In this document: in pieces, positions 1 through 64,000 of the stretch
Layout of the letters: every line of letters begins with the position of its first letter
How positions within the stretch are numbered: the stretch's first letter is position 1
Origin: Hoyosella sp. YIM 151337
GTDB taxonomy: Bacteria; Actinomycetota; Actinomycetes; Mycobacteriales; Mycobacteriaceae
NCBI RefSeq assembly: GCF_026041215.1
Contig: NZ_JAPEIQ010000046.1
Span: forward strand, 1 to 64,000
Direction: 5' to 3'
DNA length: 64,000 nt
Program-made: the position numbers and the translations under genes
Notes under the pieces: generated by a model
Seen by the model: only the letters and a program-made list of their open reading frames with translations
The model's database searches: none
Told to the model about the DNA's origin: nothing

Positions 1-54
1 GTTCTGCGAACCGAAGGTCTTCGTCAGACCCTCGACAGCGACCTCGACTCCCAC
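1..54 (-). CDS. ABC transporter ATPase, Mkl/MlaF type (N-terminal fragment, runs off the window)
   Basis: The reverse strand reads a GTG start at 54-52 followed by 17 more open codons to the window edge, including V-E-G-L-T-K-T-F-G-S-Q. That matches the usual opening of the Mkl/MceG ATPase that energises Mce lipid importers, just before its Walker A. A GGAGG Shine-Dalgarno sits at 59-63, 4 nt before the GTG, and the frame is closed upstream by a TAG near 140. Only 18 codons are visible, so a generic ABC ATPase cannot be excluded. The presence of a complete mce operon 17-25 kb away that lacks its own ATPase makes the Mce role attractive. Confidence 0.5.
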   Translation of the reverse strand, partial: MGVEVAVEGLTKTFGSQN

Positions 55-150
55 CGAACCTCCACGTTGTTCGAGAACACCAGAGACACCGTCACCCGGA
101 TGAATCTGAGCACGAAGGTTATCAGAAGCCCCGAACTACGGATACCCCCA

Positions 151-172
151 TCTGATAACGTTCGTTATTAGA
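151..172. promoter_or_regulatory. 22-bp inverted repeat between divergent genes (candidate TetR-type operator)
   Basis: The core is ATAACG-TT-CGTTAT (155-168), extended by TCT(G) on the left and (T)AGA on the right, giving 10-bp arms with one mismatch. It lies between the ATPase start at 54 and the MpaB-like start at 194, where an operator for both genes would sit. No regulator gene is adjacent within the window. Confidence 0.5.
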
Positions 173-193
173 TGGGTCGTGATCGGAGGGTGT

Positions 194-1045
194 ATGCGGC
201 GAGAGAGACGCCTATCAAGAACAGAATTGGATAATTTGGACAGCAGTGCATTCAGCCGCTCCCTGTTATCGATGGGGCAGACGATGAGCACGGCGAACGT
301 GATCATGCAATTGGCCAACCCCGCGGTGGGATATGCGGTGGCCCGCAGCACCGTCGAAAGCGGCCGCCTAGATCGGCATCCCGTCAAGCGCGCACGGACT
401 ACCGCCTCGTATCTCGCGGTGGCCATGCTTGGCAACGCCGATGATCGGCGACGGTACCGGCAGGCAGTGAACCGCCAGCACGCGCAAGTTCGGTCGGCGC
501 CGGATAGCCCGGTGAGTTACGACGCGATGAGCACAGATCTGCAGCTGTGGGTCGCGGCTTGCCTCTACGCAGGCTGGGAGGATATCTACGAGCGGGTCCA
601 TGGCCCACTCGCCGGGCCGCAGCGCGAGGTGTTCTACCAGCAGGGCAAGGTTCTGGGAACGACCCTCCAGATGCCTGCGGAACTGTGGCCGGCCAACCGC
701 GACGCATTTGATGAGTACTGGCAGCAGCAGGTCGGGAGGATCGAGATCAGCGATGAGGTGCGCGACTTCCTCCTCGGCATCGCGCACTTCGACTACGCCC
801 CACCATGGATCAAAACCCGGTACGGGCCGGTTAAGTACCGGCGCACTGTCGGATACCTGCCGGAGCCATTCCGGGCGGCACTGCGTGTGCCCTGGACCGA
901 CGAGGACGAAGAGTGGTTCACGAGCTACATCGCGCGACTGGTCAAGCGTGAGCGCCGAAAGCCACTTTGGCTGTCGCAGCTGAGCTTCCGTCTGCTGCTG
1001 TGGGACACCCGGCTGCGGCACCGGCTCGGACGGCCATTGGTGTAG
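194..1045 (+). CDS. MpaB-family (DUF2236) oxygenase-like protein
   Basis: The 283-residue product resembles the DUF2236/MpaB family, haem-dependent oxygenases that include the fungal MpaB and rubber oxygenase catalytic domains. The family-like stretch L-W-V-A-A-C-L-Y-A-G-W lies near residue 115. No signal peptide or clear membrane segment is seen, so a cytoplasmic or peripheral enzyme is likely. The ATG at 194 is chosen because GGAGG at 184-188 is well spaced for it; a GTG at 179 would place that Shine-Dalgarno inside the gene. It is divergent from the Mkl-type ATPase across a palindrome. The substrate is unknown; lipid or isoprenoid oxidation is only an inference from the family. Confidence 0.75.
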   Translation: MRRERRLSRTELDNLDSSAFSRSLLSMGQTMSTANVIMQLANPAVGYAVARSTVESGRLDRHPVKRARTTASYLAVAMLGNADDRRRYRQAVNRQHAQVRSAPDSPVSYDAMSTDLQLWVAACLYAGWEDIYERVHGPLAGPQREVFYQQGKVLGTTLQMPAELWPANRDAFDEYWQQQVGRIEISDEVRDFLLGIAHFDYAPPWIKTRYGPVKYRRTVGYLPEPFRAALRVPWTDEDEEWFTSYIARLVKRERRKPLWLSQLSFRLLLWDTRLRHRLGRPLV

Positions 1046-1087
1046 CGCCCTCCTGCCCCGGAATCCATCTGTAAGCGTCATACGAAA

Positions 1088-1108
1088 CCCTGGTTTCAGG
1101 GCCGTTTT
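1088..1108. terminator. Possible terminator hairpin between convergent genes
   Basis: CCCTG (1088-1092), loop GTTT, CAGGG (1097-1101), then CCGTTTT. An overlapping GAAACC-CT-GGTTTC repeat (1084-1097) is an alternative stem. It lies between the MpaB-like gene (plus) and the SRPBCC gene (minus). Confidence 0.4.
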
Positions 1109-1145
1109 GGCTGACGCCCGTAGATAGATTCGGCGCCGGGGGCGG

Positions 1146-1574
1146 CTAACCCATTTTGTCGAAGCGCTCGAGCGACTTCTTGATGTCGCCTTTCAGCGCC
1201 CGTGACACGCCGAAACCGATCGGGCCTGCCACGAGCGGGCCCGAGAAGTCGACATCGAGTTCGACAGCGGAACCCGCACCAGCGGGTGTGATTGACAGTG
1301 CCAGCTTCACTCTCGTGCCGCCCACACCGTCACCCTTCAGCGCCACACGCCGGGGTTCACTGAACTCGGTGACGGTCCACTCGATGCGATTGCGCATGCC
1401 TTTCACCGAGACCACGCTCGTCACGACCGTGCCTTCACCAATAGTCTCCGGCAGATCACCGCGCCAGCCGTCGTGCAGCATGAGCCACTCACTGAACCGG
1501 GAAAGATCCGACGCCCGGTCCCACGCTTCCCCTGGTGTGAAATGCGTGTTCAGCGAAACACTGGTCGAAGCCAT
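1146..1574 (-). CDS. SRPBCC-fold protein, homologue of mycobacterial Rv0910 (toxin-type)
   Basis: A 142-residue START/Bet v1-like (SRPBCC) protein. The segments D-L-S-R-F-S-E-W-L, K-G-M-R-N-R-I-E-W-T-V and L-K-G-D-G-V-G-G-T-R-V-K-L match what I recall of Rv0910, described as the toxin partner of the small Rv0909-like antitoxin. The ATG at 1574 is preferred over an upstream TTG (1580) because a GAAAGG-type Shine-Dalgarno is about 8 nt upstream. It lies 27 nt downstream of the carboxylesterase on the same strand and may be co-transcribed with it. Its expected antitoxin partner is not adjacent but 25 kb away at 26985-27239. SRPBCC proteins otherwise bind small hydrophobic ligands, so a non-toxin role is possible. 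Confidence 0.8.
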   Translation of the reverse strand: MASTSVSLNTHFTPGEAWDRASDLSRFSEWLMLHDGWRGDLPETIGEGTVVTSVVSVKGMRNRIEWTVTEFSEPRRVALKGDGVGGTRVKLALSITPAGAGSAVELDVDFSGPLVAGPIGFGVSRALKGDIKKSLERFDKMG

Positions 1575-1601
1575 CGGCAAAGCCTTTCGGTCGGTGAGCG
1601 A

Positions 1602-3128
1602 TCACCGATAATTCTGGTACCCGTGCCATGCAATCCGGCGAGCGGCGCGCGGATCGCTCTCGATCCTGTCCTCGACATCGAAGATCTTGGTGGCGCGCGA
1701 TGGGGCCTCGTAGGCGGGCCAGTTCGCCAGGGGTGATCCGGTTTTGGCGAAGCTCAGCCATTGATCCTGGATTCGGTCGCTGATACCCGCAAGGCTCGCT
1801 TTGCCGCCAACCGTGGTGAGCGCTTTCGCAGCCCGGCTATCGAGGGTGCCGAAAACTGCGGGGAGTTCGGTCGCATGGGTGGCGCCCATCCGGAGCACCC
1901 GCAGCAGGCGCGGGGCGAAGTCATACCTGTACATATAGGTCGGTGCTATCTGACTGTGCCCGTCGGCAGCTTCAACGGTGGGGTGCCAGAAAATTACGTC
2001 GCCACCGATATCGGTGGCCGCGCGCCGGCCCGGATAGTCCGGGTAGGCGGCCAGCACTTCGTCACGCTTGTCTGGGTCCGTTTGCGCGAACATCAGCTCA
2101 ATCATCGGAACCGTGGTGGGGATCGTCTCTCCCATCCGGGCGAAGAGGGCACCTTCGCGGTCGGTTGTTCCGATGAGCAACGGGACTGGGTGCGCCGCAC
2201 CTTCGGTGAATACCTCGATGGGCCGCCGCGGCAGAAACTCCCCGTCGATCACCGGACTGAACGTCATCGCACCTGGTGACTTCCGTACTCTGCGCTCCTT
2301 GAGTTCTGTTGCTGCGCTGACGAATTCTTCGGGCGCCACACGGCCGAGCACTTCCGTCGCGTGTGATTCGAGCACGTTGAGGATGTCGAGGAAATCACTG
2401 GCCGTGCTGTGTGCCCGTTCGGGCTCATAGACTGCGGCGACCGCAGGACTCTGCGCGATAGCTCGGTGAAAGAGTCCGCGCGCCCGTGGGACCGTCATCA
2501 GAGTCGTGACGGAGATACCGCCCGCCGACTCGCCGAAGAGGGTGACGTTCCCGGGGTCACCGCCGAACGCAGCGATGTTGTCACGCACCCATTCCAGCGC
2601 CATGACTTGGTCTCGAAGTCCGACGTTCGTGTCGAACGTGCGTCCCACTCCGGAAAAGGCGGAAAGATCGAGGAAGCCCAGCGCGCCGAGACGGTAGTTG
2701 AATGACACGAACACCACGTCACCACGTTCGGCAAGCCGTGAGCCGTCGTAGACGTCGAGGGAAGAGGAACCGCTGGTGTATGCGCCCCCGTAGACGTACA
2801 CCATGACCGGCCGGAGTGTTCGCGAACTGGCGCGGGGGGCGATCACGTTGATGGTCAAACAATTCTCGTCCATCGTGACATCTGGCGAGGGCGCGGTTAT
2901 TCCGCGGGGTATCTCCTGCGGTGGAATAGGCCCGAAGTTTGTCGCATCGCGGATACCCTTCCAGCGCTGCGGCAGCTCAGGGGCGCGGAAGCGCAGCTCT
3001 CCGACCGGCGGGGCGGCATACGGGATGCCGCGCCAGATCCGGGCCGTGTCAGTTACGAATCCCCGGACCTCGCCGCTGGTCGTTACAGCGTCGATGCCTG
3101 ACACCGACGTATGAGGCTGGTGGGTCAC
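1602..3128 (-). CDS. Type-B carboxylesterase (para-nitrobenzyl esterase family)
   Basis: An alpha/beta-hydrolase of about 508 residues that cleaves carboxylic esters. The nucleophile elbow G-E-S-A-G-G and the family signature N-C-L-T-I-N-V (equivalent to EDCLYLNV) are present, and a C-terminal G-A-T-H-A-T-E-L-P supplies the His, so the triad looks intact. No convincing signal peptide is visible. The start is uncertain: GTG at 3128 leaves room for a promoter after the terminator at 3224-3254, while a TTG at 3188 would add 20 residues; neither has a strong Shine-Dalgarno. The SRPBCC gene follows closely. The true substrate cannot be read from the sequence. Confidence 0.9.
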   Translation of the reverse strand: MTHQPHTSVSGIDAVTTSGEVRGFVTDTARIWRGIPYAAPPVGELRFRAPELPQRWKGIRDATNFGPIPPQEIPRGITAPSPDVTMDENCLTINVIAPRASSRTLRPVMVYVYGGAYTSGSSSLDVYDGSRLAERGDVVFVSFNYRLGALGFLDLSAFSGVGRTFDTNVGLRDQVMALEWVRDNIAAFGGDPGNVTLFGESAGGISVTTLMTVPRARGLFHRAIAQSPAVAAVYEPERAHSTASDFLDILNVLESHATEVLGRVAPEEFVSAATELKERRVRKSPGAMTFSPVIDGEFLPRRPIEVFTEGAAHPVPLLIGTTDREGALFARMGETIPTTVPMIELMFAQTDPDKRDEVLAAYPDYPGRRAATDIGGDVIFWHPTVEAADGHSQIAPTYMYRYDFAPRLLRVLRMGATHATELPAVFGTLDSRAAKALTTVGGKASLAGISDRIQDQWLSFAKTGSPLANWPAYEAPSRATKIFDVEDRIESDPRAARRIAWHGYQNYR

Positions 3129-3223
3129 ATCGCCCACTTTCGCCCGGAGCAGCGCCACATGTCCAACAAGGGACGAAATTGATGCCAAGACGATAACAAT
3201 TTCGTGCGCACCGTCACAGCAGA

Positions 3224-3254
3224 AACCCGGGGTGACGATGCGTCACCCCGGGTT
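3224..3254. terminator. Strong hairpin after the acetate-type symporter gene
   Basis: Perfect 14-bp arms (AACCCGGGGTGACG at 3224-3237, complement at 3241-3254) with a 3-nt loop. It lies 31 nt past the symporter stop on the minus strand and separates it from the carboxylesterase gene. Confidence 0.8.
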
Positions 3255-3284
3255 CCCCGTGCTGCTTGGACACCTCAGTGCGGG

Positions 3285-4910
3285 TTAGTGTGCGACTGCC
3301 TTCTCCGCACCGACACCAGTGAGGGACCGGACCTCCATCTCCGCATTCTTTTCGGCGTTGCCTTTGTCCTTCGACAGGACGGAACCGAGGTAACCGAGGA
3401 GGAACGCGAGCGGGATGGAGACGATGCCTGGGTTCGCTAGCGGGAACCACGCGAAGTCCATGCTCGGGATCATCGCGGTCGGTGAACCTGACACTGCCGG
3501 GGAGAAGATGATCAGAACGAGCACCGAAGCGAGACCACCGTAGATGCTCCACAGCGAACCGGTGGTGTTGAATCGCTTCCAGAACAGCGAGTACAGGATC
3601 GTCGGCAGGTTGGCCGAGGCAGCGACCGCGAAGGCCAGTGCGACGAGGAACGCAATGTTCTGTCCGTTCGCCAGAATGCCGAGCCCGATCGCGAGGGCAC
3701 CGATCACGACCGCGGTGATGCGGGAGACACGGACCTGCTTCTTTTCATCGACATTGCCGTTCTTCAGCACGTTTGCGTAGATGTCGTGCGCGAACGACGC
3801 AGACGCGGTGATGGTCAGTCCCGCGACGACCGCGAGGATCGTGGCGAACGCGACGGCGGCGATGATGCCAAGCAAGACGGTGCCGCCGAGTTCGAAGGCC
3901 AGCAACGGTGCTGCCGAGTTCTGGCCGCCGGCCGCGCTGAGAATCCGTTCCGGTCCGACGATCGCGGCTGCACCGTAACCGAGGATCAGGGTGAACAGGT
4001 AGAAGGCGCCGATCAGGGCGATCGCCCACACGACCGAGCGGCGTGCTTCCTTCGCCGTGGGCACTGTGTAGAAGCGCATCAACACGTGCGGTAGGCCTGC
4101 GGTGCCGAGGACGAGCGCCAGTGCGAGTGACAGCATGTTGAGTTTCGAGATTTCGCTGCCGCCGTACTGCGCTCCTGGTGCGAGGACATCGCGGCCGCCT
4201 TCGACAGCGGAATTGACGGTTTCCTGCGCCGAGCCAAGCATGCCCGAGATGTTGAAGCCGAACTTCCACAGGACGATTGCGGACATGATGCCTGCACCGG
4301 TGATGAGGAGGAAGGCCTTGATGATCTGCACCCAGGTGGTGCCCTTCATGCCGCCGACGAGGACGTAAACAATCATGAGCGCACCGACAACTGCGATGAT
4401 GAGCGACTGTGTCGCACGGTCGTTGATGTCGAGCAGCAGTGCGACGAGACCACCGGCACCGGCCATCTGCGCGAGCAGATAGAACAAGGACACGGTGAGC
4501 GTCGACGCGGCGGCCGCGGTGCGGACCGGCTTCTGGCGGAGCCGGAAGCTCAGCACATCAGCCATCGTGAATTTGCCGGTGTTTCGCAGCAATTCGGCAA
4601 CGAGTAGCAGGGCCACCAGCCAGGCGACGAGGAAGCCAATCGAGTACAAGAATCCGTCGTACCCGAAAACGGCGATAGCGCCGGCAATGCCGAGGAAGCT
4701 GGCTGCCGAAAGGTAGTCGCCAGCGATGGCGACACCGTTTTGCGGACCGGTGAATCCGCGGCCGCCCGTGTAGAAGTCGGCTGCAGTTTTGTTGGTGCGG
4801 CTCGCGCGGATCACGAAGAACATCGTGGCTGCGACGAACAACGCGAAGATCGAAATGTTGACGAGCGGGTTGCCGACCATTGAGCTTGATTCCTGCGCGA
4901 GGACGTTCAT
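3285..4910 (-). CDS. actP: Sodium:solute symporter, acetate/monocarboxylate type (ActP/MctC-like)
   Basis: A 541-residue polytopic membrane protein of the SSS family with about 13 hydrophobic segments. It has the ActP-like opening (A-G-D-Y-L-S-A-A-S-F-L-G-I-A-G after the first helix) and the conserved G-G-M-K-G-T-T-W-V-Q loop. Members import acetate, pyruvate or propionate with Na+ or H+. It overlaps the upstream DUF485 gene by 4 nt (ATGA at 4907-4910), the classic YjcH-ActP arrangement, and is followed by a strong terminator. Transcription probably starts in the 5303-5613 interval, which carries two Crp/GlxR-like sites. Acetate as substrate is inferred from this pairing. Confidence 0.88.
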   Translation of the reverse strand: MNVLAQESSSMVGNPLVNISIFALFVAATMFFVIRASRTNKTAADFYTGGRGFTGPQNGVAIAGDYLSAASFLGIAGAIAVFGYDGFLYSIGFLVAWLVALLLVAELLRNTGKFTMADVLSFRLRQKPVRTAAAASTLTVSLFYLLAQMAGAGGLVALLLDINDRATQSLIIAVVGALMIVYVLVGGMKGTTWVQIIKAFLLITGAGIMSAIVLWKFGFNISGMLGSAQETVNSAVEGGRDVLAPGAQYGGSEISKLNMLSLALALVLGTAGLPHVLMRFYTVPTAKEARRSVVWAIALIGAFYLFTLILGYGAAAIVGPERILSAAGGQNSAAPLLAFELGGTVLLGIIAAVAFATILAVVAGLTITASASFAHDIYANVLKNGNVDEKKQVRVSRITAVVIGALAIGLGILANGQNIAFLVALAFAVAASANLPTILYSLFWKRFNTTGSLWSIYGGLASVLVLIIFSPAVSGSPTAMIPSMDFAWFPLANPGIVSIPLAFLLGYLGSVLSKDKGNAEKNAEMEVRSLTGVGAEKAVAH

Positions 4911-5302
4911 GCTGCGGCGCTCCTTTCCGGCTGGGTGCCCTCCATCTCCTCGCGGATTGCGCCGGCGCGGGGATCAAGTGTGCGGTTAGCGAAGACGATG
5001 TACCACGCGGTGATACCGAACGTGGTGACGAACTGGCCGAGCCCGAGGAGCAGGCCGACGTTGATGTTGCCGATGACGGGTGTCCCCATGAAGCCCGTTG
5101 CATAAATGCCGAGCAACACGTAGATCAGGTACCACCCGAGGAAGAACGCGGTCATCGGGAATACGAAGCGGCGGAGCCGGCGGCGCAGATCCTGGAATTC
5201 GGGGCTCGCCTGGACGCGGACGAAGTCTTCCGCGGTGGCTATCCGGGGCTCAGGCTGCGGGGCGTGCTCGGCCGGCTGGACGAGGACTGGTGGTGCGGTC
5301 AC
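4907..5302 (-). CDS. DUF485 membrane protein (YjcH-like symporter partner)
   Basis: A 131-residue protein with two transmembrane helices flanked by charged ends (R-R-L-R-R-R-L-R-R-F before helix 1), typical of DUF485. Such proteins accompany ActP-type symporters. The GTG at 5302 is chosen because GAGGAG lies just upstream; longer readings from 5389 would add an arginine-rich leader without a Shine-Dalgarno. Its stop overlaps the symporter start by 4 nt. A second DUF485-symporter pair lies at 10104-12273. Confidence 0.85.
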   Translation of the reverse strand: MTAPPVLVQPAEHAPQPEPRIATAEDFVRVQASPEFQDLRRRLRRFVFPMTAFFLGWYLIYVLLGIYATGFMGTPVIGNINVGLLLGLGQFVTTFGITAWYIVFANRTLDPRAGAIREEMEGTQPERSAAA

Positions 5303-5613
5303 GATAGCTCCTCGACGTTCACGGGCCCGGCCCTTCCGGTGCCCTTCGAATGTGCTGCGATGACTTGAAGGTAATGAGAGCGCAGTCACAAAAGGGGGCT
5401 GTGGTTGCGGTCACACGGTGAGCAGCGTCACCCTGCGCCAAACGGTCCTCGTGCCGCGACAAACGGTGAGCGGTTGGGCGCGTGAGCGCGGCGTTGGCAC
5501 GGTGAAGGCCTATGCAGCACCGAAGAAGGACCTTTGCCTCTAACTTGACGGGCCGGCGCGCGCGATTCTGGTACCTGTACGGAAATCGTGTTGACCGACC
5601 CTGGGTGCGCGCA
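5303..5613. other. Intergenic divergent promoter region (symporter operon / hydrogenase operon)
   Basis: About 310 bases without a credible gene, between a minus-strand symporter operon and a plus-strand hydrogenase operon. It holds two Crp-like palindromes (5400-5432), a TTGACG hexamer (5545-5550) that could be a -35 element for the hydrogenase, and a weak DosR-like box (5527-5540: A-GGAC-CT-TT-G-C-C-T-C). A reading frame from 5512 runs into the hydrogenase gene, but its first 34 codons have no Shine-Dalgarno or family resemblance. Confidence 0.6.
5400..5432. promoter_or_regulatory. Two tandem Crp/GlxR-like binding motifs
   Basis: TGTGG-N6-TCACA at 5400-5415 differs at one position from the TGTGA-N6-TCACA consensus. 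GGTGA-N6-TCACC at 5417-5432 is a symmetric variant. Their centres are 17 bp apart, about 100 bp upstream of the DUF485-symporter operon and 180 bp upstream of the hydrogenase. Actinobacterial Crp/GlxR proteins are known to control carboxylate uptake genes. Confidence 0.5.
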
Positions 5614-6730
<1,117 letters not shown>

Positions 6731-6744
<14 letters not shown>

Positions 6745-7570
6745 CTATCCGCGTAACGACGTTCCGTTGGCCTACCGGGTCGCCGAGAGCATCCAGCAGA
6801 CTTGGGATACTAAGACTCTGGTGCTCGAGCCGAGGGGCAGCGCTACTCCGCGCTGCCAGCCGGGGCAGTTCATGATGCTCTACCGATTCGGGGTGGGTGA
6901 GGTGCCGATTTCGATCAGCGGTAACCCGGCCGGTTCAGATATCTTGGAGCACACCATCCGTGCCGTGGGCGCGGTGAGCACGGCGCTGTGCGCCGCCGCT
7001 GTCAACGACACTGTCGGGGTACGCGGCCCCTACGGCACCGAATGGGATCTGAGATCCGCGGTGGGCGGAGATGTGGTCATCGTCGGCGGGGGCATAGGGA
7101 TCGCGCCGCTGCGTCCCGTCATTGTGGACGCGCTGGCTGCCCGGACGTCTTTTCGGAGACTCATCGTCATCGTCGGTGCACGCGCGCCCGCTGACATGCC
7201 GTTCCGCGACGACCTCACAGTGTGGGCCGCAACGGGCGACGTGGAGCTGTACCCGACTGTCGATCACCTAGCGGAAGGCTGGGAGCACGAGCATGGCCTC
7301 GTTACTCAGCCGCTATCGCGCCTTCACCTCGACCCTGACCGCACGACCGCGTTCCTGTGCGGGCCTGAGCCCATGCTCAGGTACTGCGCACAAACACTGC
7401 TGGACAAGTCGATTCCAGCCACGCGCATCCAGGTGTCGCTGGAACGAAACATGCAATGTGGTGTCGCACGATGCGGACATTGCCAGCTCGGTCCGCTGTT
7501 GTTGTGCCGCGACGGTCCAGTCGTCGATTACGCGAGCGCCCAGCCGCTGCTGACCATTCCGGAGTTGTGA
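6731..7570 (+). CDS. hyhG: [NiFe] hydrogenase group 3b, FAD/NAD(P)-binding gamma subunit
   Basis: A 279-residue ferredoxin-reductase-type diaphorase. It has a FAD-binding beta-barrel, then the nucleotide-binding loop [14 protein letters not shown] (about residues 115-128), then C-G-P-E-P-M-L near 208. A C-terminal 2Fe-2S site C-G-V-A-R-C-G-H-C with a further Cys eight residues on completes the electron path. It passes electrons between NAD(P)H and the Fe-S subunit. The ATG at 6731 lies inside the end of hyhB, and its TGA shares the A with the ATG of the small subunit (ATGA-type coupling at 7568-7572). Confidence 0.88.
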
Positions 7571-8358
7571 TGACTGCTACAACGCTTGCCGTATGGAAAT
7601 TCACGTCCTGCGATGGGTGCCAACTCAGCCTGCTTGATTGCGAGGACGAGCTTCTCACGCTGGCCGATCGGGTAACAATCGCGCACTTTCTGGAAGCTTC
7701 CAGCGCGGTTGCCCCTGGACCGTACGATGTTTCGCTCGTAGAGGGATCGGTTACCACTGAAGACGAAAAGCGGCGGATAGCCGAGATACGCAACCAGTCA
7801 CGCATACTCGTCGCTATCGGTGCGTGCGCAACGCACGGCGGTATACAGGCGCTGCGCAATTTCGCCGACGTCACTGAATTCACTTCGCTGGTTTACGCGA
7901 GCCCGGAGCACATTTCCACGCTGGCCGCCTCCACACCGATCTCGGCACATGTGACCGTCGACTTCGAATTACGCGGTTGCCCCATCGACCGCCACCAGTT
8001 GCTGAACACCCTCAGTGCATTCCTTTCCGGACGCAAACCCGATATTCCGACGACGAGTGTCTGCGCAGAATGCAAGCGGCGCGGCACAACCTGTATCACG
8101 GTCGCCGACGGGATTCCCTGCCTCGGACCAGTCACACAGGCGGGCTGTGGTGCCATCTGTCCGGCATATCACCGTGGTTGCTACGGATGCTTCGGGCCTA
8201 TGTCGAACCCGGACGTTCCAGCCCTGCTGCCCGTGCTGCGCCGATGTGGCATGCCTCCCGGCGAGGTTGACCGGGTGTTCGCGACTTTCGCGGTTTCCGA
8301 GCCAGCGTTCGCGGAGAGGGGTGGCGGTGACTCACGACAGCAGAGAACTCAAAGTTAG
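7570..8358 (+). CDS. hyhS: [NiFe] hydrogenase group 3b, small (delta) subunit
   Basis: A 262-residue small subunit. The proximal-cluster ligands open the protein (T-S-C-D-G-C-Q-L-S, near residues 12-20), followed by G-A-C-A-T-H-G-G and the later Cys-rich stretch [11 protein letters not shown], as expected for the electron relay to the NiFe centre. The start is set at ATG 7570 because it overlaps the hyhG stop; in-frame codons upstream lie in hyhG. No Tat signal is present, which fits a cytoplasmic group 3 enzyme. Its 3' end overlaps the large subunit by 32 nt. Confidence 0.9.
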
Positions 8359-9619
8359 TGCACTTGCGCGGGTAGAAGGTGAAGGCGCACTGCGGGTCCG
8401 CATCCGTAGCGGGGTGGTCGAACAGGCTGAGCTCAACATCTACGAACCACCGCGCTTCTTCGAGGCCTTCCTGCGCGGGCGCGCATACACGGAACCTCCG
8501 GACCTTACGGCCCGCATCTGCGGAATCTGCCCCGTCGCTTATCAGGTCAGCGCCTGCAACGCGATCGAGCAGATCTGCGAAGCGGAACTCGATACACCGC
8601 TCCGCACGCTGCGGCGATTGCTGTATTGCGGGGAGTGGATTTCGAGCCACAGCTTGCACATCACGCTGCTGCACACGCCGGATTTCCTCGGGTTTCCGGA
8701 CGCCATCGCGCTGAGTACGAAGCATCGCGAACGTGTGCAGCAGGCCCTCGCAGTGAAGAAGGCCGGGAACATGTTGCTCGACGTGCTGGGCGGCCGGCCG
8801 ATCCATCCGGTCAACGTCAAAGTCGGCGGCTTCTACTCGGTGCCCAAGAAGACTGATCTCGCTGTTGTCGCCACTCAGTTGCGTGACGCTTTGGGCCACG
8901 CGGTAAGCACCGCACGCTGGGCCGCGACGTTCGACTTCCCTGATGTCCAACTCGACCACACTCTCGTCGCTCTCGCGCATCCGGAGGGATACGCAATCGA
9001 GAACGGTGAAGTGCGTGCGACCACCGGCCTGCGCTTTCCGGCCAGTGATTTCCTGAAACACGTCACCGAACGACAGGTGCCGCACTCCACCGCACTACAC
9101 GCCACACTCGATGGAGATAGATACCTCACTGGGCCGCTCGCTAGGTATTCGCTGCACTCGCGCGAGCTGTCACCGCTCGCCCGAGAAATCGCGGAGGAGG
9201 TAGGGCTCGGTGAACAATGCCGCAATCCGTTCCGCAGCATCCTGGTGCGCTGCATCGAAGTCATTTACGCGATCGACGAAGCCGTGCGGATTATTGACGA
9301 ATACGAGCGCCCGGCGCGTGCGGCTGTGCCGGTAACCGCTCGGGCGGGGGTCGGCCACGGCGTCAGTGAGGCACCACGCGGATTGCTTTACCACCGCTAC
9401 GAATTGGGCGATGACGGCACGGTTCGTTCGGCGACCATCATTCCGCCTACGTCGCAGAACCAGGCGGTGATCGAAGACGATCTGCGCCAACTCGTTACAG
9501 CCAACACTCACCTCGATGACGCCCGGCTTACTGCTCTTTGCGAACGGACGATCCGCAACTACGACCCCTGCATTTCGTGTGCGGCCCATTTCCTCGATCT
9601 GGACGTGGTTCGGCTGTGA
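8327..9619 (+). CDS. hyhL: [NiFe] hydrogenase group 3b, large (alpha, catalytic) subunit
   Basis: A 430-residue catalytic subunit. Both NiFe-ligand motifs are intact: R-I-C-G-I-C-P near residue 62 and D-P-C-I-S-C near 414, with a C-terminal tail of about 12 residues after the second motif for processing by an endopeptidase. GTG 8327 (V-T-H-D-S-R-E-L-K) is chosen for its GAGGGG Shine-Dalgarno; GTG 8321 is an alternative. The stop shares bases with the GTG of the protease gene. No hypABCDEF genes lie in the window, so maturation must draw on genes elsewhere. The likely reaction is reversible H2/NAD(P)+ conversion. Confidence 0.92.
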
Positions 9620-10107
9620 CTGGGGCGCCAGCCGGTGCAGTCGTCATCGGGGTGGGAAATGAGTTCCGCGGTGACGACGGCCTCGGTCCTGCAGTGATTG
9701 CCCGCCTGCGCAAGCTTGCCCTGCCTGGCGTGCGGTTGGCCGTGTCGCACGGCGAACCCACAGAACTGCTCGATCTCTGGTCCGGAACTGACTTGACGAT
9801 CGTCATCGACGCTGTCTGCTGCGAGCACACCACCCCGGGGCGCATCTGGACCACGACCGCCGAAGCAATGGCCAGCTTCACGACAGCAACAAGTTCCCAC
9901 GCACTGGGCATAGCGGATGCTGTGAAACTCGGACGTGTCCTGGATCGTGTCCCCGATGAGTTGGTCGTGATCGCAGTCGAAGCGGAGTGCTTCGAGGCGG
10001 GTACACAGCTTTCCGTGCCTGTCGCTGATGCGCTGCCACACGTTGTGACGACCGTACTCGCGGAACTGGCGAGGCACGGCCTCAGCACGCCACCCGCAGC
10101 CCTTTAG
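9616..10107 (+). CDS. Hydrogenase maturation endopeptidase (HyaD/HybD/HycI family)
   Basis: A 163-residue protease that trims the C-terminus of the large subunit after nickel insertion. The family opening G-V-G-N-E-F-R-G-D-D-G-L-G-P contains the Glu/Asp metal ligands, D-A-V follows the central strand, and S-S-H-A-L-G supplies the His ligand. The GTG at 9616 overlaps the large-subunit stop (GTGA), indicating translational coupling. The gene ends the hydrogenase operon; its TAG overlaps the stop codon of the convergent symporter at 10104-10107. Confidence 0.88.
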   Translation: MTGAPAGAVVIGVGNEFRGDDGLGPAVIARLRKLALPGVRLAVSHGEPTELLDLWSGTDLTIVIDAVCCEHTTPGRIWTTTAEAMASFTTATSSHALGIADAVKLGRVLDRVPDELVVIAVEAECFEAGTQLSVPVADALPHVVTTVLAELARHGLSTPPAAL

Positions 10108-11858
10108 CCGCCTCCCCAGCGCTCCACAGCCCGGTCACGAACCATGCCGAATCGCTCCGGCACATGCATACGCGCGAACGTTCTTGCCACGTCGGGACGA
10201 ACCGAAGCTCGCGTAGCGAAGCTGACGGCGATCATCGTTGTGAACGCGAGCGGCACCGTCACCGCCGCCGGATGGGTGAAGAGGGCCGCTGCCCACCCCG
10301 TTGCCGGCCCAAGGCCGAGCACCGTCACGAGCACCGCGGTGAGGCTGGACAGGCCGCCCGCGAGCAGCCCGCAGGCTGCCCCGGCGACCGTGAGTCCGCG
10401 CCACCAGATGCCAAGCACCAGCAACGGCGCGAACGTGGACGCCGCGACCGCGAACACCAATCCGACCGACTGTGAAAGATCGAGCCGCGCGGCGAACAAA
10501 GCCAGCACCATCACCGTCACACCAGCCAGCAAGGCGCTCACCCGGAAATCTCGGACCCGCCCGCGCAGCACATCCGTTGACAGCACCCCAGCCGCGCAGA
10601 CAAGCAGACCCGAGGATGTTGACATGAACGCAGCGATCGCACCAGCAGCAACAAGGGCGGCGAGCATTTGGCCACCGAGCCCAGCGAACACAGACGAAGG
10701 CAGCAGCAGCACCGCTGCGTCGGATGTGCCGGTGAGGAGAAGCTGCGGCACATACACCCGCGACAGCACACCGAGCAACACCGGAAAGAGGTAGAAAACC
10801 GCGAGCAAACCGATGACGATCAGGCTTGTCCACCGCGCGAGGCTGCCGGTCCGGTTGGTGTAAAACCGTACCAGCACATGCGGCAGCCCCAAGGTTCCGA
10901 GGAACGTCGCGAGGATGAGCGAATACACCTCGTACAGTGCGATGCCGCCAGCTTCGCCGCTGCCCGTCCCGAGCCCTGATCCCGGCTGCAGCCAGTCGGT
11001 TGCGTTGACCGGCGCACCGGCTATGACCGGAACCGCAGCGCCCGCGGGCAGCACAATCTGGGTACCGGCCGGCAGACTGTGCATACCCGGCTGCAGCGTC
11101 GTTTCCGCACCGTCCATAGTGAGCGTGACCGTTGTCTCGGTCTGCACAACGACATCCGTCTCGACATTGACTGTGGTTTCCGCGCCGACGACCGGCGGCA
11201 GCGGCTCACTCAGCGGCCGCTGCTCCGTAAGGAAGAAAACCGCGATGGCGATCGCGGGGATAGCGATCGCGGTCAGTTTCAGCCAGTACTGGAACGCCTG
11301 CACGAACGTAATCGACCGCATACCGCCCGCTACGACGTTCGCGATGACGATTCCGCCCACCACGGCGACACCCAGCCACTCAGGCACGCCGAGAATGGTG
11401 CGCAATGTCAGGCCAGCGCCCTGAAACTGCGGCACCATGTAGAGCCCGACGATGAGGACGACAAATACCATCGTGAGCAACCGCAGCCGCTCCGAGGCGA
11501 GCCGGAACTCCGCAAAGTCGGGCACGGTGTACGCGCCGGAACGGCGCAGCGGCGCGGAGACAAACATCAGAAGAAACAGATACCCGGCGGTGAATCCCAC
11601 CGGGTACCAGAGCGCGTCCGCGCCGTGTTTCGCGATCAGGCCCGCAACCCCGAGGAAGGACGCCGCCGATAGGTATTCGCCGGAGATTGCGGCGGCGTTC
11701 ATCCGCGGCCCCACGCGGCGCGACGCAACCAAGAAATCTGAGGTTGTCCGTGCGAACCGCACGCCAAACGAGCCCACCACGACCGTTGCGAGCGCAGCGA
11801 GAAGCACCGCCGCGAGCGTCAGCACCGCGCCGGTCCCGTACTGCTGCACTCCGGTCAT
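10104..11858 (-). CDS. Sodium:solute symporter with a large extra-membrane insertion
   Basis: A 584-residue SSS-family symporter related to the one at 3285-4910 (A-I-S-G-E-Y-L-S-A-A-S-F-L-G-V-A-G near residue 58). Residues about 211-305 form a Val/Thr/Pro-rich non-membrane insertion (repeated V-E-T-x-V and E-T-T-V units, then a Pro/Gly-rich stretch) absent from the first symporter; it should face outside. ATG 11858 is chosen because it follows the DUF485-like stop by 4 nt; longer readings would overlap that gene. The gene ends a kinase-regulator-DUF485-symporter operon, so uptake of its substrate, probably a small carboxylate, is likely sensed by the LytS-type kinase upstream. Confidence 0.85.
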   Translation of the reverse strand: MTGVQQYGTGAVLTLAAVLLAALATVVVGSFGVRFARTTSDFLVASRRVGPRMNAAAISGEYLSAASFLGVAGLIAKHGADALWYPVGFTAGYLFLLMFVSAPLRRSGAYTVPDFAEFRLASERLRLLTMVFVVLIVGLYMVPQFQGAGLTLRTILGVPEWLGVAVVGGIVIANVVAGGMRSITFVQAFQYWLKLTAIAIPAIAIAVFFLTEQRPLSEPLPPVVGAETTVNVETDVVVQTETTVTLTMDGAETTLQPGMHSLPAGTQIVLPAGAAVPVIAGAPVNATDWLQPGSGLGTGSGEAGGIALYEVYSLILATFLGTLGLPHVLVRFYTNRTGSLARWTSLIVIGLLAVFYLFPVLLGVLSRVYVPQLLLTGTSDAAVLLLPSSVFAGLGGQMLAALVAAGAIAAFMSTSSGLLVCAAGVLSTDVLRGRVRDFRVSALLAGVTVMVLALFAARLDLSQSVGLVFAVAASTFAPLLVLGIWWRGLTVAGAACGLLAGGLSSLTAVLVTVLGLGPATGWAAALFTHPAAVTVPLAFTTMIAVSFATRASVRPDVARTFARMHVPERFGMVRDRAVERWGGG

Positions 11859-11862
11859 CGGC

Positions 11863-12273
11863 TCAGTCTTCAACCAGTTCCGAGAACTGTTGCTCGTTCC
11901 GCTCGGCCTGACGCACGTACAGCCACCCCACTCCTGCGAGCAGGGGGTAGATTGCGGCCCCGAGAAGCAGCCACGCCAGTTGCACACCGCCCACGGTGGT
12001 CGCGGCCAGATCGGGGAAGAGCCAGAACGCGAGTGGCAGCACCCCAACGCAGACGATCACCAGCAGCGCGAACCGCGTCGCCAGGAGAAATTGGGAACGC
12101 ACAAGCCCGGAAGCAAGCACTTCACCGACATGTGTTTGTTCTTCGATTTCCCTGCGGGTGCGGACTCGCCGTGCTCCGGCGCGACGTGACAGGACGACGC
12201 GTTCGCGCTGTGGACGGCTCCCGCCGCGCGAAGCGTCAGAGGGCCCGCCGAACCCGATGCCACCGTCAGGCAT
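11863..12273 (-). CDS. DUF485-like two-helix membrane protein, partner of the second symporter
   Basis: A 136-residue protein with a charged N-terminal third and two hydrophobic helices (about residues 65-85 and 95-117). It lies directly before an SSS symporter, the position DUF485/YjcH proteins occupy. The ATG at 12273 has an excellent AGGAGG Shine-Dalgarno 8 nt upstream. The sequence is only loosely similar to the first DUF485 protein, so the assignment leans on size, topology and context. Confidence 0.75.
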   Translation of the reverse strand: MPDGGIGFGGPSDASRGGSRPQRERVVLSRRAGARRVRTRREIEEQTHVGEVLASGLVRSQFLLATRFALLVIVCVGVLPLAFWLFPDLAATTVGGVQLAWLLLGAAIYPLLAGVGWLYVRQAERNEQQFSELVED

Positions 12274-12300
12274 TACGCAGCCTCCTAGCTAGCGCGAACT

Positions 12301-13119
12301 CTACTTGGCTTGCCACGCCTGCATTGGCCCCCGAACGAGGCGGTCCTTAAGAGCACGCGTGTGTCTGCGGCTGACGGGCAGTTCGACCGGACGCAATTCG
12401 CGTTCGCCCCGCAGCGTGACGACGTATCCCGTGCCTGCGGTTTTCAGCCCCGTGACGAGGCGCAGCGAGACCAGGTACGAGCGGTGAACCCGGATGAATC
12501 CGGCATCGGCCCAGCGCTCCTCCAGAGTGGACAGCGGAATACGCACAAGGTGTGATCCAGTGGTCGTGTGCAGTCGCGCATAATCACCATCCGCTTCCAC
12601 CCAGCCAACGGTCGAGCGGCGGACCAGGGTGGTGACACCACCGAGTTCGACGGGAATGACCTCGTCTGAGGGCACCTGCTGTGCCTGTGCACGGGCTGGC
12701 AAAGCCGGTGCGCTGACTTGTTTCGCGCGGTGCTCCCTGATCCGTGCGATCGCCTGTGCGAGACGTTCTGTACGCAGCGGCTTCAGGAGGTAGTCGACCG
12801 CGCCCACGTCGAAGGCATCGACGGCGCGGTCATCGTGGGCGGTGACGAAAACAACGAACGGGGGACTCCGGAATTCACTCACGATTCCGGCGAGTTCAAC
12901 CCCATCGAGCCCAGGCATCCTGATGTCGCTGAAAACAGCGTCGATCTTTTCCGACTTGAGGATGCGAAGCGCACTGGTTGCGTCACTCGCCGCGTGAACC
13001 GTCTCGATTCCGTCCTGTTCACGAAGCAGGAAAACGAGCTCGTCAAGTGCTGGTGTCTCATCATCAACAGCGAGCACGGTGAGCGGTGACGCCGCGGAAC
13101 TTTCCATGGTTTCTATCAT
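12301..13119 (-). CDS. LytTR-family response regulator
   Basis: A 272-residue regulator. The REC domain has the acidic pocket (V-D-D-E near residue 20) and the phospho-acceptor Asp in F-S-D-I-R-M-P-G-L-D-G, with K in Y-L-L-K-P-L. The LytTR DNA-binding domain fills the C-terminal third (F-I-R-V-H-R-S-Y-L-V-S and the R-R-H motif near the end). ATG 13119 follows the kinase stop by 4 nt; an in-frame ATG at 13107 is the alternative. It pairs with the upstream kinase and probably controls its own operon's symporter, as BtsR/LytTR systems do. Confidence 0.9.
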   Translation of the reverse strand: MIETMESSAASPLTVLAVDDETPALDELVFLLREQDGIETVHAASDATSALRILKSEKIDAVFSDIRMPGLDGVELAGIVSEFRSPPFVVFVTAHDDRAVDAFDVGAVDYLLKPLRTERLAQAIARIREHRAKQVSAPALPARAQAQQVPSDEVIPVELGGVTTLVRRSTVGWVEADGDYARLHTTTGSHLVRIPLSTLEERWADAGFIRVHRSYLVSLRLVTGLKTAGTGYVVTLRGERELRPVELPVSRRHTRALKDRLVRGPMQAWQAK

Positions 13120-13123
13120 GCCG

Positions 13124-14326
13124 TCACGCCGTGACACCCTGGCGGTATTTCGGCACACGCACAATCACCTTGGTCCCCGCCCCCGTTGCGGTTTCCACCA
13201 CGAGACCGTAGTCGTCACCGAACACGGCCCGCAGCCGCTCATCAACGTTGCTGAGGCCGATGTGTGTCGCGTCCGGATCGGAATCGAACGCGCCCGACCG
13301 CAGTTTCTGCGGGTCCATTCCGATCCCGTCATCTTCGATGCTGAGCATGCATTCCGCACCGGCGTCGGCAGCGGTGATCGCCACGGACCCACCGTCCTGT
13401 TTGCCCGCGAGACCGTGCCGCACGGCGTTCTCTACCAGCGGCTGGAGGACGAGGAAAGGGATGACGACGTTGAGCACTTCGGGCGCCACCTGCAGGCGCA
13501 CGGTCAGTTTGTCTCCGAAGCGTGCCTGCTCGAGTGTCAGGTAACGCTCGACGTTGCGGAGTTCCTCCGCCAGCGTGGTGAACTCTCCCGCCGAGCGAAA
13601 CGAATACCGCGTGAAGTCGGCGAACTCCAAGATGAGTTCCCGCGCGCGCCGGGGGTCGGTGCGGACAAACGACGCGATGGTGGTCAGCGCGTTATAGATG
13701 AAGTGCGGACTGATCTGCGCCCGCAGCGCTCGCACCTCTGCGTGAGCGAGCCGCTCGCGTGACGCGTCGAGTTCGGCGAGTTCGAGCTGACTCGCCGCGT
13801 ACCGCGTGACTTCGGTGAGGGTGCGCACCAGACCTGGGCTTACGGGCGCGGTGACAGCCGCCGCGAGCACCCCGATCGTCTGCACGGCGCCCGATGCTTC
13901 ACCCGTGATGATCGGCTGCGCGACGATGCCCCAGATTTGGCAGTCGTCACGGCCGCAGTCGATTTCGTCATGGCGGATCAGCCGCTGTCGCCCAGCCCGA
14001 ATGATGTCCTGCGCCACGGGCGGGAAGCCCGCCCGGTGGTTGTCACCGGCACCCTCCCAGGCGAGCACGCTGCCGTCGGCGTCACAGATAGCCATGCCCT
14101 GAGCGCCGACGAGGAGCGAAAGTACCGGCGCCGATTCCTCCGCTGATTCGGTGGTGAGCCCTCGGCGAAGCACTTTCGCGGCCTCACCAGCGGTGGACAG
14201 CGTTGCGTGCACAGCGCGTTCAGTGGGTGTGGTGAACCCCTGCCGGGCGCGCAGCACCACCGCGATCCCGAGTACGGCGAGCACAGCGATCACCACGGCA
14301 CCGGTTGCCACCACGAGCGAAGACAT
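13124..14326 (-). CDS. LytS-type sensor histidine kinase
   Basis: A 400-residue kinase. It has one N-terminal transmembrane helix, a GAF-like central region, then the His_kinase (PF06580) signature I-S-P-H-F-I-Y-N-A-L with the phospho-accepting His. The ATPase N-box P-L-V-E-N-A-V-R-H-G-L and the G-boxes E-D-D-G-I-G-M and H-I-G-L-S-N-V-D follow. ATG 14326 starts just before the membrane helix; longer readings lack a Shine-Dalgarno. It has no multi-helix ligand-binding domain, so sensing may run through the GAF region, which contains a Cys-rich D-C-G-R-D-D-C-Q-I-W motif, or through the symporter. First gene of a four-gene operon. Confidence 0.9.
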   Translation of the reverse strand: MSSLVVATGAVVIAVLAVLGIAVVLRARQGFTTPTERAVHATLSTAGEAAKVLRRGLTTESAEESAPVLSLLVGAQGMAICDADGSVLAWEGAGDNHRAGFPPVAQDIIRAGRQRLIRHDEIDCGRDDCQIWGIVAQPIITGEASGAVQTIGVLAAAVTAPVSPGLVRTLTEVTRYAASQLELAELDASRERLAHAEVRALRAQISPHFIYNALTTIASFVRTDPRRARELILEFADFTRYSFRSAGEFTTLAEELRNVERYLTLEQARFGDKLTVRLQVAPEVLNVVIPFLVLQPLVENAVRHGLAGKQDGGSVAITAADAGAECMLSIEDDGIGMDPQKLRSGAFDSDPDATHIGLSNVDERLRAVFGDDYGLVVETATGAGTKVIVRVPKYRQGVTA

Positions 14327-14488
14327 AGTTAAAGTCTGCCGACAATACGGCCACAGTGGCGTGATGTTTCGCTGAATGTCGCTATTCTTCAAGGCTTCTG
14401 CACTAGCGTTGACGACTGATCTTGTGATGGACACGTAACAGGCGCTGCTGTTGCGCCGCCCCGCATCGTTGGACAGACTCAGCCGATG

Positions 14489-14509
14489 TGAACGAAAACT
14501 TTTCGTTCA
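14489..14509. promoter_or_regulatory. Perfect 21-bp palindrome upstream of the proline-rich membrane gene
   Basis: TGAACGAAAA (14489-14498), a central C, then TTTTCGTTCA (14500-14509): arms of 10 bp without a mismatch. It ends 22 nt before the ATG at 14532, and it is in the divergent interval with the sensor-kinase operon (start 14326). The symmetry and AT content suggest a repressor site more than a terminator. Confidence 0.55.
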
Positions 14510-14531
14510 AAACGGACCTAAGGAGTACTCA

Positions 14532-15374
14532 ATGACCCAGTACCCCCCTGGGGGCGAGCCGCCTTACGGCAGCAACCCCGATGACGCTGGTCGCGGGGAC
14601 CAGGGCTGGAATCAGCCCTCTGACCCGAGCGGCTACCCGCCGCCACCGCCGCCGCAGTACGGCAACTATCCTCCGCCCCCGCCTGGTGACTTCGGCCCGC
14701 AGGGTGGTTACCCGCCGCCCCCACCGCCGGGCGGCGGCTATGGGCAGGCCAGCGGCGAGTTCCGCATCGGTGACGGCATCCGCTGGGCCTGGAACCGGTT
14801 CGTCGAGAACTGGCCAGTCTGGGTCGGGTTCACCCTGATCATCGGCGTGGTGAACGTGGTTTTGGGCCTCGCCAGCCCCGGCGGGCGCAGCCCTGACGAG
14901 GTGTTTGCGTTCAGCGCTGTCGATCTCCTCTCGACAATCATCTCGGCGGTGCTCGGCTGGATGATGGTCCGGGGGGCGCTTTTCACCGCGGACGGCCGCA
15001 AACCCGGCTTCGGTGAGTTCGCTCAGCTCAACAACGTCCTGCACCTGGTCATCGCTTCGCTGCTGGTCGGTATCGCAACGACCATCGGCATGGTGCTCCT
15101 GATCATTCCTGGCTTGATCATCGCGTTCCTGTCGATGTTCACGACGCACTTCGTGCTGGACCAGAATCAGGACGCGATTACCGCGATCAAGTCCAGCTGG
15201 TCGCTCGTCGCGAAGAATGTTGGCGCACTTCTGCTGCTCGTACTGACGGTGATCGGTCTCGCGCTGCTCGGCATCGTCACTTGCGGCCTCGGCTTCCTGG
15301 TGATTCTGCCGATCATGACGATGCTGTCCGTGTACGCGTACCGGACCTTGACCAATCGTCAGCCGGCGATGTAA
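14532..15374 (+). CDS. Proline-rich multi-pass membrane protein (paralogue 1)
   Basis: A 280-residue protein with a Pro/Gly/Tyr-rich cytosolic N-terminus (residues 1-75, several P-P-P-P runs) followed by five or six hydrophobic helices. The segment F-V-L-D-Q-N-Q-D-A-I-x-A-I-K-S-S-W near the C-terminus is shared almost exactly with the next gene. Function is unknown; it resembles the DUF-type integral membrane proteins with N-terminal P-rich tails common in Mycobacteriales. The ATG at 14532 has an AAGGAG Shine-Dalgarno 7-8 nt upstream. A perfect palindrome precedes it and a strong terminator follows. Confidence 0.8.
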   Translation: MTQYPPGGEPPYGSNPDDAGRGDQGWNQPSDPSGYPPPPPPQYGNYPPPPPGDFGPQGGYPPPPPPGGGYGQASGEFRIGDGIRWAWNRFVENWPVWVGFTLIIGVVNVVLGLASPGGRSPDEVFAFSAVDLLSTIISAVLGWMMVRGALFTADGRKPGFGEFAQLNNVLHLVIASLLVGIATTIGMVLLIIPGLIIAFLSMFTTHFVLDQNQDAITAIKSSWSLVAKNVGALLLLVLTVIGLALLGIVTCGLGFLVILPIMTMLSVYAYRTLTNRQPAM

Positions 15375-15395
15375 CGCAACTCGCACGAGTACACG

Positions 15396-15423
15396 CTGGC
15401 GCGGGGCCCAGGCCCCGCGCCAG
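15396..15423. terminator. GC-rich terminator hairpin
   Basis: Perfect 13-bp arms (CTGGCGCGGGGCC at 15396-15408, complement at 15411-15423), 22 nt after the stop of the first proline-rich membrane gene. It implies that its paralogue at 15504 has a separate promoter or depends on read-through. Confidence 0.7.
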
Positions 15424-15503
15424 TAGTGTTTGTGCCGTGGTACTTAAAGCTGAGAGGCTGAGATGCTGCAAGGCAGAACCTTCCGAGGAGATGGGAGCCG
15501 AAA

Positions 15504-16439
15504 GTGACTGATAGCTCCAGCGAAGGCGGCCTGCCTGGGGAGTCTGGATTCCCCCCGCCAGAGGAGATTCCCTCGCCGGGAGCGATGCCCGAACCGGGCG
15601 GCTTCCCGCCGCAGGGCGAGTACCCCACAGCTGGCGGTGGGTATTTGGGGGCGGGCGCGAAGCCACCGCCGGGGAACTATCCGGACGATCCGAGCGCATC
15701 GACGCCACGGTACGGCCGGGTAAAGGGCAGCGGCGGGACGGGGCGGCTGCGGCAGCGCAAGACGGCACCTACCGGTTTCGATCTCGGTGACGCGTTGCGT
15801 TTCGCCTGGACGAGGTACGTCGACAACGTGGGTGTCTGGCTTGGTTTCTTGCTGCTCGCGCTCACATTCGCACTGATGATCGCATTTCCGGCTTCAATGA
15901 TCTTCCTGGTTCCGGCCGGTGCGGCGGAACGTCACCCACTGCTTGTTGTGTCGCTTGCCGCAATTGGGATCGCAATCATCGTGGCGGTGATCATGGTGCT
16001 GAGTGCCGCGATGGTGCGTGGAGCGCTGTATGAAGCCAGCGGCACCCGTCCGTCGCTCCGCGACTTTCTGAGGCTGCCGAACATCAGTCAGATCCTGTTG
16101 GCCACCGTGACTGTCACAGCGCTCACCCTGATTGGGCTAGCCCTGTGCGTGGTTCCAGGTCTCATCGTTGCCTTCTTCAGCATGTTCACGGTCCACTTCG
16201 TTGTCGATCAGAACCAGAACGCAATCGAAGCGATTAAGTCCAGCTGGCGCACGGTGATCGCCAATGTGGGGCCACTGCTGCTGCTCACACTGATCTGCTA
16301 CCTCATCATCGTGGTAGGCACCATTGTGATCGTCGGTTTCCTGATCACGGTACCGTTCACCGCTATCGCGGTGGCCTACGCGTATCGGGCAGTCACCGTG
16401 ACGTCCGGCCCGCCCCACCCCGCGGCGCCGATCAGTTAA
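15504..16439 (+). CDS. Proline-rich multi-pass membrane protein (paralogue 2)
   Basis: A 311-residue tandem paralogue of the preceding gene: a Pro/Gly-rich N-terminal region (about residues 1-90), then helices and the shared F-V-V-D-Q-N-Q-N-A-I-E-A-I-K-S-S-W motif. The GTG at 15504 has a GGAG about 10 nt upstream. Function is not recognised. The N-terminal tail differs much more from its sister than the membrane part does. Its TAA (16437-16439) overlaps the stop of the convergent mas gene at 16436, so no terminator fits between them. Confidence 0.8.
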   Translation: MTDSSSEGGLPGESGFPPPEEIPSPGAMPEPGGFPPQGEYPTAGGGYLGAGAKPPPGNYPDDPSASTPRYGRVKGSGGTGRLRQRKTAPTGFDLGDALRFAWTRYVDNVGVWLGFLLLALTFALMIAFPASMIFLVPAGAAERHPLLVVSLAAIGIAIIVAVIMVLSAAMVRGALYEASGTRPSLRDFLRLPNISQILLATVTVTALTLIGLALCVVPGLIVAFFSMFTVHFVVDQNQNAIEAIKSSWRTVIANVGPLLLLTLICYLIIVVGTIVIVGFLITVPFTAIAVAYAYRAVTVTSGPPHPAAPIS

Positions 16440-17002
16440 GCCCCCGTGATGTCATGCAGCAGCCAGCGTCCGTCTTCACGATGCACGGTGACGAGGAGAC
16501 GGCTGCGGTCGACCCGGCCGTCAGGCGCCAGGACGTTGCGGACTTCCTGATCCAGAAAAACCATGACGGTCGCCTCGCCGTCGGAGTGCTGGTAGACGGC
16601 GGCGTAGTCGGCGGTGCCGGTCGATGACCCTTCTGCTTCATTGAGGAAGTCACGGAGTTCGGCCGCCGCGGTCTCATACTCATCCCGAAACTCCGGGGTG
16701 GAGATCGCCGCCACCGCATCGAAGTGTGCGTCGAAATTGTCGTACGAATAGGTGCTTACGGTGATTGCGTGCTCGGCCGCCGCCGCTGCCGCACCCGTGG
16801 GGTCGGTCCCCGCGAAGTCACTGGCGACCCCTCCTGCCCGGGTGGCGTCCCAGTAGAGGTACCCGAGCACCAGGGCGGCACTCGTCGTTACCGCGAGCGC
16901 GACAGCGAGAATGACGGTGCTCCTCCGCCTCCGCGGAGAGGGCGGTACTGCCTGCGCCGTCGTCTCGGCGTCCGGCACCGTCGCCTCGGTGTTGCTGCTC
17001 AT
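16436..17002 (-). CDS. Mce-associated membrane protein (Mas family)
   Basis: A 188-residue protein with one transmembrane helix (about residues 28-48) and an extracytoplasmic domain ending in W-L-L-H-D-I-T, the pattern of Mce-associated proteins encoded after mceF. These are thought to stabilise or assist the Mce lipid importer. ATG 17002 overlaps the mceF stop by 4 nt; an in-frame TTG at 17005 is an unlikely alternative. Last gene of the mce operon. Confidence 0.85.
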   Translation of the reverse strand: MSSNTEATVPDAETTAQAVPPSPRRRRSTVILAVALAVTTSAALVLGYLYWDATRAGGVASDFAGTDPTGAAAAAAEHAITVSTYSYDNFDAHFDAVAAISTPEFRDEYETAAAELRDFLNEAEGSSTGTADYAAVYQHSDGEATVMVFLDQEVRNVLAPDGRVDRSRLLVTVHREDGRWLLHDITGA

Positions 17003-18210
17003 CAATTCGGTCCTTCCTCAAGAAGCTGGCGGAACGCGTCGATTCCGGTGGGCAGAAGCAGCGGATCACTCACCACCGGCGGACCCACCGTGCGGATACC
17101 TGGTGTGGTGTACCCGAGCAGTCCCAGCCCATCTGGCCGCGGCGCACTCAGCGCGCCCCGATTGGCGTGGTGTTCCCCTGGCGGGCAGTACACGCCCCGG
17201 TCGGGCTCGCGCGGGCTGTCGTCGCCGACGACACGGCGCGGTGTCTCGTAGTAGCACACCGGTCCTTGCGTCACGACGAGTGCGAAATCCGCACGGTCCC
17301 CGATCCCGATTGAGGCCAGCTTATCCAGTGCGCTGGGAAAGCTGTCCGCCATCGCCAGCAGTGCGGCATCACGGCCGCCGATAATCTGGAAGATGTCCGC
17401 GAGACCCCTGGTGAGGCGCGCGTCGTCGCTGGGCATCTCTTCGAGCAGTGTGGTAAGCCGCTGCATCACCCGCGGACCCTCCTCGAGGAGGTAGTCCACC
17501 GACCCTCCGCCCGCGTTGAAGTCTTCGCCCACCACTCTCATCGACCGTGCAGTCGCGGGCAGGGAGTCAGACGCGTCCGCCAGCGCCGCCATCGTCCTCG
17601 GGCCGTGCTCTCCGAACCATCGGAAGGTCTCGTCGTTACTCTCGAATACACCGGCCACCGCGTGCGCGTTATCGATGATGTCGCCGAGGTCGTCGGACCG
17701 GTTGGCGAGCGCGGCTGACATGCTTTGCGCGAGCGAACCGATGGAGCCCGCGTCAAGCGAGTCGACCAAGACGCGCATTTGAGCCAGTGACTCTGTGAAA
17801 GTGACGCTCTGCATCTCCGGCGGCGCGGGAACCAGGTCGCCGTCTCGCAGGTAGACGCTGCTCGCCGCTTCGGCGCGGAGTTCGAGCACGGACAGTCCCG
17901 CTGGGTTCAGCATGGAGGCGATCGCGTACGAATCCACGGGGATTGTTGTTCCTGGATCCAGGGCGATATTGACGTCGACGCCACCGTTTTCTGCGACATC
18001 GACTGAGGTCACCACTCCCACCACGATGCCGCGGAAGGTGACGGGCGTACCGTTGCCGAGGCCGCGCGCATGATCGAAGTGTGACACCACATGAATCGTG
18101 GAGCCGAACGGGTTCGCCTGCGGCCCGAGCGAATACCGAATTCCCGCTGGGACAACGACGATGGCGATCGCCAGGAACAGGGCAACTTGTATCATCATTG
18201 CTTTTCTCAC
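17002..18210 (-). CDS. mceF: Mce family protein, F position
   Basis: A 402-residue MlaD-domain protein: N-terminal membrane anchor (about residues 7-25), MCE/MlaD domain (about 38-115, G-L-G-N-G-T-P-V-T-F-R-G-I-V-V-G), long helical region, then a less ordered Pro-rich C-terminus. The six Mce subunits form the periplasm-spanning tube through which lipids reach the YrbE permease. The GTG at 18210 overlaps the mceE stop (GTGA). Substrate is not readable from sequence. Confidence 0.92.
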   Translation of the reverse strand: MRKAMMIQVALFLAIAIVVVPAGIRYSLGPQANPFGSTIHVVSHFDHARGLGNGTPVTFRGIVVGVVTSVDVAENGGVDVNIALDPGTTIPVDSYAIASMLNPAGLSVLELRAEAASSVYLRDGDLVPAPPEMQSVTFTESLAQMRVLVDSLDAGSIGSLAQSMSAALANRSDDLGDIIDNAHAVAGVFESNDETFRWFGEHGPRTMAALADASDSLPATARSMRVVGEDFNAGGGSVDYLLEEGPRVMQRLTTLLEEMPSDDARLTRGLADIFQIIGGRDAALLAMADSFPSALDKLASIGIGDRADFALVVTQGPVCYYETPRRVVGDDSPREPDRGVYCPPGEHHANRGALSAPRPDGLGLLGYTTPGIRTVGPPVVSDPLLLPTGIDAFRQLLEEGPN

Positions 18211-19262
18211 CGTGTACCCCCTGTGAGCAACCGCATCAACTCGTCCGGATCGACTGTCGCCGCCGGATCGTCGGCGCGGGTGCCTAGCAGCACCTTTGCC
18301 AGTGATTCTGGGATGTCGAACGTTCCGTCGAACCGGAGATAATCACCATGCTGGGCGTTGGCGAAGCCATCCAGGAACTCGGCGAGGATGACATGCAAGT
18401 GCCTGAGTTCATGGTTGACGGATTCAAAGGCCGAGACCACGCCCTGTAGGCGCGCTGGAAACTTCGGCAGCTCTGCTTCGGTGTGACTCAGCAACTCTGC
18501 GAGGTCCACGCTCGCCGTAGCGAACCGGTCCACGAATACACCAATCTGCTGCTCCTGCTGGGCGAGTACGTCGAGCATCGGCCCTGAGCTTTCCAGGCCA
18601 CGCTCAAAATTGGCACGGTTATCTGCAAGCTGTGCGGTGGTGCTGGCCAGCGCAGTAAGGGTTGCGTCAATTTCCGCCTGCTGCGTGCTGATCGTGTCCA
18701 TGATGACGATCAGCGAATCAACAAGGCTGGCGAAATCGTCGCCGCGCCCGCGGAACGCGTCGGCGGCCTCTCGCACGACGATCTCGAGCTGGTCGATTCC
18801 GCTTGCCTGCAGAACCAGGCCAATCGCGGCGATACTCGACTCGAGTTCTGGCCCGAGTTCGGTGGCGTCACGGGTGATGACGCTGCCCTCGTCGAGCGTC
18901 AGAGCTGACGGCTCGGCGGGCATCTGCACGCGCACGTATGGGTTCCCCAGCAGCGTGGGCAACTCGACTCGAACCCGCACATTGCTGGGCAGTTCAGTCT
19001 CGCGCTCGAGGCGCATGGTGAGCACGGCTTGGCTGCCTTCTGGGCGTAGGTCACTGATCCGGCCGATCATTCGCTGACCGAGACGAACTTCACTGCCGAC
19101 GGTGAGCAGATCCGCGCTCTGGACAACGGCATCAACGGTGTACGTGTCTCCGCCTTGCGCCCAGTCAGTAGGTATCTGATCGAGGCCCACCGAACAGCCG
19201 GCCACCGTCACCGCCGCGACCACCGCAATAAACGAACGTTTCAGAGTTTTCAGCACCGCCAT
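18207..19262 (-). CDS. mceE: Mce family lipoprotein, E position (LprK-like)
   Basis: A 351-residue Mce subunit with a lipoprotein signal peptide: A-V-T-V-A-G-C with the lipidated Cys at about residue 23, the hallmark of the E position. The MlaD domain follows (V-G-S-E-V-R-L-G-Q-R-M-I-G-R-I), then a helical region. ATG 19262 overlaps the mceD stop by 4 nt; a longer reading from 19382 lies inside mceD and would bury the signal peptide. Confidence 0.92.
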   Translation of the reverse strand: MAVLKTLKRSFIAVVAAVTVAGCSVGLDQIPTDWAQGGDTYTVDAVVQSADLLTVGSEVRLGQRMIGRISDLRPEGSQAVLTMRLERETELPSNVRVRVELPTLLGNPYVRVQMPAEPSALTLDEGSVITRDATELGPELESSIAAIGLVLQASGIDQLEIVVREAADAFRGRGDDFASLVDSLIVIMDTISTQQAEIDATLTALASTTAQLADNRANFERGLESSGPMLDVLAQQEQQIGVFVDRFATASVDLAELLSHTEAELPKFPARLQGVVSAFESVNHELRHLHVILAEFLDGFANAQHGDYLRFDGTFDIPESLAKVLLGTRADDPAATVDPDELMRLLTGGTR

Positions 19263-20374
19263 CACCGGCCCCCCGCCTGAAGAATGCCGCGGATGCCAAG
19301 CGGATCCGACAGGCTGATGGGCAACGAAATCGGGTTTGTGAGCCCCATACCGGTACAGATGGGCGGAGGCACCGGACCACACACGCCCTCGCCCTGCAGA
19401 CCCGACAGCTGCTGCAGCTCTGAAGCAACGTTGAGGCGAATGCGTGCCCGCTGGTCATCTCCGATGAGGTTGTCGATGTTCTGCATGACCAGTGGCAGAA
19501 CATCGATGATGTCCGCGAGCTCGCTGGGTTTCGCGGAAACCGAATCGACTACAGTCCGGATATTGTCGAGCACCACGGGAAGACTGTCGCCGCGTTCGTC
19601 GATGAGTATGTCGATCTCTTCAAAGAACCCCTGGAACGATGTCATGAACTCGGCGATGTTCGCTTCCTCGGCCACGGTTTGTTCGCTGAGGATCGCGAGA
19701 CTTGCTGCGAAGCTGCGGATTTCCTGTTCACGGTCGGAGACGAGGCGAGCGACGTCACCGAGCACCCTAATGATTTCGTCAAGTTCGGCAGTGTGCGCGC
19801 CAGCAATACGGGACGCCGCGGCCACTTCCCGGATCATCGCGTTGGTGTCGGGCCCGAGCCCCTCGAATGAGGCAGCGACACGGTCGATCGCGCCACCGAT
19901 GCCGGCGCCAGTGCTCAACGCCTCGCCGAGATGGTGGAACGACTGCAGCAGGTCATCAAAGGCGATGGGGACATGGGTTTTCTCCCGCGGAATTGTGCCC
20001 CCGTCGGGGAATTCAGGGCCACCGGCGTAACGCGGGGACAGCGCGATGTAGCGATCAGCGAGAATCGACCTGTTCACGATGTACGCTTCGGCGTCCGCAG
20101 GGATCGCTATGTCGCGGTCGACGCGCATTTCAACGCGGACGTGGTCACCAAGGGCTGCCACGGACGTCACCCGGCCCACTTCGATACCGAGCACTTGCAC
20201 CGGACTGTCGGGATAGATTCCGGACGCGGATGTGAACTCCGCGACCATATGTTTGCGGTCTTCACGAAGGAACGCGAACCACACGATCGCAAACACCAGC
20301 GCAATGACGAGGACTAGGGCGAGTATCCGAAGCACACTGCCGCGGTAGCTGCGGGCGGAAGTCAGGTTGGTCAT
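19262..20374 (-). CDS. mceD: Mce family protein, D position
   Basis: A 370-residue Mce subunit: membrane anchor (about residues 14-35), MlaD domain (Y-P-D-S-P-V-Q-V-L-G-I-E-V-G-R-V) and a long helical stretch rich in alternating hydrophobics, ending with an M-G-L-T-N-P-type Pro-rich tail. ATG 20374 overlaps the mceC stop by 4 nt and is followed by the usual charged residues before the anchor. Confidence 0.92.
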   Translation of the reverse strand: MTNLTSARSYRGSVLRILALVLVIALVFAIVWFAFLREDRKHMVAEFTSASGIYPDSPVQVLGIEVGRVTSVAALGDHVRVEMRVDRDIAIPADAEAYIVNRSILADRYIALSPRYAGGPEFPDGGTIPREKTHVPIAFDDLLQSFHHLGEALSTGAGIGGAIDRVAASFEGLGPDTNAMIREVAAASRIAGAHTAELDEIIRVLGDVARLVSDREQEIRSFAASLAILSEQTVAEEANIAEFMTSFQGFFEEIDILIDERGDSLPVVLDNIRTVVDSVSAKPSELADIIDVLPLVMQNIDNLIGDDQRARIRLNVASELQQLSGLQGEGVCGPVPPPICTGMGLTNPISLPISLSDPLGIRGILQAGGR

Positions 20375-21396
20375 CACTGGCACCCTTCGAGCGCACCGAG
20401 CAAGCAGAGCAGATTGTCAGGGATGATCGTGGTCGGGGTATTGACGTCCACCCATGGGCCGTGGCCTGTGACATCGGCGACCTTCCGGAACGTCGGCGCG
20501 CCTTTCTCGATGATTGCTTCGAGGTTGGCCGCTTGCTCCGCGAGGGTTTGCGTGACACTCACAAGGTTGGAGACAAGTCCCGGCCGGTCCTCCAGCAACT
20601 CGTCGAGTTGTGCCGCGACAGTCTCCAGTCCCTGGCTCAGCCGAATCAGCATCTGATGACGGTCAGCGAGTGTCTGCAGAATCGTTGCACCGTGCACGAG
20701 CAGCGAGTCGAAGTTGGCTTGCTGAGCATCAACGGTACGACCGACATCGCGTGCAAGTACGAGGACCTGCTCGATTTGGTCGCCGCTGTCATTGATCAGC
20801 GCCGCGGTTGCGTTCAGGGTGGTGATCGCGTCCCGCATCACCGCCGAGTCTTCCGGCAATGAATCGACCGTGAGCTGAGTGAGTTGACCCAGCTGATCGA
20901 AGTCGAGACCGTCGGTAGATTCATAAGCGGCCCGAGCGATGGCATCGATACTGAAAGGCACGCTGGACTGTGCGAGCGGGATCGTCGCGTCCTCGAGCTC
21001 ACCGGTTCCGTTCGGCTTCACCTCGAGATACATTTTGCCGAGAACGGTGCGCAGTTTGACTGCGGCGGTAGTGCGCTCGCCAAGCTGTACACGCCGCTCG
21101 ACCCGGAAATCAGCGCGTACCAAGGGTCCGTCGAGGACGATGCGGTCGACCTTGCCTGCAGGGACACCCGCCACATACACCGGGTTCCCGACCGTGAGCC
21201 CGCCAGACTCCTCGAGTTCGACACTGTACGAGCTGGTACGCAACAGGTAAGTCACCTGTGGCAGCGCACTGGCTCCAGCGAAGAGTGCCAGCACGAGACC
21301 AATGCCCACCAGCCCGATAATTCCGGGACGGCGCACCCGCAGCGTGGTTGCTCCGGACGTGGTGAGCGTGCGCCACAATGACGTGACCAGGTTCAT
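20374..21396 (-). CDS. mceC: Mce family protein, C position
   Basis: A 340-residue Mce subunit with an Arg-rich N-terminus, an anchor helix (about residues 27-47), the MlaD domain (L-T-V-G-N-P-V-Y-V-A-G-V-P-A-G-K-V) and a helical C-terminal region. ATG 21396 overlaps the mceB stop by 4 nt. Continuous coupling with its neighbours argues that all six subunits are made in fixed proportion. Confidence 0.92.
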   Translation of the reverse strand: MNLVTSLWRTLTTSGATTLRVRRPGIIGLVGIGLVLALFAGASALPQVTYLLRTSSYSVELEESGGLTVGNPVYVAGVPAGKVDRIVLDGPLVRADFRVERRVQLGERTTAAVKLRTVLGKMYLEVKPNGTGELEDATIPLAQSSVPFSIDAIARAAYESTDGLDFDQLGQLTQLTVDSLPEDSAVMRDAITTLNATAALINDSGDQIEQVLVLARDVGRTVDAQQANFDSLLVHGATILQTLADRHQMLIRLSQGLETVAAQLDELLEDRPGLVSNLVSVTQTLAEQAANLEAIIEKGAPTFRKVADVTGHGPWVDVNTPTTIIPDNLLCLLGALEGCQ

Positions 21397-22424
21397 CGGC
21401 ACACCGCCGAATGGCCGCCGCCCACAAGCTGGAACACGTCGACCTCAACGCCGTCGACTTTGAGACTCAGCGTGCAGAGGTACAGCGTGAGCCATGAACC
21501 GTAGTCGCCGATCATGTTGACCGCGGCAGTGATCCGGTCCAGCGAGGTGAGCAGTCCCACGAATGTGTCCGTGTTCGGGATCCAGGTGTCCGTCATGGTT
21601 TTCGCCTCCCGGATGGTTGCATCGAGTTCGTCAAACGATGCTCCGGTGAGGAACTCGGCGAGATTGTCTGCTGTCAGCGAGCCGTCTTCGAGGATGGCGA
21701 TGACGTCGTCATTCTGTGCCGCGATACGCTCTGTGAGCAGTGTTACGGCGCCGAACGCGGCTTCGACATCTGTCTCGTGCGCGGCGACGGTGTCTAGCAC
21801 CACCGCCAGGTCGTCGGCCAGGGTGCTGATCAGCGCGGACCGTTCCAGGAACACTCCGGCGGCATCCACGGTGCCGATCATGAGTGTCTCTAGCGCGTCG
21901 GTGTTACCTTCCAAAGCAGCTATTGCCGCGGCAGCTATGTCGTTCAGCCGCTCCGGTTCGATAGCCGCGAACAACGGTTTGAAGCCGTTGAAGAGTTCGG
22001 TAACGTCAACGGGCTCACGGGTTTGCGAAAGCGGAATGGTCGCCCCCGGCTCGAGCTGCGCCGTGGTAGTGTCGGGGTCCGTCAGCGCCAGGTAGCGGAC
22101 ACCCAGCATGTCAGCGAAACGAACTGCCGCACTGACGTTTTCGGGCAGCGGGTGCTCCCGCGCGATTGAAATGCCCACAAGCGCGTGTTCCCTTCCTTCC
22201 GGTGTCCGCGTGAAGGTAATGTCGCTGACTTTGCCGACGCGAACGCCCGCAAGCGTGACGTCGTTACCCACCATCAAACCGGTGATATCGGTGAACTCGG
22301 CGTGATAGGTGACGGCCTGCCCGGGCACCGGCCGGGCAAGTGTCTGCCAAATGCTTGCGCCCGCGAGAAGTGCGACCATGATGAACGCTCCGACTACCAC
22401 CGCGGCGCCCCAACTGAATTTCAT
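21393..22424 (-). CDS. mceB: Mce family protein, B position
   Basis: A 343-residue Mce subunit: anchor helix (about residues 7-27), MlaD domain (L-M-V-G-N-D-V-T-L-A-G-V-R-V-G-K-V) and helical region with heptad-like leucines. ATG 22424 overlaps the mceA stop (ATGA). It ends with a Cys-containing tail (C-T-L...A-V-C-R), as often seen in B subunits. Confidence 0.92.
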   Translation of the reverse strand: MKFSWGAAVVVGAFIMVALLAGASIWQTLARPVPGQAVTYHAEFTDITGLMVGNDVTLAGVRVGKVSDITFTRTPEGREHALVGISIAREHPLPENVSAAVRFADMLGVRYLALTDPDTTTAQLEPGATIPLSQTREPVDVTELFNGFKPLFAAIEPERLNDIAAAAIAALEGNTDALETLMIGTVDAAGVFLERSALISTLADDLAVVLDTVAAHETDVEAAFGAVTLLTERIAAQNDDVIAILEDGSLTADNLAEFLTGASFDELDATIREAKTMTDTWIPNTDTFVGLLTSLDRITAAVNMIGDYGSWLTLYLCTLSLKVDGVEVDVFQLVGGGHSAVCR

Positions 22425-23701
22425 TCGCTCTCCAGTAGTTCGATGATGTTGCCGCGAATCAGTGGACGCAGCAGCATGTTCGCGGCCGCGCTCGGTCCAG
22501 AACCTCCGTTGGCGGAAGCGTCATTACGGGGTCCGGTCAACTCGTCTTCGAGCATTCGCACTACGTCCGCATCATCGAGTACGGCAGCGAAATTCCCTGG
22601 TATCGCCTCGATCTCACGAACTGTGGACGGCGTGGACTGGCGCGGTGGAACTACCACGCCCGGAGCGGGGCAGGTGGGCCCGCTGAGCCCTGGGTACTGG
22701 GGACACTCATTCGCTGTATAGGGCATGGGATCGGAGAAGTCTGGCACCGCGACGATATTGAACCGCCCAGTCCGGAAGGACGGCGCCGCCGCTTCACCCA
22801 CGGGAACGAGCTGCTGCAGCACTTCAGAAAGCATCGTGCCGCGTGTACCGGGCGTGCTGAACGCAGGACCGCCATCCGCACCCTTGACAACAACGACGAA
22901 CGAGTTCGCGCGCGGCCCGAAGAGTGTGCTCACCGAACCGAAGAGACCCGCGAATTCTTCCAGCGCTTCAGGCACCCGATCGCGACGCGGCAGAATCCGC
23001 TCCGAAAGGAGCGTCGCCTCGTTGAACGCTGCGATCGTGTCGGGAGTGCCGCCATCGAAGTTGCGGGCAACACGACTGAAATCCCGGATGACGTTTTCCC
23101 CAATCGCAGGGGCAAAGGAATCCGTGAAGTTCGCTGAACGAGTGATGAGTTCACCAAACTGGTTGCCGCGGCCGTCGAATGCCTGCGCCAGCGCCGTGAG
23201 AGCCACGTTGAGGTCTGCCGGGTTGAGCGCGTGCACCAGCCCCATGACCTCGTCGTACAGCCCATACAACTGGACTGCTTCGTCAGAGGCATCGACCGCC
23301 AGCACGTCACCAGGTTGCAGCCCCGGCCCGGGCGGGCTTTCCGGCGGAACCAGGACCAGCTCGGTATCGCCGAAGATCGTGCGCGGCGCGACCCGGACGG
23401 TAGTGCCGCGCGGGATCCTCGGCAGCGCGTCGCCGTCGATTCGCATGTCCACATGCGTATATTCGACGCCCTGATCAACCGACGCCGTCTTCCCGATCGT
23501 CGCGCCGAGGTAGCGGACATTGAATTCGTTGCCGATCAGAAAACCCGCATTCGTGGGCAGGATCGTCGACACCATCGGGCGGCGGTCGTACATGCCAGTC
23601 CCCCTGCCAACCACCAAGATGCTGATCACAACGATGAGGATCGTCGCGATCATGCCCTGCAGAACGCGCGACGTTGCCGCGCGGCGAGCCCAGGCGCGCA
23701 T
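22421..23701 (-). CDS. mceA: Mce family protein, A position
   Basis: A 426-residue Mce subunit and first of the six. The anchor helix (about residues 15-35) is followed by the MlaD domain (F-L-I-G-N-E-F-N-V-R-Y-L-G-A-T-I-G) and a helical region, with a Pro/Cys-containing tail (N-E-C-P-Q-Y-P-G). ATG 23701 overlaps the yrbEB stop by one base (TGATG). This operon's substrate is unknown; Mce systems import fatty acids, sterols or other lipids. Confidence 0.92.
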   Translation of the reverse strand: MRAWARRAATSRVLQGMIATILIVVISILVVGRGTGMYDRRPMVSTILPTNAGFLIGNEFNVRYLGATIGKTASVDQGVEYTHVDMRIDGDALPRIPRGTTVRVAPRTIFGDTELVLVPPESPPGPGLQPGDVLAVDASDEAVQLYGLYDEVMGLVHALNPADLNVALTALAQAFDGRGNQFGELITRSANFTDSFAPAIGENVIRDFSRVARNFDGGTPDTIAAFNEATLLSERILPRRDRVPEALEEFAGLFGSVSTLFGPRANSFVVVVKGADGGPAFSTPGTRGTMLSEVLQQLVPVGEAAAPSFRTGRFNIVAVPDFSDPMPYTANECPQYPGLSGPTCPAPGVVVPPRQSTPSTVREIEAIPGNFAAVLDDADVVRMLEDELTGPRNDASANGGSGPSAAANMLLRPLIRGNIIELLESE

Positions 23702-24564
23702 CACTCCACCCCCATACCTGGGACGGACGGTGTGAGCCCGAAGAGGCCAAAAGTGAGTACGACGGCCGACATGCCGATGACGAGGATGCTTGTCCGCAGC
23801 GCGTGGCCAGCCGCCCGACCGACACCTTCAGGCCCGCCCGAGGCGTGATACCCGTACGAGCAGTGGATGACCGCGACGAATATCGCAAACACCACCGCCA
23901 TCGTTATCGACGACGCGAGCGCGCTCGGTGACAGCGATTGCTGGAAGTAGTAGTCGTACGTACCACCGGATTCGCCGCGCAGCACAACAATAGTGAAACG
24001 CGTGGTGAGGTACGCCGATAGCAAACCGACCATATAGACCGGGATGATCGCGACGACCATCGCAATCAGGCGCGTGCTCGCCAGGTAGATCGTCGAGTTC
24101 ACACCGAGGGTGTCGAGCGCGTCGATCTCGTCGGAGATCCGCATCGCGCCCAGCTGGGCTGTGAAGCCGGTCCCCACTTTCGCGGCCAATGCGATCGCGG
24201 CAACGATCGGTGCGACGCCTTGAGTATTCGCGATCGCCGATACCATGCCGGAAAGCGCTGTGAAGCCGAGCAGTTCCAGACCGCGGAACAGCTCGATCCC
24301 GAGCAGCATCGCGGCCACTCCCGACATTGCGATGACCACGCCTATCGTGCCGCCACCGGAGAGAATCGCGGTGGAACCGAAACTGACGTCACTGACTTCA
24401 CGGACAATGACCTTGCGATACCGGACTAGGGCGGTAGGGATGCCGGCAACCATCTTCACACCGAACGCGATGTGCATAGCGACGACTTCGAACCCGCGTG
24501 GAATAGCGCTGAACTTGCCCGCGAATCGCTGGATCCGGTGCCGAGTCGAGTGCGAAATAATCAC
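23701..24564 (-). CDS. yrbEB: YrbE-type permease subunit B of the Mce importer
   Basis: A 287-residue MlaE/YrbE integral membrane protein with five or six helices. The MlaE signature is recognisable (A-A-K-V-G-T-G-F-T-A-Q-L-G-A-M-R-I-S-D-E, including the E-x-D-A-L-D-T-L-G coupling motif that contacts the ATPase). The GTG at 24564 overlaps the yrbEA stop by 4 nt. It forms the inner-membrane channel with YrbEA. Confidence 0.92.
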   Translation of the reverse strand: MIISHSTRHRIQRFAGKFSAIPRGFEVVAMHIAFGVKMVAGIPTALVRYRKVIVREVSDVSFGSTAILSGGGTIGVVIAMSGVAAMLLGIELFRGLELLGFTALSGMVSAIANTQGVAPIVAAIALAAKVGTGFTAQLGAMRISDEIDALDTLGVNSTIYLASTRLIAMVVAIIPVYMVGLLSAYLTTRFTIVVLRGESGGTYDYYFQQSLSPSALASSITMAVVFAIFVAVIHCSYGYHASGGPEGVGRAAGHALRTSILVIGMSAVVLTFGLFGLTPSVPGMGVE

Positions 24565-25376
24565 ATGTACTCCCCGACTGCCGGAACGAGCGTGATGTAC
24601 AGCTGGGACAGCACGACGTTGACGACAAACACCGCGATGAACGCGAGCACCACAGCCTCATTGACGGCGTTCGCGACTCCGGCCGGCCCACCTTTGGCGT
24701 GCAGCCCCTTGAAAGCGCAAATCAGCGCGGAGACGATCGCAAAGCAGGTGGCTTTGATAATCGCCATCATGAAGTCGCTGACCCGGCCATAAGATGTCAG
24801 CGTCATGAGAAACGCTCCCGGCGACTCTCCCACAACGAGAACCTGATTCACGAAGGTGATGAAGACACCGGCAAACGTCACCATGCCCACCATGCAGATC
24901 GCGACGAAGATCGCAGCGAAAACTCGGGGAACAACAACGCGTTCGATGACGTCAACGCTCATGACGTGCAGAGCCTGGACCTCTTCGCGAATGGTGCGTG
25001 AACCCATGTCCGCACAGATAGCGGACCCGCCCACACCGGCCATCATCAGGGCAGTCACCAGCGCCGCGGCCTGCCCGATGATGACGAAGGCGACCACCGC
25101 TCCCGAGTAACCCGCCGCCCCAATCTGGGTGGCGAGACCACCCACAATCACGGCGGTAAGCACACCAATCGGAATCATCAGCAGCAGTGCCGGAATCGTG
25201 CACACCCGAAACAGAAACTGCGCCTGATTCAGTGTCTCTGCCAGCGGAAACCTGCGCAGCGCGATCGCCCGCGCGCCCGTCAGCACCGTTTGCGCCGAAA
25301 ACGTCACCAGCGCTCCGACTTCGTTGACGGCGTCGGGAACCGCCCCACGCTTGGACGAAACGACCTCGATCGTCAC
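24561..25376 (-). CDS. yrbEA: YrbE-type permease subunit A of the Mce importer
   Basis: A 271-residue MlaE/YrbE membrane protein that begins the mce operon. The conserved G-S-A-I-C-A-D-M-G-S-R-T-I-R-E-E-V-Q-A-L loop (ATPase contact) is present. GTG 25376 is chosen because GAGGAG lies about 6 nt upstream; a reading from 25409 adds a charged leader without support. The ATPase that drives the system is not in the operon; a candidate begins at the left edge of the window. Confidence 0.92.
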   Translation of the reverse strand: MTIEVVSSKRGAVPDAVNEVGALVTFSAQTVLTGARAIALRRFPLAETLNQAQFLFRVCTIPALLLMIPIGVLTAVIVGGLATQIGAAGYSGAVVAFVIIGQAAALVTALMMAGVGGSAICADMGSRTIREEVQALHVMSVDVIERVVVPRVFAAIFVAICMVGMVTFAGVFITFVNQVLVVGESPGAFLMTLTSYGRVSDFMMAIIKATCFAIVSALICAFKGLHAKGGPAGVANAVNEAVVLAFIAVFVVNVVLSQLYITLVPAVGEYM

Positions 25377-25454
25377 TGGTTGCTCCTCATCCTCGCGACG
25401 TGGTCTCACGGTGGCCCGAATGGTCGTTCGCGGTCACTCACGCCTGCTCGGCAG

Positions 25455-25496
25455 ATTTTATCAAATATAAAAGTGATGGCAATCACGCGCCATCAC
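25455..25496 (-). promoter_or_regulatory. Candidate promoter and operator of the mce operon
   Basis: On the minus strand TTGCCA (25482-25477), a 16-nt spacer and TAAAAT (25460-25455) make a plausible housekeeping promoter about 75 nt before yrbEA. An 8-bp inverted repeat, GTGATGGC (25473-25480) and GCCATCAC (25489-25496), covers the -35 element, where a repressor would block transcription. Confidence 0.45.
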
Positions 25497-25569
25497 CGGC
25501 TGACAATACCGCCTAATGAGGATTAACTTCAGCCTTTTGGTTAGATTGATCCGCCTTAAAGACACCAGG

Positions 25570-26796
25570 TCAGCACGTGGAAATGGGATCGACACCACGC
25601 AGTCGATTGTCAAGCCAATCCAGAACTTCCTGAGTGCCGTTGAGGTTGAAGTGGTCTGCCCCAGGCACGACTACCTCTTCCACCGGGGTGCCGAGGTCAC
25701 ACGCATTGCGCACTGCCTGCGCCGTCCACGCCGGTGGTACCACAGCGTCACGGTCGCCGTACAGCACGAGCAAAGGCCCGTCCGATACGTGCCGGGGCAA
25801 CGCGATATCGTCGAGCCACTGCCGAATCGCCGTTGTCGCATCCTCGGTAAACGGGCCAATGTCGTCTCGCGAACTCTGCATGAGCGTGAGGGCTGAGTTC
25901 AGCCACCCGTCGTGAGTGCACGCCTCGAGTGCCCCAAAGCCGCCCGCGAGCGGGCCGCGCAGATAGTCGTCGAGATCCACAGAAGGATCCGCGGCCTGAA
26001 ATCCTGCAAGGACGTACGGCAGGAGGCCCAGCTGGAACAGATCGAGTTCCCATGGCGGGTCAGGCTCAGCGATGGGCGTGAGATCAGCCGCAGGCGCTAG
26101 CGCCACAGCACCGAGGAATTCCAGTCCCGTACCGTAGGCCTCCGCCTGCTCGCTCGCCGCCCATGCGGCTTGCCCGCCCTGCGACACTCCAACAGCGAGC
26201 CACTGTGCGCTAAGTGCATCGTTTACTTCCCGCGCCGCACGCACAGCATCGATCACATTGAAGGCGGCCGTCGCAGGCTCGAGGTACGGGTGCGGCCCGC
26301 CAGCTCCAAGCCCTTCGTAATCCGAGGCCACAACCGCGTATCCCCGATCGAGGAGTGAATTGATCCGGGCGGCCTGGCCTAGCATGTCTGGGTACTGCGA
26401 GGGGCCGCACTCTGGCGCTACCCCTGTTGTGCCATGCGCGTATGAGACGACTGGCCAGCCACTCTCAGGCGCAGGACCGTTCGGCACAAACACCGCGCCA
26501 GTCACTTCCGATGGGCCCCCGCTAAGGCCGGATGTCGACCGGTACGTGATTCGCTGCGCCTCCGACACCCGGCTCGCGATCCCCGCATCAAGGTCGGCGA
26601 ACGGAGCCGCCTCCAATACGGCGCCGCGCTCGTCGACCTCCACATCCGATTCCGCGTACTCCGCCTGCGTCTCAGTTGGGGCAAACGGCGACGCATCGTC
26701 GTCCACGTCGCCGATGGTGCATGCTGGCAGCGCGAGAAGGGCAGCCGCGCACCCCGCGGCTAGGAATTGGCGGGCTGGCGATAGTCGTGGACTCAC
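25570..26796 (-). CDS. Secreted lipoprotein lipase/esterase (LIP family)
   Basis: A 408-residue alpha/beta-hydrolase of the secretory lipase family (PF03583). It has a lipoprotein signal (L-L-A-L-P-A-C, Cys 26), the oxyanion segment Y-A-H-G-T-T-G, the nucleophile elbow G-V-S-Q-G-G, an acidic residue in G-D-R-D-A-V-V-P and the His in G-A-D-H-F-N-L, so the triad is complete. It should sit on the outer face of the membrane and release fatty acids from lipids, which could feed the Mce importer encoded immediately downstream on the same strand; the 190-nt gap with its own promoter argues against one transcript. GTG 26796 is the start. Confidence 0.88.
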   Translation of the reverse strand: MSPRLSPARQFLAAGCAAALLALPACTIGDVDDDASPFAPTETQAEYAESDVEVDERGAVLEAAPFADLDAGIASRVSEAQRITYRSTSGLSGGPSEVTGAVFVPNGPAPESGWPVVSYAHGTTGVAPECGPSQYPDMLGQAARINSLLDRGYAVVASDYEGLGAGGPHPYLEPATAAFNVIDAVRAAREVNDALSAQWLAVGVSQGGQAAWAASEQAEAYGTGLEFLGAVALAPAADLTPIAEPDPPWELDLFQLGLLPYVLAGFQAADPSVDLDDYLRGPLAGGFGALEACTHDGWLNSALTLMQSSRDDIGPFTEDATTAIRQWLDDIALPRHVSDGPLLVLYGDRDAVVPPAWTAQAVRNACDLGTPVEEVVVPGADHFNLNGTQEVLDWLDNRLRGVDPISTC

Positions 26797-26898
26797 CCCG
26801 TCGAGTGTGCCGATTTATGCCCGAGTTGGCACGTTCAGCGACGCTCCCCGACGAAATCGAGAACGACGCCGTCAGGCTCTGTGCCGCAGAACGCGAAA

Positions 26899-26928
26899 GC
26901 CGCGATCCCGGAAAACCGGAATCGCGGC
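26899..26928. terminator. Bidirectional-looking terminator hairpin
   Basis: GCCGCGATCCCGG (26899-26911), AAAA loop, CCGGAATCGCGGC (26916-26928): 13-bp stem with one mismatch, preceded by AAA and followed by CTTTA. It lies 57 nt beyond the stop of the antitoxin-like gene. Confidence 0.75.
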
Positions 26929-26984
26929 CTTTACGCACGAGTCGGCTATCGAGCCGACCATCCAGAGGCGAGTGCCTCAAAGAA

Positions 26985-27239
26985 TCATTCCGCAGGAACG
27001 ACCTTCTTGGCGGTCTCCTGGACCTTGCTGACCTGAGCACTGAACTTGCCCTTGGTCTGGGTGTCGACGAACGAAGCAGCCTTGTCGACGGCAGCGTCGA
27101 TGTCACCCTTCTTGCTGACGAGCAGGCTCTTCGCCTTGGCCGTGTTCTCGTTGACGAGGGTCTGCGCCTTAGCGGCGTTCTCGTTAACGAGTGTCTGCGC
27201 CTTGGCAGCCAGATCCTTGACGGAGTCGAATGCGCTCAT
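26985..27239 (-). CDS. Small helical protein, Rv0909/MT0933-type antitoxin family, with 11-residue repeats
   Basis: An 84-residue Lys/Ala-rich helical protein. The C-terminal half (D-I-D-A-A-V-D-K-A-A-S-F-V-D, then T-K-G-K-F-S-A-Q-V-x-K-V-Q) fits the MT0933-type antitoxin family. Residues 11-43 are three 11-residue units (A-A-K-A-Q-T-L-V-N-E-N twice, then a diverged copy), not usual for the family. ATG 27239 has GGGAG 7 nt upstream; longer readings to 27356 are unsupported. In M. tuberculosis this gene is followed by the SRPBCC toxin Rv0910; here that homologue is at 1146-1574. LEA-like stress proteins also use 11-mer repeats and are an alternative. Confidence 0.75.
   Translation of the reverse strand: MSAFDSVKDLAAKAQTLVNENAAKAQTLVNENTAKAKSLLVSKKGDIDAAVDKAASFVDTQTKGKFSAQVSKVQETAKKVVPAE
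27144..27209 (-). repeat. Tandem 33-bp coding repeat (two copies)
   Basis: Two adjacent 33-bp units encode the same 11 residues within the antitoxin-like gene and differ only at silent positions; a third, diverged unit follows at 27111-27143. Retention of protein identity with synonymous changes suggests selection on the peptide. Confidence 0.75.
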
Positions 27240-27390
27240 CATTCTCCCTTTGTCTTTCCGGCGCATCTCTGGCGCCGCATCGGTCGGGGTTTCCCCGCTT
27301 GCCGCCAATTTTCGCAGCCTGCCTGACAAATCGCTACTCAGTGTGGGCATTACCACCTTGCATTACACGAAAACAGCGATGCATAAGACA

Positions 27391-29820
27391 TCATGTCTCA
27401 CTAATACGCCGCTCAATACGACCCACAATCTCGACCAGCACGATACCGAGTACAGCGAGCGATGCAGCAATCGTGATCATTCGCGGATTCGATGGATCCA
27501 GAAGAAAAATTTCCTGAGTCAAGGAATTCGAAAAGAGCACCACGTAGGCCAGCGCCGATCCCCCAATCAGCACCACCTTCCACCAGGTATAAGGACGAGC
27601 CACCATTGCGAGGACCCACATGGCAATCGCGATCAGCGTTATCAGCGCGGCGGTGGAGGCCTGAACTCGTGATTCCACCGAACCAGCGGCGTCGTACACC
27701 AGAGCAAAACATGTGAACGTCGCCGCACCAATGATCACCCCAGACGGTATAGCCCGGCGCATCACCCGCTGAACAAAACCAGTACGGGCGCGTTCATAAT
27801 TTGGCGCAAGCGACAAAATGAACGCCGGTATACCGATAGTGAACCACGCGATGATCGTCACATGACGCGGCAAGAACGGGTACGGAAGCGCACCGTTTCC
27901 GAGGAGGTGCGCGATAACTCCCGCTCCACCGAAAAAGAGCGCAAGAAAAACCGAATAGACCGTCTTCGTCAGAAAGAGATTAGCGACGCGCTCGATATTG
28001 CCGATCACCCGCCGGCCCTCGGCCACCACGTACGGCAACGTCGCAAACCTGTTGTCGAGTAAGACGATCTGCGCAACTGACCGCGAAGCCGGGCTGCCAC
28101 TACCCATCGCGACACCGATATCCGCATCCTTGAGCGCCAGCACATCGTTAACCCCGTCGCCCGTCATCGCGACGGTGTGGCCCTGGGCCTGCAAGGCCTG
28201 CACCATAGCTCGCTTCTGGTCCGGCGTTACGCGGCCAAAGGTCGCGTTGTGCTCCACAGTTGCAATCAGTTCCTTGGAGGTTTCAGGCAGTCCGCGCGCG
28301 TCAACGGCCGCTCCCCCGCGCAACCCCAGCGAGCCCGCCACCGCCCCCACCGACCTCGCGTTATCACCGGAGATTACCTTGACCTCCACGCCCTGGTCGG
28401 CGAAGAACTCGATGGTGGGTCGCGCATCGGGCCGCACACGTTGCTCGAGAATCACCAGTGCGCGCGGCGTCACCACACCAGGGGCTCCAGCGGTATCAAC
28501 TGCACGGTCTGATGTCGCGAGCAGCAGCACACGAAGACCACTGGATCCAGCCTCGTCGGCCTGCCTCGCAGCCTCCGTATCGGGCGCCACCAACACGTCA
28601 GGTGCGCCCAACAGCCAGTTGCCATGCTTCCCGAAAGACATCCCTGACCACTTGCGAGCTGACGAAAACGGTGCGACTGCAGTCCGCTGCCACCCTGCGG
28701 GACGCTCGGGAAAGGCCTCCAAGATCGCCTCCACGCTGGCATTGGGGCGCGGGTCGTCAGCAGCCAGCGCGGCGAGCGCATTGTGCTCCGCCGCGTCATG
28801 CAGATCTGGATCACTGGAAAGCAGCCGAACCTCGGCCAGCCGCATACCGTTCTCCGTAAGCGTCCCAGTCTTGTCCGCACACACAACGTCCACCCGCGCG
28901 AGACCCTCGATCGCTGGCAACTCCTGAACGAGACACTTCCGTCGGCCCAGACGAACGACACCGACCGCGAATGCGATCGACGTCATCAGCACAAGTCCTT
29001 CGGGAACCATCGGAACGAGAGCTGCCACCATACCGCGCAGTGCCACCGTCAGCGATTCCTCGCTCATAAACAGTTGACTGCAAATAATGAGCAGACCAGC
29101 GGGAACTAGCAAGTAGGTGATGAACCGCAGAATGGTATTGATCCCGCTGCGCAATTCCGAACGCACCAGCGTGAATCTGCTTGCTTCCTCCGCGAGCCGC
29201 GCCGCATACGCGTCACGGCCCACCCTGGTAGCCCGGTACGAACCGGAACCAGCCACGACGAAGCTCCCAGACAGCACCTGAGCCCCGGGCCCCTTCGGCA
29301 CTGGATCCGCTTCACCTGTCAGCAGCGACTCGTCGACTTCGAGTACCTCGGCCGCCAGCATGACGCCGTCGACGACGACCTGATCCCCGGCACCTAGTTC
29401 GATCACGTCGTCGAGCACCACCTCGTTCGGTGGCAGCGCGACACTCACTCCATCACGGCGGACCATTGGTTTGGCCTGACCGATGATGCTGAGCTTGTCG
29501 AGAGTGCGTTTCGCACGCAACTCCTGTACCAGACCAATCACGCTGTTCGCGACGATGAGAAGCCCGAACAACCCGTCGATGGGGGACCCTGTCGCGAGCA
29601 CGATGACCAGGAGGACGCCAAGAATCGCGTTGATCCGTGTGAAAACGTTCGCCCGGATGATGTCCCGCACTGAGCGGCCAGCACGGACGGGAACGTCGTT
29701 CGTCTCACCACAGCTTACCCGCTCCGCGACCTCGGCAACAGACAGCCCATTCAATTCAGCTGATTCGACAACGCTGGTTCGCATCGAAGCGCCCGCGCCG
29801 TTACCGAACTTCGTACTCAA
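27391..29820 (-). CDS. ctpE: Cation-transporting P-type ATPase, CtpE-like (Ca2+)
   Basis: An 809-residue P-type ATPase. The phosphorylation motif D-K-T-G-T-L-T, actuator L-L-T-G-E-A-D-P, and hinge [16 protein letters not shown] are intact, with N-terminal [12 protein letters not shown] matching mycobacterial CtpE, reported to take up calcium. No N-terminal metal-binding domain is present. TTG 29820 has a GGAG 8 nt upstream; ATG 29784 would give 797 residues, the length I recall for CtpE, and is the main alternative. Neighbours (antitoxin-like downstream, MBL protein upstream) match the Rv0906-Rv0909 order. Confidence 0.9.
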
Positions 29821-29857
29821 CGATTCATCTCCGCGCTTCCCCCAACGCCGGACGTCC

Positions 29858-30976
29858 TCACGACACGCCCAGCCACCATTCGTTACGCGGAAGCGGCTTG
29901 AGCAGGTCAACACGCTGACCCGGCATTGGCACAACGCTGCGCACACTCTGCGCTTCCTTCGCCTGCATCAAACGGACGATCGGTTCCGCCCATGGATGAA
30001 AGCCAAGGTTGAATGTACCCCAGTGAATCGGCAGCAAGACGCCGTTAGATGGCGTGCCGTTCAGCACACAGTGGGTCTGCACCGCCTCCTCAGGGGTCAT
30101 GTGCACGTCCGGCCACTGCTCGCTGTAGGCACCAATCGGCAGCAGTGTCAGATCGAACGGGCCGTACTTCTCACCGACCTCACTAAAGCGGTCGGTATAC
30201 CCCGTGTCACCGCCAAAAAAGACAGAATGGCGCGGTCCACGCAGCACCCACGACGACCACAGCGTGACGTTACGCGCGAGACCACGCCCGGAGAAATGCC
30301 GCGCCGGCGTACACGTAACCGTGAGATCGCCGATCGTCACGTCCTGATTCCAATCAAGCTCGATGATCCGCTCAACCGGCACGCCCCACGCGCGCAAATG
30401 ACTGCCCACACCGAGCGGCACAACAAACGGAGCGGGTTGCAGTCGCACGAGCTCACGAATTGTTCGCCGATCGAGGTGGTCGTAGTGATCATGAGAGATC
30501 ACCACCGCATCGATCTGCTGAAGCTGCGACACTTTCACCGGGACAGGGTGCATCCGGCGCGGTCCCAGTCTTGACGACGGTGATACGCGCTCGCTCCACA
30601 CCGGGTCAGTCAGCACACGGAAGCCATCGACCTCGACAAGCACCGAGGAGTGCCCCAGCCACGACGCCGCCAGCTCTGCAGCAGCCGCAGGCGCGAGCGG
30701 AACCGCCAGCGGCACCTCCCGCGAGGGCGCACCAGTGTTGCCCCGGAGCACAATCGCAAAGAAAAGATCCGGTGCCTGGCGTGCGGAAAACGGGACCGCG
30801 GGTTCCGCGTTGCGAAACGTGCCGCCCCAGTAATTCGGCGATCCGGCAGCGTAAGGGCGGATTCGCGCACGCGGTGCGCCCAGTGCGCGATACATCTCCC
30901 ACACCGACCACGCGAAGCCAGCCGTGCTAACGGCGGCAGCCGTTCCTAACCCAGCCCAGCCCAGTTTACGAAGCAC
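29858..30976 (-). CDS. MBL-fold metallohydrolase (Rv0906-like, NAPE-PLD/UlaG-type)
   Basis: A 372-residue protein with an N-terminal membrane helix (about residues 5-28) and a metallo-beta-lactamase fold: W-L-G-H-S-S-V-L-V, the metal motif [17 protein letters not shown] and a final H-W-G-T-F. These residues fit a two-metal phosphodiesterase-type hydrolase of the NAPE-PLD/UlaG group, anchored outside the cytoplasmic membrane. The GTG at 30976 starts just before the helix. Rv0906 lies in the same position in mycobacteria. The substrate is not predictable from sequence. Confidence 0.88.
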
Positions 30977-31070
30977 ACCGCTAACTGTATGTCGCGAACC
31001 GAAATCGTGCGGTATCGAGCGATACGGCAGTGCTGTCTGTGCCTTCTGCGCTTTCGGCGCTCGCTAGGAG

Positions 31071-31799
31071 CTACTCGCCGCGGAACACTGGCGGCCGCTT
31101 CTCTTTCCGGGCTGCGCGCGCTTCTGCCATGTCCGCGCTCGCCCAGGCCGCACGATGCGCCTCCTGCTGTTCCTGTGTTGGTTCGGAATCCGGCATGTGA
31201 TTGAAAACCAGCTTCATGTGCCGGAGCGAAAGCGGCGCCAGCTTAGCGATTTCACGTGCCCACTCATGCGCCGCCGCACTATCGCCGATCCCGTTCACCA
31301 GCCCGAACTGAACAGCATTCTCTGCGGTAATTGTCTGGACTCCCATGAGCATCGCCCGGGCCACGCCGCCGCCGGCAAGTTCTGAGAGACGCGCGATTGT
31401 CCAGTTATCCATTGCCAGCCCCAGCTTCGCCACTGGAATCATAAAGGACGCATCGGGCACCGCGACGCGAAGATCCGCCGCGATTGCCAACTGCACACCT
31501 GCTCCGACAGCAGGGCCATTGACCGCCGCGATCACCGGCAGCGGCGTTTTCTGGACCGCGTCGAGCATTCCGTAATGCGCAGCCAAAAAATCCCGGTCAT
31601 ACGCGGCGCTCGTCAAATCCGCACCGGCTGAGAAAACTGTGCCCTGGCCAGTGATGACAACAACCCGGGCGCCCGACTCCTCCGCGGACCGGATTCCGTC
31701 CCTGATCCCGGTACAAACCTCAGTGTTGAGCGCATTGCGCCGTTCGTGACGCTGTATCTCAAGTGTGGTGACGTCGTCGTCCCTGGTGATGCCGATCAT
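31071..31799 (-). CDS. echA6: EchA6-type enoyl-CoA hydratase homologue lacking catalytic glutamates
   Basis: A 242-residue crotonase-fold protein closely matching recalled M. tuberculosis EchA6 (M-I-G-I-T start, R-R-N-A-L-N, G-L-A-x-D-N-W-x-I-x-R-L-S). The two catalytic Glu of true hydratases are replaced: P-V-A-K-L-G in place of P-E-x-x-x-G (Val 123) and A-R-A-M in place of A-x-E-M (Ala 149). EchA6 is reported to bind acyl-CoA and feed mycolic acid synthesis without hydrating it, and that role fits here. The oxyanion-forming segments are kept. ATG 31799 is the start. Confidence 0.88.
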   Translation of the reverse strand: MIGITRDDDVTTLEIQRHERRNALNTEVCTGIRDGIRSAEESGARVVVITGQGTVFSAGADLTSAAYDRDFLAAHYGMLDAVQKTPLPVIAAVNGPAVGAGVQLAIAADLRVAVPDASFMIPVAKLGLAMDNWTIARLSELAGGGVARAMLMGVQTITAENAVQFGLVNGIGDSAAAHEWAREIAKLAPLSLRHMKLVFNHMPDSEPTQEQQEAHRAAWASADMAEARAARKEKRPPVFRGE

Positions 31800-31956
31800 G
31801 CCTGCAGAGCCTATCGGGACCGGTCACGGTTTACAGGAACTGGCCCCAGACTGACCTCGGTGTTAGGCCGCGGCGTCGCCGGGTAGGTCGTAGGTAAGGT
31901 GCACACAAGCCCGGGACGATCGGCCAGGACTTGGGCAACCGAAGGAGAGTGACCTT

Positions 31957-32142
31957 ATGGCAGAAAAACAATCTGAAGATCAGCCTCGGGACCCGAGCGA
32001 CGCCCGCCTGAACCCAGGCAAGCACATTGATGAGGAAGAACAGCGCATCGAGCGAGAGCGCACTGAAGAGGGCGTGCCCGGGAATGCAGCCGAACGCGAA
32101 GCCGTCGAGCCGGTGGAGCCCGACGACCAGGCGCCCGAATAA
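31957..32142 (+). CDS. Small acidic hypothetical protein
   Basis: A 61-residue, highly charged, probably disordered protein (many Glu/Asp/Arg, D-E-E-E-Q-R-I-E-R-E-R centre, no hydrophobic core). It has a good start: AAGGAG about 10 nt before the ATG. No function is recognised. It is a lone plus-strand gene between the minus-strand echA6 and aldo/keto reductase. A 121-residue frame on the other strand overlaps it but has no Shine-Dalgarno. Confidence 0.65.
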   Translation: MAEKQSEDQPRDPSDARLNPGKHIDEEEQRIERERTEEGVPGNAAEREAVEPVEPDDQAPE

Positions 32143-32152
32143 GCAGCGGAGG

Positions 32153-32986
32153 TCAGAAGACGTCCGGGTCCGGCCCGATGCGGCCATTAGCGACATCCAG
32201 TGCGCTGATGGCCGCGACCTGGTCGTCAGTCAGTTCAAAATCGAACACTGCCAGGTTTTCGCGGATCCGGCTTGGTGTCACCGACTTGGGGATCACAACA
32301 TTGCCGAGCTGCAGGTGCCAGCGCAAGATCACTTGGGCGACGGTTTTACCGGTCGCGGCGGCGATGTCAGTGAGGAGCGGATCATTCAGGATGGTGCCCT
32401 GCCCGAGCGGGCTCCACGCTTCAGTGACAATCCCGTACTGAGCGTGGAAGTCGCGTAGCTCCGGCTGGGAGAAGCCTGGGTGCAACTCGATTTGATTCAG
32501 CACTGGAACTTCGCCGGTTTCGTCAATGACCCGCTGCAGGTGCGGAATCTGGAAATTTGACACGCCAATCGAGCGCACGCGGCCTTCTGCCTTCAGCTTC
32601 TGAAATGCCTTAAACGTCTCCACGTACAGGCCCTCCGACGGTTTAGGCCAGTGGATCAGATACAGATCGACATACTCCAGACCCATCCTCGTCAAGCTAT
32701 CGTCGAACGCACGCAGAGTGCGTGTCATGCCCTGATCTTCATTCCACAGTTTCGTCGTGACGAAGATGTCGCCGCGATCAATTCCTGACTCGCGGATCGC
32801 GCGGCCAGTGCCGAGTTCGTTGTCGTAGATACGGGCCGTGTCGATGCTGCGGTATCCCGCGTCAAGCGCAGTGGCCACAGCGCGATACGCCTCCTCGTCG
32901 GGCACCTGCCACACGCCGAAACCAAGCTGCGGGATCGCGTGGCCGTCGGAAAAAGTCACAAAAGGAATCTCTGGCTTATCACTCAC
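32153..32986 (-). CDS. Aldo/keto reductase (AKR5-like)
   Basis: A 277-residue NADPH-dependent TIM-barrel reductase. The tetrad is visible: D in S-I-D-T-A-R-I-Y, Y in the same segment, K in T-T-K-L-W-N, H in Y-L-I-H-W-P. The cofactor region I-P-K-S-V-T-P-S-R-I-R-E-N is intact near the C-terminus. Such enzymes reduce keto-acids or aldehydes. GTG 32986 gives the usual N-terminus (about 5 residues before the first strand); the reading to 33079 has an atypical Cys-rich leader. It is divergent from accD3 across 80 bp. Confidence 0.9.
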   Translation of the reverse strand: MSDKPEIPFVTFSDGHAIPQLGFGVWQVPDEEAYRAVATALDAGYRSIDTARIYDNELGTGRAIRESGIDRGDIFVTTKLWNEDQGMTRTLRAFDDSLTRMGLEYVDLYLIHWPKPSEGLYVETFKAFQKLKAEGRVRSIGVSNFQIPHLQRVIDETGEVPVLNQIELHPGFSQPELRDFHAQYGIVTEAWSPLGQGTILNDPLLTDIAAATGKTVAQVILRWHLQLGNVVIPKSVTPSRIRENLAVFDFELTDDQVAAISALDVANGRIGPDPDVF

Positions 32987-33068
32987 GCCCCTATGAAACA
33001 CTGACGCACGCCCGCTCATTCCCTGACACGCACAGCACCACCCCGTTCCGTCCCGTAGCGTGCTAACC

Positions 33069-34559
33069 GTGCCGACCACAGCTCAGGAACTGTTTGATCG
33101 AGTGCTCGATACGGGGTCGTACCTCTCCTGGGACGCTCCACCGATCGACCTGCCCGCCCACACGAAGTATCACGACGATCTGGTCGCAGCCCGGCAAAAA
33201 TCCGGTACGGACGAGTCGGTGCGCACCGGTGAGGGCAGAATACGCGGCCGGCGAGTCGCGGTGATCGCGTGTGAGTTCCGCTTCCTCGCCGGTTCTGTGG
33301 GTGTCGCCGCAGCCGAACGAATCGTCGCCGCTATCGAACGCGCCACCGCGGAACGGCTGCCGCTGCTGGCATCACCCACGTCGGGCGGCACGCGTATGCA
33401 AGAAGGTACCGTAGCCTTCCTGCAGATGGTGAAGATTGCCGCCGCGATCAAGCTCCACAAAGACGCACACCTCGCCTACCTGGTTTACCTCCGGCACCCC
33501 ACCACAGGCGGTGTCTTCGCGTCCTGGGGCTCGCTTGGACACATCACCGTCGCTGAACCCGGCGCACTGATCGGTTTCCTCGGCCCGCGCGTGTACGAAT
33601 CCCTGTACGGGGAGAGCTTTCCAGAAGGTGTCCAGACGGCGGAGAACCTCTACCAGCGCGGCGTCATCGACGGTGTGGTCCCCGTGCGGTGGTTACGTCC
33701 GATTCTCGACCGGGCGCTGCGCGTGGTATGCGGAACCACGGGTGCCCCCGGCGAACTCGAGCCAGCCCCGGTGCTCGATGAACTCCCAGACATCCCAGCG
33801 TGGGAGTCCGTGGTCGCGTCTCGTAATCCGGTGCGCCCAGGGGCCCGCCATGTGCTTCGGCACGGCGCTACGACCCTCACGCCGCTAAGCGGGACCGGTC
33901 AGGGAGAGGCCGACCGTTCGATGCTTCTGTGTTTAGCCCGGGTTCGGGGCACGCCATGCGTTGTGCTCGCGCAAGACCGGGCGCTCACCCGGGACTCCGG
34001 TGCGTTCGGCCCAGCCGCGCTGCGCGAAGCCCGCCGTGGCATGCACCTCGCCGCCGAACTTCGCCTGCCGCTCGTATTGATCATCGACACAGTGGGCGCC
34101 GCGCTTTCGAAAGACGCCGAGGAACGAGGCCTCGCTGGCGAAATCGCGCGCAGTCTCGCTGACCTTGTCACACTGAAGTGCCCCACAGTGTCCGTGCTAT
34201 TGGGGCAGGGCACTGGCGGCGGCGCGCTCGCAGTGCTCCCGGCGGACCGGGTGCTGTGCGCAGAAAATGGCTGGCTCGCACCGCTGCCTCCGGAGGGGGC
34301 AAGCGCCATCATGTTCCGCGATACCGCCCGTGCTCCAGAAATTGCAGCCGAACAGGGAATTCGCGCGCGCGATCTCCTTGCCTCCGGGATCGTGGACGCA
34401 ATCATCCCGGAGCAGCCAGACGCTTCGGCAGAGCCGATTCTCTTCAGCCAGCGCGTCGCCGCCGCGATCGCGCGGGAGGTACGAGCCCTGGCGCTGATTC
34501 CGGAGCAGAAGCGTTACGCGGCGCGGCTGCACCGATACCGCACGCTTGGGCTGCCGTGA
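33069..34559 (+). CDS. accD3: Acyl-CoA carboxylase carboxyltransferase subunit AccD3
   Basis: A 496-residue carboxyltransferase with both crotonase-like halves. The N-terminal half has S-G-G-T-R-M-Q-E-G and W-G-S-L-G-H-I-T, the C-terminal half L-G-Q-G-T-G-G-G-A-L-A. It transfers CO2 from carboxybiotin to an acyl-CoA; the partner biotin carboxylase is elsewhere. It aligns throughout with recalled Rv0904c (A-E-R-L-P-L-L-A-S, L-A-P-L-P-P-E-G-A-S-A-I). GTG 33069 fits the mycobacterial N-terminus better than GTG 33060, but neither has a clear Shine-Dalgarno. The true substrate is not certain. Confidence 0.9.
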   Translation: MPTTAQELFDRVLDTGSYLSWDAPPIDLPAHTKYHDDLVAARQKSGTDESVRTGEGRIRGRRVAVIACEFRFLAGSVGVAAAERIVAAIERATAERLPLLASPTSGGTRMQEGTVAFLQMVKIAAAIKLHKDAHLAYLVYLRHPTTGGVFASWGSLGHITVAEPGALIGFLGPRVYESLYGESFPEGVQTAENLYQRGVIDGVVPVRWLRPILDRALRVVCGTTGAPGELEPAPVLDELPDIPAWESVVASRNPVRPGARHVLRHGATTLTPLSGTGQGEADRSMLLCLARVRGTPCVVLAQDRALTRDSGAFGPAALREARRGMHLAAELRLPLVLIIDTVGAALSKDAEERGLAGEIARSLADLVTLKCPTVSVLLGQGTGGGALAVLPADRVLCAENGWLAPLPPEGASAIMFRDTARAPEIAAEQGIRARDLLASGIVDAIIPEQPDASAEPILFSQRVAAAIAREVRALALIPEQKRYAARLHRYRTLGLP

Positions 34560-34604
34560 GCCTGTCTTCAGCTGTTCCTCACAAAGAACTGGCAGGATGT
34601 GGCC

Positions 34605-35315
34605 ATGGACGATTCCGCCACCGTACTCGTGGTCGACGATGACGCCGACGTCCTCACGTCCCTGCAACGCGGCCTCCGCCTCTCCGGGTTCGAGGTGATC
34701 ACTGCAGAAGACGGCGAATCTGCGCTGCGAACGATCCGCAGCCGCGAGCCTGACGCTGTGGTTCTGGACGTGACGATGCCCCGGCTCGATGGGGTGAGTG
34801 TGGTGACCGCGCTACGGGCGATGGGCAGCGACATTCCGATATGCGTGCTGAGCGCGCGCAGCTCCGTCGACGACCGGATAGCTGGGCTAGAAGCCGGCGC
34901 AGACGATTACCTCACCAAGCCGTTCGCGCTGGGCGAGCTGATCGCGCGGGTGCGGGCAATGCTCCGTCGGCGCCCGGAACAACCCGCCGGGACAACACCA
35001 GCCACCGCGCCCCGTGAGTTGCTTGCCGCTGGACCACTAGAAATCGATATTGCCGCGCGCCGCGCGACGATTGATGGACATGAGCTCGACCTCACCAAGC
35101 GGGAGTTCGAACTTCTCACGACTCTGATGCGGCACCGTGACGCGGTGCTTTCACGACGCCAGCTGCTCGAGATCGTGTGGGGCTACGATTTCGATGCTGA
35201 CACGAACGTCGTCGATGTGTTCGTCGGCTACCTGCGGAAGAAAATGGAAGCGAGCGGCGCACCCCGAATGCTGCACACTGTGCGCGGCGTCGGGTTCATT
35301 TTGCGGACACGCTAG
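34605..35315 (+). CDS. prrA: Response regulator PrrA (OmpR family)
   Basis: A 236-residue regulator: REC domain with V-V-D-D-D near residue 10, phospho-acceptor Asp 55 (V-V-L-D-V-T-M-P), K in Y-L-T-K-P-F, and a C-terminal OmpR winged helix ([10 protein letters not shown], then [11 protein letters not shown]). ATG 34605 has AGGA about 8 nt upstream; a GTG at 34599 is less likely. The TAG overlaps the prrB GTG by one base. PrrA is essential in mycobacteria and acts in hypoxia and nitrogen responses. Confidence 0.92.
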
Positions 35316-36715
35316 TGGCGGGCGAGGGAGCGGTCGACACGGTGCGGAACATGCGGCGGCGGGGGGTCCTGCAACGGATCAGGCTCGCGTCGCCGTCCCT
35401 GCTTACGCGCGCCGCGCTTGCGGCAGCGGCCGGCGCGACGATCGTCGTGGTCACGGTCGCGGTCTTCGTCTGGTCGGGCGTGCAACGGGAAGCCTATGCC
35501 CAACTCGATCAGCGTCTCGACGTCGTAGGCACCATTGCCGCAACAGTCGCGAACCAGTCGCTATACGAGGCCCGCGAGCAGATACCCGACGATTATGAAG
35601 CGACGTACCGCGCCGGCCCCGTCGTCATCCGGGCACACCGCGTTACCATCCCGGAACTGCCGGAAGGCTACGCGACGGAAGTTATCGACGGTACCGAGTA
35701 CCGGGTCCGTACGATTGCCGTACCAGACCGTCCGCGAACCACGATTTCCGTTGCTGCGCCGACCGAAGCAACCGAAGAACAGATACGTGACGAACGCCGC
35801 AACACCATCCTCGTGAGCATGCTTGCGATCGCAGCAGCGGCGGGGCTCGGATGGCTGCTTGGCGGATTCGCGATCAGGCCGCTCCGCCAGCTCGCCGGGC
35901 AAACGCGCATTATCGACCCGGAAACGGCGACGCCGCGGCCGCACGTTACGGGAGCGAGGGAGGCTGAGGAGCTCGCCGCCGCGATCTCCGGCATGCTTGA
36001 GCGAATTAGCCGCGAGAAACAGCGCACGTCAGAGGCACTGCACACCGCGCGGGATTTCGCTGCGGTGTCGGCTCATGAATTGCGGACGCCGCTGACCGCG
36101 ATGCGAACAAATCTGGAGGTCCTCGAAACGCTCGACCCCCCAGAGCCCGACCGCCGTGAAGTGATCGCCGAGACGCTCCAATCGGTGAAGCGGATCGAAC
36201 AAATCTTGCACGCCCTCGAGAGGCTCGCCGCAGGCAGCCTCACCGCCACAACCGACTACGAGGATGTAGATCTCGCTGAAGTCCTCTACCGGAGCGCACA
36301 TGAGGCGCAGCGCCTCCATCCTGAGCTTGAAGTGCATGTGCACGATGCCGAACCGACAGTCATTCGAGGGCTCGCCGCGGGCCTGCGATTAGCAGTGGAC
36401 AATGCGATCACAAACGCAGTCCGGCACGGGGGCGCCGAACGTGTCGAGCTTTCGCTGCGGGACGGAGCTTCGGGCCAGGACGAAAATGCCGAGGGATGCG
36501 TCGACATCACCATCGACGACGACGGCTGCGGCATCCCCCTCGAAGATCGGGACAGAGTGTTCGAGCGATTCGCACGCGGTTCGCGCGTGCACGCACCCGG
36601 TTCCGGCCTGGGTCTCGCGCTCGTCGCACAGCAAGCAGAATTGCACGGTGGCAGAGCATTTCTCGCGGATAGCCCACTCGGGGGCGCCCGCCTAGTCCTG
36701 AGGGTTCGAATATGA
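35315..36715 (+). CDS. prrB: Sensor histidine kinase PrrB
   Basis: A 466-residue membrane kinase: two transmembrane helices (about residues 27-50 and 165-185) flanking a periplasmic domain, HAMP (R-P-L-R-Q-L-A), a DHp domain with His 254 in S-A-H-E-L-R-T-P-L-T-A-M, and an ATPase domain with V-D-N-A-I-T-N-A-V-R-H-G-G and G-S-G-L-G-L-A-L-V. It matches PrrB through the final P-L-G-G-A-R-L-V-L-R. GTG 35315 overlaps the prrA stop. The N-terminal 20 residues are longer than in M. tuberculosis, so a later start is possible. Confidence 0.92.
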   Translation: MAGEGAVDTVRNMRRRGVLQRIRLASPSLLTRAALAAAAGATIVVVTVAVFVWSGVQREAYAQLDQRLDVVGTIAATVANQSLYEAREQIPDDYEATYRAGPVVIRAHRVTIPELPEGYATEVIDGTEYRVRTIAVPDRPRTTISVAAPTEATEEQIRDERRNTILVSMLAIAAAAGLGWLLGGFAIRPLRQLAGQTRIIDPETATPRPHVTGAREAEELAAAISGMLERISREKQRTSEALHTARDFAAVSAHELRTPLTAMRTNLEVLETLDPPEPDRREVIAETLQSVKRIEQILHALERLAAGSLTATTDYEDVDLAEVLYRSAHEAQRLHPELEVHVHDAEPTVIRGLAAGLRLAVDNAITNAVRHGGAERVELSLRDGASGQDENAEGCVDITIDDDGCGIPLEDRDRVFERFARGSRVHAPGSGLGLALVAQQAELHGGRAFLADSPLGGARLVLRVRI

Positions 36716-37329
36716 GCAGGTGGCAAGACACGTGTGGCGGCCCTGGCGGCCGGAATGGCGAAGACTATCAGCGCCACTTCGAGCGGCTCGCTGCTACCGG
36801 AAAGGACACGCATGGTGAGGCCCGCTTGTGCGCGGAACTCGTTGCGCCTGGTGCACGTGTCCTCGATGCCGGCTGCGGTACCGGACGGGTCGCGATATGG
36901 CTGCAGGAACACGGCTATCACTGTGTAGGTGTCGACCTTGACGAATCGATGCTGGATGTCGCGCGGCGCCGCGCTCCCGAATTGAACTGGATTCACGGTG
37001 ACCTAGCAGACCTTGACGCGGCGAGCCTCGGTACGTTCGATCTCGTTGTCGCTGCGGGGAACGTGATACCGCTCGTTGCCAGCGGAACTGAGCAGCAGGT
37101 GGTCGAATGCCTGGCGTCGGTTCTCAAACACGGTGGAATACTGGTCGCGGGATTCGGGCTCGATGCCGCCCATCTCCCTTTGGACGATGCCCCGCTCACA
37201 CTCGATGATTACGACGGTTGGTGCGAAAGCTCGGGTCTGCGGCTGGAACATCGCTTCGCCACTTGGCACCGCGATCCGTATGTGGATGGCGGGTACGCCG
37301 TCAGCGTCCATCGTCGATTCGCTACGTAG
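36712..37329 (+). CDS. Class I SAM-dependent methyltransferase
   Basis: A 205-residue Rossmann-fold methyltransferase. Motif I is V-L-D-A-G-C-G-T-G-R-V-A, followed by G-V-D-L-D-E-S-M-L (ribose-binding acid) and F-D-L-V-V-A-A-G-N-V. Substrate unknown. The ATG overlaps the prrB stop by 4 nt, so it is translated with the two-component system, an arrangement that may tie it to PrrAB signalling. Confidence 0.85.
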   Translation: MSRWQDTCGGPGGRNGEDYQRHFERLAATGKDTHGEARLCAELVAPGARVLDAGCGTGRVAIWLQEHGYHCVGVDLDESMLDVARRRAPELNWIHGDLADLDAASLGTFDLVVAAGNVIPLVASGTEQQVVECLASVLKHGGILVAGFGLDAAHLPLDDAPLTLDDYDGWCESSGLRLEHRFATWHRDPYVDGGYAVSVHRRFAT

Positions 37330-37484
37330 GTTGTCACACAAGCCTCAGTCGGCTCCGGCACCCATGACCCCTGATCGACAGGCACGTACACATCGTCCGA
37401 TTATGGATGAGAAATGCACAGTTTAGACATGGCCTCCGAAAACCGTATAGGGGTCTTACCTGGCCCCGAGTTACGTGTGTGACA

Positions 37485-38882
37485 TCAGTTAGCTGACGCG
37501 GCCTTCACCTCGTCATAACGCGCAAGCGCCTCCTTCCGCTCCTCCGCGTGATCGACAATCGGCGCCGGATAACCGGTGACATCCTCACCCCGCTCGCCTA
37601 CCGTGTGCACCTTCGCTCCATCGATGTTGCGAAGTTCAGGCACCCATCGGCGCACGTACTCACCATCCGGATCGAATTTCTTCCCTTGCGTCACCGGATT
37701 GAAAATACGGAAGAACGGCGATGCATCCGTGCCGGAGCCCGCTACCCACTGCCACCCGTGCTGATTCGCCGGCAGGTCACCGTCCACGAGGTACCGCATG
37801 AAATGCCGCGCACCCCACCACCACGGCAGGTGGAGGTCCTTCACAAGGAAGGACGCGACAATCATCCGCACCCGGTTATGCATCCAGCCTTCCGCCCGCA
37901 ATTGCCGCATTCCAGCGTCGACAATCGGATAACCCGTTTCGCCATCACACCACGCCCGGAAGCATCGCCACGCTTCATCTCCCGAATCGAGCGGCATCGC
38001 ATCGAACTTACGGTCAAGGTTTCTGCGCGCTGAATCCGGATTATGGTGCAGCACGTCACCGTAGAAATCGCGCCACGCGAGCTGACGCCGGTATTCTCGC
38101 GCCCCGTCGCTGTCAATAGTGGCCAGGTCGGCCAGCATCGTGCGCGGGTGGATCGTGCCGAACTTCAAATGCACCGACATACGACTGGTGTCATCGAGAT
38201 CGGGACGGTCCCTGTTCGCGTGATACTCGTTCACGCCACCGCCGTCTGCTTTCAGAAACTTCCGCCACTGCCGCTGGGCGGCGTCTTCGCCCACCGCGCA
38301 CACTGGTTCTTCGTCCGGCAGCTCCGCCCGCCGGAACTGCCGGACGTCCTCTGGGTCTAACCACGCCACTGTGCTCGCGTCAGTTTTCGCCGGCTTGCGC
38401 CAGCCATGGTCCAGCCAGCTGCGGTAGAACGGTGTAAACACCCGATAGGGACTGCCGTCTTGCTTGACGACACGCCCAGGTGACACCGCGAACGGAGACC
38501 CGGTACGTACGAGGTCGATCTTTTCCGCGATCTGCTCGTCGCGGGCAGCCCCGTAGGGCCCGAAATCCGCGGATACGTGCACCTGGCTCGCCCCAATGGC
38601 TTCTGCCAAGCCGGGAATAACCCGGATCGGCTCGCCTTCCACGACGAGCAGCTTCCCGCCGAGCTGTCGGTCGAGATCACGCAGGCAGGCATGCAGCGCT
38701 GCGACACGATGAGCTCCAGCAGGGCCGAGCAGTGCGGGGTCGAGGACGAAAACTCCGAGCGCCTGCTCCGCCGCTGCCGCCGCAGCAAGGAAGGTCGGCA
38801 TATCGCGAGTGCGCAAATCGCGCCGAAACCACACAATTGTGTTCTCAGCCACTTTTTCCGAGCGTGTCGCAGCGATTCTCAT
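37485..38882 (-). CDS. phrB: Deoxyribodipyrimidine photolyase (class I CPD)
   Basis: A 465-residue light-driven DNA repair enzyme. The N-terminal antenna domain opens with I-V-W-F-R-R-D-L-R-T-R-D, and the FAD domain has W-R-D-F-Y, M-H-N-R-V-R-M-I-V-A-S-F-L and N-Q-H-G-W-Q-W-V-A-G-S-G-T-D. These signatures are standard for bacterial CPD photolyases. ATG 38882 has AAGGAG immediately upstream; a GTG 12 codons later (V-A-E-N-T) would also give a normal protein. It is divergent from the heptad-repeat gene across a near-palindrome at 38933-38948. Confidence 0.93.
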   Translation of the reverse strand: MRIAATRSEKVAENTIVWFRRDLRTRDMPTFLAAAAAAEQALGVFVLDPALLGPAGAHRVAALHACLRDLDRQLGGKLLVVEGEPIRVIPGLAEAIGASQVHVSADFGPYGAARDEQIAEKIDLVRTGSPFAVSPGRVVKQDGSPYRVFTPFYRSWLDHGWRKPAKTDASTVAWLDPEDVRQFRRAELPDEEPVCAVGEDAAQRQWRKFLKADGGGVNEYHANRDRPDLDDTSRMSVHLKFGTIHPRTMLADLATIDSDGAREYRRQLAWRDFYGDVLHHNPDSARRNLDRKFDAMPLDSGDEAWRCFRAWCDGETGYPIVDAGMRQLRAEGWMHNRVRMIVASFLVKDLHLPWWWGARHFMRYLVDGDLPANQHGWQWVAGSGTDASPFFRIFNPVTQGKKFDPDGEYVRRWVPELRNIDGAKVHTVGERGEDVTGYPAPIVDHAEERKEALARYDEVKAASAN

Positions 38883-38976
38883 CAACTCCTTAAAGAAGGT
38901 TCAGAGCTCCAATACTTGGCGCTCATAGCGTCGAATACATATGTGTTCAGCTTTCCGCCTTAAAGGAGCGAATTCA

Positions 38977-40005
38977 ATGAAACGAGCCCGCCAGTTCCGG
39001 CTGCCCGCCGTCCTTGCCGCGGCGGCGCTGCTGCTGACGTTCGGCTCTGCTGCTGTGCTCCTCACGGAGCGCGGTGGCTCCCCCATTCTGGAATCCAGCG
39101 AACCGGAATCGGTTGTGCTCGACGAAGAGCTTGAGCGCGCGCTTCGGGTGCTTCGTCAGAATAACCTCAGCGCAACGTTTCTTACGGCGGGTACGCAGCA
39201 GGCGGCGAGCGGTGCGGGTCAGTTGTCGGACGGCGCTAAGCAACTCTCCACTGGACTTGGCCAGGCCCAGCTCGGCGCCAGCCAGCTCGCGGACGGCAGC
39301 AGCGAACTCGCCAATGGCATCGCTCAAGTCGACGATGGCGCCACCGAACTTCGCGGCGGAATGACCGAGTTCGCCGGTGGCATCGATCAACTTGGAGAGG
39401 GCGCGACGCAGATCAGCACAGGTGTCGACGAACTCGTCACCCTCCTGCTTCCGTTAAAGGAAGCAGCTGCGCCGTTTTCGCCGGAGGCAGCGCAGGCTTT
39501 GGCGCAGCTGGAGGAACTGCGCGGGGGTGCGGCTGAGCTTGCCTACCAGCTGAATAACCCCGCCAGCGACTTCCGCTCGGGCGCGACACAGCTGCAGGCC
39601 GGAACGGCACAGTTGAGCGACGGTACCCAGCAGCTTCGCGGCGGCGGCTTCGAAGTTCGCGATGGCGCGATTCAGTTGCGGGATGGCCTCAGCTTGCTCA
39701 CCGACGGATCGGGACAGCTTGTCGCGGGCACCGATCAGTTGGCTAGTGGGGCCGGTCAGCTCCAAACGAACGCGGAGAAGCTCACCGGGTCGGTCGATGA
39801 TGTAGTCCGGAACACGCCGCGCGGCAACGCAGCGAACGGAAACAACGCTGTCTCGAACACCGCCGCCGAGACAACCGTTCAGCCCGCGACGTCTGAACTC
39901 ACCCCCACAACCGCCGCAGCGCTTGCCGGGGTCGGCGCCGGGATAACGCTGCTCCTCACCTCCGGTGTTCTGGCGATAGCGCGCCGCCGGTCACCAGCCG
40001 AGTGA
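38977..40005 (+). CDS. Membrane-anchored X3-Leu-X2-Gly heptad-repeat protein
   Basis: A 342-residue protein with an N-terminal signal/anchor helix (about residues 10-30), a central region of about 20 heptads of the pattern xxQLxxG or xxELxxG (residues 75-275), and a C-terminal helix (about 315-335) followed by R-R-R. Topologically it resembles YhgE/Pip-type proteins reduced to their heptad region, which would form a long surface-exposed coiled rod held at both ends by the membrane. ATG 38977 has AAAGGAG 7-8 nt upstream. A strong terminator follows. Function is unknown; partners of RND/MmpL-type lipid exporters are a speculation. Confidence 0.8.
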   Translation: MKRARQFRLPAVLAAAALLLTFGSAAVLLTERGGSPILESSEPESVVLDEELERALRVLRQNNLSATFLTAGTQQAASGAGQLSDGAKQLSTGLGQAQLGASQLADGSSELANGIAQVDDGATELRGGMTEFAGGIDQLGEGATQISTGVDELVTLLLPLKEAAAPFSPEAAQALAQLEELRGGAAELAYQLNNPASDFRSGATQLQAGTAQLSDGTQQLRGGGFEVRDGAIQLRDGLSLLTDGSGQLVAGTDQLASGAGQLQTNAEKLTGSVDDVVRNTPRGNAANGNNAVSNTAAETTVQPATSELTPTTAAALAGVGAGITLLLTSGVLAIARRRSPAE

Positions 40006-40027
40006 GCACAGGCCCGCAAAAAGCAGA

Positions 40028-40053
40028 AACGCCCGGCGTTTGCCGGGCGTTTA
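40028..40053. terminator. Bidirectional terminator
   Basis: AAACGCCCGGC (40028-40038), GTTT loop, GCCGGGCGTTT (40043-40053), then ATTG; the minus strand ends similarly with TTTC. It separates the convergent heptad-repeat gene and FKBP gene. Confidence 0.85.
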
Positions 40054-40075
40054 TTGCTGTTGTTTGCCGCCTAGG

Positions 40076-40435
40076 CTACTTCACATCAAGCAGATCGATG
40101 ACGAACACCAACGTCCGTCCAGAGAGACGATGCCCAGATCCTGCGGGACCGTAAGCTTGATCCGGTGGGATGGTCAACTGGCGGCGGCCGCCGATCCGCA
40201 TGCCGGGGATGCCATCCTGCCAGCCCTTGATCAGCCCGCGCAGCGGAAAACTGATCGATTCACCGCGGTTCCAGGAGGAGTCGAATTCCTCACCGCTTTC
40301 GAAATCGACGCCAACATAGTGCACCTCAACGGTGTCTCCGGGCTGAGCTTCTTCGCCGTCACCGACGAGCAGGTCCTGGATCACCAGTTCTGCAGGTGGC
40401 GGGCCGGGCTGGAATTCTACTTCAGGCTTTGTCAT
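40076..40435 (-). CDS. FKBP-type peptidyl-prolyl isomerase
   Basis: A 119-residue single-domain FKBP (V-H-Y-V-G, E-F-D-S-S-W, F-P-L, I-K-G-W-Q-D-G-I-P-G-M, and F-V-I-D-L-L at the end), cytoplasmic, assisting folding by proline isomerisation. It follows gltA by 3 nt on the same strand, so the two are co-transcribed. The active-site aromatic residues (Y, F, D, W) are present. Confidence 0.92.
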   Translation of the reverse strand: MTKPEVEFQPGPPPAELVIQDLLVGDGEEAQPGDTVEVHYVGVDFESGEEFDSSWNRGESISFPLRGLIKGWQDGIPGMRIGGRRQLTIPPDQAYGPAGSGHRLSGRTLVFVIDLLDVK

Positions 40436-40438
40436 GAG

Positions 40439-41737
40439 TTATCGCGCCGAAACCTCTACATAGTCGCGTTCGGTGTAACCGGTATAGATCTGCCGGGGAC
40501 GCCCGATCTTGGTGGTGGGATCGGCGTGCATTTCACGCCAGTGGGCGATCCACCCGGGGAGACGGCCCAGGGCGAACAGCACCGTGAACATGCGCGTCGG
40601 GAAACCCATCGCGCGGTAGATCAGGCCGGTGTAAAAGTCCACGTTCGGGTACAGCTTGCGCTCGATGAAGTAATCATCGGTCAGCGCCGCCTCCTCGAGC
40701 GTCATCGCAATATCGAGCAACTCGTCGCGAGCGCCAAGTTTGCCGAGAACGTCATGCGCCGTCTTCTTCACGATCGCCGCGCGCGGATCATAGTTGCGGT
40801 ACACGCGGTGCCCGAAGCCCATGAGCTTCACGCCCGCTTCTTTGTTCTTGACCTTACGGATGAACTCCGACACATCGAGGCCACTCGCCTTGATGTCATC
40901 GAGCATTTCGAGCACAGCCTGGTTGGCGCCGCCGTGCAGTGGGCCCCACAGCGCATTGATGCCACCCGAAATTGACGTGAACAGGTTCGCGTCGGAGGAG
41001 CCCACCAGGCGCACCGTGGACGTGGAACAGTTCTGCTCGTGGTCCGCATGGAGGATCAGCAGCATGTCGAGCGCCTTCACCACTTCTGGGTCCGGCTCGT
41101 ACGGTTCAGCGGGAAATCCGAACGTCATACGCAGGAAGTTCTCGACGAGCGTGTTGGAGTTATCCGGATACAAGAAGGGCTGGCCCACGGACTTCTTGTA
41201 CGCATACGCGGCGATCGTCGGGAGCTTTGCAAGCAATCGGATCGTCGACACCTCGACCTGCTGCGGGTCGTTCGGGTCCAGCGAATCCTGGTAATAGGCC
41301 GACAACGCGTTCGCTGCGCTGGAGAGCACTGGCATGGGATGTGCGTTGCGCGGAAAGCCGTCGAAGAATCGCTTCAGATCCTCGTGCAGCATGGTGTGCC
41401 GCTGAATCCGATGGGTAAAGTCATCGAGTTGCTCACTGCTTGGCAGTTCGCCATAGATCAGCAGGTACGACACCTCGAGGAACGACGACTTCTCGGCAAG
41501 CTGCTCGATCGGGTAACCCCGGTATCGGAGGATGCCTTTTTCGCCATCGATATAGGTAATCGCCGACTCGGTAGACGCGGTGTTGACGAAACCACCGTCG
41601 AGCGTGGTGTATCCCGTCGTAGCCAACAGTTTGCCGAGGTTAATGCCGTCGTTGCCCTCGGTCGCCCGAGTGATCGACATTTTGTACTCGCCACCGGGGT
41701 AACTGAGTACTACTTTTTCCTCATTATCAGCGGGCAC
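40439..41737 (-). CDS. gltA: Citrate synthase (main, hexameric type)
   Basis: A 432-residue type II citrate synthase that condenses oxaloacetate and acetyl-CoA. Signatures: the N-terminal domain (G-F-V-N-T-A-S-T-E-S-A-I-T-Y), L-H-A-D-H-E-Q-N-C-S-T-S-T-V-R, W-G-P-L-H-G-G-A-N and M-G-F-G-H-R-V-Y. The GTG at 41737 has AAGGAG 9 nt upstream. It matches GltA2 of mycobacteria. The FKBP gene follows directly. Confidence 0.95.
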   Translation of the reverse strand: MPADNEEKVVLSYPGGEYKMSITRATEGNDGINLGKLLATTGYTTLDGGFVNTASTESAITYIDGEKGILRYRGYPIEQLAEKSSFLEVSYLLIYGELPSSEQLDDFTHRIQRHTMLHEDLKRFFDGFPRNAHPMPVLSSAANALSAYYQDSLDPNDPQQVEVSTIRLLAKLPTIAAYAYKKSVGQPFLYPDNSNTLVENFLRMTFGFPAEPYEPDPEVVKALDMLLILHADHEQNCSTSTVRLVGSSDANLFTSISGGINALWGPLHGGANQAVLEMLDDIKASGLDVSEFIRKVKNKEAGVKLMGFGHRVYRNYDPRAAIVKKTAHDVLGKLGARDELLDIAMTLEEAALTDDYFIERKLYPNVDFYTGLIYRAMGFPTRMFTVLFALGRLPGWIAHWREMHADPTTKIGRPRQIYTGYTERDYVEVSAR

Positions 41738-41823
41738 GAGGGCTCCTTTTCACACTCAACTCGTCAGTAGCCTATCGGCCTATGCGCAAGCTCTCAACGC
41801 ACAACCATAACGATGAACCTAGT

Positions 41824-41852
41824 CCCTGGTGACCTCACCACCGTCACCAGGG
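41824..41852. terminator. Inverted repeat between pdxH and gltA
   Basis: CCCTGGTGAC (41824-41833), 9-nt loop, GTCACCAGGG (41843-41852). It lies 34 nt beyond the pdxH stop on the minus strand and 87 nt before gltA. It lacks a T-run, so it could be a terminator or an operator for gltA (the half-sites GGTGAC/GTCACC). Confidence 0.45.
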
Positions 41853-41885
41853 TCCAGGTGAGGCGGTCTTGACCCAGACTGCCAA

Positions 41886-42614
41886 TCAGGGCTGCAACCT
41901 GAAAACCTCCCATCCCGCGCTCGTCTTCTCGCAGCGAATCCGGTTGTGAAGCCGGTTCTCTCGCCCCTGCCAGAACTCTACGACGGACGGCTCGAGGCGG
42001 TAACCGCCCCAGAACGGTGGCACTGGGACGTAATCCACATCACAGAATTGCTTGGTAACGGCCGCGAGCGCCGCCTCGAGATCCGCGCGCGAACCGATGC
42101 GCCGGGATTGGTGTGACGCCCAAGCCCCCAGTTGTGAGCCCCGCGGCCGCGTGTCCCAGTACTCACGCGTCTCCTCCGGGCCCACGCGCGTCACCGAACC
42201 GCGCACGTGAACCTGCCGCTCCAGCAGGACCCAGGGAAAAGTCACAGACGCAAACGGGTGCAGATCGAGGTGCTGCGCTTTGCCCGATTCGTAATTCGTG
42301 TAAAAGACGATTCCACGCTCGTCAGCGCCCTTGCACAGCACCGTGCGCGTAGCGGGAAGACCACGCTGATCAACTGTTGCGAGCACCATTGCGTTAGGCT
42401 CCGGGATGCGCCCGCCATCGGGTGCGACATACTCGGTGGCGTCACGCAGCCATTGCACGAAGAGCGCCAGCCAGCCGTCAGCAAGCCAGCTCTCATCGAG
42501 ATGCGGATGCTCTCTCGGCACGGGTGGCACCGGTTTTTTCCCGTAAGCAACACGCATGTGTGCCAGATCGAGAGAATCGGAGGAGTAAGACGGGTTCAGC
42601 ACCACACTGCACAC
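41886..42614 (-). CDS. pdxH: Pyridoxamine 5'-phosphate oxidase
   Basis: A protein of up to 242 residues that oxidises PNP/PMP to pyridoxal 5'-phosphate using FMN. Family motifs: [24 protein letters not shown], and a C-terminal P[10 protein letters not shown] with N-R-L-H-x-R-I-R. The start is uncertain among three nearby GTGs (42614, 42605, 42602). It is divergent from the second citrate synthase. Its product is the cofactor of SerC encoded nearby. Confidence 0.93.
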
Positions 42615-42675
42615 GCTACGCGCAACCCGGCATGATTCCGTCCCGGACGCTTTTCACCCGCCCGAGGCCTGCTGG

Positions 42676-42690
42676 GGCCGGTCACCGGCC
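42676..42690. promoter_or_regulatory. Perfect 15-bp palindrome upstream of the second citrate synthase
   Basis: GGCCGGT-C-ACCGGCC, 47 bp before the citA ATG and about 60 bp before the pdxH start. The position in a divergent promoter region suggests an operator; a GC-rich hairpin is the alternative. Confidence 0.4.
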
Positions 42691-42737
42691 TGAGACTCCG
42701 CACACCATCCACGTCAACTCGCACAGGAGCTAACGCT

Positions 42738-43892
42738 ATGGCAGCGCAAATACCGGAAGGCTTCTCCCCTGGATTGGAAGGGGTGCTCGCATTCACGACA
42801 GAGATCGCGGAACCCGACAAAGATGGTGGTGCTCTGCGTTACCGAGGTGTCGACATCGAAGACCTCGTCAGCCGCGGCGTCCCATTTGGCGACGTCTGGG
42901 CACTGCTTGTAGACGGAAAGTTCGGGCACAGTCTGCCGCCTGCGGAGCCGTTCCCCTTGCCGGTGCATACCGGTGACGTCCGGGTTGACGTACAGGCCGG
43001 GCTCGCGATGCTCGCCCCGATCTGGGGCTACCAGCCGCTGCTCGATATCGACGAGGAAACCGCGCGTGAGCAGCTAGCTCGTGCGTCAGTGATGGCGCTT
43101 TCTTATGTCGCGCAGTCTGCGCGCGGCATCTACCAGCCTGCCGTGCCGCAGAAAATCATCGACGAATGTCCCACCGTGACGGCCCGCTTCATGACGCGGT
43201 GGAAGGGCGATCCCGACCCTGATCACATCAAAGCGATTGACGCCTACTGGGTGTCTGCCGCGGAGCACGGCCTGAACGCATCGACATTCACGGCCCGCGT
43301 GATCGCATCCACCGGCGCGGACGTCGCTGCCAGTCTTTCGGGCGCAATCGGCGCCATGTCCGGGCCCCTGCATGGTGGCGCACCTGCTCGGGTGCTGCCC
43401 ATGATCGAGGAAGCTGAGCGCAGCCATGACCCGCGGGCAATGGTCAAAGGCATTCTCGACCGTAAGGAACGCCTGATGGGCTTCGGACACCGCGTGTACC
43501 GCGCAGAAGACCCGCGTGCCCGTGTACTTCGCAATACCTGCAAAGCGCTGGGCGCACCCCGCTACGAGGCTGCTGCGGCACTCGAGCAAGCAGCGCTTAC
43601 AGAGCTGCGTGAACGCCGGCCCGACCGCGCGATCGAAACTAATGTCGAGTTTTGGGCCGCGGTCATTCTGGATTTCGCCGGGGTGCCGCCACACATGATG
43701 CCGGCCATGTTCACCTGCGCGCGGACCGCTGGCTGGTGTGCCCACATCCTGGAGCAGAAACGGCTCGGCAAGCTGGTGCGGCCAGCCGCGCTGTATGTGG
43801 GGCCGGCGCCGCGTACGCCCGAAGACGTGGCGGGCTGGAGCCAGCTGACCGACCAGGGACAGCAAGGTTTTTTGCGGCGCATACTAGGCTAG
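42738..43892 (+). CDS. citA: Citrate synthase-like enzyme, CitA type
   Basis: A 384-residue second citrate synthase, shorter at the N-terminus than gltA. Active-site segments H-G-L-N-A-S-T-F-T-A-R, G-P-L-H-G-G-A-P-A, M-G-F-G-H-R-V-Y and E-T-N-V-E-F are intact. It matches mycobacterial CitA (Rv0889c). ATG 42738 has AGGAG about 10 nt upstream. The pair may work under different acetyl-CoA supply, or this one may act as a 2-methylcitrate synthase. Confidence 0.92.
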   Translation: MAAQIPEGFSPGLEGVLAFTTEIAEPDKDGGALRYRGVDIEDLVSRGVPFGDVWALLVDGKFGHSLPPAEPFPLPVHTGDVRVDVQAGLAMLAPIWGYQPLLDIDEETAREQLARASVMALSYVAQSARGIYQPAVPQKIIDECPTVTARFMTRWKGDPDPDHIKAIDAYWVSAAEHGLNASTFTARVIASTGADVAASLSGAIGAMSGPLHGGAPARVLPMIEEAERSHDPRAMVKGILDRKERLMGFGHRVYRAEDPRARVLRNTCKALGAPRYEAAAALEQAALTELRERRPDRAIETNVEFWAAVILDFAGVPPHMMPAMFTCARTAGWCAHILEQKRLGKLVRPAALYVGPAPRTPEDVAGWSQLTDQGQQGFLRRILG

Positions 43893-43917
43893 TCGCGAAG
43901 CTGTGGCACAGAACTGA

Positions 43918-45087
<1,170 letters not shown>

Positions 45088-45184
45088 CACACAGCGCGTG
45101 TCCCTACCGAAACTGTGGTCACGACTCCATTACAGTGCGATAAAGACGCGAAGTTCTACGTCGCGAGTTGCCTGAGGAGGAAGC

Positions 45185-46015
45185 GTGCGAGAGCTCAAGG
45201 TGGTCGGGATTGAATCCGACGGCAGCGCAATCATCTGCGCGGACGTCAATACGGGAGCGAAATTCCGCATCCCCGCCGACGACCGCCTGCGTGCCGCCTC
45301 GCACGGTGATCTAAGCCGACTGGGTCAGATCGAGGTTGAGATGGAGAGCCGTCTGCGGCCTCGCGAAATCCAGGCGCGCATTCGCGCTGGCGCGAGCGTG
45401 CGACAGATAGCTGAGGAATCGGGGCTGCCCACCGCGCGTGTAGAGAGTTTCGCGCACCCGGTGCTCCTTGAGCGCGCTCGCATGGCTCAGATGGCACGCA
45501 ACTCACATCCCCTCCTCGAAGATGGTCCTGCGCTGCAAACGCTTGCTACCGCAGTCGCGCATACGTTCGGTGCGCGTGGCCAGAAATTCGAAGAGGCAAC
45601 CTGGGATGCGTGGCGCAATGAGCAGGGCCGCTGGGTGGTGCAGCTCGCGTGGGAAGCCGGGCGGACCGAGAACAAAGCGCACTGGCGTTTCCAGCCCGGC
45701 GCTGACGGCGGCACCGCAGCTCCGCTGGACGAGCTCGCTAAGGAATTGGTCACGACTGACACGCCCAGGCCCCGCCCCGCGCTGAGCCCCGTCACGCCGA
45801 TCGTCGCTGCGAAGCCTGCCAAGCCAGCTCCGCAGCCCGAGGCGCCAGCGGAGCCTCAAGCTGCACAACCAGCCTCGCCCGCAGCTGAGAAGCCAGCCGA
45901 GAAGACGCCGAAACAACCCGCCCCGGCGCCCGCCAGCGGGAAGAAGAAGCCCGCTATGCCGTCCTGGGAGGATGTACTGCTCGGGGTTCGGACAGGCACC
46001 GGGCCTGAGCACTGA
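45185..46015 (+). CDS. sepH: Cell-division regulator SepH (DUF3071)
   Basis: A 276-residue actinobacterial septation protein. The N-terminal DUF3071 region (residues 1-165) begins R-E-L-K-V-V-G-I and includes a helix-turn-helix-like segment (V-R-Q-I-A-E-E-S-G-L-P-x-x-R-V-E). A Pro/Ala/Lys-rich linker follows and the C-terminal conserved S-W-E-D-V-L-L-G-V-R. SepH is known to stimulate FtsZ assembly. GTG 45185 has GGAGGAAGC directly upstream, an excellent Shine-Dalgarno. Confidence 0.92.
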   Translation: MRELKVVGIESDGSAIICADVNTGAKFRIPADDRLRAASHGDLSRLGQIEVEMESRLRPREIQARIRAGASVRQIAEESGLPTARVESFAHPVLLERARMAQMARNSHPLLEDGPALQTLATAVAHTFGARGQKFEEATWDAWRNEQGRWVVQLAWEAGRTENKAHWRFQPGADGGTAAPLDELAKELVTTDTPRPRPALSPVTPIVAAKPAKPAPQPEAPAEPQAAQPASPAAEKPAEKTPKQPAPAPASGKKKPAMPSWEDVLLGVRTGTGPEH

Positions 46016-46056
46016 TCCACAGCACGTTCACGTCCCGCCACTCGTAAGATCAAGGT

Positions 46057-46158
46057 ATGCGAAAGCGACCGCTGCTGACGATTGGCGGGATCCTCCTTCT
46101 GGTCCTGTTCCTCGCCATTGTGGGCCCGTGGGTGTACCTCAATTTCATCGCACCGTGA
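46057..46158 (+). CDS. Very small single-pass membrane protein
   Basis: A 33-residue frame: M-R-K-R-P, then about 20 hydrophobic residues (L-L-T-I-G-G-I-L-L-L-V-L-F-L-A-I-V-G-P-W) and V-Y-L-N-F-I-A-P. The positive N-terminus plus one helix is a convincing small membrane protein, but the AAGG is only 1 nt from the ATG, so initiation is weakly supported. It lies between sepH and a convergent DUF2537 gene. Confidence 0.4.
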   Translation: MRKRPLLTIGGILLLVLFLAIVGPWVYLNFIAP

Positions 46159-46164
46159 ACTCCG

Positions 46165-46467
46165 TCAAAGCGAACCGCTGAACACCCCGACGATCAGGAA
46201 TCCCCACGCGAAAAGCGCCCCCATAGCGATGCCGAGGGCCGCGAAACGCAGCGTTGGCCGCTTCCGCCACTCCCATAAGGGCTGAGCGAACCCGATTGCG
46301 ACAGTTACGTTGAGAACGAGAGCGAGCAACGGGTGGATGGCTACCAGCCCGCTGCCAGCCGCCGCGACGATCACCCCGACTATCAGCGCCACGGAACCCG
46401 CGAACACGAGGCCCAGCACCCAGGTTTCCGTCCGATCCTCACGTTCTGCCACCCGTACCCGCCTCAC
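46165..46467 (-). CDS. DUF2537 membrane protein (Rv0882-like)
   Basis: A 100-residue protein with three hydrophobic helices and the conserved W-E-W-R-K-R-P-T-L-R loop, as in DUF2537 proteins of Mycobacteriales. Function unknown. The GTG at 46467 is 3 nt after the RNA methyltransferase stop on the same strand, so the two form an operon, as in M. tuberculosis. Confidence 0.8.
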   Translation of the reverse strand: MRRVRVAEREDRTETWVLGLVFAGSVALIVGVIVAAAGSGLVAIHPLLALVLNVTVAIGFAQPLWEWRKRPTLRFAALGIAMGALFAWGFLIVGVFSGSL

Positions 46468-46470
46468 TGC

Positions 46471-47280
46471 CTAGTAGTCGCGCAACCGCGCGCGCTCATA
46501 AAATGCCACCGCAGCAGCGGTTGCCACGTTAAGCGAATCAACTCCCGCGGACATCGGTATGTGTACCCGCGCGTCGGCACGCGTGAGCGCCTGTTCCGTC
46601 AGCCCCGGGCCTTCTGCTCCGAGCAGCAACGCGACCTTGTCCGGGGTGACTGCATTCGCTAGCGGAAGTGAGGGCTGCGCCGGGGTCAGAGCGACGACGT
46701 GGAAGCCGTAATCCTGCAGAACCCCGATCGACTCCGGCCACGCTGCGGCGGGCGCGAACGGCACCCGCAGAACATGCCCCATCGATACCCGGACCGATCG
46801 GCGGTAAAGCGGGTCAGAACAGCGGTCGCCGAGGATGACCGCATCGACGCCCAGCGCGGCCGCATTGCGGAAAATCGCGCCGAGGTTCTCGTGGTCATTC
46901 ACGCCTTCGAGGACGGCTACCGTGCGCGCTGTGCTGAGTATCTCCGCCATGTCGCGCGCCGCCGGCCGCCGCGCGACGGCGAGCACTCCCCTGTTGAGGT
47001 GAAACCCCACAACCTGGGCCATCACGTCAGGGTTGACTGTGAAGTACGGTGCGCGTAATGGGGCGAGTTGTGCACGCAGCTGCTCATAGCGGCGTTCCAC
47101 ACCGAGCAGCGCGTACGGTTCGAATGGGGTTCCCAGCATGCGTTCGACGACTACCGTCCCCTCTCCGATCACTAACCCTCTGCCGCCGGGCCGGTCTGGC
47201 CGCCGGTCAGCAGTGGTCAGATCCCGGAAATCGTCGACCCGTGGGTCGCTAGGGTCGGTGATATCGACGGTGTAGGCCAC
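46471..47280 (-). CDS. TrmH/SpoU-family RNA 2'-O-methyltransferase (Rv0881-like)
   Basis: A 269-residue SPOUT methyltransferase. The C-terminal knot motifs are N-D-H-E-N-L-G-A-I-F-R-N-A-A (motif 1), L-L-L-G-A-E-G-P-G-L (motif 2) and I-P-M-S-A-G-V-D-S-L-N-V-A-T-A (motif 3). The N-terminal domain resembles substrate-binding L30e-like regions. It should methylate a ribose in tRNA or rRNA. The GTG at 47280 is immediately preceded by GAGGAG. Confidence 0.9.
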   Translation of the reverse strand: MAYTVDITDPSDPRVDDFRDLTTADRRPDRPGGRGLVIGEGTVVVERMLGTPFEPYALLGVERRYEQLRAQLAPLRAPYFTVNPDVMAQVVGFHLNRGVLAVARRPAARDMAEILSTARTVAVLEGVNDHENLGAIFRNAAALGVDAVILGDRCSDPLYRRSVRVSMGHVLRVPFAPAAAWPESIGVLQDYGFHVVALTPAQPSLPLANAVTPDKVALLLGAEGPGLTEQALTRADARVHIPMSAGVDSLNVATAAAVAFYERARLRDY

Positions 47281-47332
47281 CTCCTCATCCTATTGAGATG
47301 TATTGCGACGGCGTATGTGCCAAGCTCGTGCT

Positions 47333-48547
47333 GTGACAACCGAGACAGGATCCGCAATCGAGGTTAGAACGGCCACGGACGACGACTGGCCGCACATTGT
47401 GAAGCTGGACAGCTTTAGCTTCGGAACCCATATTGTGCCGCTGAAAGCCAGCATTACCCGCGAGCTCGCGCCCAACGCGCATGTACTTGTCGCAACCATA
47501 GGTGGGCAGGTTGTGGGCGTCACGATGCACTATGAGTTGCAAATCACGGTCCCGGGCGGCGCGCTCATCGACTTGCCTGGTATCTCCTGGGTATCGGTGG
47601 CGGCGACACACCGTCGCCGTGGCATCTTACGCACGATGCTCGCCGAACAGCACCGGCGCTTCACCGACGCCGGCGCACCTATGGCGGTTCTCACTGCATC
47701 TGAGGGCGGCATTTACGGTCGTTTCGGGTACGGCCCCATCACCACGGAGTTCACACACAAACTTGACCGTCGCTTCGCCGAGTTCCGGGACAGCGCGGTC
47801 GATCCAGGCGGAGTTCGCCTGCTGACCAAAGAGGAAGCTGAGCAGGCGGTGCCAGCCATCTACGACCGGTGGCGGCGGCAGCACGCGGGTGCGCTCGGCC
47901 GACCAGCGGCGTTCTGGCGCGGCGTTTTCGCTGATCCTGAGGAGGGACGGAATGGCGCGTCCGCCCTATTCTTCTTGCTGCACGACGACGGGTATGTGAG
48001 CTACCGCGTGCGGACCGGCGAAAGCATGTCAATCGAGGTCGCTGACTTCTTCGCGGTCACGCCTGGCGCATACATCGCTTTGTGGCGCACGCTGTGCGGC
48101 CTTGACTTGATGCAGACGATCACCGTTTCGGATGCCCCTGACGCGTTGCTGCCGTACTTGCTGAAGAACCCACGGTTGCCTCAGCTGACCGGCTCCTACG
48201 ACTTGCTGTGGGCGCGCATCCTCGATTTTGCGGGAGTGCTGCGCGCGCGGAGCTACGCCAGCGAGATCGACGTGGTCCTGGAAATCACCGATGATTTCCT
48301 CGGCCAGGGCGGCGTGTTCCGGCTGACGTCGGAAGGCAATGGCGCGAACGCGAAGTGTGAACGCGCCGACGAACTGCCCCGACTGCGAATCAGCGCGGGC
48401 GATCTTGCCAGCGTGTACTTCGGTGAGCACCGGGCACTGAGCCTCGCGCAGGCGGGGCGCATCTGGGTTCCAGAAACAGATCTGCTCGAACAATTCGACC
48501 GTGCGTTCGCGACCACCGCCGCACCGCGCGGCGGTATGTTCTTCTAG
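47333..48547 (+). CDS. Eis-like GNAT N-acetyltransferase
   Basis: A 404-residue protein with the Eis build: an N-terminal GNAT domain ([16 protein letters not shown], acetyl-CoA site), a second GNAT-like region and an SCP-type C-terminus ending G-G-M-F-F, whose free carboxylate serves as the catalytic base in Eis. Eis enzymes acetylate many amines, including aminoglycosides. GTG 47333 gives the mycobacterial length. It is divergent from the RNA methyltransferase, and its TAG overlaps the stop of the convergent MarR gene. Confidence 0.88.
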
Positions 48548-49023
48548 TCGCAGGTCTTCATGAGTTCCGTCATCGTGTCGACCGCTTCTCGCAGCGAGGT
48601 GAGTTCCGCGCTGCGAAGATTGCGGAGCTGCGCGGCTAGCCACGCCTCTCGCGCGTCCTTCTCGTTCTGCACCAGCGCTTTGCCCGCTTCCGACAGCGAC
48701 ACGATGATCTGGCGCCCATCCGACGGATGGGGCATGCGGTCGACGAGCCCGACGTCCGCAAGTGAACCGATAACTCGGGTCATCGAAGGCGGCTGTACGC
48801 GTTCACGCGCCGCGAGTGCACCCGGTGTCATTGGGCCTTCACTGAACAGCGTCGAGAGCGCGGAGAGCTGCGTTAAGGACACCGCGGAGTGCTGCCGGTG
48901 CCCGCGGAGCTGCCTGGCCAGCCGCACGACAGCTAACGCGAGGTCACTCGCCAATTGTTTCTCGTCGTGACTCACGAATAGAGACAATACGGGAGTTTCG
49001 TGCGGCAGGTTCACGGTTTGCAA
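48544..49023 (-). CDS. MarR-family transcriptional regulator (Rv0880-like)
   Basis: A winged-helix regulator of up to 159 residues. The core matches recalled Rv0880: [32 protein letters not shown] and D-G-R-Q-I-I-V-S. The start is uncertain: TTG 49023 has GGAAAG 6 nt upstream, while GTG 48975 gives the usual 143-residue length but no Shine-Dalgarno. The stop overlaps that of the convergent eis-like gene. Confidence 0.9.
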
Positions 49024-49155
49024 CGCATACTTTCCGGCAGTACATAGTGTTATTCAGCGGTGTGTTGTTCATCTGGGCTCGCCTCGTTCGCCGGGGACGC
49101 GCAATATGTGAGGTGCGCTGTAGGGCCAGAGAATCCGACACGATAGGTTTGCGGT

Positions 49156-49401
49156 GTGGGAACGCATCCTGAACCACCTCCGCTTCCGGCACGACTGTCG
49201 GATCCCCGGCCTGTGATCGCGGTGGGGACACTCGGATGGACGGTAGCGACGATCATCGTCCTCGCGTCAGGTGAGCGGTACGCCGACTACCTTTGGATTT
49301 GTGTTGCAGGGCTCGGGGTTGCCGCGTTCGGCGGTCTGATTTTCCTGCTGCAGCGCCACGCGATGCGCCGGGGTGACCGCTCCGCTCAGCGCGGACTGTG
49401 A
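49156..49401 (+). CDS. DUF2530 membrane protein
   Basis: An 81-residue protein: a Pro-rich N-terminus (E-P-P-P-L-P-A-R-L) and two hydrophobic helices (about residues 22-38 and 45-64), ending in a basic tail. This is the DUF2530 layout of Mycobacteriales. Function unknown. GTG 49156. Its 3' end overlaps the convergent PAP2 gene by 16 nt. Confidence 0.75.
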   Translation: MGTHPEPPPLPARLSDPRPVIAVGTLGWTVATIIVLASGERYADYLWICVAGLGVAAFGGLIFLLQRHAMRRGDRSAQRGL

Positions 49402-49937
49402 CGTCGCGCTACCCGAAAGTCCGTTGGCTGCAATGCGTGCGCGAGCGCCATGCACGCGACCGCCCACACAGTTCCAATCAGCCAGCCGGCCAGGATGTCA
49501 GTGGGCCAATGAGCACCGAGGTACACCCGCGAGATACCGATCAGTGCGGAAGCCGCGACGAGCAGCGGCCAGAGCGCCCGGTTTCGAACCGCGATCGCGC
49601 CGACGCTCACCGCGAGGGCCGCACTCAGCATCGCGTGGCCTGACGGAAACGCGTATGTGGATAGCTCCACGAGCGTGAACGGGGCCGGCGGGCGCTCCCG
49701 CGCTGCTAGGAGCTTTAAACCGACCATCAGCATCCATGCGGTCACCATCGTCGCTATGGCCGCCGCAGCGTCCCACCGGCGTCCCGCCCGGATCGCGACA
49801 GAGGTCGCGCACACGGTCATGACAGCGATGGCAGGCACACTCCCCGCCATCGTTATCACGGTGAAGAACACCGTCAGCCAGGGCTCGCGACTATCTGCCA
49901 CCCACTGGAGGACGCTCGCGTCGAACTGGTTCGTCAT
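49386..49937 (-). CDS. PAP2-family phosphatase
   Basis: A 183-residue membrane phosphatase with about five helices. The three PAP2 motifs are visible: K-L-L-A-A-R-E-R-P, P-S-G-H and S-R-V-Y-L-G-A-H-W-P-T-D. It should dephosphorylate lipid phosphates such as undecaprenyl pyrophosphate or phosphatidic acid at the outer membrane face. Confidence 0.88.
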   Translation of the reverse strand: MTNQFDASVLQWVADSREPWLTVFFTVITMAGSVPAIAVMTVCATSVAIRAGRRWDAAAAIATMVTAWMLMVGLKLLAARERPPAPFTLVELSTYAFPSGHAMLSAALAVSVGAIAVRNRALWPLLVAASALIGISRVYLGAHWPTDILAGWLIGTVWAVACMALAHALQPTDFRVARRHSPR

Positions 49938-49955
49938 GAGACCGGCGGCCAGTAC

Positions 49956-50750
49956 TTAGTCACGCTGGCCCGGCACGTCCACCACCTCGACGACGCCATC
50001 GTCGAACGGATCGTACTGGGGTGAGCCCGCCCCACTCGGCAGCTCGGTGTCCGAATGCGCACCGCACCCGAAACCAGCGTGCACGACGTGCCCATCCGCT
50101 GAGTACTCGTTGCCGCATACGCCGAATGCAGCGCGCAAAGCCCCCTCAAGGGGCAGATAGAACCCACAGGTCGCGCACGGAGCTGGCGCGGCTGCAGCCA
50201 TGGGCGAGCGCGGCCCGAAGTCACCCTCACTCCAGCGCTCAGCGGCCGCGAGGCGTCCTTCACGGCTCATCAGTTGCTGGCGTCCGAGCCCAATCTCGCC
50301 TGCTGCCTCGTCGACCGCCGGATCACCGGTTTCCAGATAGCCCGGGACGAGGCGTTCATCGTCGTGTTTGGGCGGCAGCAGGTCACCGGGCATAAGGTCG
50401 CCGGACTGAACCCGGTCCTCCCATGGAATCCACGGCGGCGCGAGCAACGCGTCAGCACCAGGCAGCAGGGCGAGTTCGCTCACCGTAGCGCTGTCGGCAC
50501 CGGGGCATGCCGCGACGACGACATTCCATTCCCACCCCCGATAACCGGGCAAGCGCGCGGCGAACCGGTGCGACGCCGCCCATTCCCCTTCCGCAACGAC
50601 TCCACGATGCGCGCCTACGGCTGCATCGTCCGCGACAGCGCGGACTGCATTGCGGGCTAATTCGATAGCATCCGCAAGCAGAAACGGCACCTCACGTGAT
50701 TCACTGTTATCCGAACCCGCGGCAGGGCGCGAAACGACTGAAGCGTTCAC
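49956..50750 (-). CDS. DUF3027 protein (Rv0877-like)
   Basis: A 264-residue protein with the DUF3027 pattern: an N-terminal helical region, G-W-E-W-N-V-V-V-A, P-P-W-I-P-W-E-D-R and a C-terminal zinc-like C-A-T-C-G-F-Y-L with C-G and G-C-G-A-H-S. Its function is not known. GTG 50750 gives a normal N-terminus; TTG 50768 is an alternative. It is divergent from the glutamine cyclotransferase gene. Confidence 0.85.
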   Translation of the reverse strand: MNASVVSRPAAGSDNSESREVPFLLADAIELARNAVRAVADDAAVGAHRGVVAEGEWAASHRFAARLPGYRGWEWNVVVAACPGADSATVSELALLPGADALLAPPWIPWEDRVQSGDLMPGDLLPPKHDDERLVPGYLETGDPAVDEAAGEIGLGRQQLMSREGRLAAAERWSEGDFGPRSPMAAAAPAPCATCGFYLPLEGALRAAFGVCGNEYSADGHVVHAGFGCGAHSDTELPSGAGSPQYDPFDDGVVEVVDVPGQRD

Positions 50751-50822
50751 AGTGCCATCTTGCCTCAAAAGGCATGCAAATCTCGACTTCGCACACCGGA
50801 CTTCTCAGGCAGGCTAGGTCAC

Positions 50823-51650
50823 ATGACAGCGCGAACATGCACCAAATCACACTTGCTGGTCGTTATTGGCATCCTTGCGGGTGCTAGCACCCTCACGGCC
50901 TGCGATGATGATCTTAGCGCGCTGAACAGCACCGATGGTTCCGGCGATGCCGTCGAGTTGCTCCGCCCCGAGGTGCTGGCAGTTCACCCCCACGACGTGC
51001 AAGCCTTCACTCAGGGGCTGGAGTTCGCTGGGACAGTTCTTTACGAATCGACGGGACGCGTCGGCAGCTCGTGGATCGCCGCGCGCGACTTCCGCACGGG
51101 CACGGAACTGGCCCGCGCCGATTTAACGCTCCCCTATTTCGGAGAAGGACTGACCGTCACCGATGAGCGCGTGTGGCAGATCACCTGGCAAGACGGGATC
51201 GCGTTTGAGCGGGATCCGGCGACACTCGAGGAACTTTCGACCGTTAAGTACGACGGTGAAGGGTGGGGGCTGTGTTCTTACCCCGACCAGCTCGTGATGA
51301 GTGACGGCTCTGACACACTCACTTTCCGCGATCCGAGTTCCTTCGAGACGCTGGGGACTCTCGACGTCACGCTGCGCGGAAACCCGCTCGCGAATCTCAA
51401 CGAACTCGAGTGCACGGATGATGGTGTCTACGCGAACGTTTTTCAGACCGACTGGATCGTTCGCATCAGCCTTGAGACGGGGCGGGTGGAAGCTGTCGTG
51501 GACGCGGCCGGACTGTTGAGCGCGGACGAACGCGCAGGGACTGACGTACTCAACGGCATCGCCGCGATTCCGGATACCGATCGCTTCCTGCTGACCGGAA
51601 AATTGTGGCCCTCGCTGTTCGAGGTCCGTTTTGTACCAGCGACGGAGTGA
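50823..51650 (+). CDS. Glutaminyl-peptide cyclotransferase, lipoprotein
   Basis: A 275-residue protein of the glutamine cyclotransferase (PF05096) beta-propeller type, which converts N-terminal Gln to pyroglutamate. It has a lipoprotein signal (S-T-L-T-A-C, Cys 27), F-T-Q-G-L-E-F, Y-E-S-T-G and L-N-E-L-E, as expected. It should act on exported proteins. ATG 50823 follows GGCAGGCT. The reading from 50760 would add 21 residues before the signal peptide. Confidence 0.87.
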   Translation: MTARTCTKSHLLVVIGILAGASTLTACDDDLSALNSTDGSGDAVELLRPEVLAVHPHDVQAFTQGLEFAGTVLYESTGRVGSSWIAARDFRTGTELARADLTLPYFGEGLTVTDERVWQITWQDGIAFERDPATLEELSTVKYDGEGWGLCSYPDQLVMSDGSDTLTFRDPSSFETLGTLDVTLRGNPLANLNELECTDDGVYANVFQTDWIVRISLETGRVEAVVDAAGLLSADERAGTDVLNGIAAIPDTDRFLLTGKLWPSLFEVRFVPATE

Positions 51651-51680
51651 CCGGTACCCCTACACACTTCCCGAGGGGTA

Positions 51681-51695
51681 TGTCCAAATTGGACA
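51681..51695. promoter_or_regulatory. Perfect 15-bp palindrome TGTCCAA-A-TTGGACA
   Basis: Arms of 7 bp around a central A, 183 bp before the MFS transporter start and 31 bp after the cyclotransferase stop. It looks like a regulator site for the MFS gene. Just before it, TACCCC...GGGGTA (51656-51680) could be a weak terminator stem. Confidence 0.45.
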
Positions 51696-51877
51696 ATTCT
51701 CAGCACAGATTTGGCAATTTGCACCTGCCGTCCAAACAGAGGTACCTACCCCCCGTAACCACAGGTGCTGATGTGGCGGCCGATCCACCCCGCGTCGTCA
51801 CGGCGCGTGACACGCGACATGCCGTGCGGGCGTGCCGGAAGTGGTCGCGACGGCACCTCGTGAGCCAGAATTAGGCG

Positions 51878-53668
51878 GTGACCGATTCGCAGCCGCCACC
51901 TACCCCGCATAGCGGCAGGCGACGCGGGTACGGAGACGGGATGAGCACGCACCCCGGCAGTGACAATTATCCACCGCCAGCACATGGAGCGCGGTCGCAT
52001 CTGCCGCCACTCGATCCCTTGCCGCAGCACGACACCTCACGTCCACGCGCAGCGTCGCGTGGGCCTGAAGCGCCGCGGCTGCCCCGCAAGATCACGGTGA
52101 CGCGCGTGGCAGCGATGCGCAGCCGCCAGCTGACGAAGCAGGGCATTGACACGTTTCGCCGTGCCGCGACAGCCGATGGTGCAGACAAGTCGGGGCTCAC
52201 GGCGCTGACGTACGCGACAATCGCGAATTTCGCGACGGATGCGGCGCTGGCAGTCGCGCTGGCGAACACCTTGTTTTTCTCGGCGACCACTGCTGAGAGT
52301 CGCGGTGCCGTCGCGCTGTATCTGTTGATCACGCTCGCTCCGTTCGCCGTGATCGCTCCGCTGATCGGACCCGCGCTCGACCGGTTGCAGCGTGGCCGGC
52401 GGCTGGCGCTCAGCGCCTCATTCCTGGGCAGAACCGTGCTGGTTCTCGTGCTGCTGTTCAACTTCGACAGCGCCACCGGGAGCTTTGATCCGTGGGTGTT
52501 GTATCCCGCAGCACTCGGCATGCTGGTGCTGAGTAAGACTTTCGGCGTGCTCAAAGCCGCCGTCACACCGCGCGTGCTGCCGCCCAGCATCGATCTGGTG
52601 CGCACAAACTCCCGGCTGACGGTCTTCGGCCTCGTCGTGGGCACCATCGCAATCGGTGCGATTGCGAGCGTTACCGAGGCCACGGTGAACAGGCTGTTCG
52701 ACCTCTCCGGCGCGATGTTCTTGCTCATTCTGATAACGCTGGCTGGGGCTTTCCTCAGTATGCGGATTCCCTCCTGGGTGGAAGTCACTGAGGGCGAGGT
52801 GCCTGCCACGCTGACGTACCACGGTGACGGCCGAGATAAAGACCCGTCACGGCGGCCGACGGCTGCACTGCGTGGCGCGCGCCGTCAGCCCCTCGGCCGG
52901 GCGGTGCTGACTGGCCTCTCAGGCAACTGCACGATCAGGGTGCTCACCGGTTTTCTGACCCTGTACATTGCGTTCGTTGCGAAATCGCGCACCGAACACG
53001 AGCCCCTCATGCAGGTAGCAATGCTCGGCCTGGTGGGTGCGGCGGCGGCAATCGGCAACTTCGGCGGCAACGCGACCGGTGCACGGCTGAGGCTGGGCCG
53101 CCCGGCAGTCATCGTCATACGGTGCGTTTGTGCTGTGACCGCGGCAGCGATATTCGCGGCGCTCACCGATAGTCTCGCAACCGCCGCTTTCGCTGCGTTT
53201 GCCGCTGCCGCTGCGAGTGCACTCGCAAAGGTTTCGCTAGACGCATCTCTGCAAAACGACGTGCCTGACCGCTCGCGTGCCTCCGCATTCGGACGCTCAG
53301 AGACAGCGCTGCAACTGAGTTGGGTATTCGGCGGCGCACTCGGGATCTTGCTGCCCACCGAGTACTGGATCGGCTTCACGGTGATCAGCGTGCTCCTCGT
53401 CATCGGCCTTACCCAGACGATCTTGACGTATCGGGGCCACTCTCTGCTTCCCGGGCTTGGCGGCCGCCGTCCGGACCGAACCGCGACGGAGGGCGAACCG
53501 GAAGATGTGCCGGTCACCGGTTTTACCGCGCCGCGCGCGACAACACCTGGCGGTGGCGCGACGGGGAGCGGCCACCACGTATCCTCCGAATCAGCGGATT
53601 CAGAGCCGCTCTTCGGCGCGGTATCCGCACCCCGGCCGCCCGGTGACCGACCCATCGAGGAGAAATAG
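51878..53668 (+). CDS. MFS transporter (Rv0876c-like)
   Basis: A 596-residue membrane protein with 10-12 helices, a long Pro/His/Arg-rich cytosolic N-terminus (about residues 1-100) and a Pro/Gly-rich C-terminal tail (from about 510). The MFS loop G-P-A-L-D-R-L-Q-R-G-R-R is present. Rv0876c homologues have this build; the substrate is unknown. GTG 51878 is used; an ATG at 51941 is possible. The DUF2771 gene follows 6 nt after the stop. Confidence 0.88.
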   Translation: MTDSQPPPTPHSGRRRGYGDGMSTHPGSDNYPPPAHGARSHLPPLDPLPQHDTSRPRAASRGPEAPRLPRKITVTRVAAMRSRQLTKQGIDTFRRAATADGADKSGLTALTYATIANFATDAALAVALANTLFFSATTAESRGAVALYLLITLAPFAVIAPLIGPALDRLQRGRRLALSASFLGRTVLVLVLLFNFDSATGSFDPWVLYPAALGMLVLSKTFGVLKAAVTPRVLPPSIDLVRTNSRLTVFGLVVGTIAIGAIASVTEATVNRLFDLSGAMFLLILITLAGAFLSMRIPSWVEVTEGEVPATLTYHGDGRDKDPSRRPTAALRGARRQPLGRAVLTGLSGNCTIRVLTGFLTLYIAFVAKSRTEHEPLMQVAMLGLVGAAAAIGNFGGNATGARLRLGRPAVIVIRCVCAVTAAAIFAALTDSLATAAFAAFAAAAASALAKVSLDASLQNDVPDRSRASAFGRSETALQLSWVFGGALGILLPTEYWIGFTVISVLLVIGLTQTILTYRGHSLLPGLGGRRPDRTATEGEPEDVPVTGFTAPRATTPGGGATGSGHHVSSESADSEPLFGAVSAPRPPGDRPIEEK

Positions 53669-53674
53669 CTGCAC

Positions 53675-54274
53675 ATGCCCGTATCCCGCAAGTTCCTCGC
53701 CATCGCCACGGCTGTCGCTATCGTGTCGGTTCTCGGCATCGTTGGGGTGTACGCCGTGCATGTGGCTCTCCGCGGTGACGAACCGCACCGGCCACACCTC
53801 ACCGTCTATTCGGCTGGTAACACGGTGGAGGCGGACGCGTACCAGTACTGTGATCTCTCCAAGCTTTCGGAGGTCACCGAGCGCTGGGCGGATCGGCAGC
53901 CTCTGACGCCGGAGCAGGAAATTGAAGCAAGCCTCGAGTTCGCGGGAACGTGTGATCCGGAAGGCGAACCGGCGCTAGTCAACATTCGGCAGGGCGGCAC
54001 TGTGCAGATCTCGCTGCCAGGCGAAATCGCCGGCGCGCCGTGGAGCCTGCTCGCGATTTATGAGGACGAAGCGGGGTCGATGGCTGATGTCATCGACGAT
54101 ATGCACCGTCCCAGTGAGCGCCGCTCAGTGTCGCTGCCTGCATTCACCGACGACGGGCTCGCACTGCGGATCGTGGAGATCAAGCTGCCGATGGGAATCG
54201 TCGACGCCGCGACGGGTGAGCAGGCGATCGTGTCGCATGCCACGTGGGCAGTACACACCCAAATCTCGGGCTGA
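53675..54274 (+). CDS. DUF2771 exported or membrane-anchored protein (Rv0875c-like)
   Basis: A 199-residue protein with one N-terminal helix (about residues 8-30) and an extracytoplasmic domain containing Y-Q-Y-C-D and F-A-G-T-C-D, two Cys that could pair. It fits DUF2771, found after the MFS gene in Mycobacteriales. GAGGAG at 53657-53664 overlaps the end of the MFS gene, so the two are co-translated. Confidence 0.85.
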   Translation: MPVSRKFLAIATAVAIVSVLGIVGVYAVHVALRGDEPHRPHLTVYSAGNTVEADAYQYCDLSKLSEVTERWADRQPLTPEQEIEASLEFAGTCDPEGEPALVNIRQGGTVQISLPGEIAGAPWSLLAIYEDEAGSMADVIDDMHRPSERRSVSLPAFTDDGLALRIVEIKLPMGIVDAATGEQAIVSHATWAVHTQISG

Positions 54275-54287
54275 CAACTCGCTGTGC

Positions 54288-54331
54288 GCGAACAGGCCCG
54301 GTGCGCTTCTTCGCGCACCGGGCCTGTTCGC
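54288..54331. terminator. Very strong bidirectional hairpin
   Basis: Perfect 19-bp arms (54288-54306 and 54313-54331) around a TTCTTC loop, between the convergent DUF2771 and cold-shock genes, whose stops lie 14 and 19 nt away. Confidence 0.9.
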
Positions 54332-54349
54332 AGGTGTTGGGTCTAGAGA

Positions 54350-54757
54350 CTAGGCGTCTAGCTCCCGTGCAACAGCGCGAATCACCTCGGCGAGGCGCTG
54401 CGCCTGTTTCCGTTCGGGGTAGCGCCCCTTTTCGAGCGTGGGCTGCACCGAGGCTTCGAGGAGCTTGATCATGTCCTCGACCATGCTGTGCAACTCGTCT
54501 GGTGAGCGCCGCTTCGCGGCGGTTTCCTTGCGCGCACTCTGCCGAACGGACGGCAGCGGATCAAGCACCTTCACACTCAGTGCCTGAGGTCCGCGGCGGC
54601 CAACAGCCATGCCGAATTCGACGCGCTGGCCAGGCTTCAGCGCCTCTACACCAGACGGCAGCGCCGCGGACCGCACATGCACGTCCTCGCCATCATCCTG
54701 GGAAAGGAAACCGAACCCCTTTTCCGCGTCGTACCACTTGACCTTGCCGGTAGGCAC
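54350..54757 (-). CDS. cspB: Cold-shock-domain protein with helical C-terminal extension (CspB-like)
   Basis: A 135-residue protein: cold-shock domain at 1-66 ([15 protein letters not shown], with RNP-type V-H-V-R-S), then a linker and a C-terminal helical domain ending [11 protein letters not shown]. The length equals that of recalled mycobacterial Rv0871. GTG 54757 is preferred over longer readings to 54793. It should bind single-stranded RNA/DNA. Confidence 0.9.
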
Positions 54758-54885
54758 CCTCGTCACCCGCTCATCACTAGCTACTGAACACACGTTTCAC
54801 GCACGGGTATGCATGAACGAACGCACCCTGCGCACTGCAGGATGCGTCTGAGATCATCCTAGCGCCTCCGCTGCCACAGTCGCAT

Positions 54886-55182
54886 ATGTGCAAATCAGCG
54901 CGGAGCGGTACCGTAGTTCGCGTGGCACACGAATCCGCGGGCCTGCAGGCGCGCCCAGCACGGCGCCAGGAGCCCTCTTCTCGCGCAGAAACGATCGCGC
55001 TTGCGGTCGGGATGACGTTGTTCATCGTTGGTGTGATTGCTCTCGTAGCAATATTCGTTATTCACGCGCTCGGCGGAGGTCCGATCACCGCGCTGTATGT
55101 TGTAAGCCTGCTGTGTCCCCTGGGGCTTACCGTTGCGGTCTTCACCACGATCGCAAACGGCAGCCGACGGCGGAGGCGGTAG
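54886..55182 (+). CDS. Small two-helix membrane protein
   Basis: A 98-residue protein (86 if GTG 54922 is the start) with two hydrophobic helices (about residues 38-60 and 68-88), a short Gly-rich loop (H-A-L-G-G-G-P) and a basic R-R-R-R end. Function not recognised. Its TAG overlaps the yccF GTG by one base, so they are translated together. Confidence 0.65.
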   Translation: MCKSARSGTVVRVAHESAGLQARPARRQEPSSRAETIALAVGMTLFIVGVIALVAIFVIHALGGGPITALYVVSLLCPLGLTVAVFTTIANGSRRRRR

Positions 55183-55628
55183 TGCTCCGCATCCTGCTGA
55201 ACATCATCTGGCTGATGTTTGGTGGTATCTGGCTCGCGCTGGGCTACATTGCCGCCGGCATCATCTGCTTTCTGCTGTTCTTCCTTGTCATCACGATTCC
55301 GTTTGGCATTGCGTCGTTCCGGATCGCGATCTACGCGTTGTGGCCCTTCGGCAGCCGGGTCATCAACAAACCGACCTCGGGAGTGCCGAGTTTGGTCGGT
55401 AACGTGATTTGGCTACTCGTCGCCGGCATCTGGCTCGCCATCGGGCATGTCGTCACCGCGTTCCTGCAAGCGATCACGATCATCGGGATCCCGCTTGCCA
55501 TCGGCAACCTCAAGATGATTCCGATTTCCCTGATGCCGCTGGGCAAACAGATCGTTCCTTCTCACCAGCCGAGTTTTCCGAACCCGGCTTCAGGTCCGCC
55601 GCACGGCTACAGTCAGTACCCGCGGTAG
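55182..55628 (+). CDS. yccF: YccF-domain membrane protein (Rv0870c-like)
   Basis: A 148-residue protein with the repeated YccF unit: N-I-I-W-L-M-F-G-G-I-W-L-A-L-G and N-V-I-W-L-L-V-A-G-I-W-L-A-I-G, each followed by P-F-G-I-A or G-I-P-L-A, plus a short polar tail (P-x-x-P-x-G). YccF proteins are uncharacterised inner-membrane proteins. The GTG at 55182 has GGAGG upstream. Confidence 0.88.
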   Translation: MLRILLNIIWLMFGGIWLALGYIAAGIICFLLFFLVITIPFGIASFRIAIYALWPFGSRVINKPTSGVPSLVGNVIWLLVAGIWLAIGHVVTAFLQAITIIGIPLAIGNLKMIPISLMPLGKQIVPSHQPSFPNPASGPPHGYSQYPR

Positions 55629-55671
55629 CCCAGCCTGCAACTTCTGCGAGATAGCGGTACCCTGAGTTGTT

Positions 55672-56787
55672 ATGTCAACGGTCGGGCTGGGAATGCCTTC
55701 GGTCGCCAAGGGCCTGCGCACTCAAGCAGGCCCTGCTGTGTCGGAAACCGCCCCCGCAGCACCCACTAGCGGACCCCTCGTCGACACCTACGGCCGGGTG
55801 GCGCGGGACCTGCGCGTCTCCCTGACGGACCGCTGCAACCTGCGCTGCACCTACTGCATGCCCGCTGAAGGCCTGGACTGGATGCCGTCATCCGCTGTCT
55901 TGACGACCAGCGAGTTGCAGCGGCTGATCAGGATCGCGGTCACCCTGCTCGGTGTGCGTGAGATCCGGTTCACGGGTGGTGAACCGCTGCTGTACGCGCG
56001 GATCACCGAGTTAGTCGCGGCGACCGCGGCGCTCGAGCCGCGTCCGGAAATCTCCCTCACGACGAACGCACTCGGTTTGCAGCGAAAAGCGGCCGCGCTG
56101 AAGGCTGCCGGGCTCGACCGCGTGAACGTGTCACTCGACACTGTGAACGCGCGGAACTTCCATACTTTGACCCGGCGGGACCGGCTCGCTGACGTGCTCC
56201 AGGGACTCGCGGCAGCGTCGGAGGCGGGGCTGACTCCCGTCAAAGTGAATGCGGTTTTGCAGCCCGGGATCAACGATCTGGACGCACCGGAGCTTTTGCA
56301 GTTCTGCCTCGATCATGGCTACGAGCTGCGCTTCATCGAGCAAATGCCCCTCGATGCGGAGCACGGGTGGCGGCGCGACCGCTTTGTGACGGCGGAGCAG
56401 ATTCTTGCGTCCCTGGCGCGCAAATTCACTCTGACTCCACATAGCGAGCACCGCGGCTCCGCGCCCGCAGAGCGGTTCTGGGTCGACGGCGGGCCAGCCA
56501 CGGTCGGCATCATCGCGTCCGTGACACGGCCCTTCTGCGGCGACTGTGACCGTACCCGGCTCACAGCGGACGGCCAGATCCGCAGCTGCTTGTTTTCACA
56601 CGGCGAGACCGATTTACGGGCCCTGCTCCGTGGTGACAGCTGCGACCAGGTTGCCGACGGGGCCGAGGGCGACGCTGTGCTGGCGCAGGCCTGGCGAGCT
56701 GCCATGTGGCGCAAGCTACCGGGCCATGGAATCAATGATCCTGGTTTCCTCCAGCCTCATCGGTCGATGAGTGCGATTGGCGGTTGA
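55672..56787 (+). CDS. moaA: GTP 3',8-cyclase MoaA
   Basis: A 371-residue radical-SAM enzyme that starts molybdopterin synthesis from GTP. The SAM cluster C-N-L-R-C-T-Y-C spans Cys 55, 59 and 62, the second cluster uses F-C-G-D-C-D-R-T-R-L-T-A-D-G and S-C-L-F, and the chain ends in the catalytic G-G. It is followed directly by moaD, matching moaA2-moaD2 of M. tuberculosis. ATG 55672 is used. Confidence 0.95.
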   Translation: MSTVGLGMPSVAKGLRTQAGPAVSETAPAAPTSGPLVDTYGRVARDLRVSLTDRCNLRCTYCMPAEGLDWMPSSAVLTTSELQRLIRIAVTLLGVREIRFTGGEPLLYARITELVAATAALEPRPEISLTTNALGLQRKAAALKAAGLDRVNVSLDTVNARNFHTLTRRDRLADVLQGLAAASEAGLTPVKVNAVLQPGINDLDAPELLQFCLDHGYELRFIEQMPLDAEHGWRRDRFVTAEQILASLARKFTLTPHSEHRGSAPAERFWVDGGPATVGIIASVTRPFCGDCDRTRLTADGQIRSCLFSHGETDLRALLRGDSCDQVADGAEGDAVLAQAWRAAMWRKLPGHGINDPGFLQPHRSMSAIGG

Positions 56788-56789
56788 GA

Positions 56790-57038
56790 GTGACGATCAC
56801 GATACGGTATTTCGCTGCGGCGAGCCGCGCGGCTGGCGCGGACGAAGAAGTGCGCGCCGTGACGCCGGGCACAACGTTGTCTGATCTTATTAACGCACTT
56901 TCTGACCGAAATGCGGAATTAGCGCGAGTTCTCAATAAATGTCAATTTCTCGTGAACGAACAAGCGGCTTCAGACACAACTATGCCGTTGAGTGACGGCG
57001 CTCTCGTGGATGTCCTGCCCCCATTTGCAGGGGGTTAG
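56790..57038 (+). CDS. moaD: Molybdopterin synthase sulfur carrier MoaD
   Basis: An 82-residue beta-grasp protein ending P-P-F-A-G-G, the C-terminal GlyGly that is thiocarboxylated. It donates sulfur with MoaE to make molybdopterin. GTG 56790 is 3 nt after the moaA stop; a TTG at 56784 overlaps it. MoaE is encoded on the opposite strand at 62342-62821. Confidence 0.92.
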   Translation: MTITIRYFAAASRAAGADEEVRAVTPGTTLSDLINALSDRNAELARVLNKCQFLVNEQAASDTTMPLSDGALVDVLPPFAGG

Positions 57039-57069
57039 CTACCGGAAAACCCCAGATCTGTTCCATATC

Positions 57070-57109
57070 GTGAGAACTCACCGCCCACGATCGCGTGAGG
57101 CTCATCACA
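57070..57109. promoter_or_regulatory. Crp-like sites upstream of rpf
   Basis: CGTGA-N6-TCACA at 57094-57109 fits the Crp consensus except for one outer base, and GTGAG-AA-CTCAC at 57070-57081 is a second palindrome of the same half-site type. Rv3676 (Crp) is known to act on rpfA in M. tuberculosis. A possible promoter follows: TTGCAC (57168-57173), 17 nt, TAATCA (57191-57196). The interval 57039-57296 otherwise holds no gene; a short GTCACC...GGTGAC stem is at 57217-57234. Confidence 0.55.
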
Positions 57110-57255
57110 TAACGAACCGATAACGGGACGATATCTTTTCGTGATTTTTGCAGGATTAGCTGGGAATTTGCACCACTTATACGCGTACCGTAATCAATTC
57201 TTAAAGCGGGCGCGCGGTCACCTAAAGGGGTGACGCCACGGCGCTGGCGACGTAG

Positions 57256-58068
<813 letters not shown>

Positions 58069-58145
58069 TCCCTAGGGACAACAGACCAATTGAATATCGC
58101 CCTGGCGGCAACTCCCTCCCCCTTCCTGCCGTCAGGTGTGTATGA

Positions 58146-58178
58146 AACCCCGCACCACTCCCCCCTCGGTGCGGGGTT
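58146..58178. terminator. Terminator hairpin after rpf
   Basis: AACCCCGCACC (58146-58156), 11-nt loop, GGTGCGGGGTT (58168-58178), about 80 nt past the rpf stop and before the DUF2277 gene. Confidence 0.7.
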
Positions 58179-58211
58179 CATGCTGTTCGGTGAAACACGT
58201 ACCGTTGATTC

Positions 58212-58487
58212 ATGTGCCGTAACATCACCGTGCTGCGCGGCCTCGAGCCCCCAGCCACCGCCGAGGAAATTGAAGCCGCGGCCACTCAGTACGTCCGCAA
58301 GGTCGCTGGAATCAGCAAGGTCTCTGATACCACCCGAGACGCATTCGACGCTGCCGTCGCTGAGGTAGCCGCTGCGACGACGCGCTTGCTCGAACAACTG
58401 CCGCCCCGAAAACAGCCGCCACCAACGGTTCCTCCACTGCGGCGCCCAGAGGTGGTGGCGCGGATACAGGGCCGCTCGGCCGGCTGA
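58212..58487 (+). CDS. DUF2277 protein
   Basis: A 91-residue protein with the DUF2277 opening M-C-R-N-I-T-V-L, P-A-T-A-E-E-I-E-A-A-A, Q-Y-V-R-K-V-A-G and F-D-A-A-V-A-E-V. Its function is unknown; the family often ends with a Pro/Arg-rich tail as here. It is the last gene before the IS607-type element. Confidence 0.85.
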   Translation: MCRNITVLRGLEPPATAEEIEAAATQYVRKVAGISKVSDTTRDAFDAAVAEVAAATTRLLEQLPPRKQPPPTVPPLRRPEVVARIQGRSAG

Positions 58488-58559
58488 CCCGTCAACCAAC
58501 GTTACCAACGCGAGATCAATACGATATCCGAACGTTATTTTTCGAGTTATCGAAGCGCT

Positions 58560-58740
58560 ATCTGCGGGGACGAGGGTTGAGGTCACCCCGGACGGCCAGG
58601 CAGGCCGTCGAGGCTCGCCGAATGAAGGGACGTCCGAGCATGAACCCTTTCGACCGTTGCCTTCTGGTGAGCAAATGTGAGTGCGCTCGTTCATTAGGCA
58701 GCCTCGCCTTGCGGTGAGGCGCTTCCATTGCTGGATTCAG
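58560..58740 (-). ncRNA. Candidate omega (reRNA) guide RNA of the TnpB system
   Basis: TnpB nucleases use an RNA made from the 3' end of tnpB and the right end of the transposon, with the guide taken from the flank. This interval covers the tnpB 3' end and downstream 130 nt and can fold: GCCTCGCC/GGTGAGGC at the tnpB end, GACGGCC-AGGCA-GGCCGTC at 58591-58609, and a GGGG/CCCC pairing near 58566-58589. Exact ends are unknown. Confidence 0.35.
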
Positions 58741-60130
58741 GTTTCATTGCCACCAGCGCCGCCGCAGCGGTCGTCTTACGGTCGGCTCCACCATTGTCGA
58801 AGCAGGCACTCTGCTCCGCCCGCGCATACCGCGCGAGGTTGATCGCGGCGTTAAGATCACGGTCGATACCGGTGATGTTCAACCCGCAGTGCTCGTTGTC
58901 GCAGACGTACAAACGGTCTGACAAGCTCAGTTTGGCTTTCACTGAACCGCAACCAGAACACGTCTTCGAGCTGGGATACCACCGGTCGGCCTGTACACGC
59001 ACCGAGCCGTACCGGGTGGTTTTGTAGTCGAGCTGCCGGGAGAACTCACCCAAACCAGCATCAGCGAGCGAACGATTCAAACCCTTCTTGCGGGCACCAC
59101 CGGCGGTCATCATGTTCTTCACCGCAAGCGTCTCGGTGCCGATCACATCGAAGGACTGCGCCAACGAGGTGGTGAGTTTGTGCAGACGGTCCCGGCGCAG
59201 GTTACCCACCCGTATGTGCTGTTTCGCGATGACTGCCTGTGTGCGTTGCCAGGCGTTCGACGGCTCCCGCCGGGTTTCGGTTTCCGCGTCCCATGGGCCT
59301 TGCTGGCGGGCGGCTTTACGTTGCAGCGCCCGCAACGTCCGCGAGGCCTGTTTGAGTTCCCGTGGGGCTTTGCACCGCAGGACTTCCTCACCGTCGGGTG
59401 TGGCTGCGACGATCAAGTCTTTGACACCGAGATCAACACCGGCCACCGGGGCGAGGCGCTTCACATGAGCCGGACGGCTGGCGGCACGCTCAACCACACA
59501 GGTGAAACTCACCAGCCAACTCCCACGCTCGAACCGAACCGTGGCCTTCAGAATCCGGGCTGTGCCGTGTTCGAGGCGGCGGGCGAGTTTGCGGGTCGAC
59601 TCGTGCACCCGCAGCGTCCCTAGCCGGGGCAGTGTCACGTGATGCCGGCCTGGTTCGACGCGGATCGTTCCGGTGGTGAACGCGAACGCCCTGGCCGAAC
59701 GCTTCGACTTGAATGACGGGAACCCGACGCGCGGGCCTTTGCGTTTGCCTTTGCGGGACTCGTCCCAGTTCTTCAACGCGGCCGCGAGGTTCTTGCACGC
59801 GTTGGCGTACACCTCTTTCGAGTTCTCCGGCCACCACGGGGTGCCGTCCTCGCGGACCGCCACCTGGTGTTTACGCCGGTTGAAGTCGTTGCGTAGCGAT
59901 TGGAACGTCCATGCCAGGGTTGGGGTGAGATCAGCGTCGGTGATCCCGTAAGACTTCTCGGCCTCACGCTGGGACAGGTTGGCTTTCACCGCGCGGAGCA
60001 TCGTGTTATACGCGAACCGCGCGCCGCCCGCATGCGACTCCAACACGGCAATGTGCGCCGCAGTTGGGTCGAGCGCGTACTGATACGCCTGCAACACCCA
60101 ACCATCAGGAACCTCGAACCTCTCAGCCAT
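58694..60130 (-). CDS. tnpB: TnpB RNA-guided nuclease, IS607 type
   Basis: A 478-residue TnpB, ancestor-type of Cas12. The RuvC residues appear intact: Asp 233 (G-V-D-L-G), Glu 333 (G-T-E-T-L) and Asp 425 (D-R-D-L-N-A-A-I-N). The zinc ribbon has Cys 391, 394, 410 and 415. The N-terminal helix-turn-helix/wedge region is complete. ATG 60130 overlaps the tnpA stop by 4 nt. It should cut the donor site opened by transposition, guided by a transposon-derived RNA. Confidence 0.92.
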   Translation of the reverse strand: MAERFEVPDGWVLQAYQYALDPTAAHIAVLESHAGGARFAYNTMLRAVKANLSQREAEKSYGITDADLTPTLAWTFQSLRNDFNRRKHQVAVREDGTPWWPENSKEVYANACKNLAAALKNWDESRKGKRKGPRVGFPSFKSKRSARAFAFTTGTIRVEPGRHHVTLPRLGTLRVHESTRKLARRLEHGTARILKATVRFERGSWLVSFTCVVERAASRPAHVKRLAPVAGVDLGVKDLIVAATPDGEEVLRCKAPRELKQASRTLRALQRKAARQQGPWDAETETRREPSNAWQRTQAVIAKQHIRVGNLRRDRLHKLTTSLAQSFDVIGTETLAVKNMMTAGGARKKGLNRSLADAGLGEFSRQLDYKTTRYGSVRVQADRWYPSSKTCSGCGSVKAKLSLSDRLYVCDNEHCGLNITGIDRDLNAAINLARYARAEQSACFDNGGADRKTTAAAALVAMKPESSNGSASPQGEAA

Positions 60131-60711
60131 CAGGCCGTCTCGGTTCCAGAGTGCTTGGCGGCGGTGACCGCGCGCATCGCGCGGTTTCTCGCTCCCCGCC
60201 GCCCGTAGAGGCGGGCACACATCGAGGTCAGCACCTCGATCATGTCCCGTACCAGATCGTCCTCAGTCTCACCTTCGCCGGTCACCACAATCCGGCGGCC
60301 CTGCGCGGACAGGGCCGCTTCTAGGTGCTCAACCCCGAAACGGGCCAGCCGGTCGCGGTGCTCCACAACCACCACACTGGCAGAGGGGTCGGACAAAACC
60401 CTCCGGATCTTCGGACGCTTCCCGTTCAGCCCGGACCCGACCTCGGTCACCACCTCACCCACCACATGCCCGTTGTTGGCAGCCCACTGCGTGAGGCGCG
60501 CGACCTGCCGATCCAGATCGGCACGCTGATCATGCGACGACACCCGCGCGTACACCACAACCCGGCCATCGGGCCGGGCTTCGGCCACGTCGACCCAGAT
60601 CGTCCCCGAGTCCAGCCGCCGAGCAGGCACCGGCATCCGGTCCTCCCGGAACCACCGATACGCAGTCTGCGGATGCACACCCTGAGTACGCGCCCACTCG
60701 GCCAACTTCAC
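60130..60711 (-). CDS. tnpA: IS607-family serine recombinase (TnpA)
   Basis: A 193-residue transposase: N-terminal MerR-like helix-turn-helix (W-A-R-T-Q-G-V-H-P-Q-T-A-Y-R-W-F) and a resolvase domain with catalytic Ser (V-Y-A-R-V-S-S, Ser 58), D-R-L-A-R-F-G, and the conserved C-terminal helices. This is the DNA-binding-first order characteristic of IS607. It catalyses movement by a serine mechanism. The stop overlaps the tnpB start. Confidence 0.92.
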   Translation of the reverse strand: MKLAEWARTQGVHPQTAYRWFREDRMPVPARRLDSGTIWVDVAEARPDGRVVVYARVSSHDQRADLDRQVARLTQWAANNGHVVGEVVTEVGSGLNGKRPKIRRVLSDPSASVVVVEHRDRLARFGVEHLEAALSAQGRRIVVTGEGETEDDLVRDMIEVLTSMCARLYGRRGARNRAMRAVTAAKHSGTETA

Positions 60712-60764
60712 ACACTCAGTAAAACATACATTCGATCACGTTTACTCATATATCACCGAACAGT

Positions 60765-61103
60765 ATGCAGCCCCACACCGTGCTGAAGCTAAGTGGCACT
60801 CTCGACGCGCTGTCCCTTCCGCGATTCTTCACCATTCTGGAGATGCTCAGCGAACCAGCGCAGCTGCTCGTCGACCTCAGCCGCGTCGACTTCTGCTCTG
60901 TCTCCGCAGTGCGTGCGCTCACTGAACTTCGCATGCGCGACGCACTGAGCGATACAGCCATCGCGATCATCGCCCCAGAGCATGTGCGCTCAGTCTTCGC
61001 GCTCGCTCAGCAGCAGCCGGGCGTAACGGTGCATGCTTCCCTCAGCGACGCAGCAGAAAGCGCTAGCCGGCGAGGCGTGCGCAGCCTATCCCTGGCACAG
61101 TAA
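60765..61103 (+). CDS. STAS-domain protein (anti-sigma-factor antagonist type)
   Basis: A 112-residue single STAS domain: L-K-L-S-G-T-L-D opening strand, L-V-D-L-S-R-V-D-F-C-S-V-S-A-V-R-A-L in the loop-helix that usually carries the phosphorylated Ser. The chain begins almost at the first strand, about 10-15 residues shorter than usual, and the ATG is at the presumed edge of the IS607 element, so its original 5' end and promoter may have been cut away. No RsbW-type kinase is adjacent. It converges on the EAL-DICT gene. Confidence 0.75.
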   Translation: MQPHTVLKLSGTLDALSLPRFFTILEMLSEPAQLLVDLSRVDFCSVSAVRALTELRMRDALSDTAIAIIAPEHVRSVFALAQQQPGVTVHASLSDAAESASRRGVRSLSLAQ

Positions 61104-61118
61104 TTCTGCCCAGCCCGC

Positions 61119-62303
61119 TCACTCGAAATGGCGCAGCACTGCACGTGCCGAACGCTTCACGACGTCGCTGTCATAGGAGACGACGTAGTCAAATTCACGA
61201 TCCTGGTCCGCAGTGCCGCGGCGCAGATCCAAGGCGCTGAGCACGCAGGAGAAGTGCGGTGAGAGAACAATAACGTTCCACTCGCTCGTGAGCGGGTCCG
61301 AGGTGTCGAGCGGCGCGTGATGCACTCCGTCTATCGCGGTCAGGCTCATTCCGACGCCGTACACGCCCGCGTAGGTCACATGCCGGGCGAGGTTCCGCCA
61401 GCGGGCGGCGGTGCGCTCAGTGAAGTTCTCCGCGTACTGGAAGGTGCCGACACAGATCGCGTCCCTGCCAAGTCCGGAAGCAAGGGTCTCCAGACCGATG
61501 CTCATTTCGATGAGCAAACGCTTCGCGCTGCGCACCGGAGCGCGAAGCCCTGACACGATGGTGAATGGAGTTTCGCCGACGGCGCGAGTTGGCGCAGCCG
61601 GCGGAATGGGCAGCGGCGCAACGTGCTCGGTCGTGATCTCTGCCAGAGATGTTGCGGGTTCGTACAGTTTGCCCATCCCATGCGTCGCACCGGTCGCGAG
61701 GGCACGGCGCCGGTGCAGTTCGCTGTCGACACCATCGGCGATCAGCACCGTGCCGTGCCGCTCGGCACAACTGGCCACGCTGTGGACGGTGCGCGAGACA
61801 TCGGCGTCCGCTCGGCGAGCAATGAGTTCTGGACTGAAGATCACGATATCCGGCTCGATCAGTGGCAGAAGCGCTATCGATTGCGGCGCCGAGCCGACTG
61901 AGTCCAGCGCTATCAGCCGGCCAGCGTCCCTGGCTTCGATCGCGGCCCGCAGCGCATAGGCTGGCTGCTCGGCGAACGCGTGGTGCGTGATGGTGATGAC
62001 GTGCAGCACAGACTCGGAAATACCCGGGACCGTCGGCGATTCAAGGTCAACCGACACGAGCACCGGCATCGGCGCTGACTGGGGGGCAATCGCAAGCTTT
62101 ACCGCATCAAGCGACTGCGTCTCCTGCATGGCGCGCGCTGATTCCCGCAAGGCCCGGGGCGCCGATAGGCGCGTGCCTGGCGGTCCGCACAGCTGCAATT
62201 CAACTGCAGCGAGCGCGCCGTCGTGCAATCTCCGAACCGGAGCCCACCGCGAATTAACAGCGATCTGGCTGGACTCTGTGGCCCGGTTAGCGGCGACAAA
62301 CAC
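61119..62303 (-). CDS. Degenerate EAL-domain protein with C-terminal DICT sensory domain
   Basis: A 394-residue protein. Residues about 20-235 follow the EAL fold, but the hallmark motif reads V-E-L-Q-L and the usual D-D-F-G-T-G-Y becomes L-D-S-V-G-S-A-P, so metal-binding catalysis is unlikely; I-A-D-G-V-D-S-E and G-x-L-Y-E-P-A are still recognisable. Residues about 245-370 resemble the DICT domain found with c-di-GMP and two-component proteins. It may bind a nucleotide signal and act as a sensor. GTG 62303 lacks a good Shine-Dalgarno. Start confidence is low. Confidence 0.7.
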   Translation of the reverse strand: MFVAANRATESSQIAVNSRWAPVRRLHDGALAAVELQLCGPPGTRLSAPRALRESARAMQETQSLDAVKLAIAPQSAPMPVLVSVDLESPTVPGISESVLHVITITHHAFAEQPAYALRAAIEARDAGRLIALDSVGSAPQSIALLPLIEPDIVIFSPELIARRADADVSRTVHSVASCAERHGTVLIADGVDSELHRRRALATGATHGMGKLYEPATSLAEITTEHVAPLPIPPAAPTRAVGETPFTIVSGLRAPVRSAKRLLIEMSIGLETLASGLGRDAICVGTFQYAENFTERTAARWRNLARHVTYAGVYGVGMSLTAIDGVHHAPLDTSDPLTSEWNVIVLSPHFSCVLSALDLRRGTADQDREFDYVVSYDSDVVKRSARAVLRHFE

Positions 62304-62341
62304 AGTTCACTGTGGCAAGAATGCCACAGAACCACAACCCG

Positions 62342-62821
62342 CTAGGCGCAGCCCACCCACTCGTCGGTGCCGTCGGGGAAGATCTGGCGCTTCCACACCG
62401 GAAGTTGGGCTTTTATTTGTTCAACCAGGCCGGAACATGTGGCGAAGGCTTCGGCCCGGTGATCGGCAGCAACTGCGCACACCAGCGCTGCGTCACCGAT
62501 CTCCAGCGGCCCCACCCGGTGACTCACCGCGATCGCTCTGACACCGAACGCCTGGGCCGCCACCTCGTCAGCTACCCGCGCGACGACAGCCCCCGCGGTG
62601 GGGTGCGCAGAGTATTCGAGCCGGGTTACCGTTCGGCCGCCGTCATGGTCACGCACCACACCGGCGAAGCTCACGACAGCACCGGCTGAGCGATCAGCCA
62701 CCAGAGCCTCGTGTTCTGCAACATCCAGTGGTTCAGAACTGACGGCCGCACGTCGTACCACCGGGGTGTGTTCGAGTGCCCCTTTCGGGACCGAACAGCA
62801 CGGCGACGTGTCACTCTGCAT
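62342..62821 (-). CDS. moaE: Molybdopterin synthase catalytic subunit MoaE
   Basis: A 159-residue protein that, with thiocarboxylated MoaD, converts precursor Z to molybdopterin. Motifs include [19 protein letters not shown] and V-W-K-R-Q-x-F-P-D-G. ATG 62821 has GGAGG 6 nt upstream; its start overlaps the mog stop by 11 nt. Last gene of the moaC-mog-moaE operon. Confidence 0.93.
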
Positions 62822-63284
62822 GGCCACCTCCACGGATCTGGTCTAGCGCGTGCTCAAGGATGCCGTCGAGAAGCGAAAGCGCGTCGTTGACGCCGCCGCG
62901 CGATCCGGGGAGGTTCACGATGAATGTCCGCCCAGCCACACCTGCCAGTCCACGGGAGAGCACAGCTGTGGGGACCTTCGCGATTCCTGCCCGGCGGATC
63001 GCCTCAGCGATCCCCGGTATCTCGTAATCGATAAGTGCGGCGGTGTGCTGCGGTGTCACATCGGTCGGTGTCAGCCCCGTACCTCCCGTCGTGAAAATGA
63101 CCCCGCAGCCATCAGCTATAGCCTTGCGCAGCGCGTCACCGACTTCCTCACCGTCAGGCACGACGATCGGAGAATCCACGGCGAAACCGCGCCCTAGCAG
63201 CCACTCCGTGATAACCGGCCCAGTGCGGTCGGTATACAAGCCTTGCGCGGCGCGCGTCGAGGCAACGATAACGGCGGCTTTCAC
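62811..63284 (-). CDS. mog: Molybdopterin adenylyltransferase-type protein Mog/MoaB
   Basis: A 157-residue MoaB/Mog protein that adenylylates molybdopterin for metal insertion. The conserved [13 protein letters not shown] and N-L-P-G-S-R-G-G segments are intact. GTG 63284 is chosen because it overlaps the moaC stop (GTGA) and has GGGAG upstream; a longer reading to 63296 adds 4 residues. It corresponds to Rv0865. Confidence 0.92.
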
Positions 63285-63778
63285 GGCCGCTCCCACCTTC
63301 CCGTTTTGCCGCCTTCTTTGAAGACGACTCGCACATTGTTCATTGTCGCTCCAGGGTCGACGGCCTTCACCATGTCGTGCAGGGTGAGACCGGCGACGGC
63401 CACAGCCGTCAGGGCTTCCATTTCAGCCCCAGTGCGGCCCGTAGTTTTGATGGACGCGGTTACGTCAATGTACGTATCGCCAAGATCAAACTCGACTGTT
63501 ACACCGGCAAGTGGAATCGGATGACATAAGGGCACCAACTCAGGAGTTTTTTTCGCCCCCATGATCGCGGCGATACGCGCCGTCGCGAGAGCATCGCCCT
63601 TAGGGAGACCATCAGCCGCGAGCAAACCGATGACTTCGGCGGTGGTCTCGAAACGTCCAGCAGCGGCCGCGCGGCGCGCAGTCTCCGATTTTTCGCTGAT
63701 GTCAACCATGCGGGCAGAGCCCCGGCTGTCCACGTGGGTTAGGCGGGGCTCGCCGCTTGGAGTATTCAGCTCATTCAC
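63281..63778 (-). CDS. moaC: Cyclic pyranopterin monophosphate synthase MoaC
   Basis: A 165-residue protein completing the pterin ring after MoaA. Conserved segments: M-V-D-I-S-E-K, I-M-G-A-K-K-T-P-E-L-V-P-L-C-H-P and M-E-A-L-T-A-V. GTG 63778 begins a frame with a 10-15-residue lead before the family core. It is downstream of a small conserved gene on the same strand. Confidence 0.94.
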   Translation of the reverse strand: MNELNTPSGEPRLTHVDSRGSARMVDISEKSETARRAAAAGRFETTAEVIGLLAADGLPKGDALATARIAAIMGAKKTPELVPLCHPIPLAGVTVEFDLGDTYIDVTASIKTTGRTGAEMEALTAVAVAGLTLHDMVKAVDPGATMNNVRVVFKEGGKTGRWERP

Positions 63779-63793
63779 GGAACTAGTACGCGG

Positions 63794-63979
63794 TCAGCGG
63801 TTAACGACCGTGTAGGGATGGACGTAGTGGACCTGCTCCACGGGAAGAGGAAAGGAGGTCTCCCCGAATGGTGAAAGACCGCCGGCGCGGTCCGAGGAAA
63901 GCTCAGTCACGGCGTGGTCGCCGTCCTCTACCGCTGGCCAGCCCGGATCGACGTACTTGTTTTTCTTCTTCTCAGCCAC
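63794..63979 (-). CDS. Small conserved hypothetical protein (Rv0863-like position)
   Basis: A 61-residue polar protein starting M-A-E-K-K-K-N-K-Y and ending [11 protein letters not shown]. Its place directly before moaC matches Rv0863, and the C-terminal motif looks conserved. Function unknown. GTG 63979. The end precedes moaC by 15 nt, so the four genes form one operon. Confidence 0.65.
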
Positions 63980-64000
63980 GTGTCCATTTTGACAGTTCGA

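What the first reader, a model, noticed from the sequence alone, without database searches (positions are those of the whole stretch)
58525..60761. Intact IS607 element with catalytically complete TnpB and a candidate guide RNA
TnpB keeps all three RuvC acids and four zinc cysteines, and the downstream region can form several stems. This may be a functional RNA-guided nuclease of actinobacterial IS607 type, little studied compared with IS605 TnpB.
Basis: partly seen in the sequence, partly recalled or inferred. Interest (0 to 1): 0.55.

Follow-up and report, generated by a model that had tools for sequence, protein, structure and literature searches.

The report
IS607 transposon with self-encoded guide RNA
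This is an intact bacterial jumping gene of a known family that carries a probable RNA-guided DNA-cutting protein, and the guide RNA scaffold appears to be written inside the last part of the cutter's own gene rather than downstream of it as first thought.

Summary
The element is real and intact, but its ends were misplaced. Other copies fix it at 58654-60772 (2119 bp, minus strand). The called guide-RNA region left of 58654 is host DNA: the upstream region and first codons of a STAS-domain gene, uninterrupted in two sister Hoyosella genomes. TnpB keeps D-E-D and four cysteines, is predicted to fold like ISDra2/ISFba1 TnpB, and is probably active (inferred, not assayed).

The guide scaffold lies in the tnpB 3' end plus a 40-bp tail. 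It matches Rfam RF03015 'Transposase-2' (below cut-off here, above it in many relatives). In a search of 301 genomes by RF03015 alone, 27 of 30 hits lie at a tnpB 3' end; the other 3 are at contig edges. In 35 copies, 12 of 22 pairs show compensating changes; four-fold sites of the last 40 codons are four times less diverged than the body, and that protein tail is predicted with very low confidence (disorder). A helix joins the tnpB stop to the right end and changes with it (TGCC/GGCA, TGCA/TGCA). GGG at the insertion point (27 of 28 junctions) fits a published IS607 target motif.

TnpA and TnpB trees conflict: tnpB looks like an exchangeable cassette. A known kind of system; the RF03015 identification may be new.

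The parts
58654..60772 (-). Complete IS607-family element, 2119 bp, GG at both ends (CC on the plus strand)
   Evidence: Similarity to copies at other sites starts at 58652-58654; left-end motif located in copies
60712..60772 (-). Left end (LE), GGCTGCATACTGTTCGG..., before tnpA
   Evidence: 28 distinct LE-host junctions; sequence checked
60130..60711 (-). tnpA, IS607 serine transposase, 193 aa, GTG start, ATGA overlap with tnpB
   Evidence: NCBIfam NF033518 209.5 bits; Pfam Resolvase at residues 51-189; catalytic domain matches IS1535 TnpA structure 6dgb, 229.6 bits
58694..60130 (-). tnpB, 478 aa, RuvC D233/E333/D425, four zinc cysteines
   Evidence: NCBIfam NF038280 454.8 bits; columns; predicted fold matches 8h1j/8exa/8iaz
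58654..58783 (-). Guide-RNA (omega/reRNA) scaffold, 3' part of tnpB plus right end; 5' end approximate
   Evidence: Pair counts in 35 copies; four-fold-site constraint; lone fold shows the conserved helices
58697..58745 (-). Match to Rfam RF03015 Transposase-2 RNA, 38.1 bits (gathering 42.7, so below it)
58724..58735 (-). Hairpin 1: TCCA-GCAA-TGGA, inside the tnpB reading frame
58701..58720 (-). Hairpin 2: GCCTCACC-GCAA-GGCGAGGC (one A-C mismatch), inside the tnpB reading frame
58696..58700 (-). 5' strand of closing helix TGCCT (in the last Ala codons and first base of the stop)
58658..58662 (-). 3' strand of closing helix AGGCA, in the right end
58654..58693 (-). Right end (RE), 40 bp non-coding, ends in AAC-GG; also the expected TnpA binding region
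   Evidence: IS1535 RE footprint at bp 10-28 is from PMC6188088 (passages)
58634..58653 (-). Predicted 20-nt guide, taken from host DNA next to the right end
   Evidence: Inference from the element boundary and published IS607 TnpB
60771..60774 (-). GGGG at the left junction: element GG plus preceding GG, predicted target motif GGG
   Evidence: GGG in 27 of 28 junctions
58501..58653 (+). Host DNA: upstream region and first codons (ATGAACCCTTTCGA, 58640-58653) of the interrupted STAS-domain gene
   Evidence: Aligns with the same region of the uninterrupted gene in two sister genomes, local score 64 against at most 38 in 1000 dinucleotide shuffles for each sister; too weak to be listed by the blastn
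60773..61103 (+). Host DNA: remainder of the STAS-domain gene
   Evidence: Pfam STAS_2/STAS; sister homologues

Best explanation
This is a complete, probably mobile IS607-family element that inserted at a GG into the start of a STAS-domain gene of a Hoyosella species. TnpA (serine transposase) moves it. [quoted passage not shown] TnpB then cuts DNA that carries GGG followed by the guide, that is, the empty site left when the element leaves or is missing on a sister copy, so that repair restores the element. The element's own right end offers CGG, not GGG, next to the guide, which would spare it. Shown here by sequence: boundaries, genes, catalytic residues, predicted fold, scaffold covariation, junction motif. 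Inferred: transcription, processing, cutting, repair, target motif as a TnpB requirement.
For: Boundaries and junctions; gene families; residues; AlphaFold model (mean pLDDT 79.6, pTM 0.60) best matches are TnpB-RNA-DNA complexes 8h1j, 8exa, 8iaz. Scaffold: 22 pairs in 4 helices, 95.6% of cells paired against 85.0% in shuffles, covariation score 0.258 against 0.110, 0 of 500 shuffles as high on these two, slid registers at most 50.7% paired. RF03015 hits found without using tnpB: 27 of 30 overlap, or lie within 118 nt downstream of, a same-strand tnpB match (some of these tnpBs are damaged); the other 3 begin within 166 bases of a contig start; 28 of 30 are followed by GCAACGG 35-55 nt on. Four-fold-site divergence of the last 40 tnpB codons 0.10 against a body mean of 0.40, 0 of 393 windows as low; residues 443-478 have pLDDT under 50. 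Own right end reads CGG where the target motif would be GGG. GGG was the depleted motif of ISXfa1 TnpB (PMC10711439, figure-legend passage).
Against: No transcript, cutting or transposition was measured. The window's own RF03015 score (38.1) is under the family's cut-off (42.7), and 9 of 30 hits in the family search are too (the window is one of the 9). Shuffle controls keep columns but not relatedness. The GGG bias can come from TnpA's (G)GG target preference (PMC6188088, section 5) rather than from TnpB. Joining the flanks with one GG copy leaves the STAS gene out of frame (9-aa ORF); zero or three C would be in frame, so the empty site is not exact, the C run changed length, or the gene was already broken. 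The 5' end of the RNA is unknown, and a possible CCG-CGG helix to the right end does not vary. Another stretch of the model (336-357) is also low in confidence, so low pLDDT is not peculiar to the tail.
Confidence: 0.85

Rival explanations
1. The guide RNA is the region downstream of tnpB at 58530-58740, as first read.
For: The stretch does form stems: a GACGGCC/GGCCGTC hairpin is in the fold.
Against: 58525-58653 is outside the element: it is not shared by copies at other sites and aligns with the upstream region and start codon of an uninterrupted STAS gene in two sister genomes (0 of 1000 shuffles as similar). Its fold is not better than shuffles. Only 58654-58740 belongs to the scaffold.
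Confidence: 0.03
2. The conserved hairpins at the tnpB 3' end are DNA or RNA features for TnpA binding, termination or tnpB translation, not a guide scaffold.
For: The right end is also where TnpA of IS1535 binds (bp 10-28; PMC6188088, passages). No RNA was seen here.
Against: Constraint and covariation reach well inside the coding region, beyond that footprint. The arrangement matches the published reRNA of an IS607 TnpB, which runs through the right end into host DNA (PMC10711439, section 25). No T-run follows the hairpins in the sequence (read by eye; no terminator scan was run).
Confidence: 0.1
3. TnpB is an intact but inactive or decaying passenger.
For: The other two copies found in this genome are damaged: C14 has lost its right end and C24 has an internal deletion.
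Against: The window copy has no frameshift, all catalytic residues, both ends and a complete scaffold.
Confidence: 0.15
4. The conflict between TnpA and TnpB similarity reflects uneven rates or hidden paralogues, not exchange of tnpB cassettes.
For: The TnpA tree does not reject groups A+B as one clade at 0.05 (p-AU 0.083). The groups were named from the identities, not beforehand, which weakens the p values.
Against: The two contrasts go opposite ways: group B has TnpB 81-88% but TnpA 54-57% identical to the window, group C TnpB 51-54% but TnpA 80-90%. The change lies near the tnpA/tnpB junction and reverses at the right end. The TnpB tree rejects A+C (p-AU 0.0004), which the TnpA tree supports (99/98).
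Confidence: 0.1

Closest known systems
IS1535 (Mycobacterium tuberculosis IS607-family element; TnpA structure 6dgb, PMC6188088)
   Same: TnpA catalytic domain aligns nearly end to end (residues 51-187, 229.6 bits)
   Different: Its TnpB and guide RNA were not treated in the parts that I read; its DNA was not compared here
H. pylori IS607 (PMC6188088, section 5)
   Same: GG crossover, preferred (G)GG target, no duplication reported there
   Different: Sequence not compared here
ISXfa1 TnpB (IS607, Xylella; PMC10711439)
   Same: GGG target motif, GG crossover, RNA of about 150 nt running past the right end, three predicted stem-loops (sections 25-26 and passages)
   Different: The pseudoknot tested there was not identified here; whether its RNA overlaps the coding region was not seen in what I read
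ISFba1 and RAGATH-18-associated IS607 TnpBs (PMC11061315)
   Same: IS607 TnpB with a structured RNA motif as guide scaffold; fold match 8iaz
   Different: There the RNA lies downstream of the gene (starts 13 nt after tnpB; a discussion passage calls it independent of the coding sequence); here it overlaps the tnpB 3' end; motif AGGAG or GAGGG there
ISDra2 TnpB (IS200/IS605; 8h1j, 8exa, 8bf8)
   Same: RuvC and zinc-finger fold, best structural match
   Different: Different transposase (Y1, recalled); 29% identity in the fold alignment with 8h1j
Rfam RF03015 Transposase-2 RNA
   Same: Sequence and structure match at the tnpB 3' end
   Different: Typed by Rfam as 'Gene; sRNA' with no role in the tool's output; the window copy has a short hairpin 1 and scores below cut-off

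Membership tests
IS607 insertion sequences | Serine-recombinase TnpA with N-terminal DNA-binding and C-terminal catalytic domain | tested here: met
   NF033518 209.5 bits over cut-off 110, covering residues 5-177; Resolvase domain at 51-189; the N-terminal domain alone matched no Pfam model
IS607 insertion sequences | GG at both ends | tested here: met
   LE: GG at the expected place in 9 of 10 other copies laid out without requiring it, L017 diverged there; the 28 junctions were scanned for GG, so do not count. RE: GCAACGG after 28 of 30 RF03015 hits
IS607 insertion sequences | No target-site duplication, exchange over one GG | tested here: inconclusive
   Sister empty sites are too diverged; the join with one GG copy is out of frame in the host gene
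IS607 insertion sequences | Transposition activity | not testable with these tools
   Only copies at different sites were seen
RNA-guided TnpB nucleases | RuvC D-E-D and zinc-finger cysteines | tested here: met
RNA-guided TnpB nucleases | TnpB fold | tested here: met
   Predicted model pLDDT 79.6, pTM 0.60; top matches TnpB complexes, E 4.4e-24
RNA-guided TnpB nucleases | Structured RNA at the right end continuing into host-derived guide | tested here: inconclusive
   Scaffold supported by covariation and constraint; no transcript data
RNA-guided TnpB nucleases | RNA-guided DNA cutting | not testable with these tools
   Needs an assay
Rfam RF03015 Transposase-2 | Score at or above gathering cut-off 42.7 | tested here: not met
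   38.1 bits in the window; 21 of 30 hits in the family search pass
RAGATH-18-type IS607 reRNA | RAGATH-18 RNA downstream of tnpB, outside the coding region | tested here: not met
   Among all Rfam families only RF03015 matched in 58500-60900 at E up to 5, inside tnpB

The most novel reading that the evidence does not exclude
Rfam's Transposase-2 RNA is the guide-RNA scaffold of a widespread, mainly actinobacterial (IS1535-like) IS607 TnpB lineage. It is written inside the coding sequence of a disordered TnpB tail whose amino acids are dictated by the RNA. TnpB plus scaffold is a cassette that moves between IS607 backbones, and the guide scaffold is re-fitted to a foreign right end through the closing helix (last codon GCC or GCA against right-end GGCA or TGCA).
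Probability: 0.6. Interest if true: 0.55.

Novelty: new member of a known kind. Interest (0 to 1): 0.42.

Why it matters
It fixes the likely ends, guide and target motif of an intact TnpB from an actinobacterium of the genus Hoyosella, which makes a cutting assay straightforward. It gives an Rfam RNA without a stated function a likely role, and suggests how a guide scaffold can be kept working while transposase and nuclease modules are exchanged. It also warns that a TnpB guide scaffold may be hidden inside the coding sequence, so that recoding the tail would destroy it.

Tried and rejected

RuvC-dead TnpBs among Rhodococcus/Nocardia relatives: pairwise output suggested G or T at catalytic places in L022 and L021; the multiple alignment showed D-E-D in all 28 rows, so an artefact.

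In-frame restoration of the STAS gene by removing the element: I expected it, but one GG copy gives a 9-aa ORF; not claimed.

Other genomic targets of the guide: 6 places with up to 3 mismatches, one of them the element's own guide, against 2 for the reversed pattern; no clear target.

Phage homologues: no match in the phage collection by blastn at E 1e-5; no protein search of it was made. Papers naming RF03015 or Transposase-2 RNA: one search listed two papers, unrelated by title and abstract. A paper that I recalled as a possible source of the motif, looked up by DOI, is not held, so the source of the family is not verified. A search for IStron papers found none.

A 3' hairpin inside the closing helix (58669-58688) is in the lone fold but its register differs between groups; left out of the pair count.

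A first count of four-fold sites gave no clear result for the last 24 codons (rank 55 of 515) because frames of L009, L012 and L015 were started too far upstream; recounted along the window's codons.

Full report
WHAT IS THERE. On the minus strand lie tnpA (60130-60711, 193 aa) and tnpB (58694-60130, 478 aa), overlapping by ATGA. NCBIfam names them IS607 transposase (209.5 bits) and IS607 TnpB (454.8 bits). The genome (G000) is taken to be a Hoyosella: the same-genus G001 has a copy on a contig of the same length as H. altamirensis NZ_JACHWS010000001.1 (1785438 bases). This naming is inferred; the tools give G000 no name. DNA similar to the element at E up to 0.001 was found in 84 of 401 genomes of the family (many are short matches) and in 44 plasmid records, in no phage record.

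BOUNDARIES. Copies of the same right-end type (L003, L005, L013, L014, L015, L017, L018) stop matching at 58652-58654; those of the other type stop at 58692-58704, within or next to the tnpB end. After RF03015 hits the right end reads GCAACGG followed by other DNA in 28 of 30; one search looked for this motif, so it is no independent count. Left ends begin GG and lie 2107-2163 bp away in 11 copies including the window (2119 bp); L013 is shorter (1799 bp), a second match in L008 at 2254 bp was dropped, and eight copies (L015, L017, L018, L057, L060, L061, L064, L071) gave none under that narrow pattern. In a wider scan, which required GG and similarity to one of six examples, 28 distinct junctions were found: the base before GG is G in 27 and A in 1, the one before that G in 18, A in 7, T in 3.

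HOST CONTEXT. Sister genomes G001 and G002 carry one uninterrupted STAS-type gene (131 aa each) downstream of DUF2277, with a 335-aa gene between. The window stretch 58501-58653 aligns with its upstream region and first codons: local score 64 for each sister against at most 38 in 1000 dinucleotide shuffles; upstream part alone 53 against at most 35. The blastn had not listed it. 60773-61103 is the remainder (Pfam STAS). So the element sits in codon 5 of this gene, and the supposed downstream RNA is host DNA. An ATG within the left end (60765) now opens a 112-aa frame; whether it is used is unknown. With one GG copy the join is out of frame.

THE GUIDE SCAFFOLD. Rfam finds only one family in 58500-60900 at E up to 5: RF03015 Transposase-2 at 58697-58745 (minus), 38.1 bits, gathering 42.7. 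A search with RF03015 in 301 genomes of the family, blind to tnpB, gave 30 hits in 18 genomes (21 hits over cut-off, in 13 genomes; 0 of 14 control genomes). Of the 30, 27 overlap or lie within 118 nt downstream of a same-strand match to TnpB, several of them damaged copies; L088, L104 and L109 have none and begin at or near a contig start. The right-end motif follows 35-55 nt on in 28 of 30; L099 ends at a contig end and L108 has a changed motif. Among 18 further loci, 8 have RF03015 over cut-off (four Bifidobacterium, a Bacillota and an Armatimonadetes assembly, a Nocardia and a Mycobacterium plasmid); 10 do not: L012 and L014, which are of the window's own TnpB type, and 8 more distant relatives. 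A laxer search of 9 of these loci added none.

COVARIATION. I aligned 130 nt up to the right end from 35 copies. RNAalifold's own consensus has 15 pairs, 7 with changes on both sides. For 22 pairs in four helices (those 15 plus a five-pair inner hairpin and two pairs that I added by eye), 95.6% of cells pair against 85.0% in shuffles; 12 pairs have double changes; covariation score 0.258 against 0.110; 0 of 500 shuffles as high on four measures and 1 of 500 on the count of pairs; slid versions pair in 29-51%. Weak points: pair 99-108 is unpaired in 15 of 35; the inner hairpin exists only in the long type (16-17 gaps); shuffles ignore relatedness, and much of the change at hairpin 1 separates two large groups. 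The closing helix links the end of the coding region (TGCC-T) with the right end (A-GGCA); six copies (L006-L009, L011, L012) have TGCA-T with A-TGCA instead, with no mixed case; this is one pair and may be few events. The lone fold of the window sequence shows these helices. A longer alignment of 19 copies of the other type gives 46 predicted pairs, 13 with double changes, mostly within the coding region.

DUAL CODING. In 12 copies of groups A and B (62 pairs of copies that differ by over 10% of codons), four-fold sites in the last 40 codons differ in 10%, against a mean of 40% and a minimum of 20% in 393 windows of the body; codons 401-440 are also low (18-25%). Residues 443-478 have pLDDT under 50, as has 336-357. 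The first version of this count was not conclusive.

MODULE EXCHANGE. Group A (window, L005, L014, L017), B (L002, L006-L009, L011, L012), C (L060, L061, L063, L064); the groups were named from pairwise identities. TnpA tree: A+C 99/98, B 100/99. TnpB tree: A+B 100/99; A+C rejected (p-AU 0.0004), B as one clade rejected (p 0.0165). TnpA does not reject A+B (p 0.083). Sliding identity changes near the tnpA/tnpB junction and again at the right end. A paper on six other species also reported that TnpB phylogeny does not follow that of the elements (PMC9956272, passages), so the idea of exchange is not new.

HOW IT WOULD WORK. Published IS607 TnpBs use an RNA that runs through the right end into host DNA and cut next to GGG (ISXfa1; PMC10711439, passages and sections 25-26) or AGGAG/GAGGG (PMC11061315, passages and section 6). 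A TnpB was reported to process its own mRNA (PMC10278001, title, abstract start, passages and section 13). The window element fits: its empty site would read GGGG then the guide, while its own right end reads CGG then the guide. Cutting and repair are inferred.

NOVELTY. The element is an ordinary IS607 with TnpB. The link between RF03015 and TnpB guide scaffolds did not turn up in the held library, which lacks most subscription journals and holds only open-licence papers; it may be known elsewhere.

Noticed in passing
57314-57508 (+): c-di-AMP riboswitch (RF00379, 52.1 bits) upstream of a resuscitation-promoting-factor-like gene (within 57385-58068; Pfam Transglycosylas, Rpf1_C).
   Followed up: no
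58488-58500 against L048 1295-2302 and L049 1520-2527: Both sister genomes carry a 335-aa gene between DUF2277 and the STAS gene that is absent at this place in the window.
   Followed up: no
L002 1943-4432 (G000 contig C14): The second copy in this genome has lost its right end, and its tnpB frame runs on into a DNA-alkylation-repair-like domain (PF08713, 29.3 bits), one open frame of 830 aa.
   Followed up: partly
L003/L004 (G000 contig C24): A third, internally deleted copy keeps a scaffold (RF03015 34.2 bits, below cut-off) and right end with its own flank, so the window TnpB might use its RNA in trans.
   Followed up: no
L019, L020, L022, L023, L024, L030, L033: More distant TnpBs of Saccharopolyspora, Rhodococcus, Nocardia and Mycolicibacterium with no relative of the window's TnpA detected within about 3 kb; all but L023 were scanned and show no RF03015 over cut-off. 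Possibly stand-alone TnpBs with another scaffold. L016 and L026 also lack a detected tnpA but do have RF03015; L021, L025 and L027 lie at contig ends, so absence says nothing there.
   Followed up: no
58865-58903 (tnpB residues 410-422): The zinc finger of most window-type TnpBs has a wider second cysteine pair (such as CDNEHC; with an insert in the window and L007) than the CxxC of more distant relatives.
   Followed up: no
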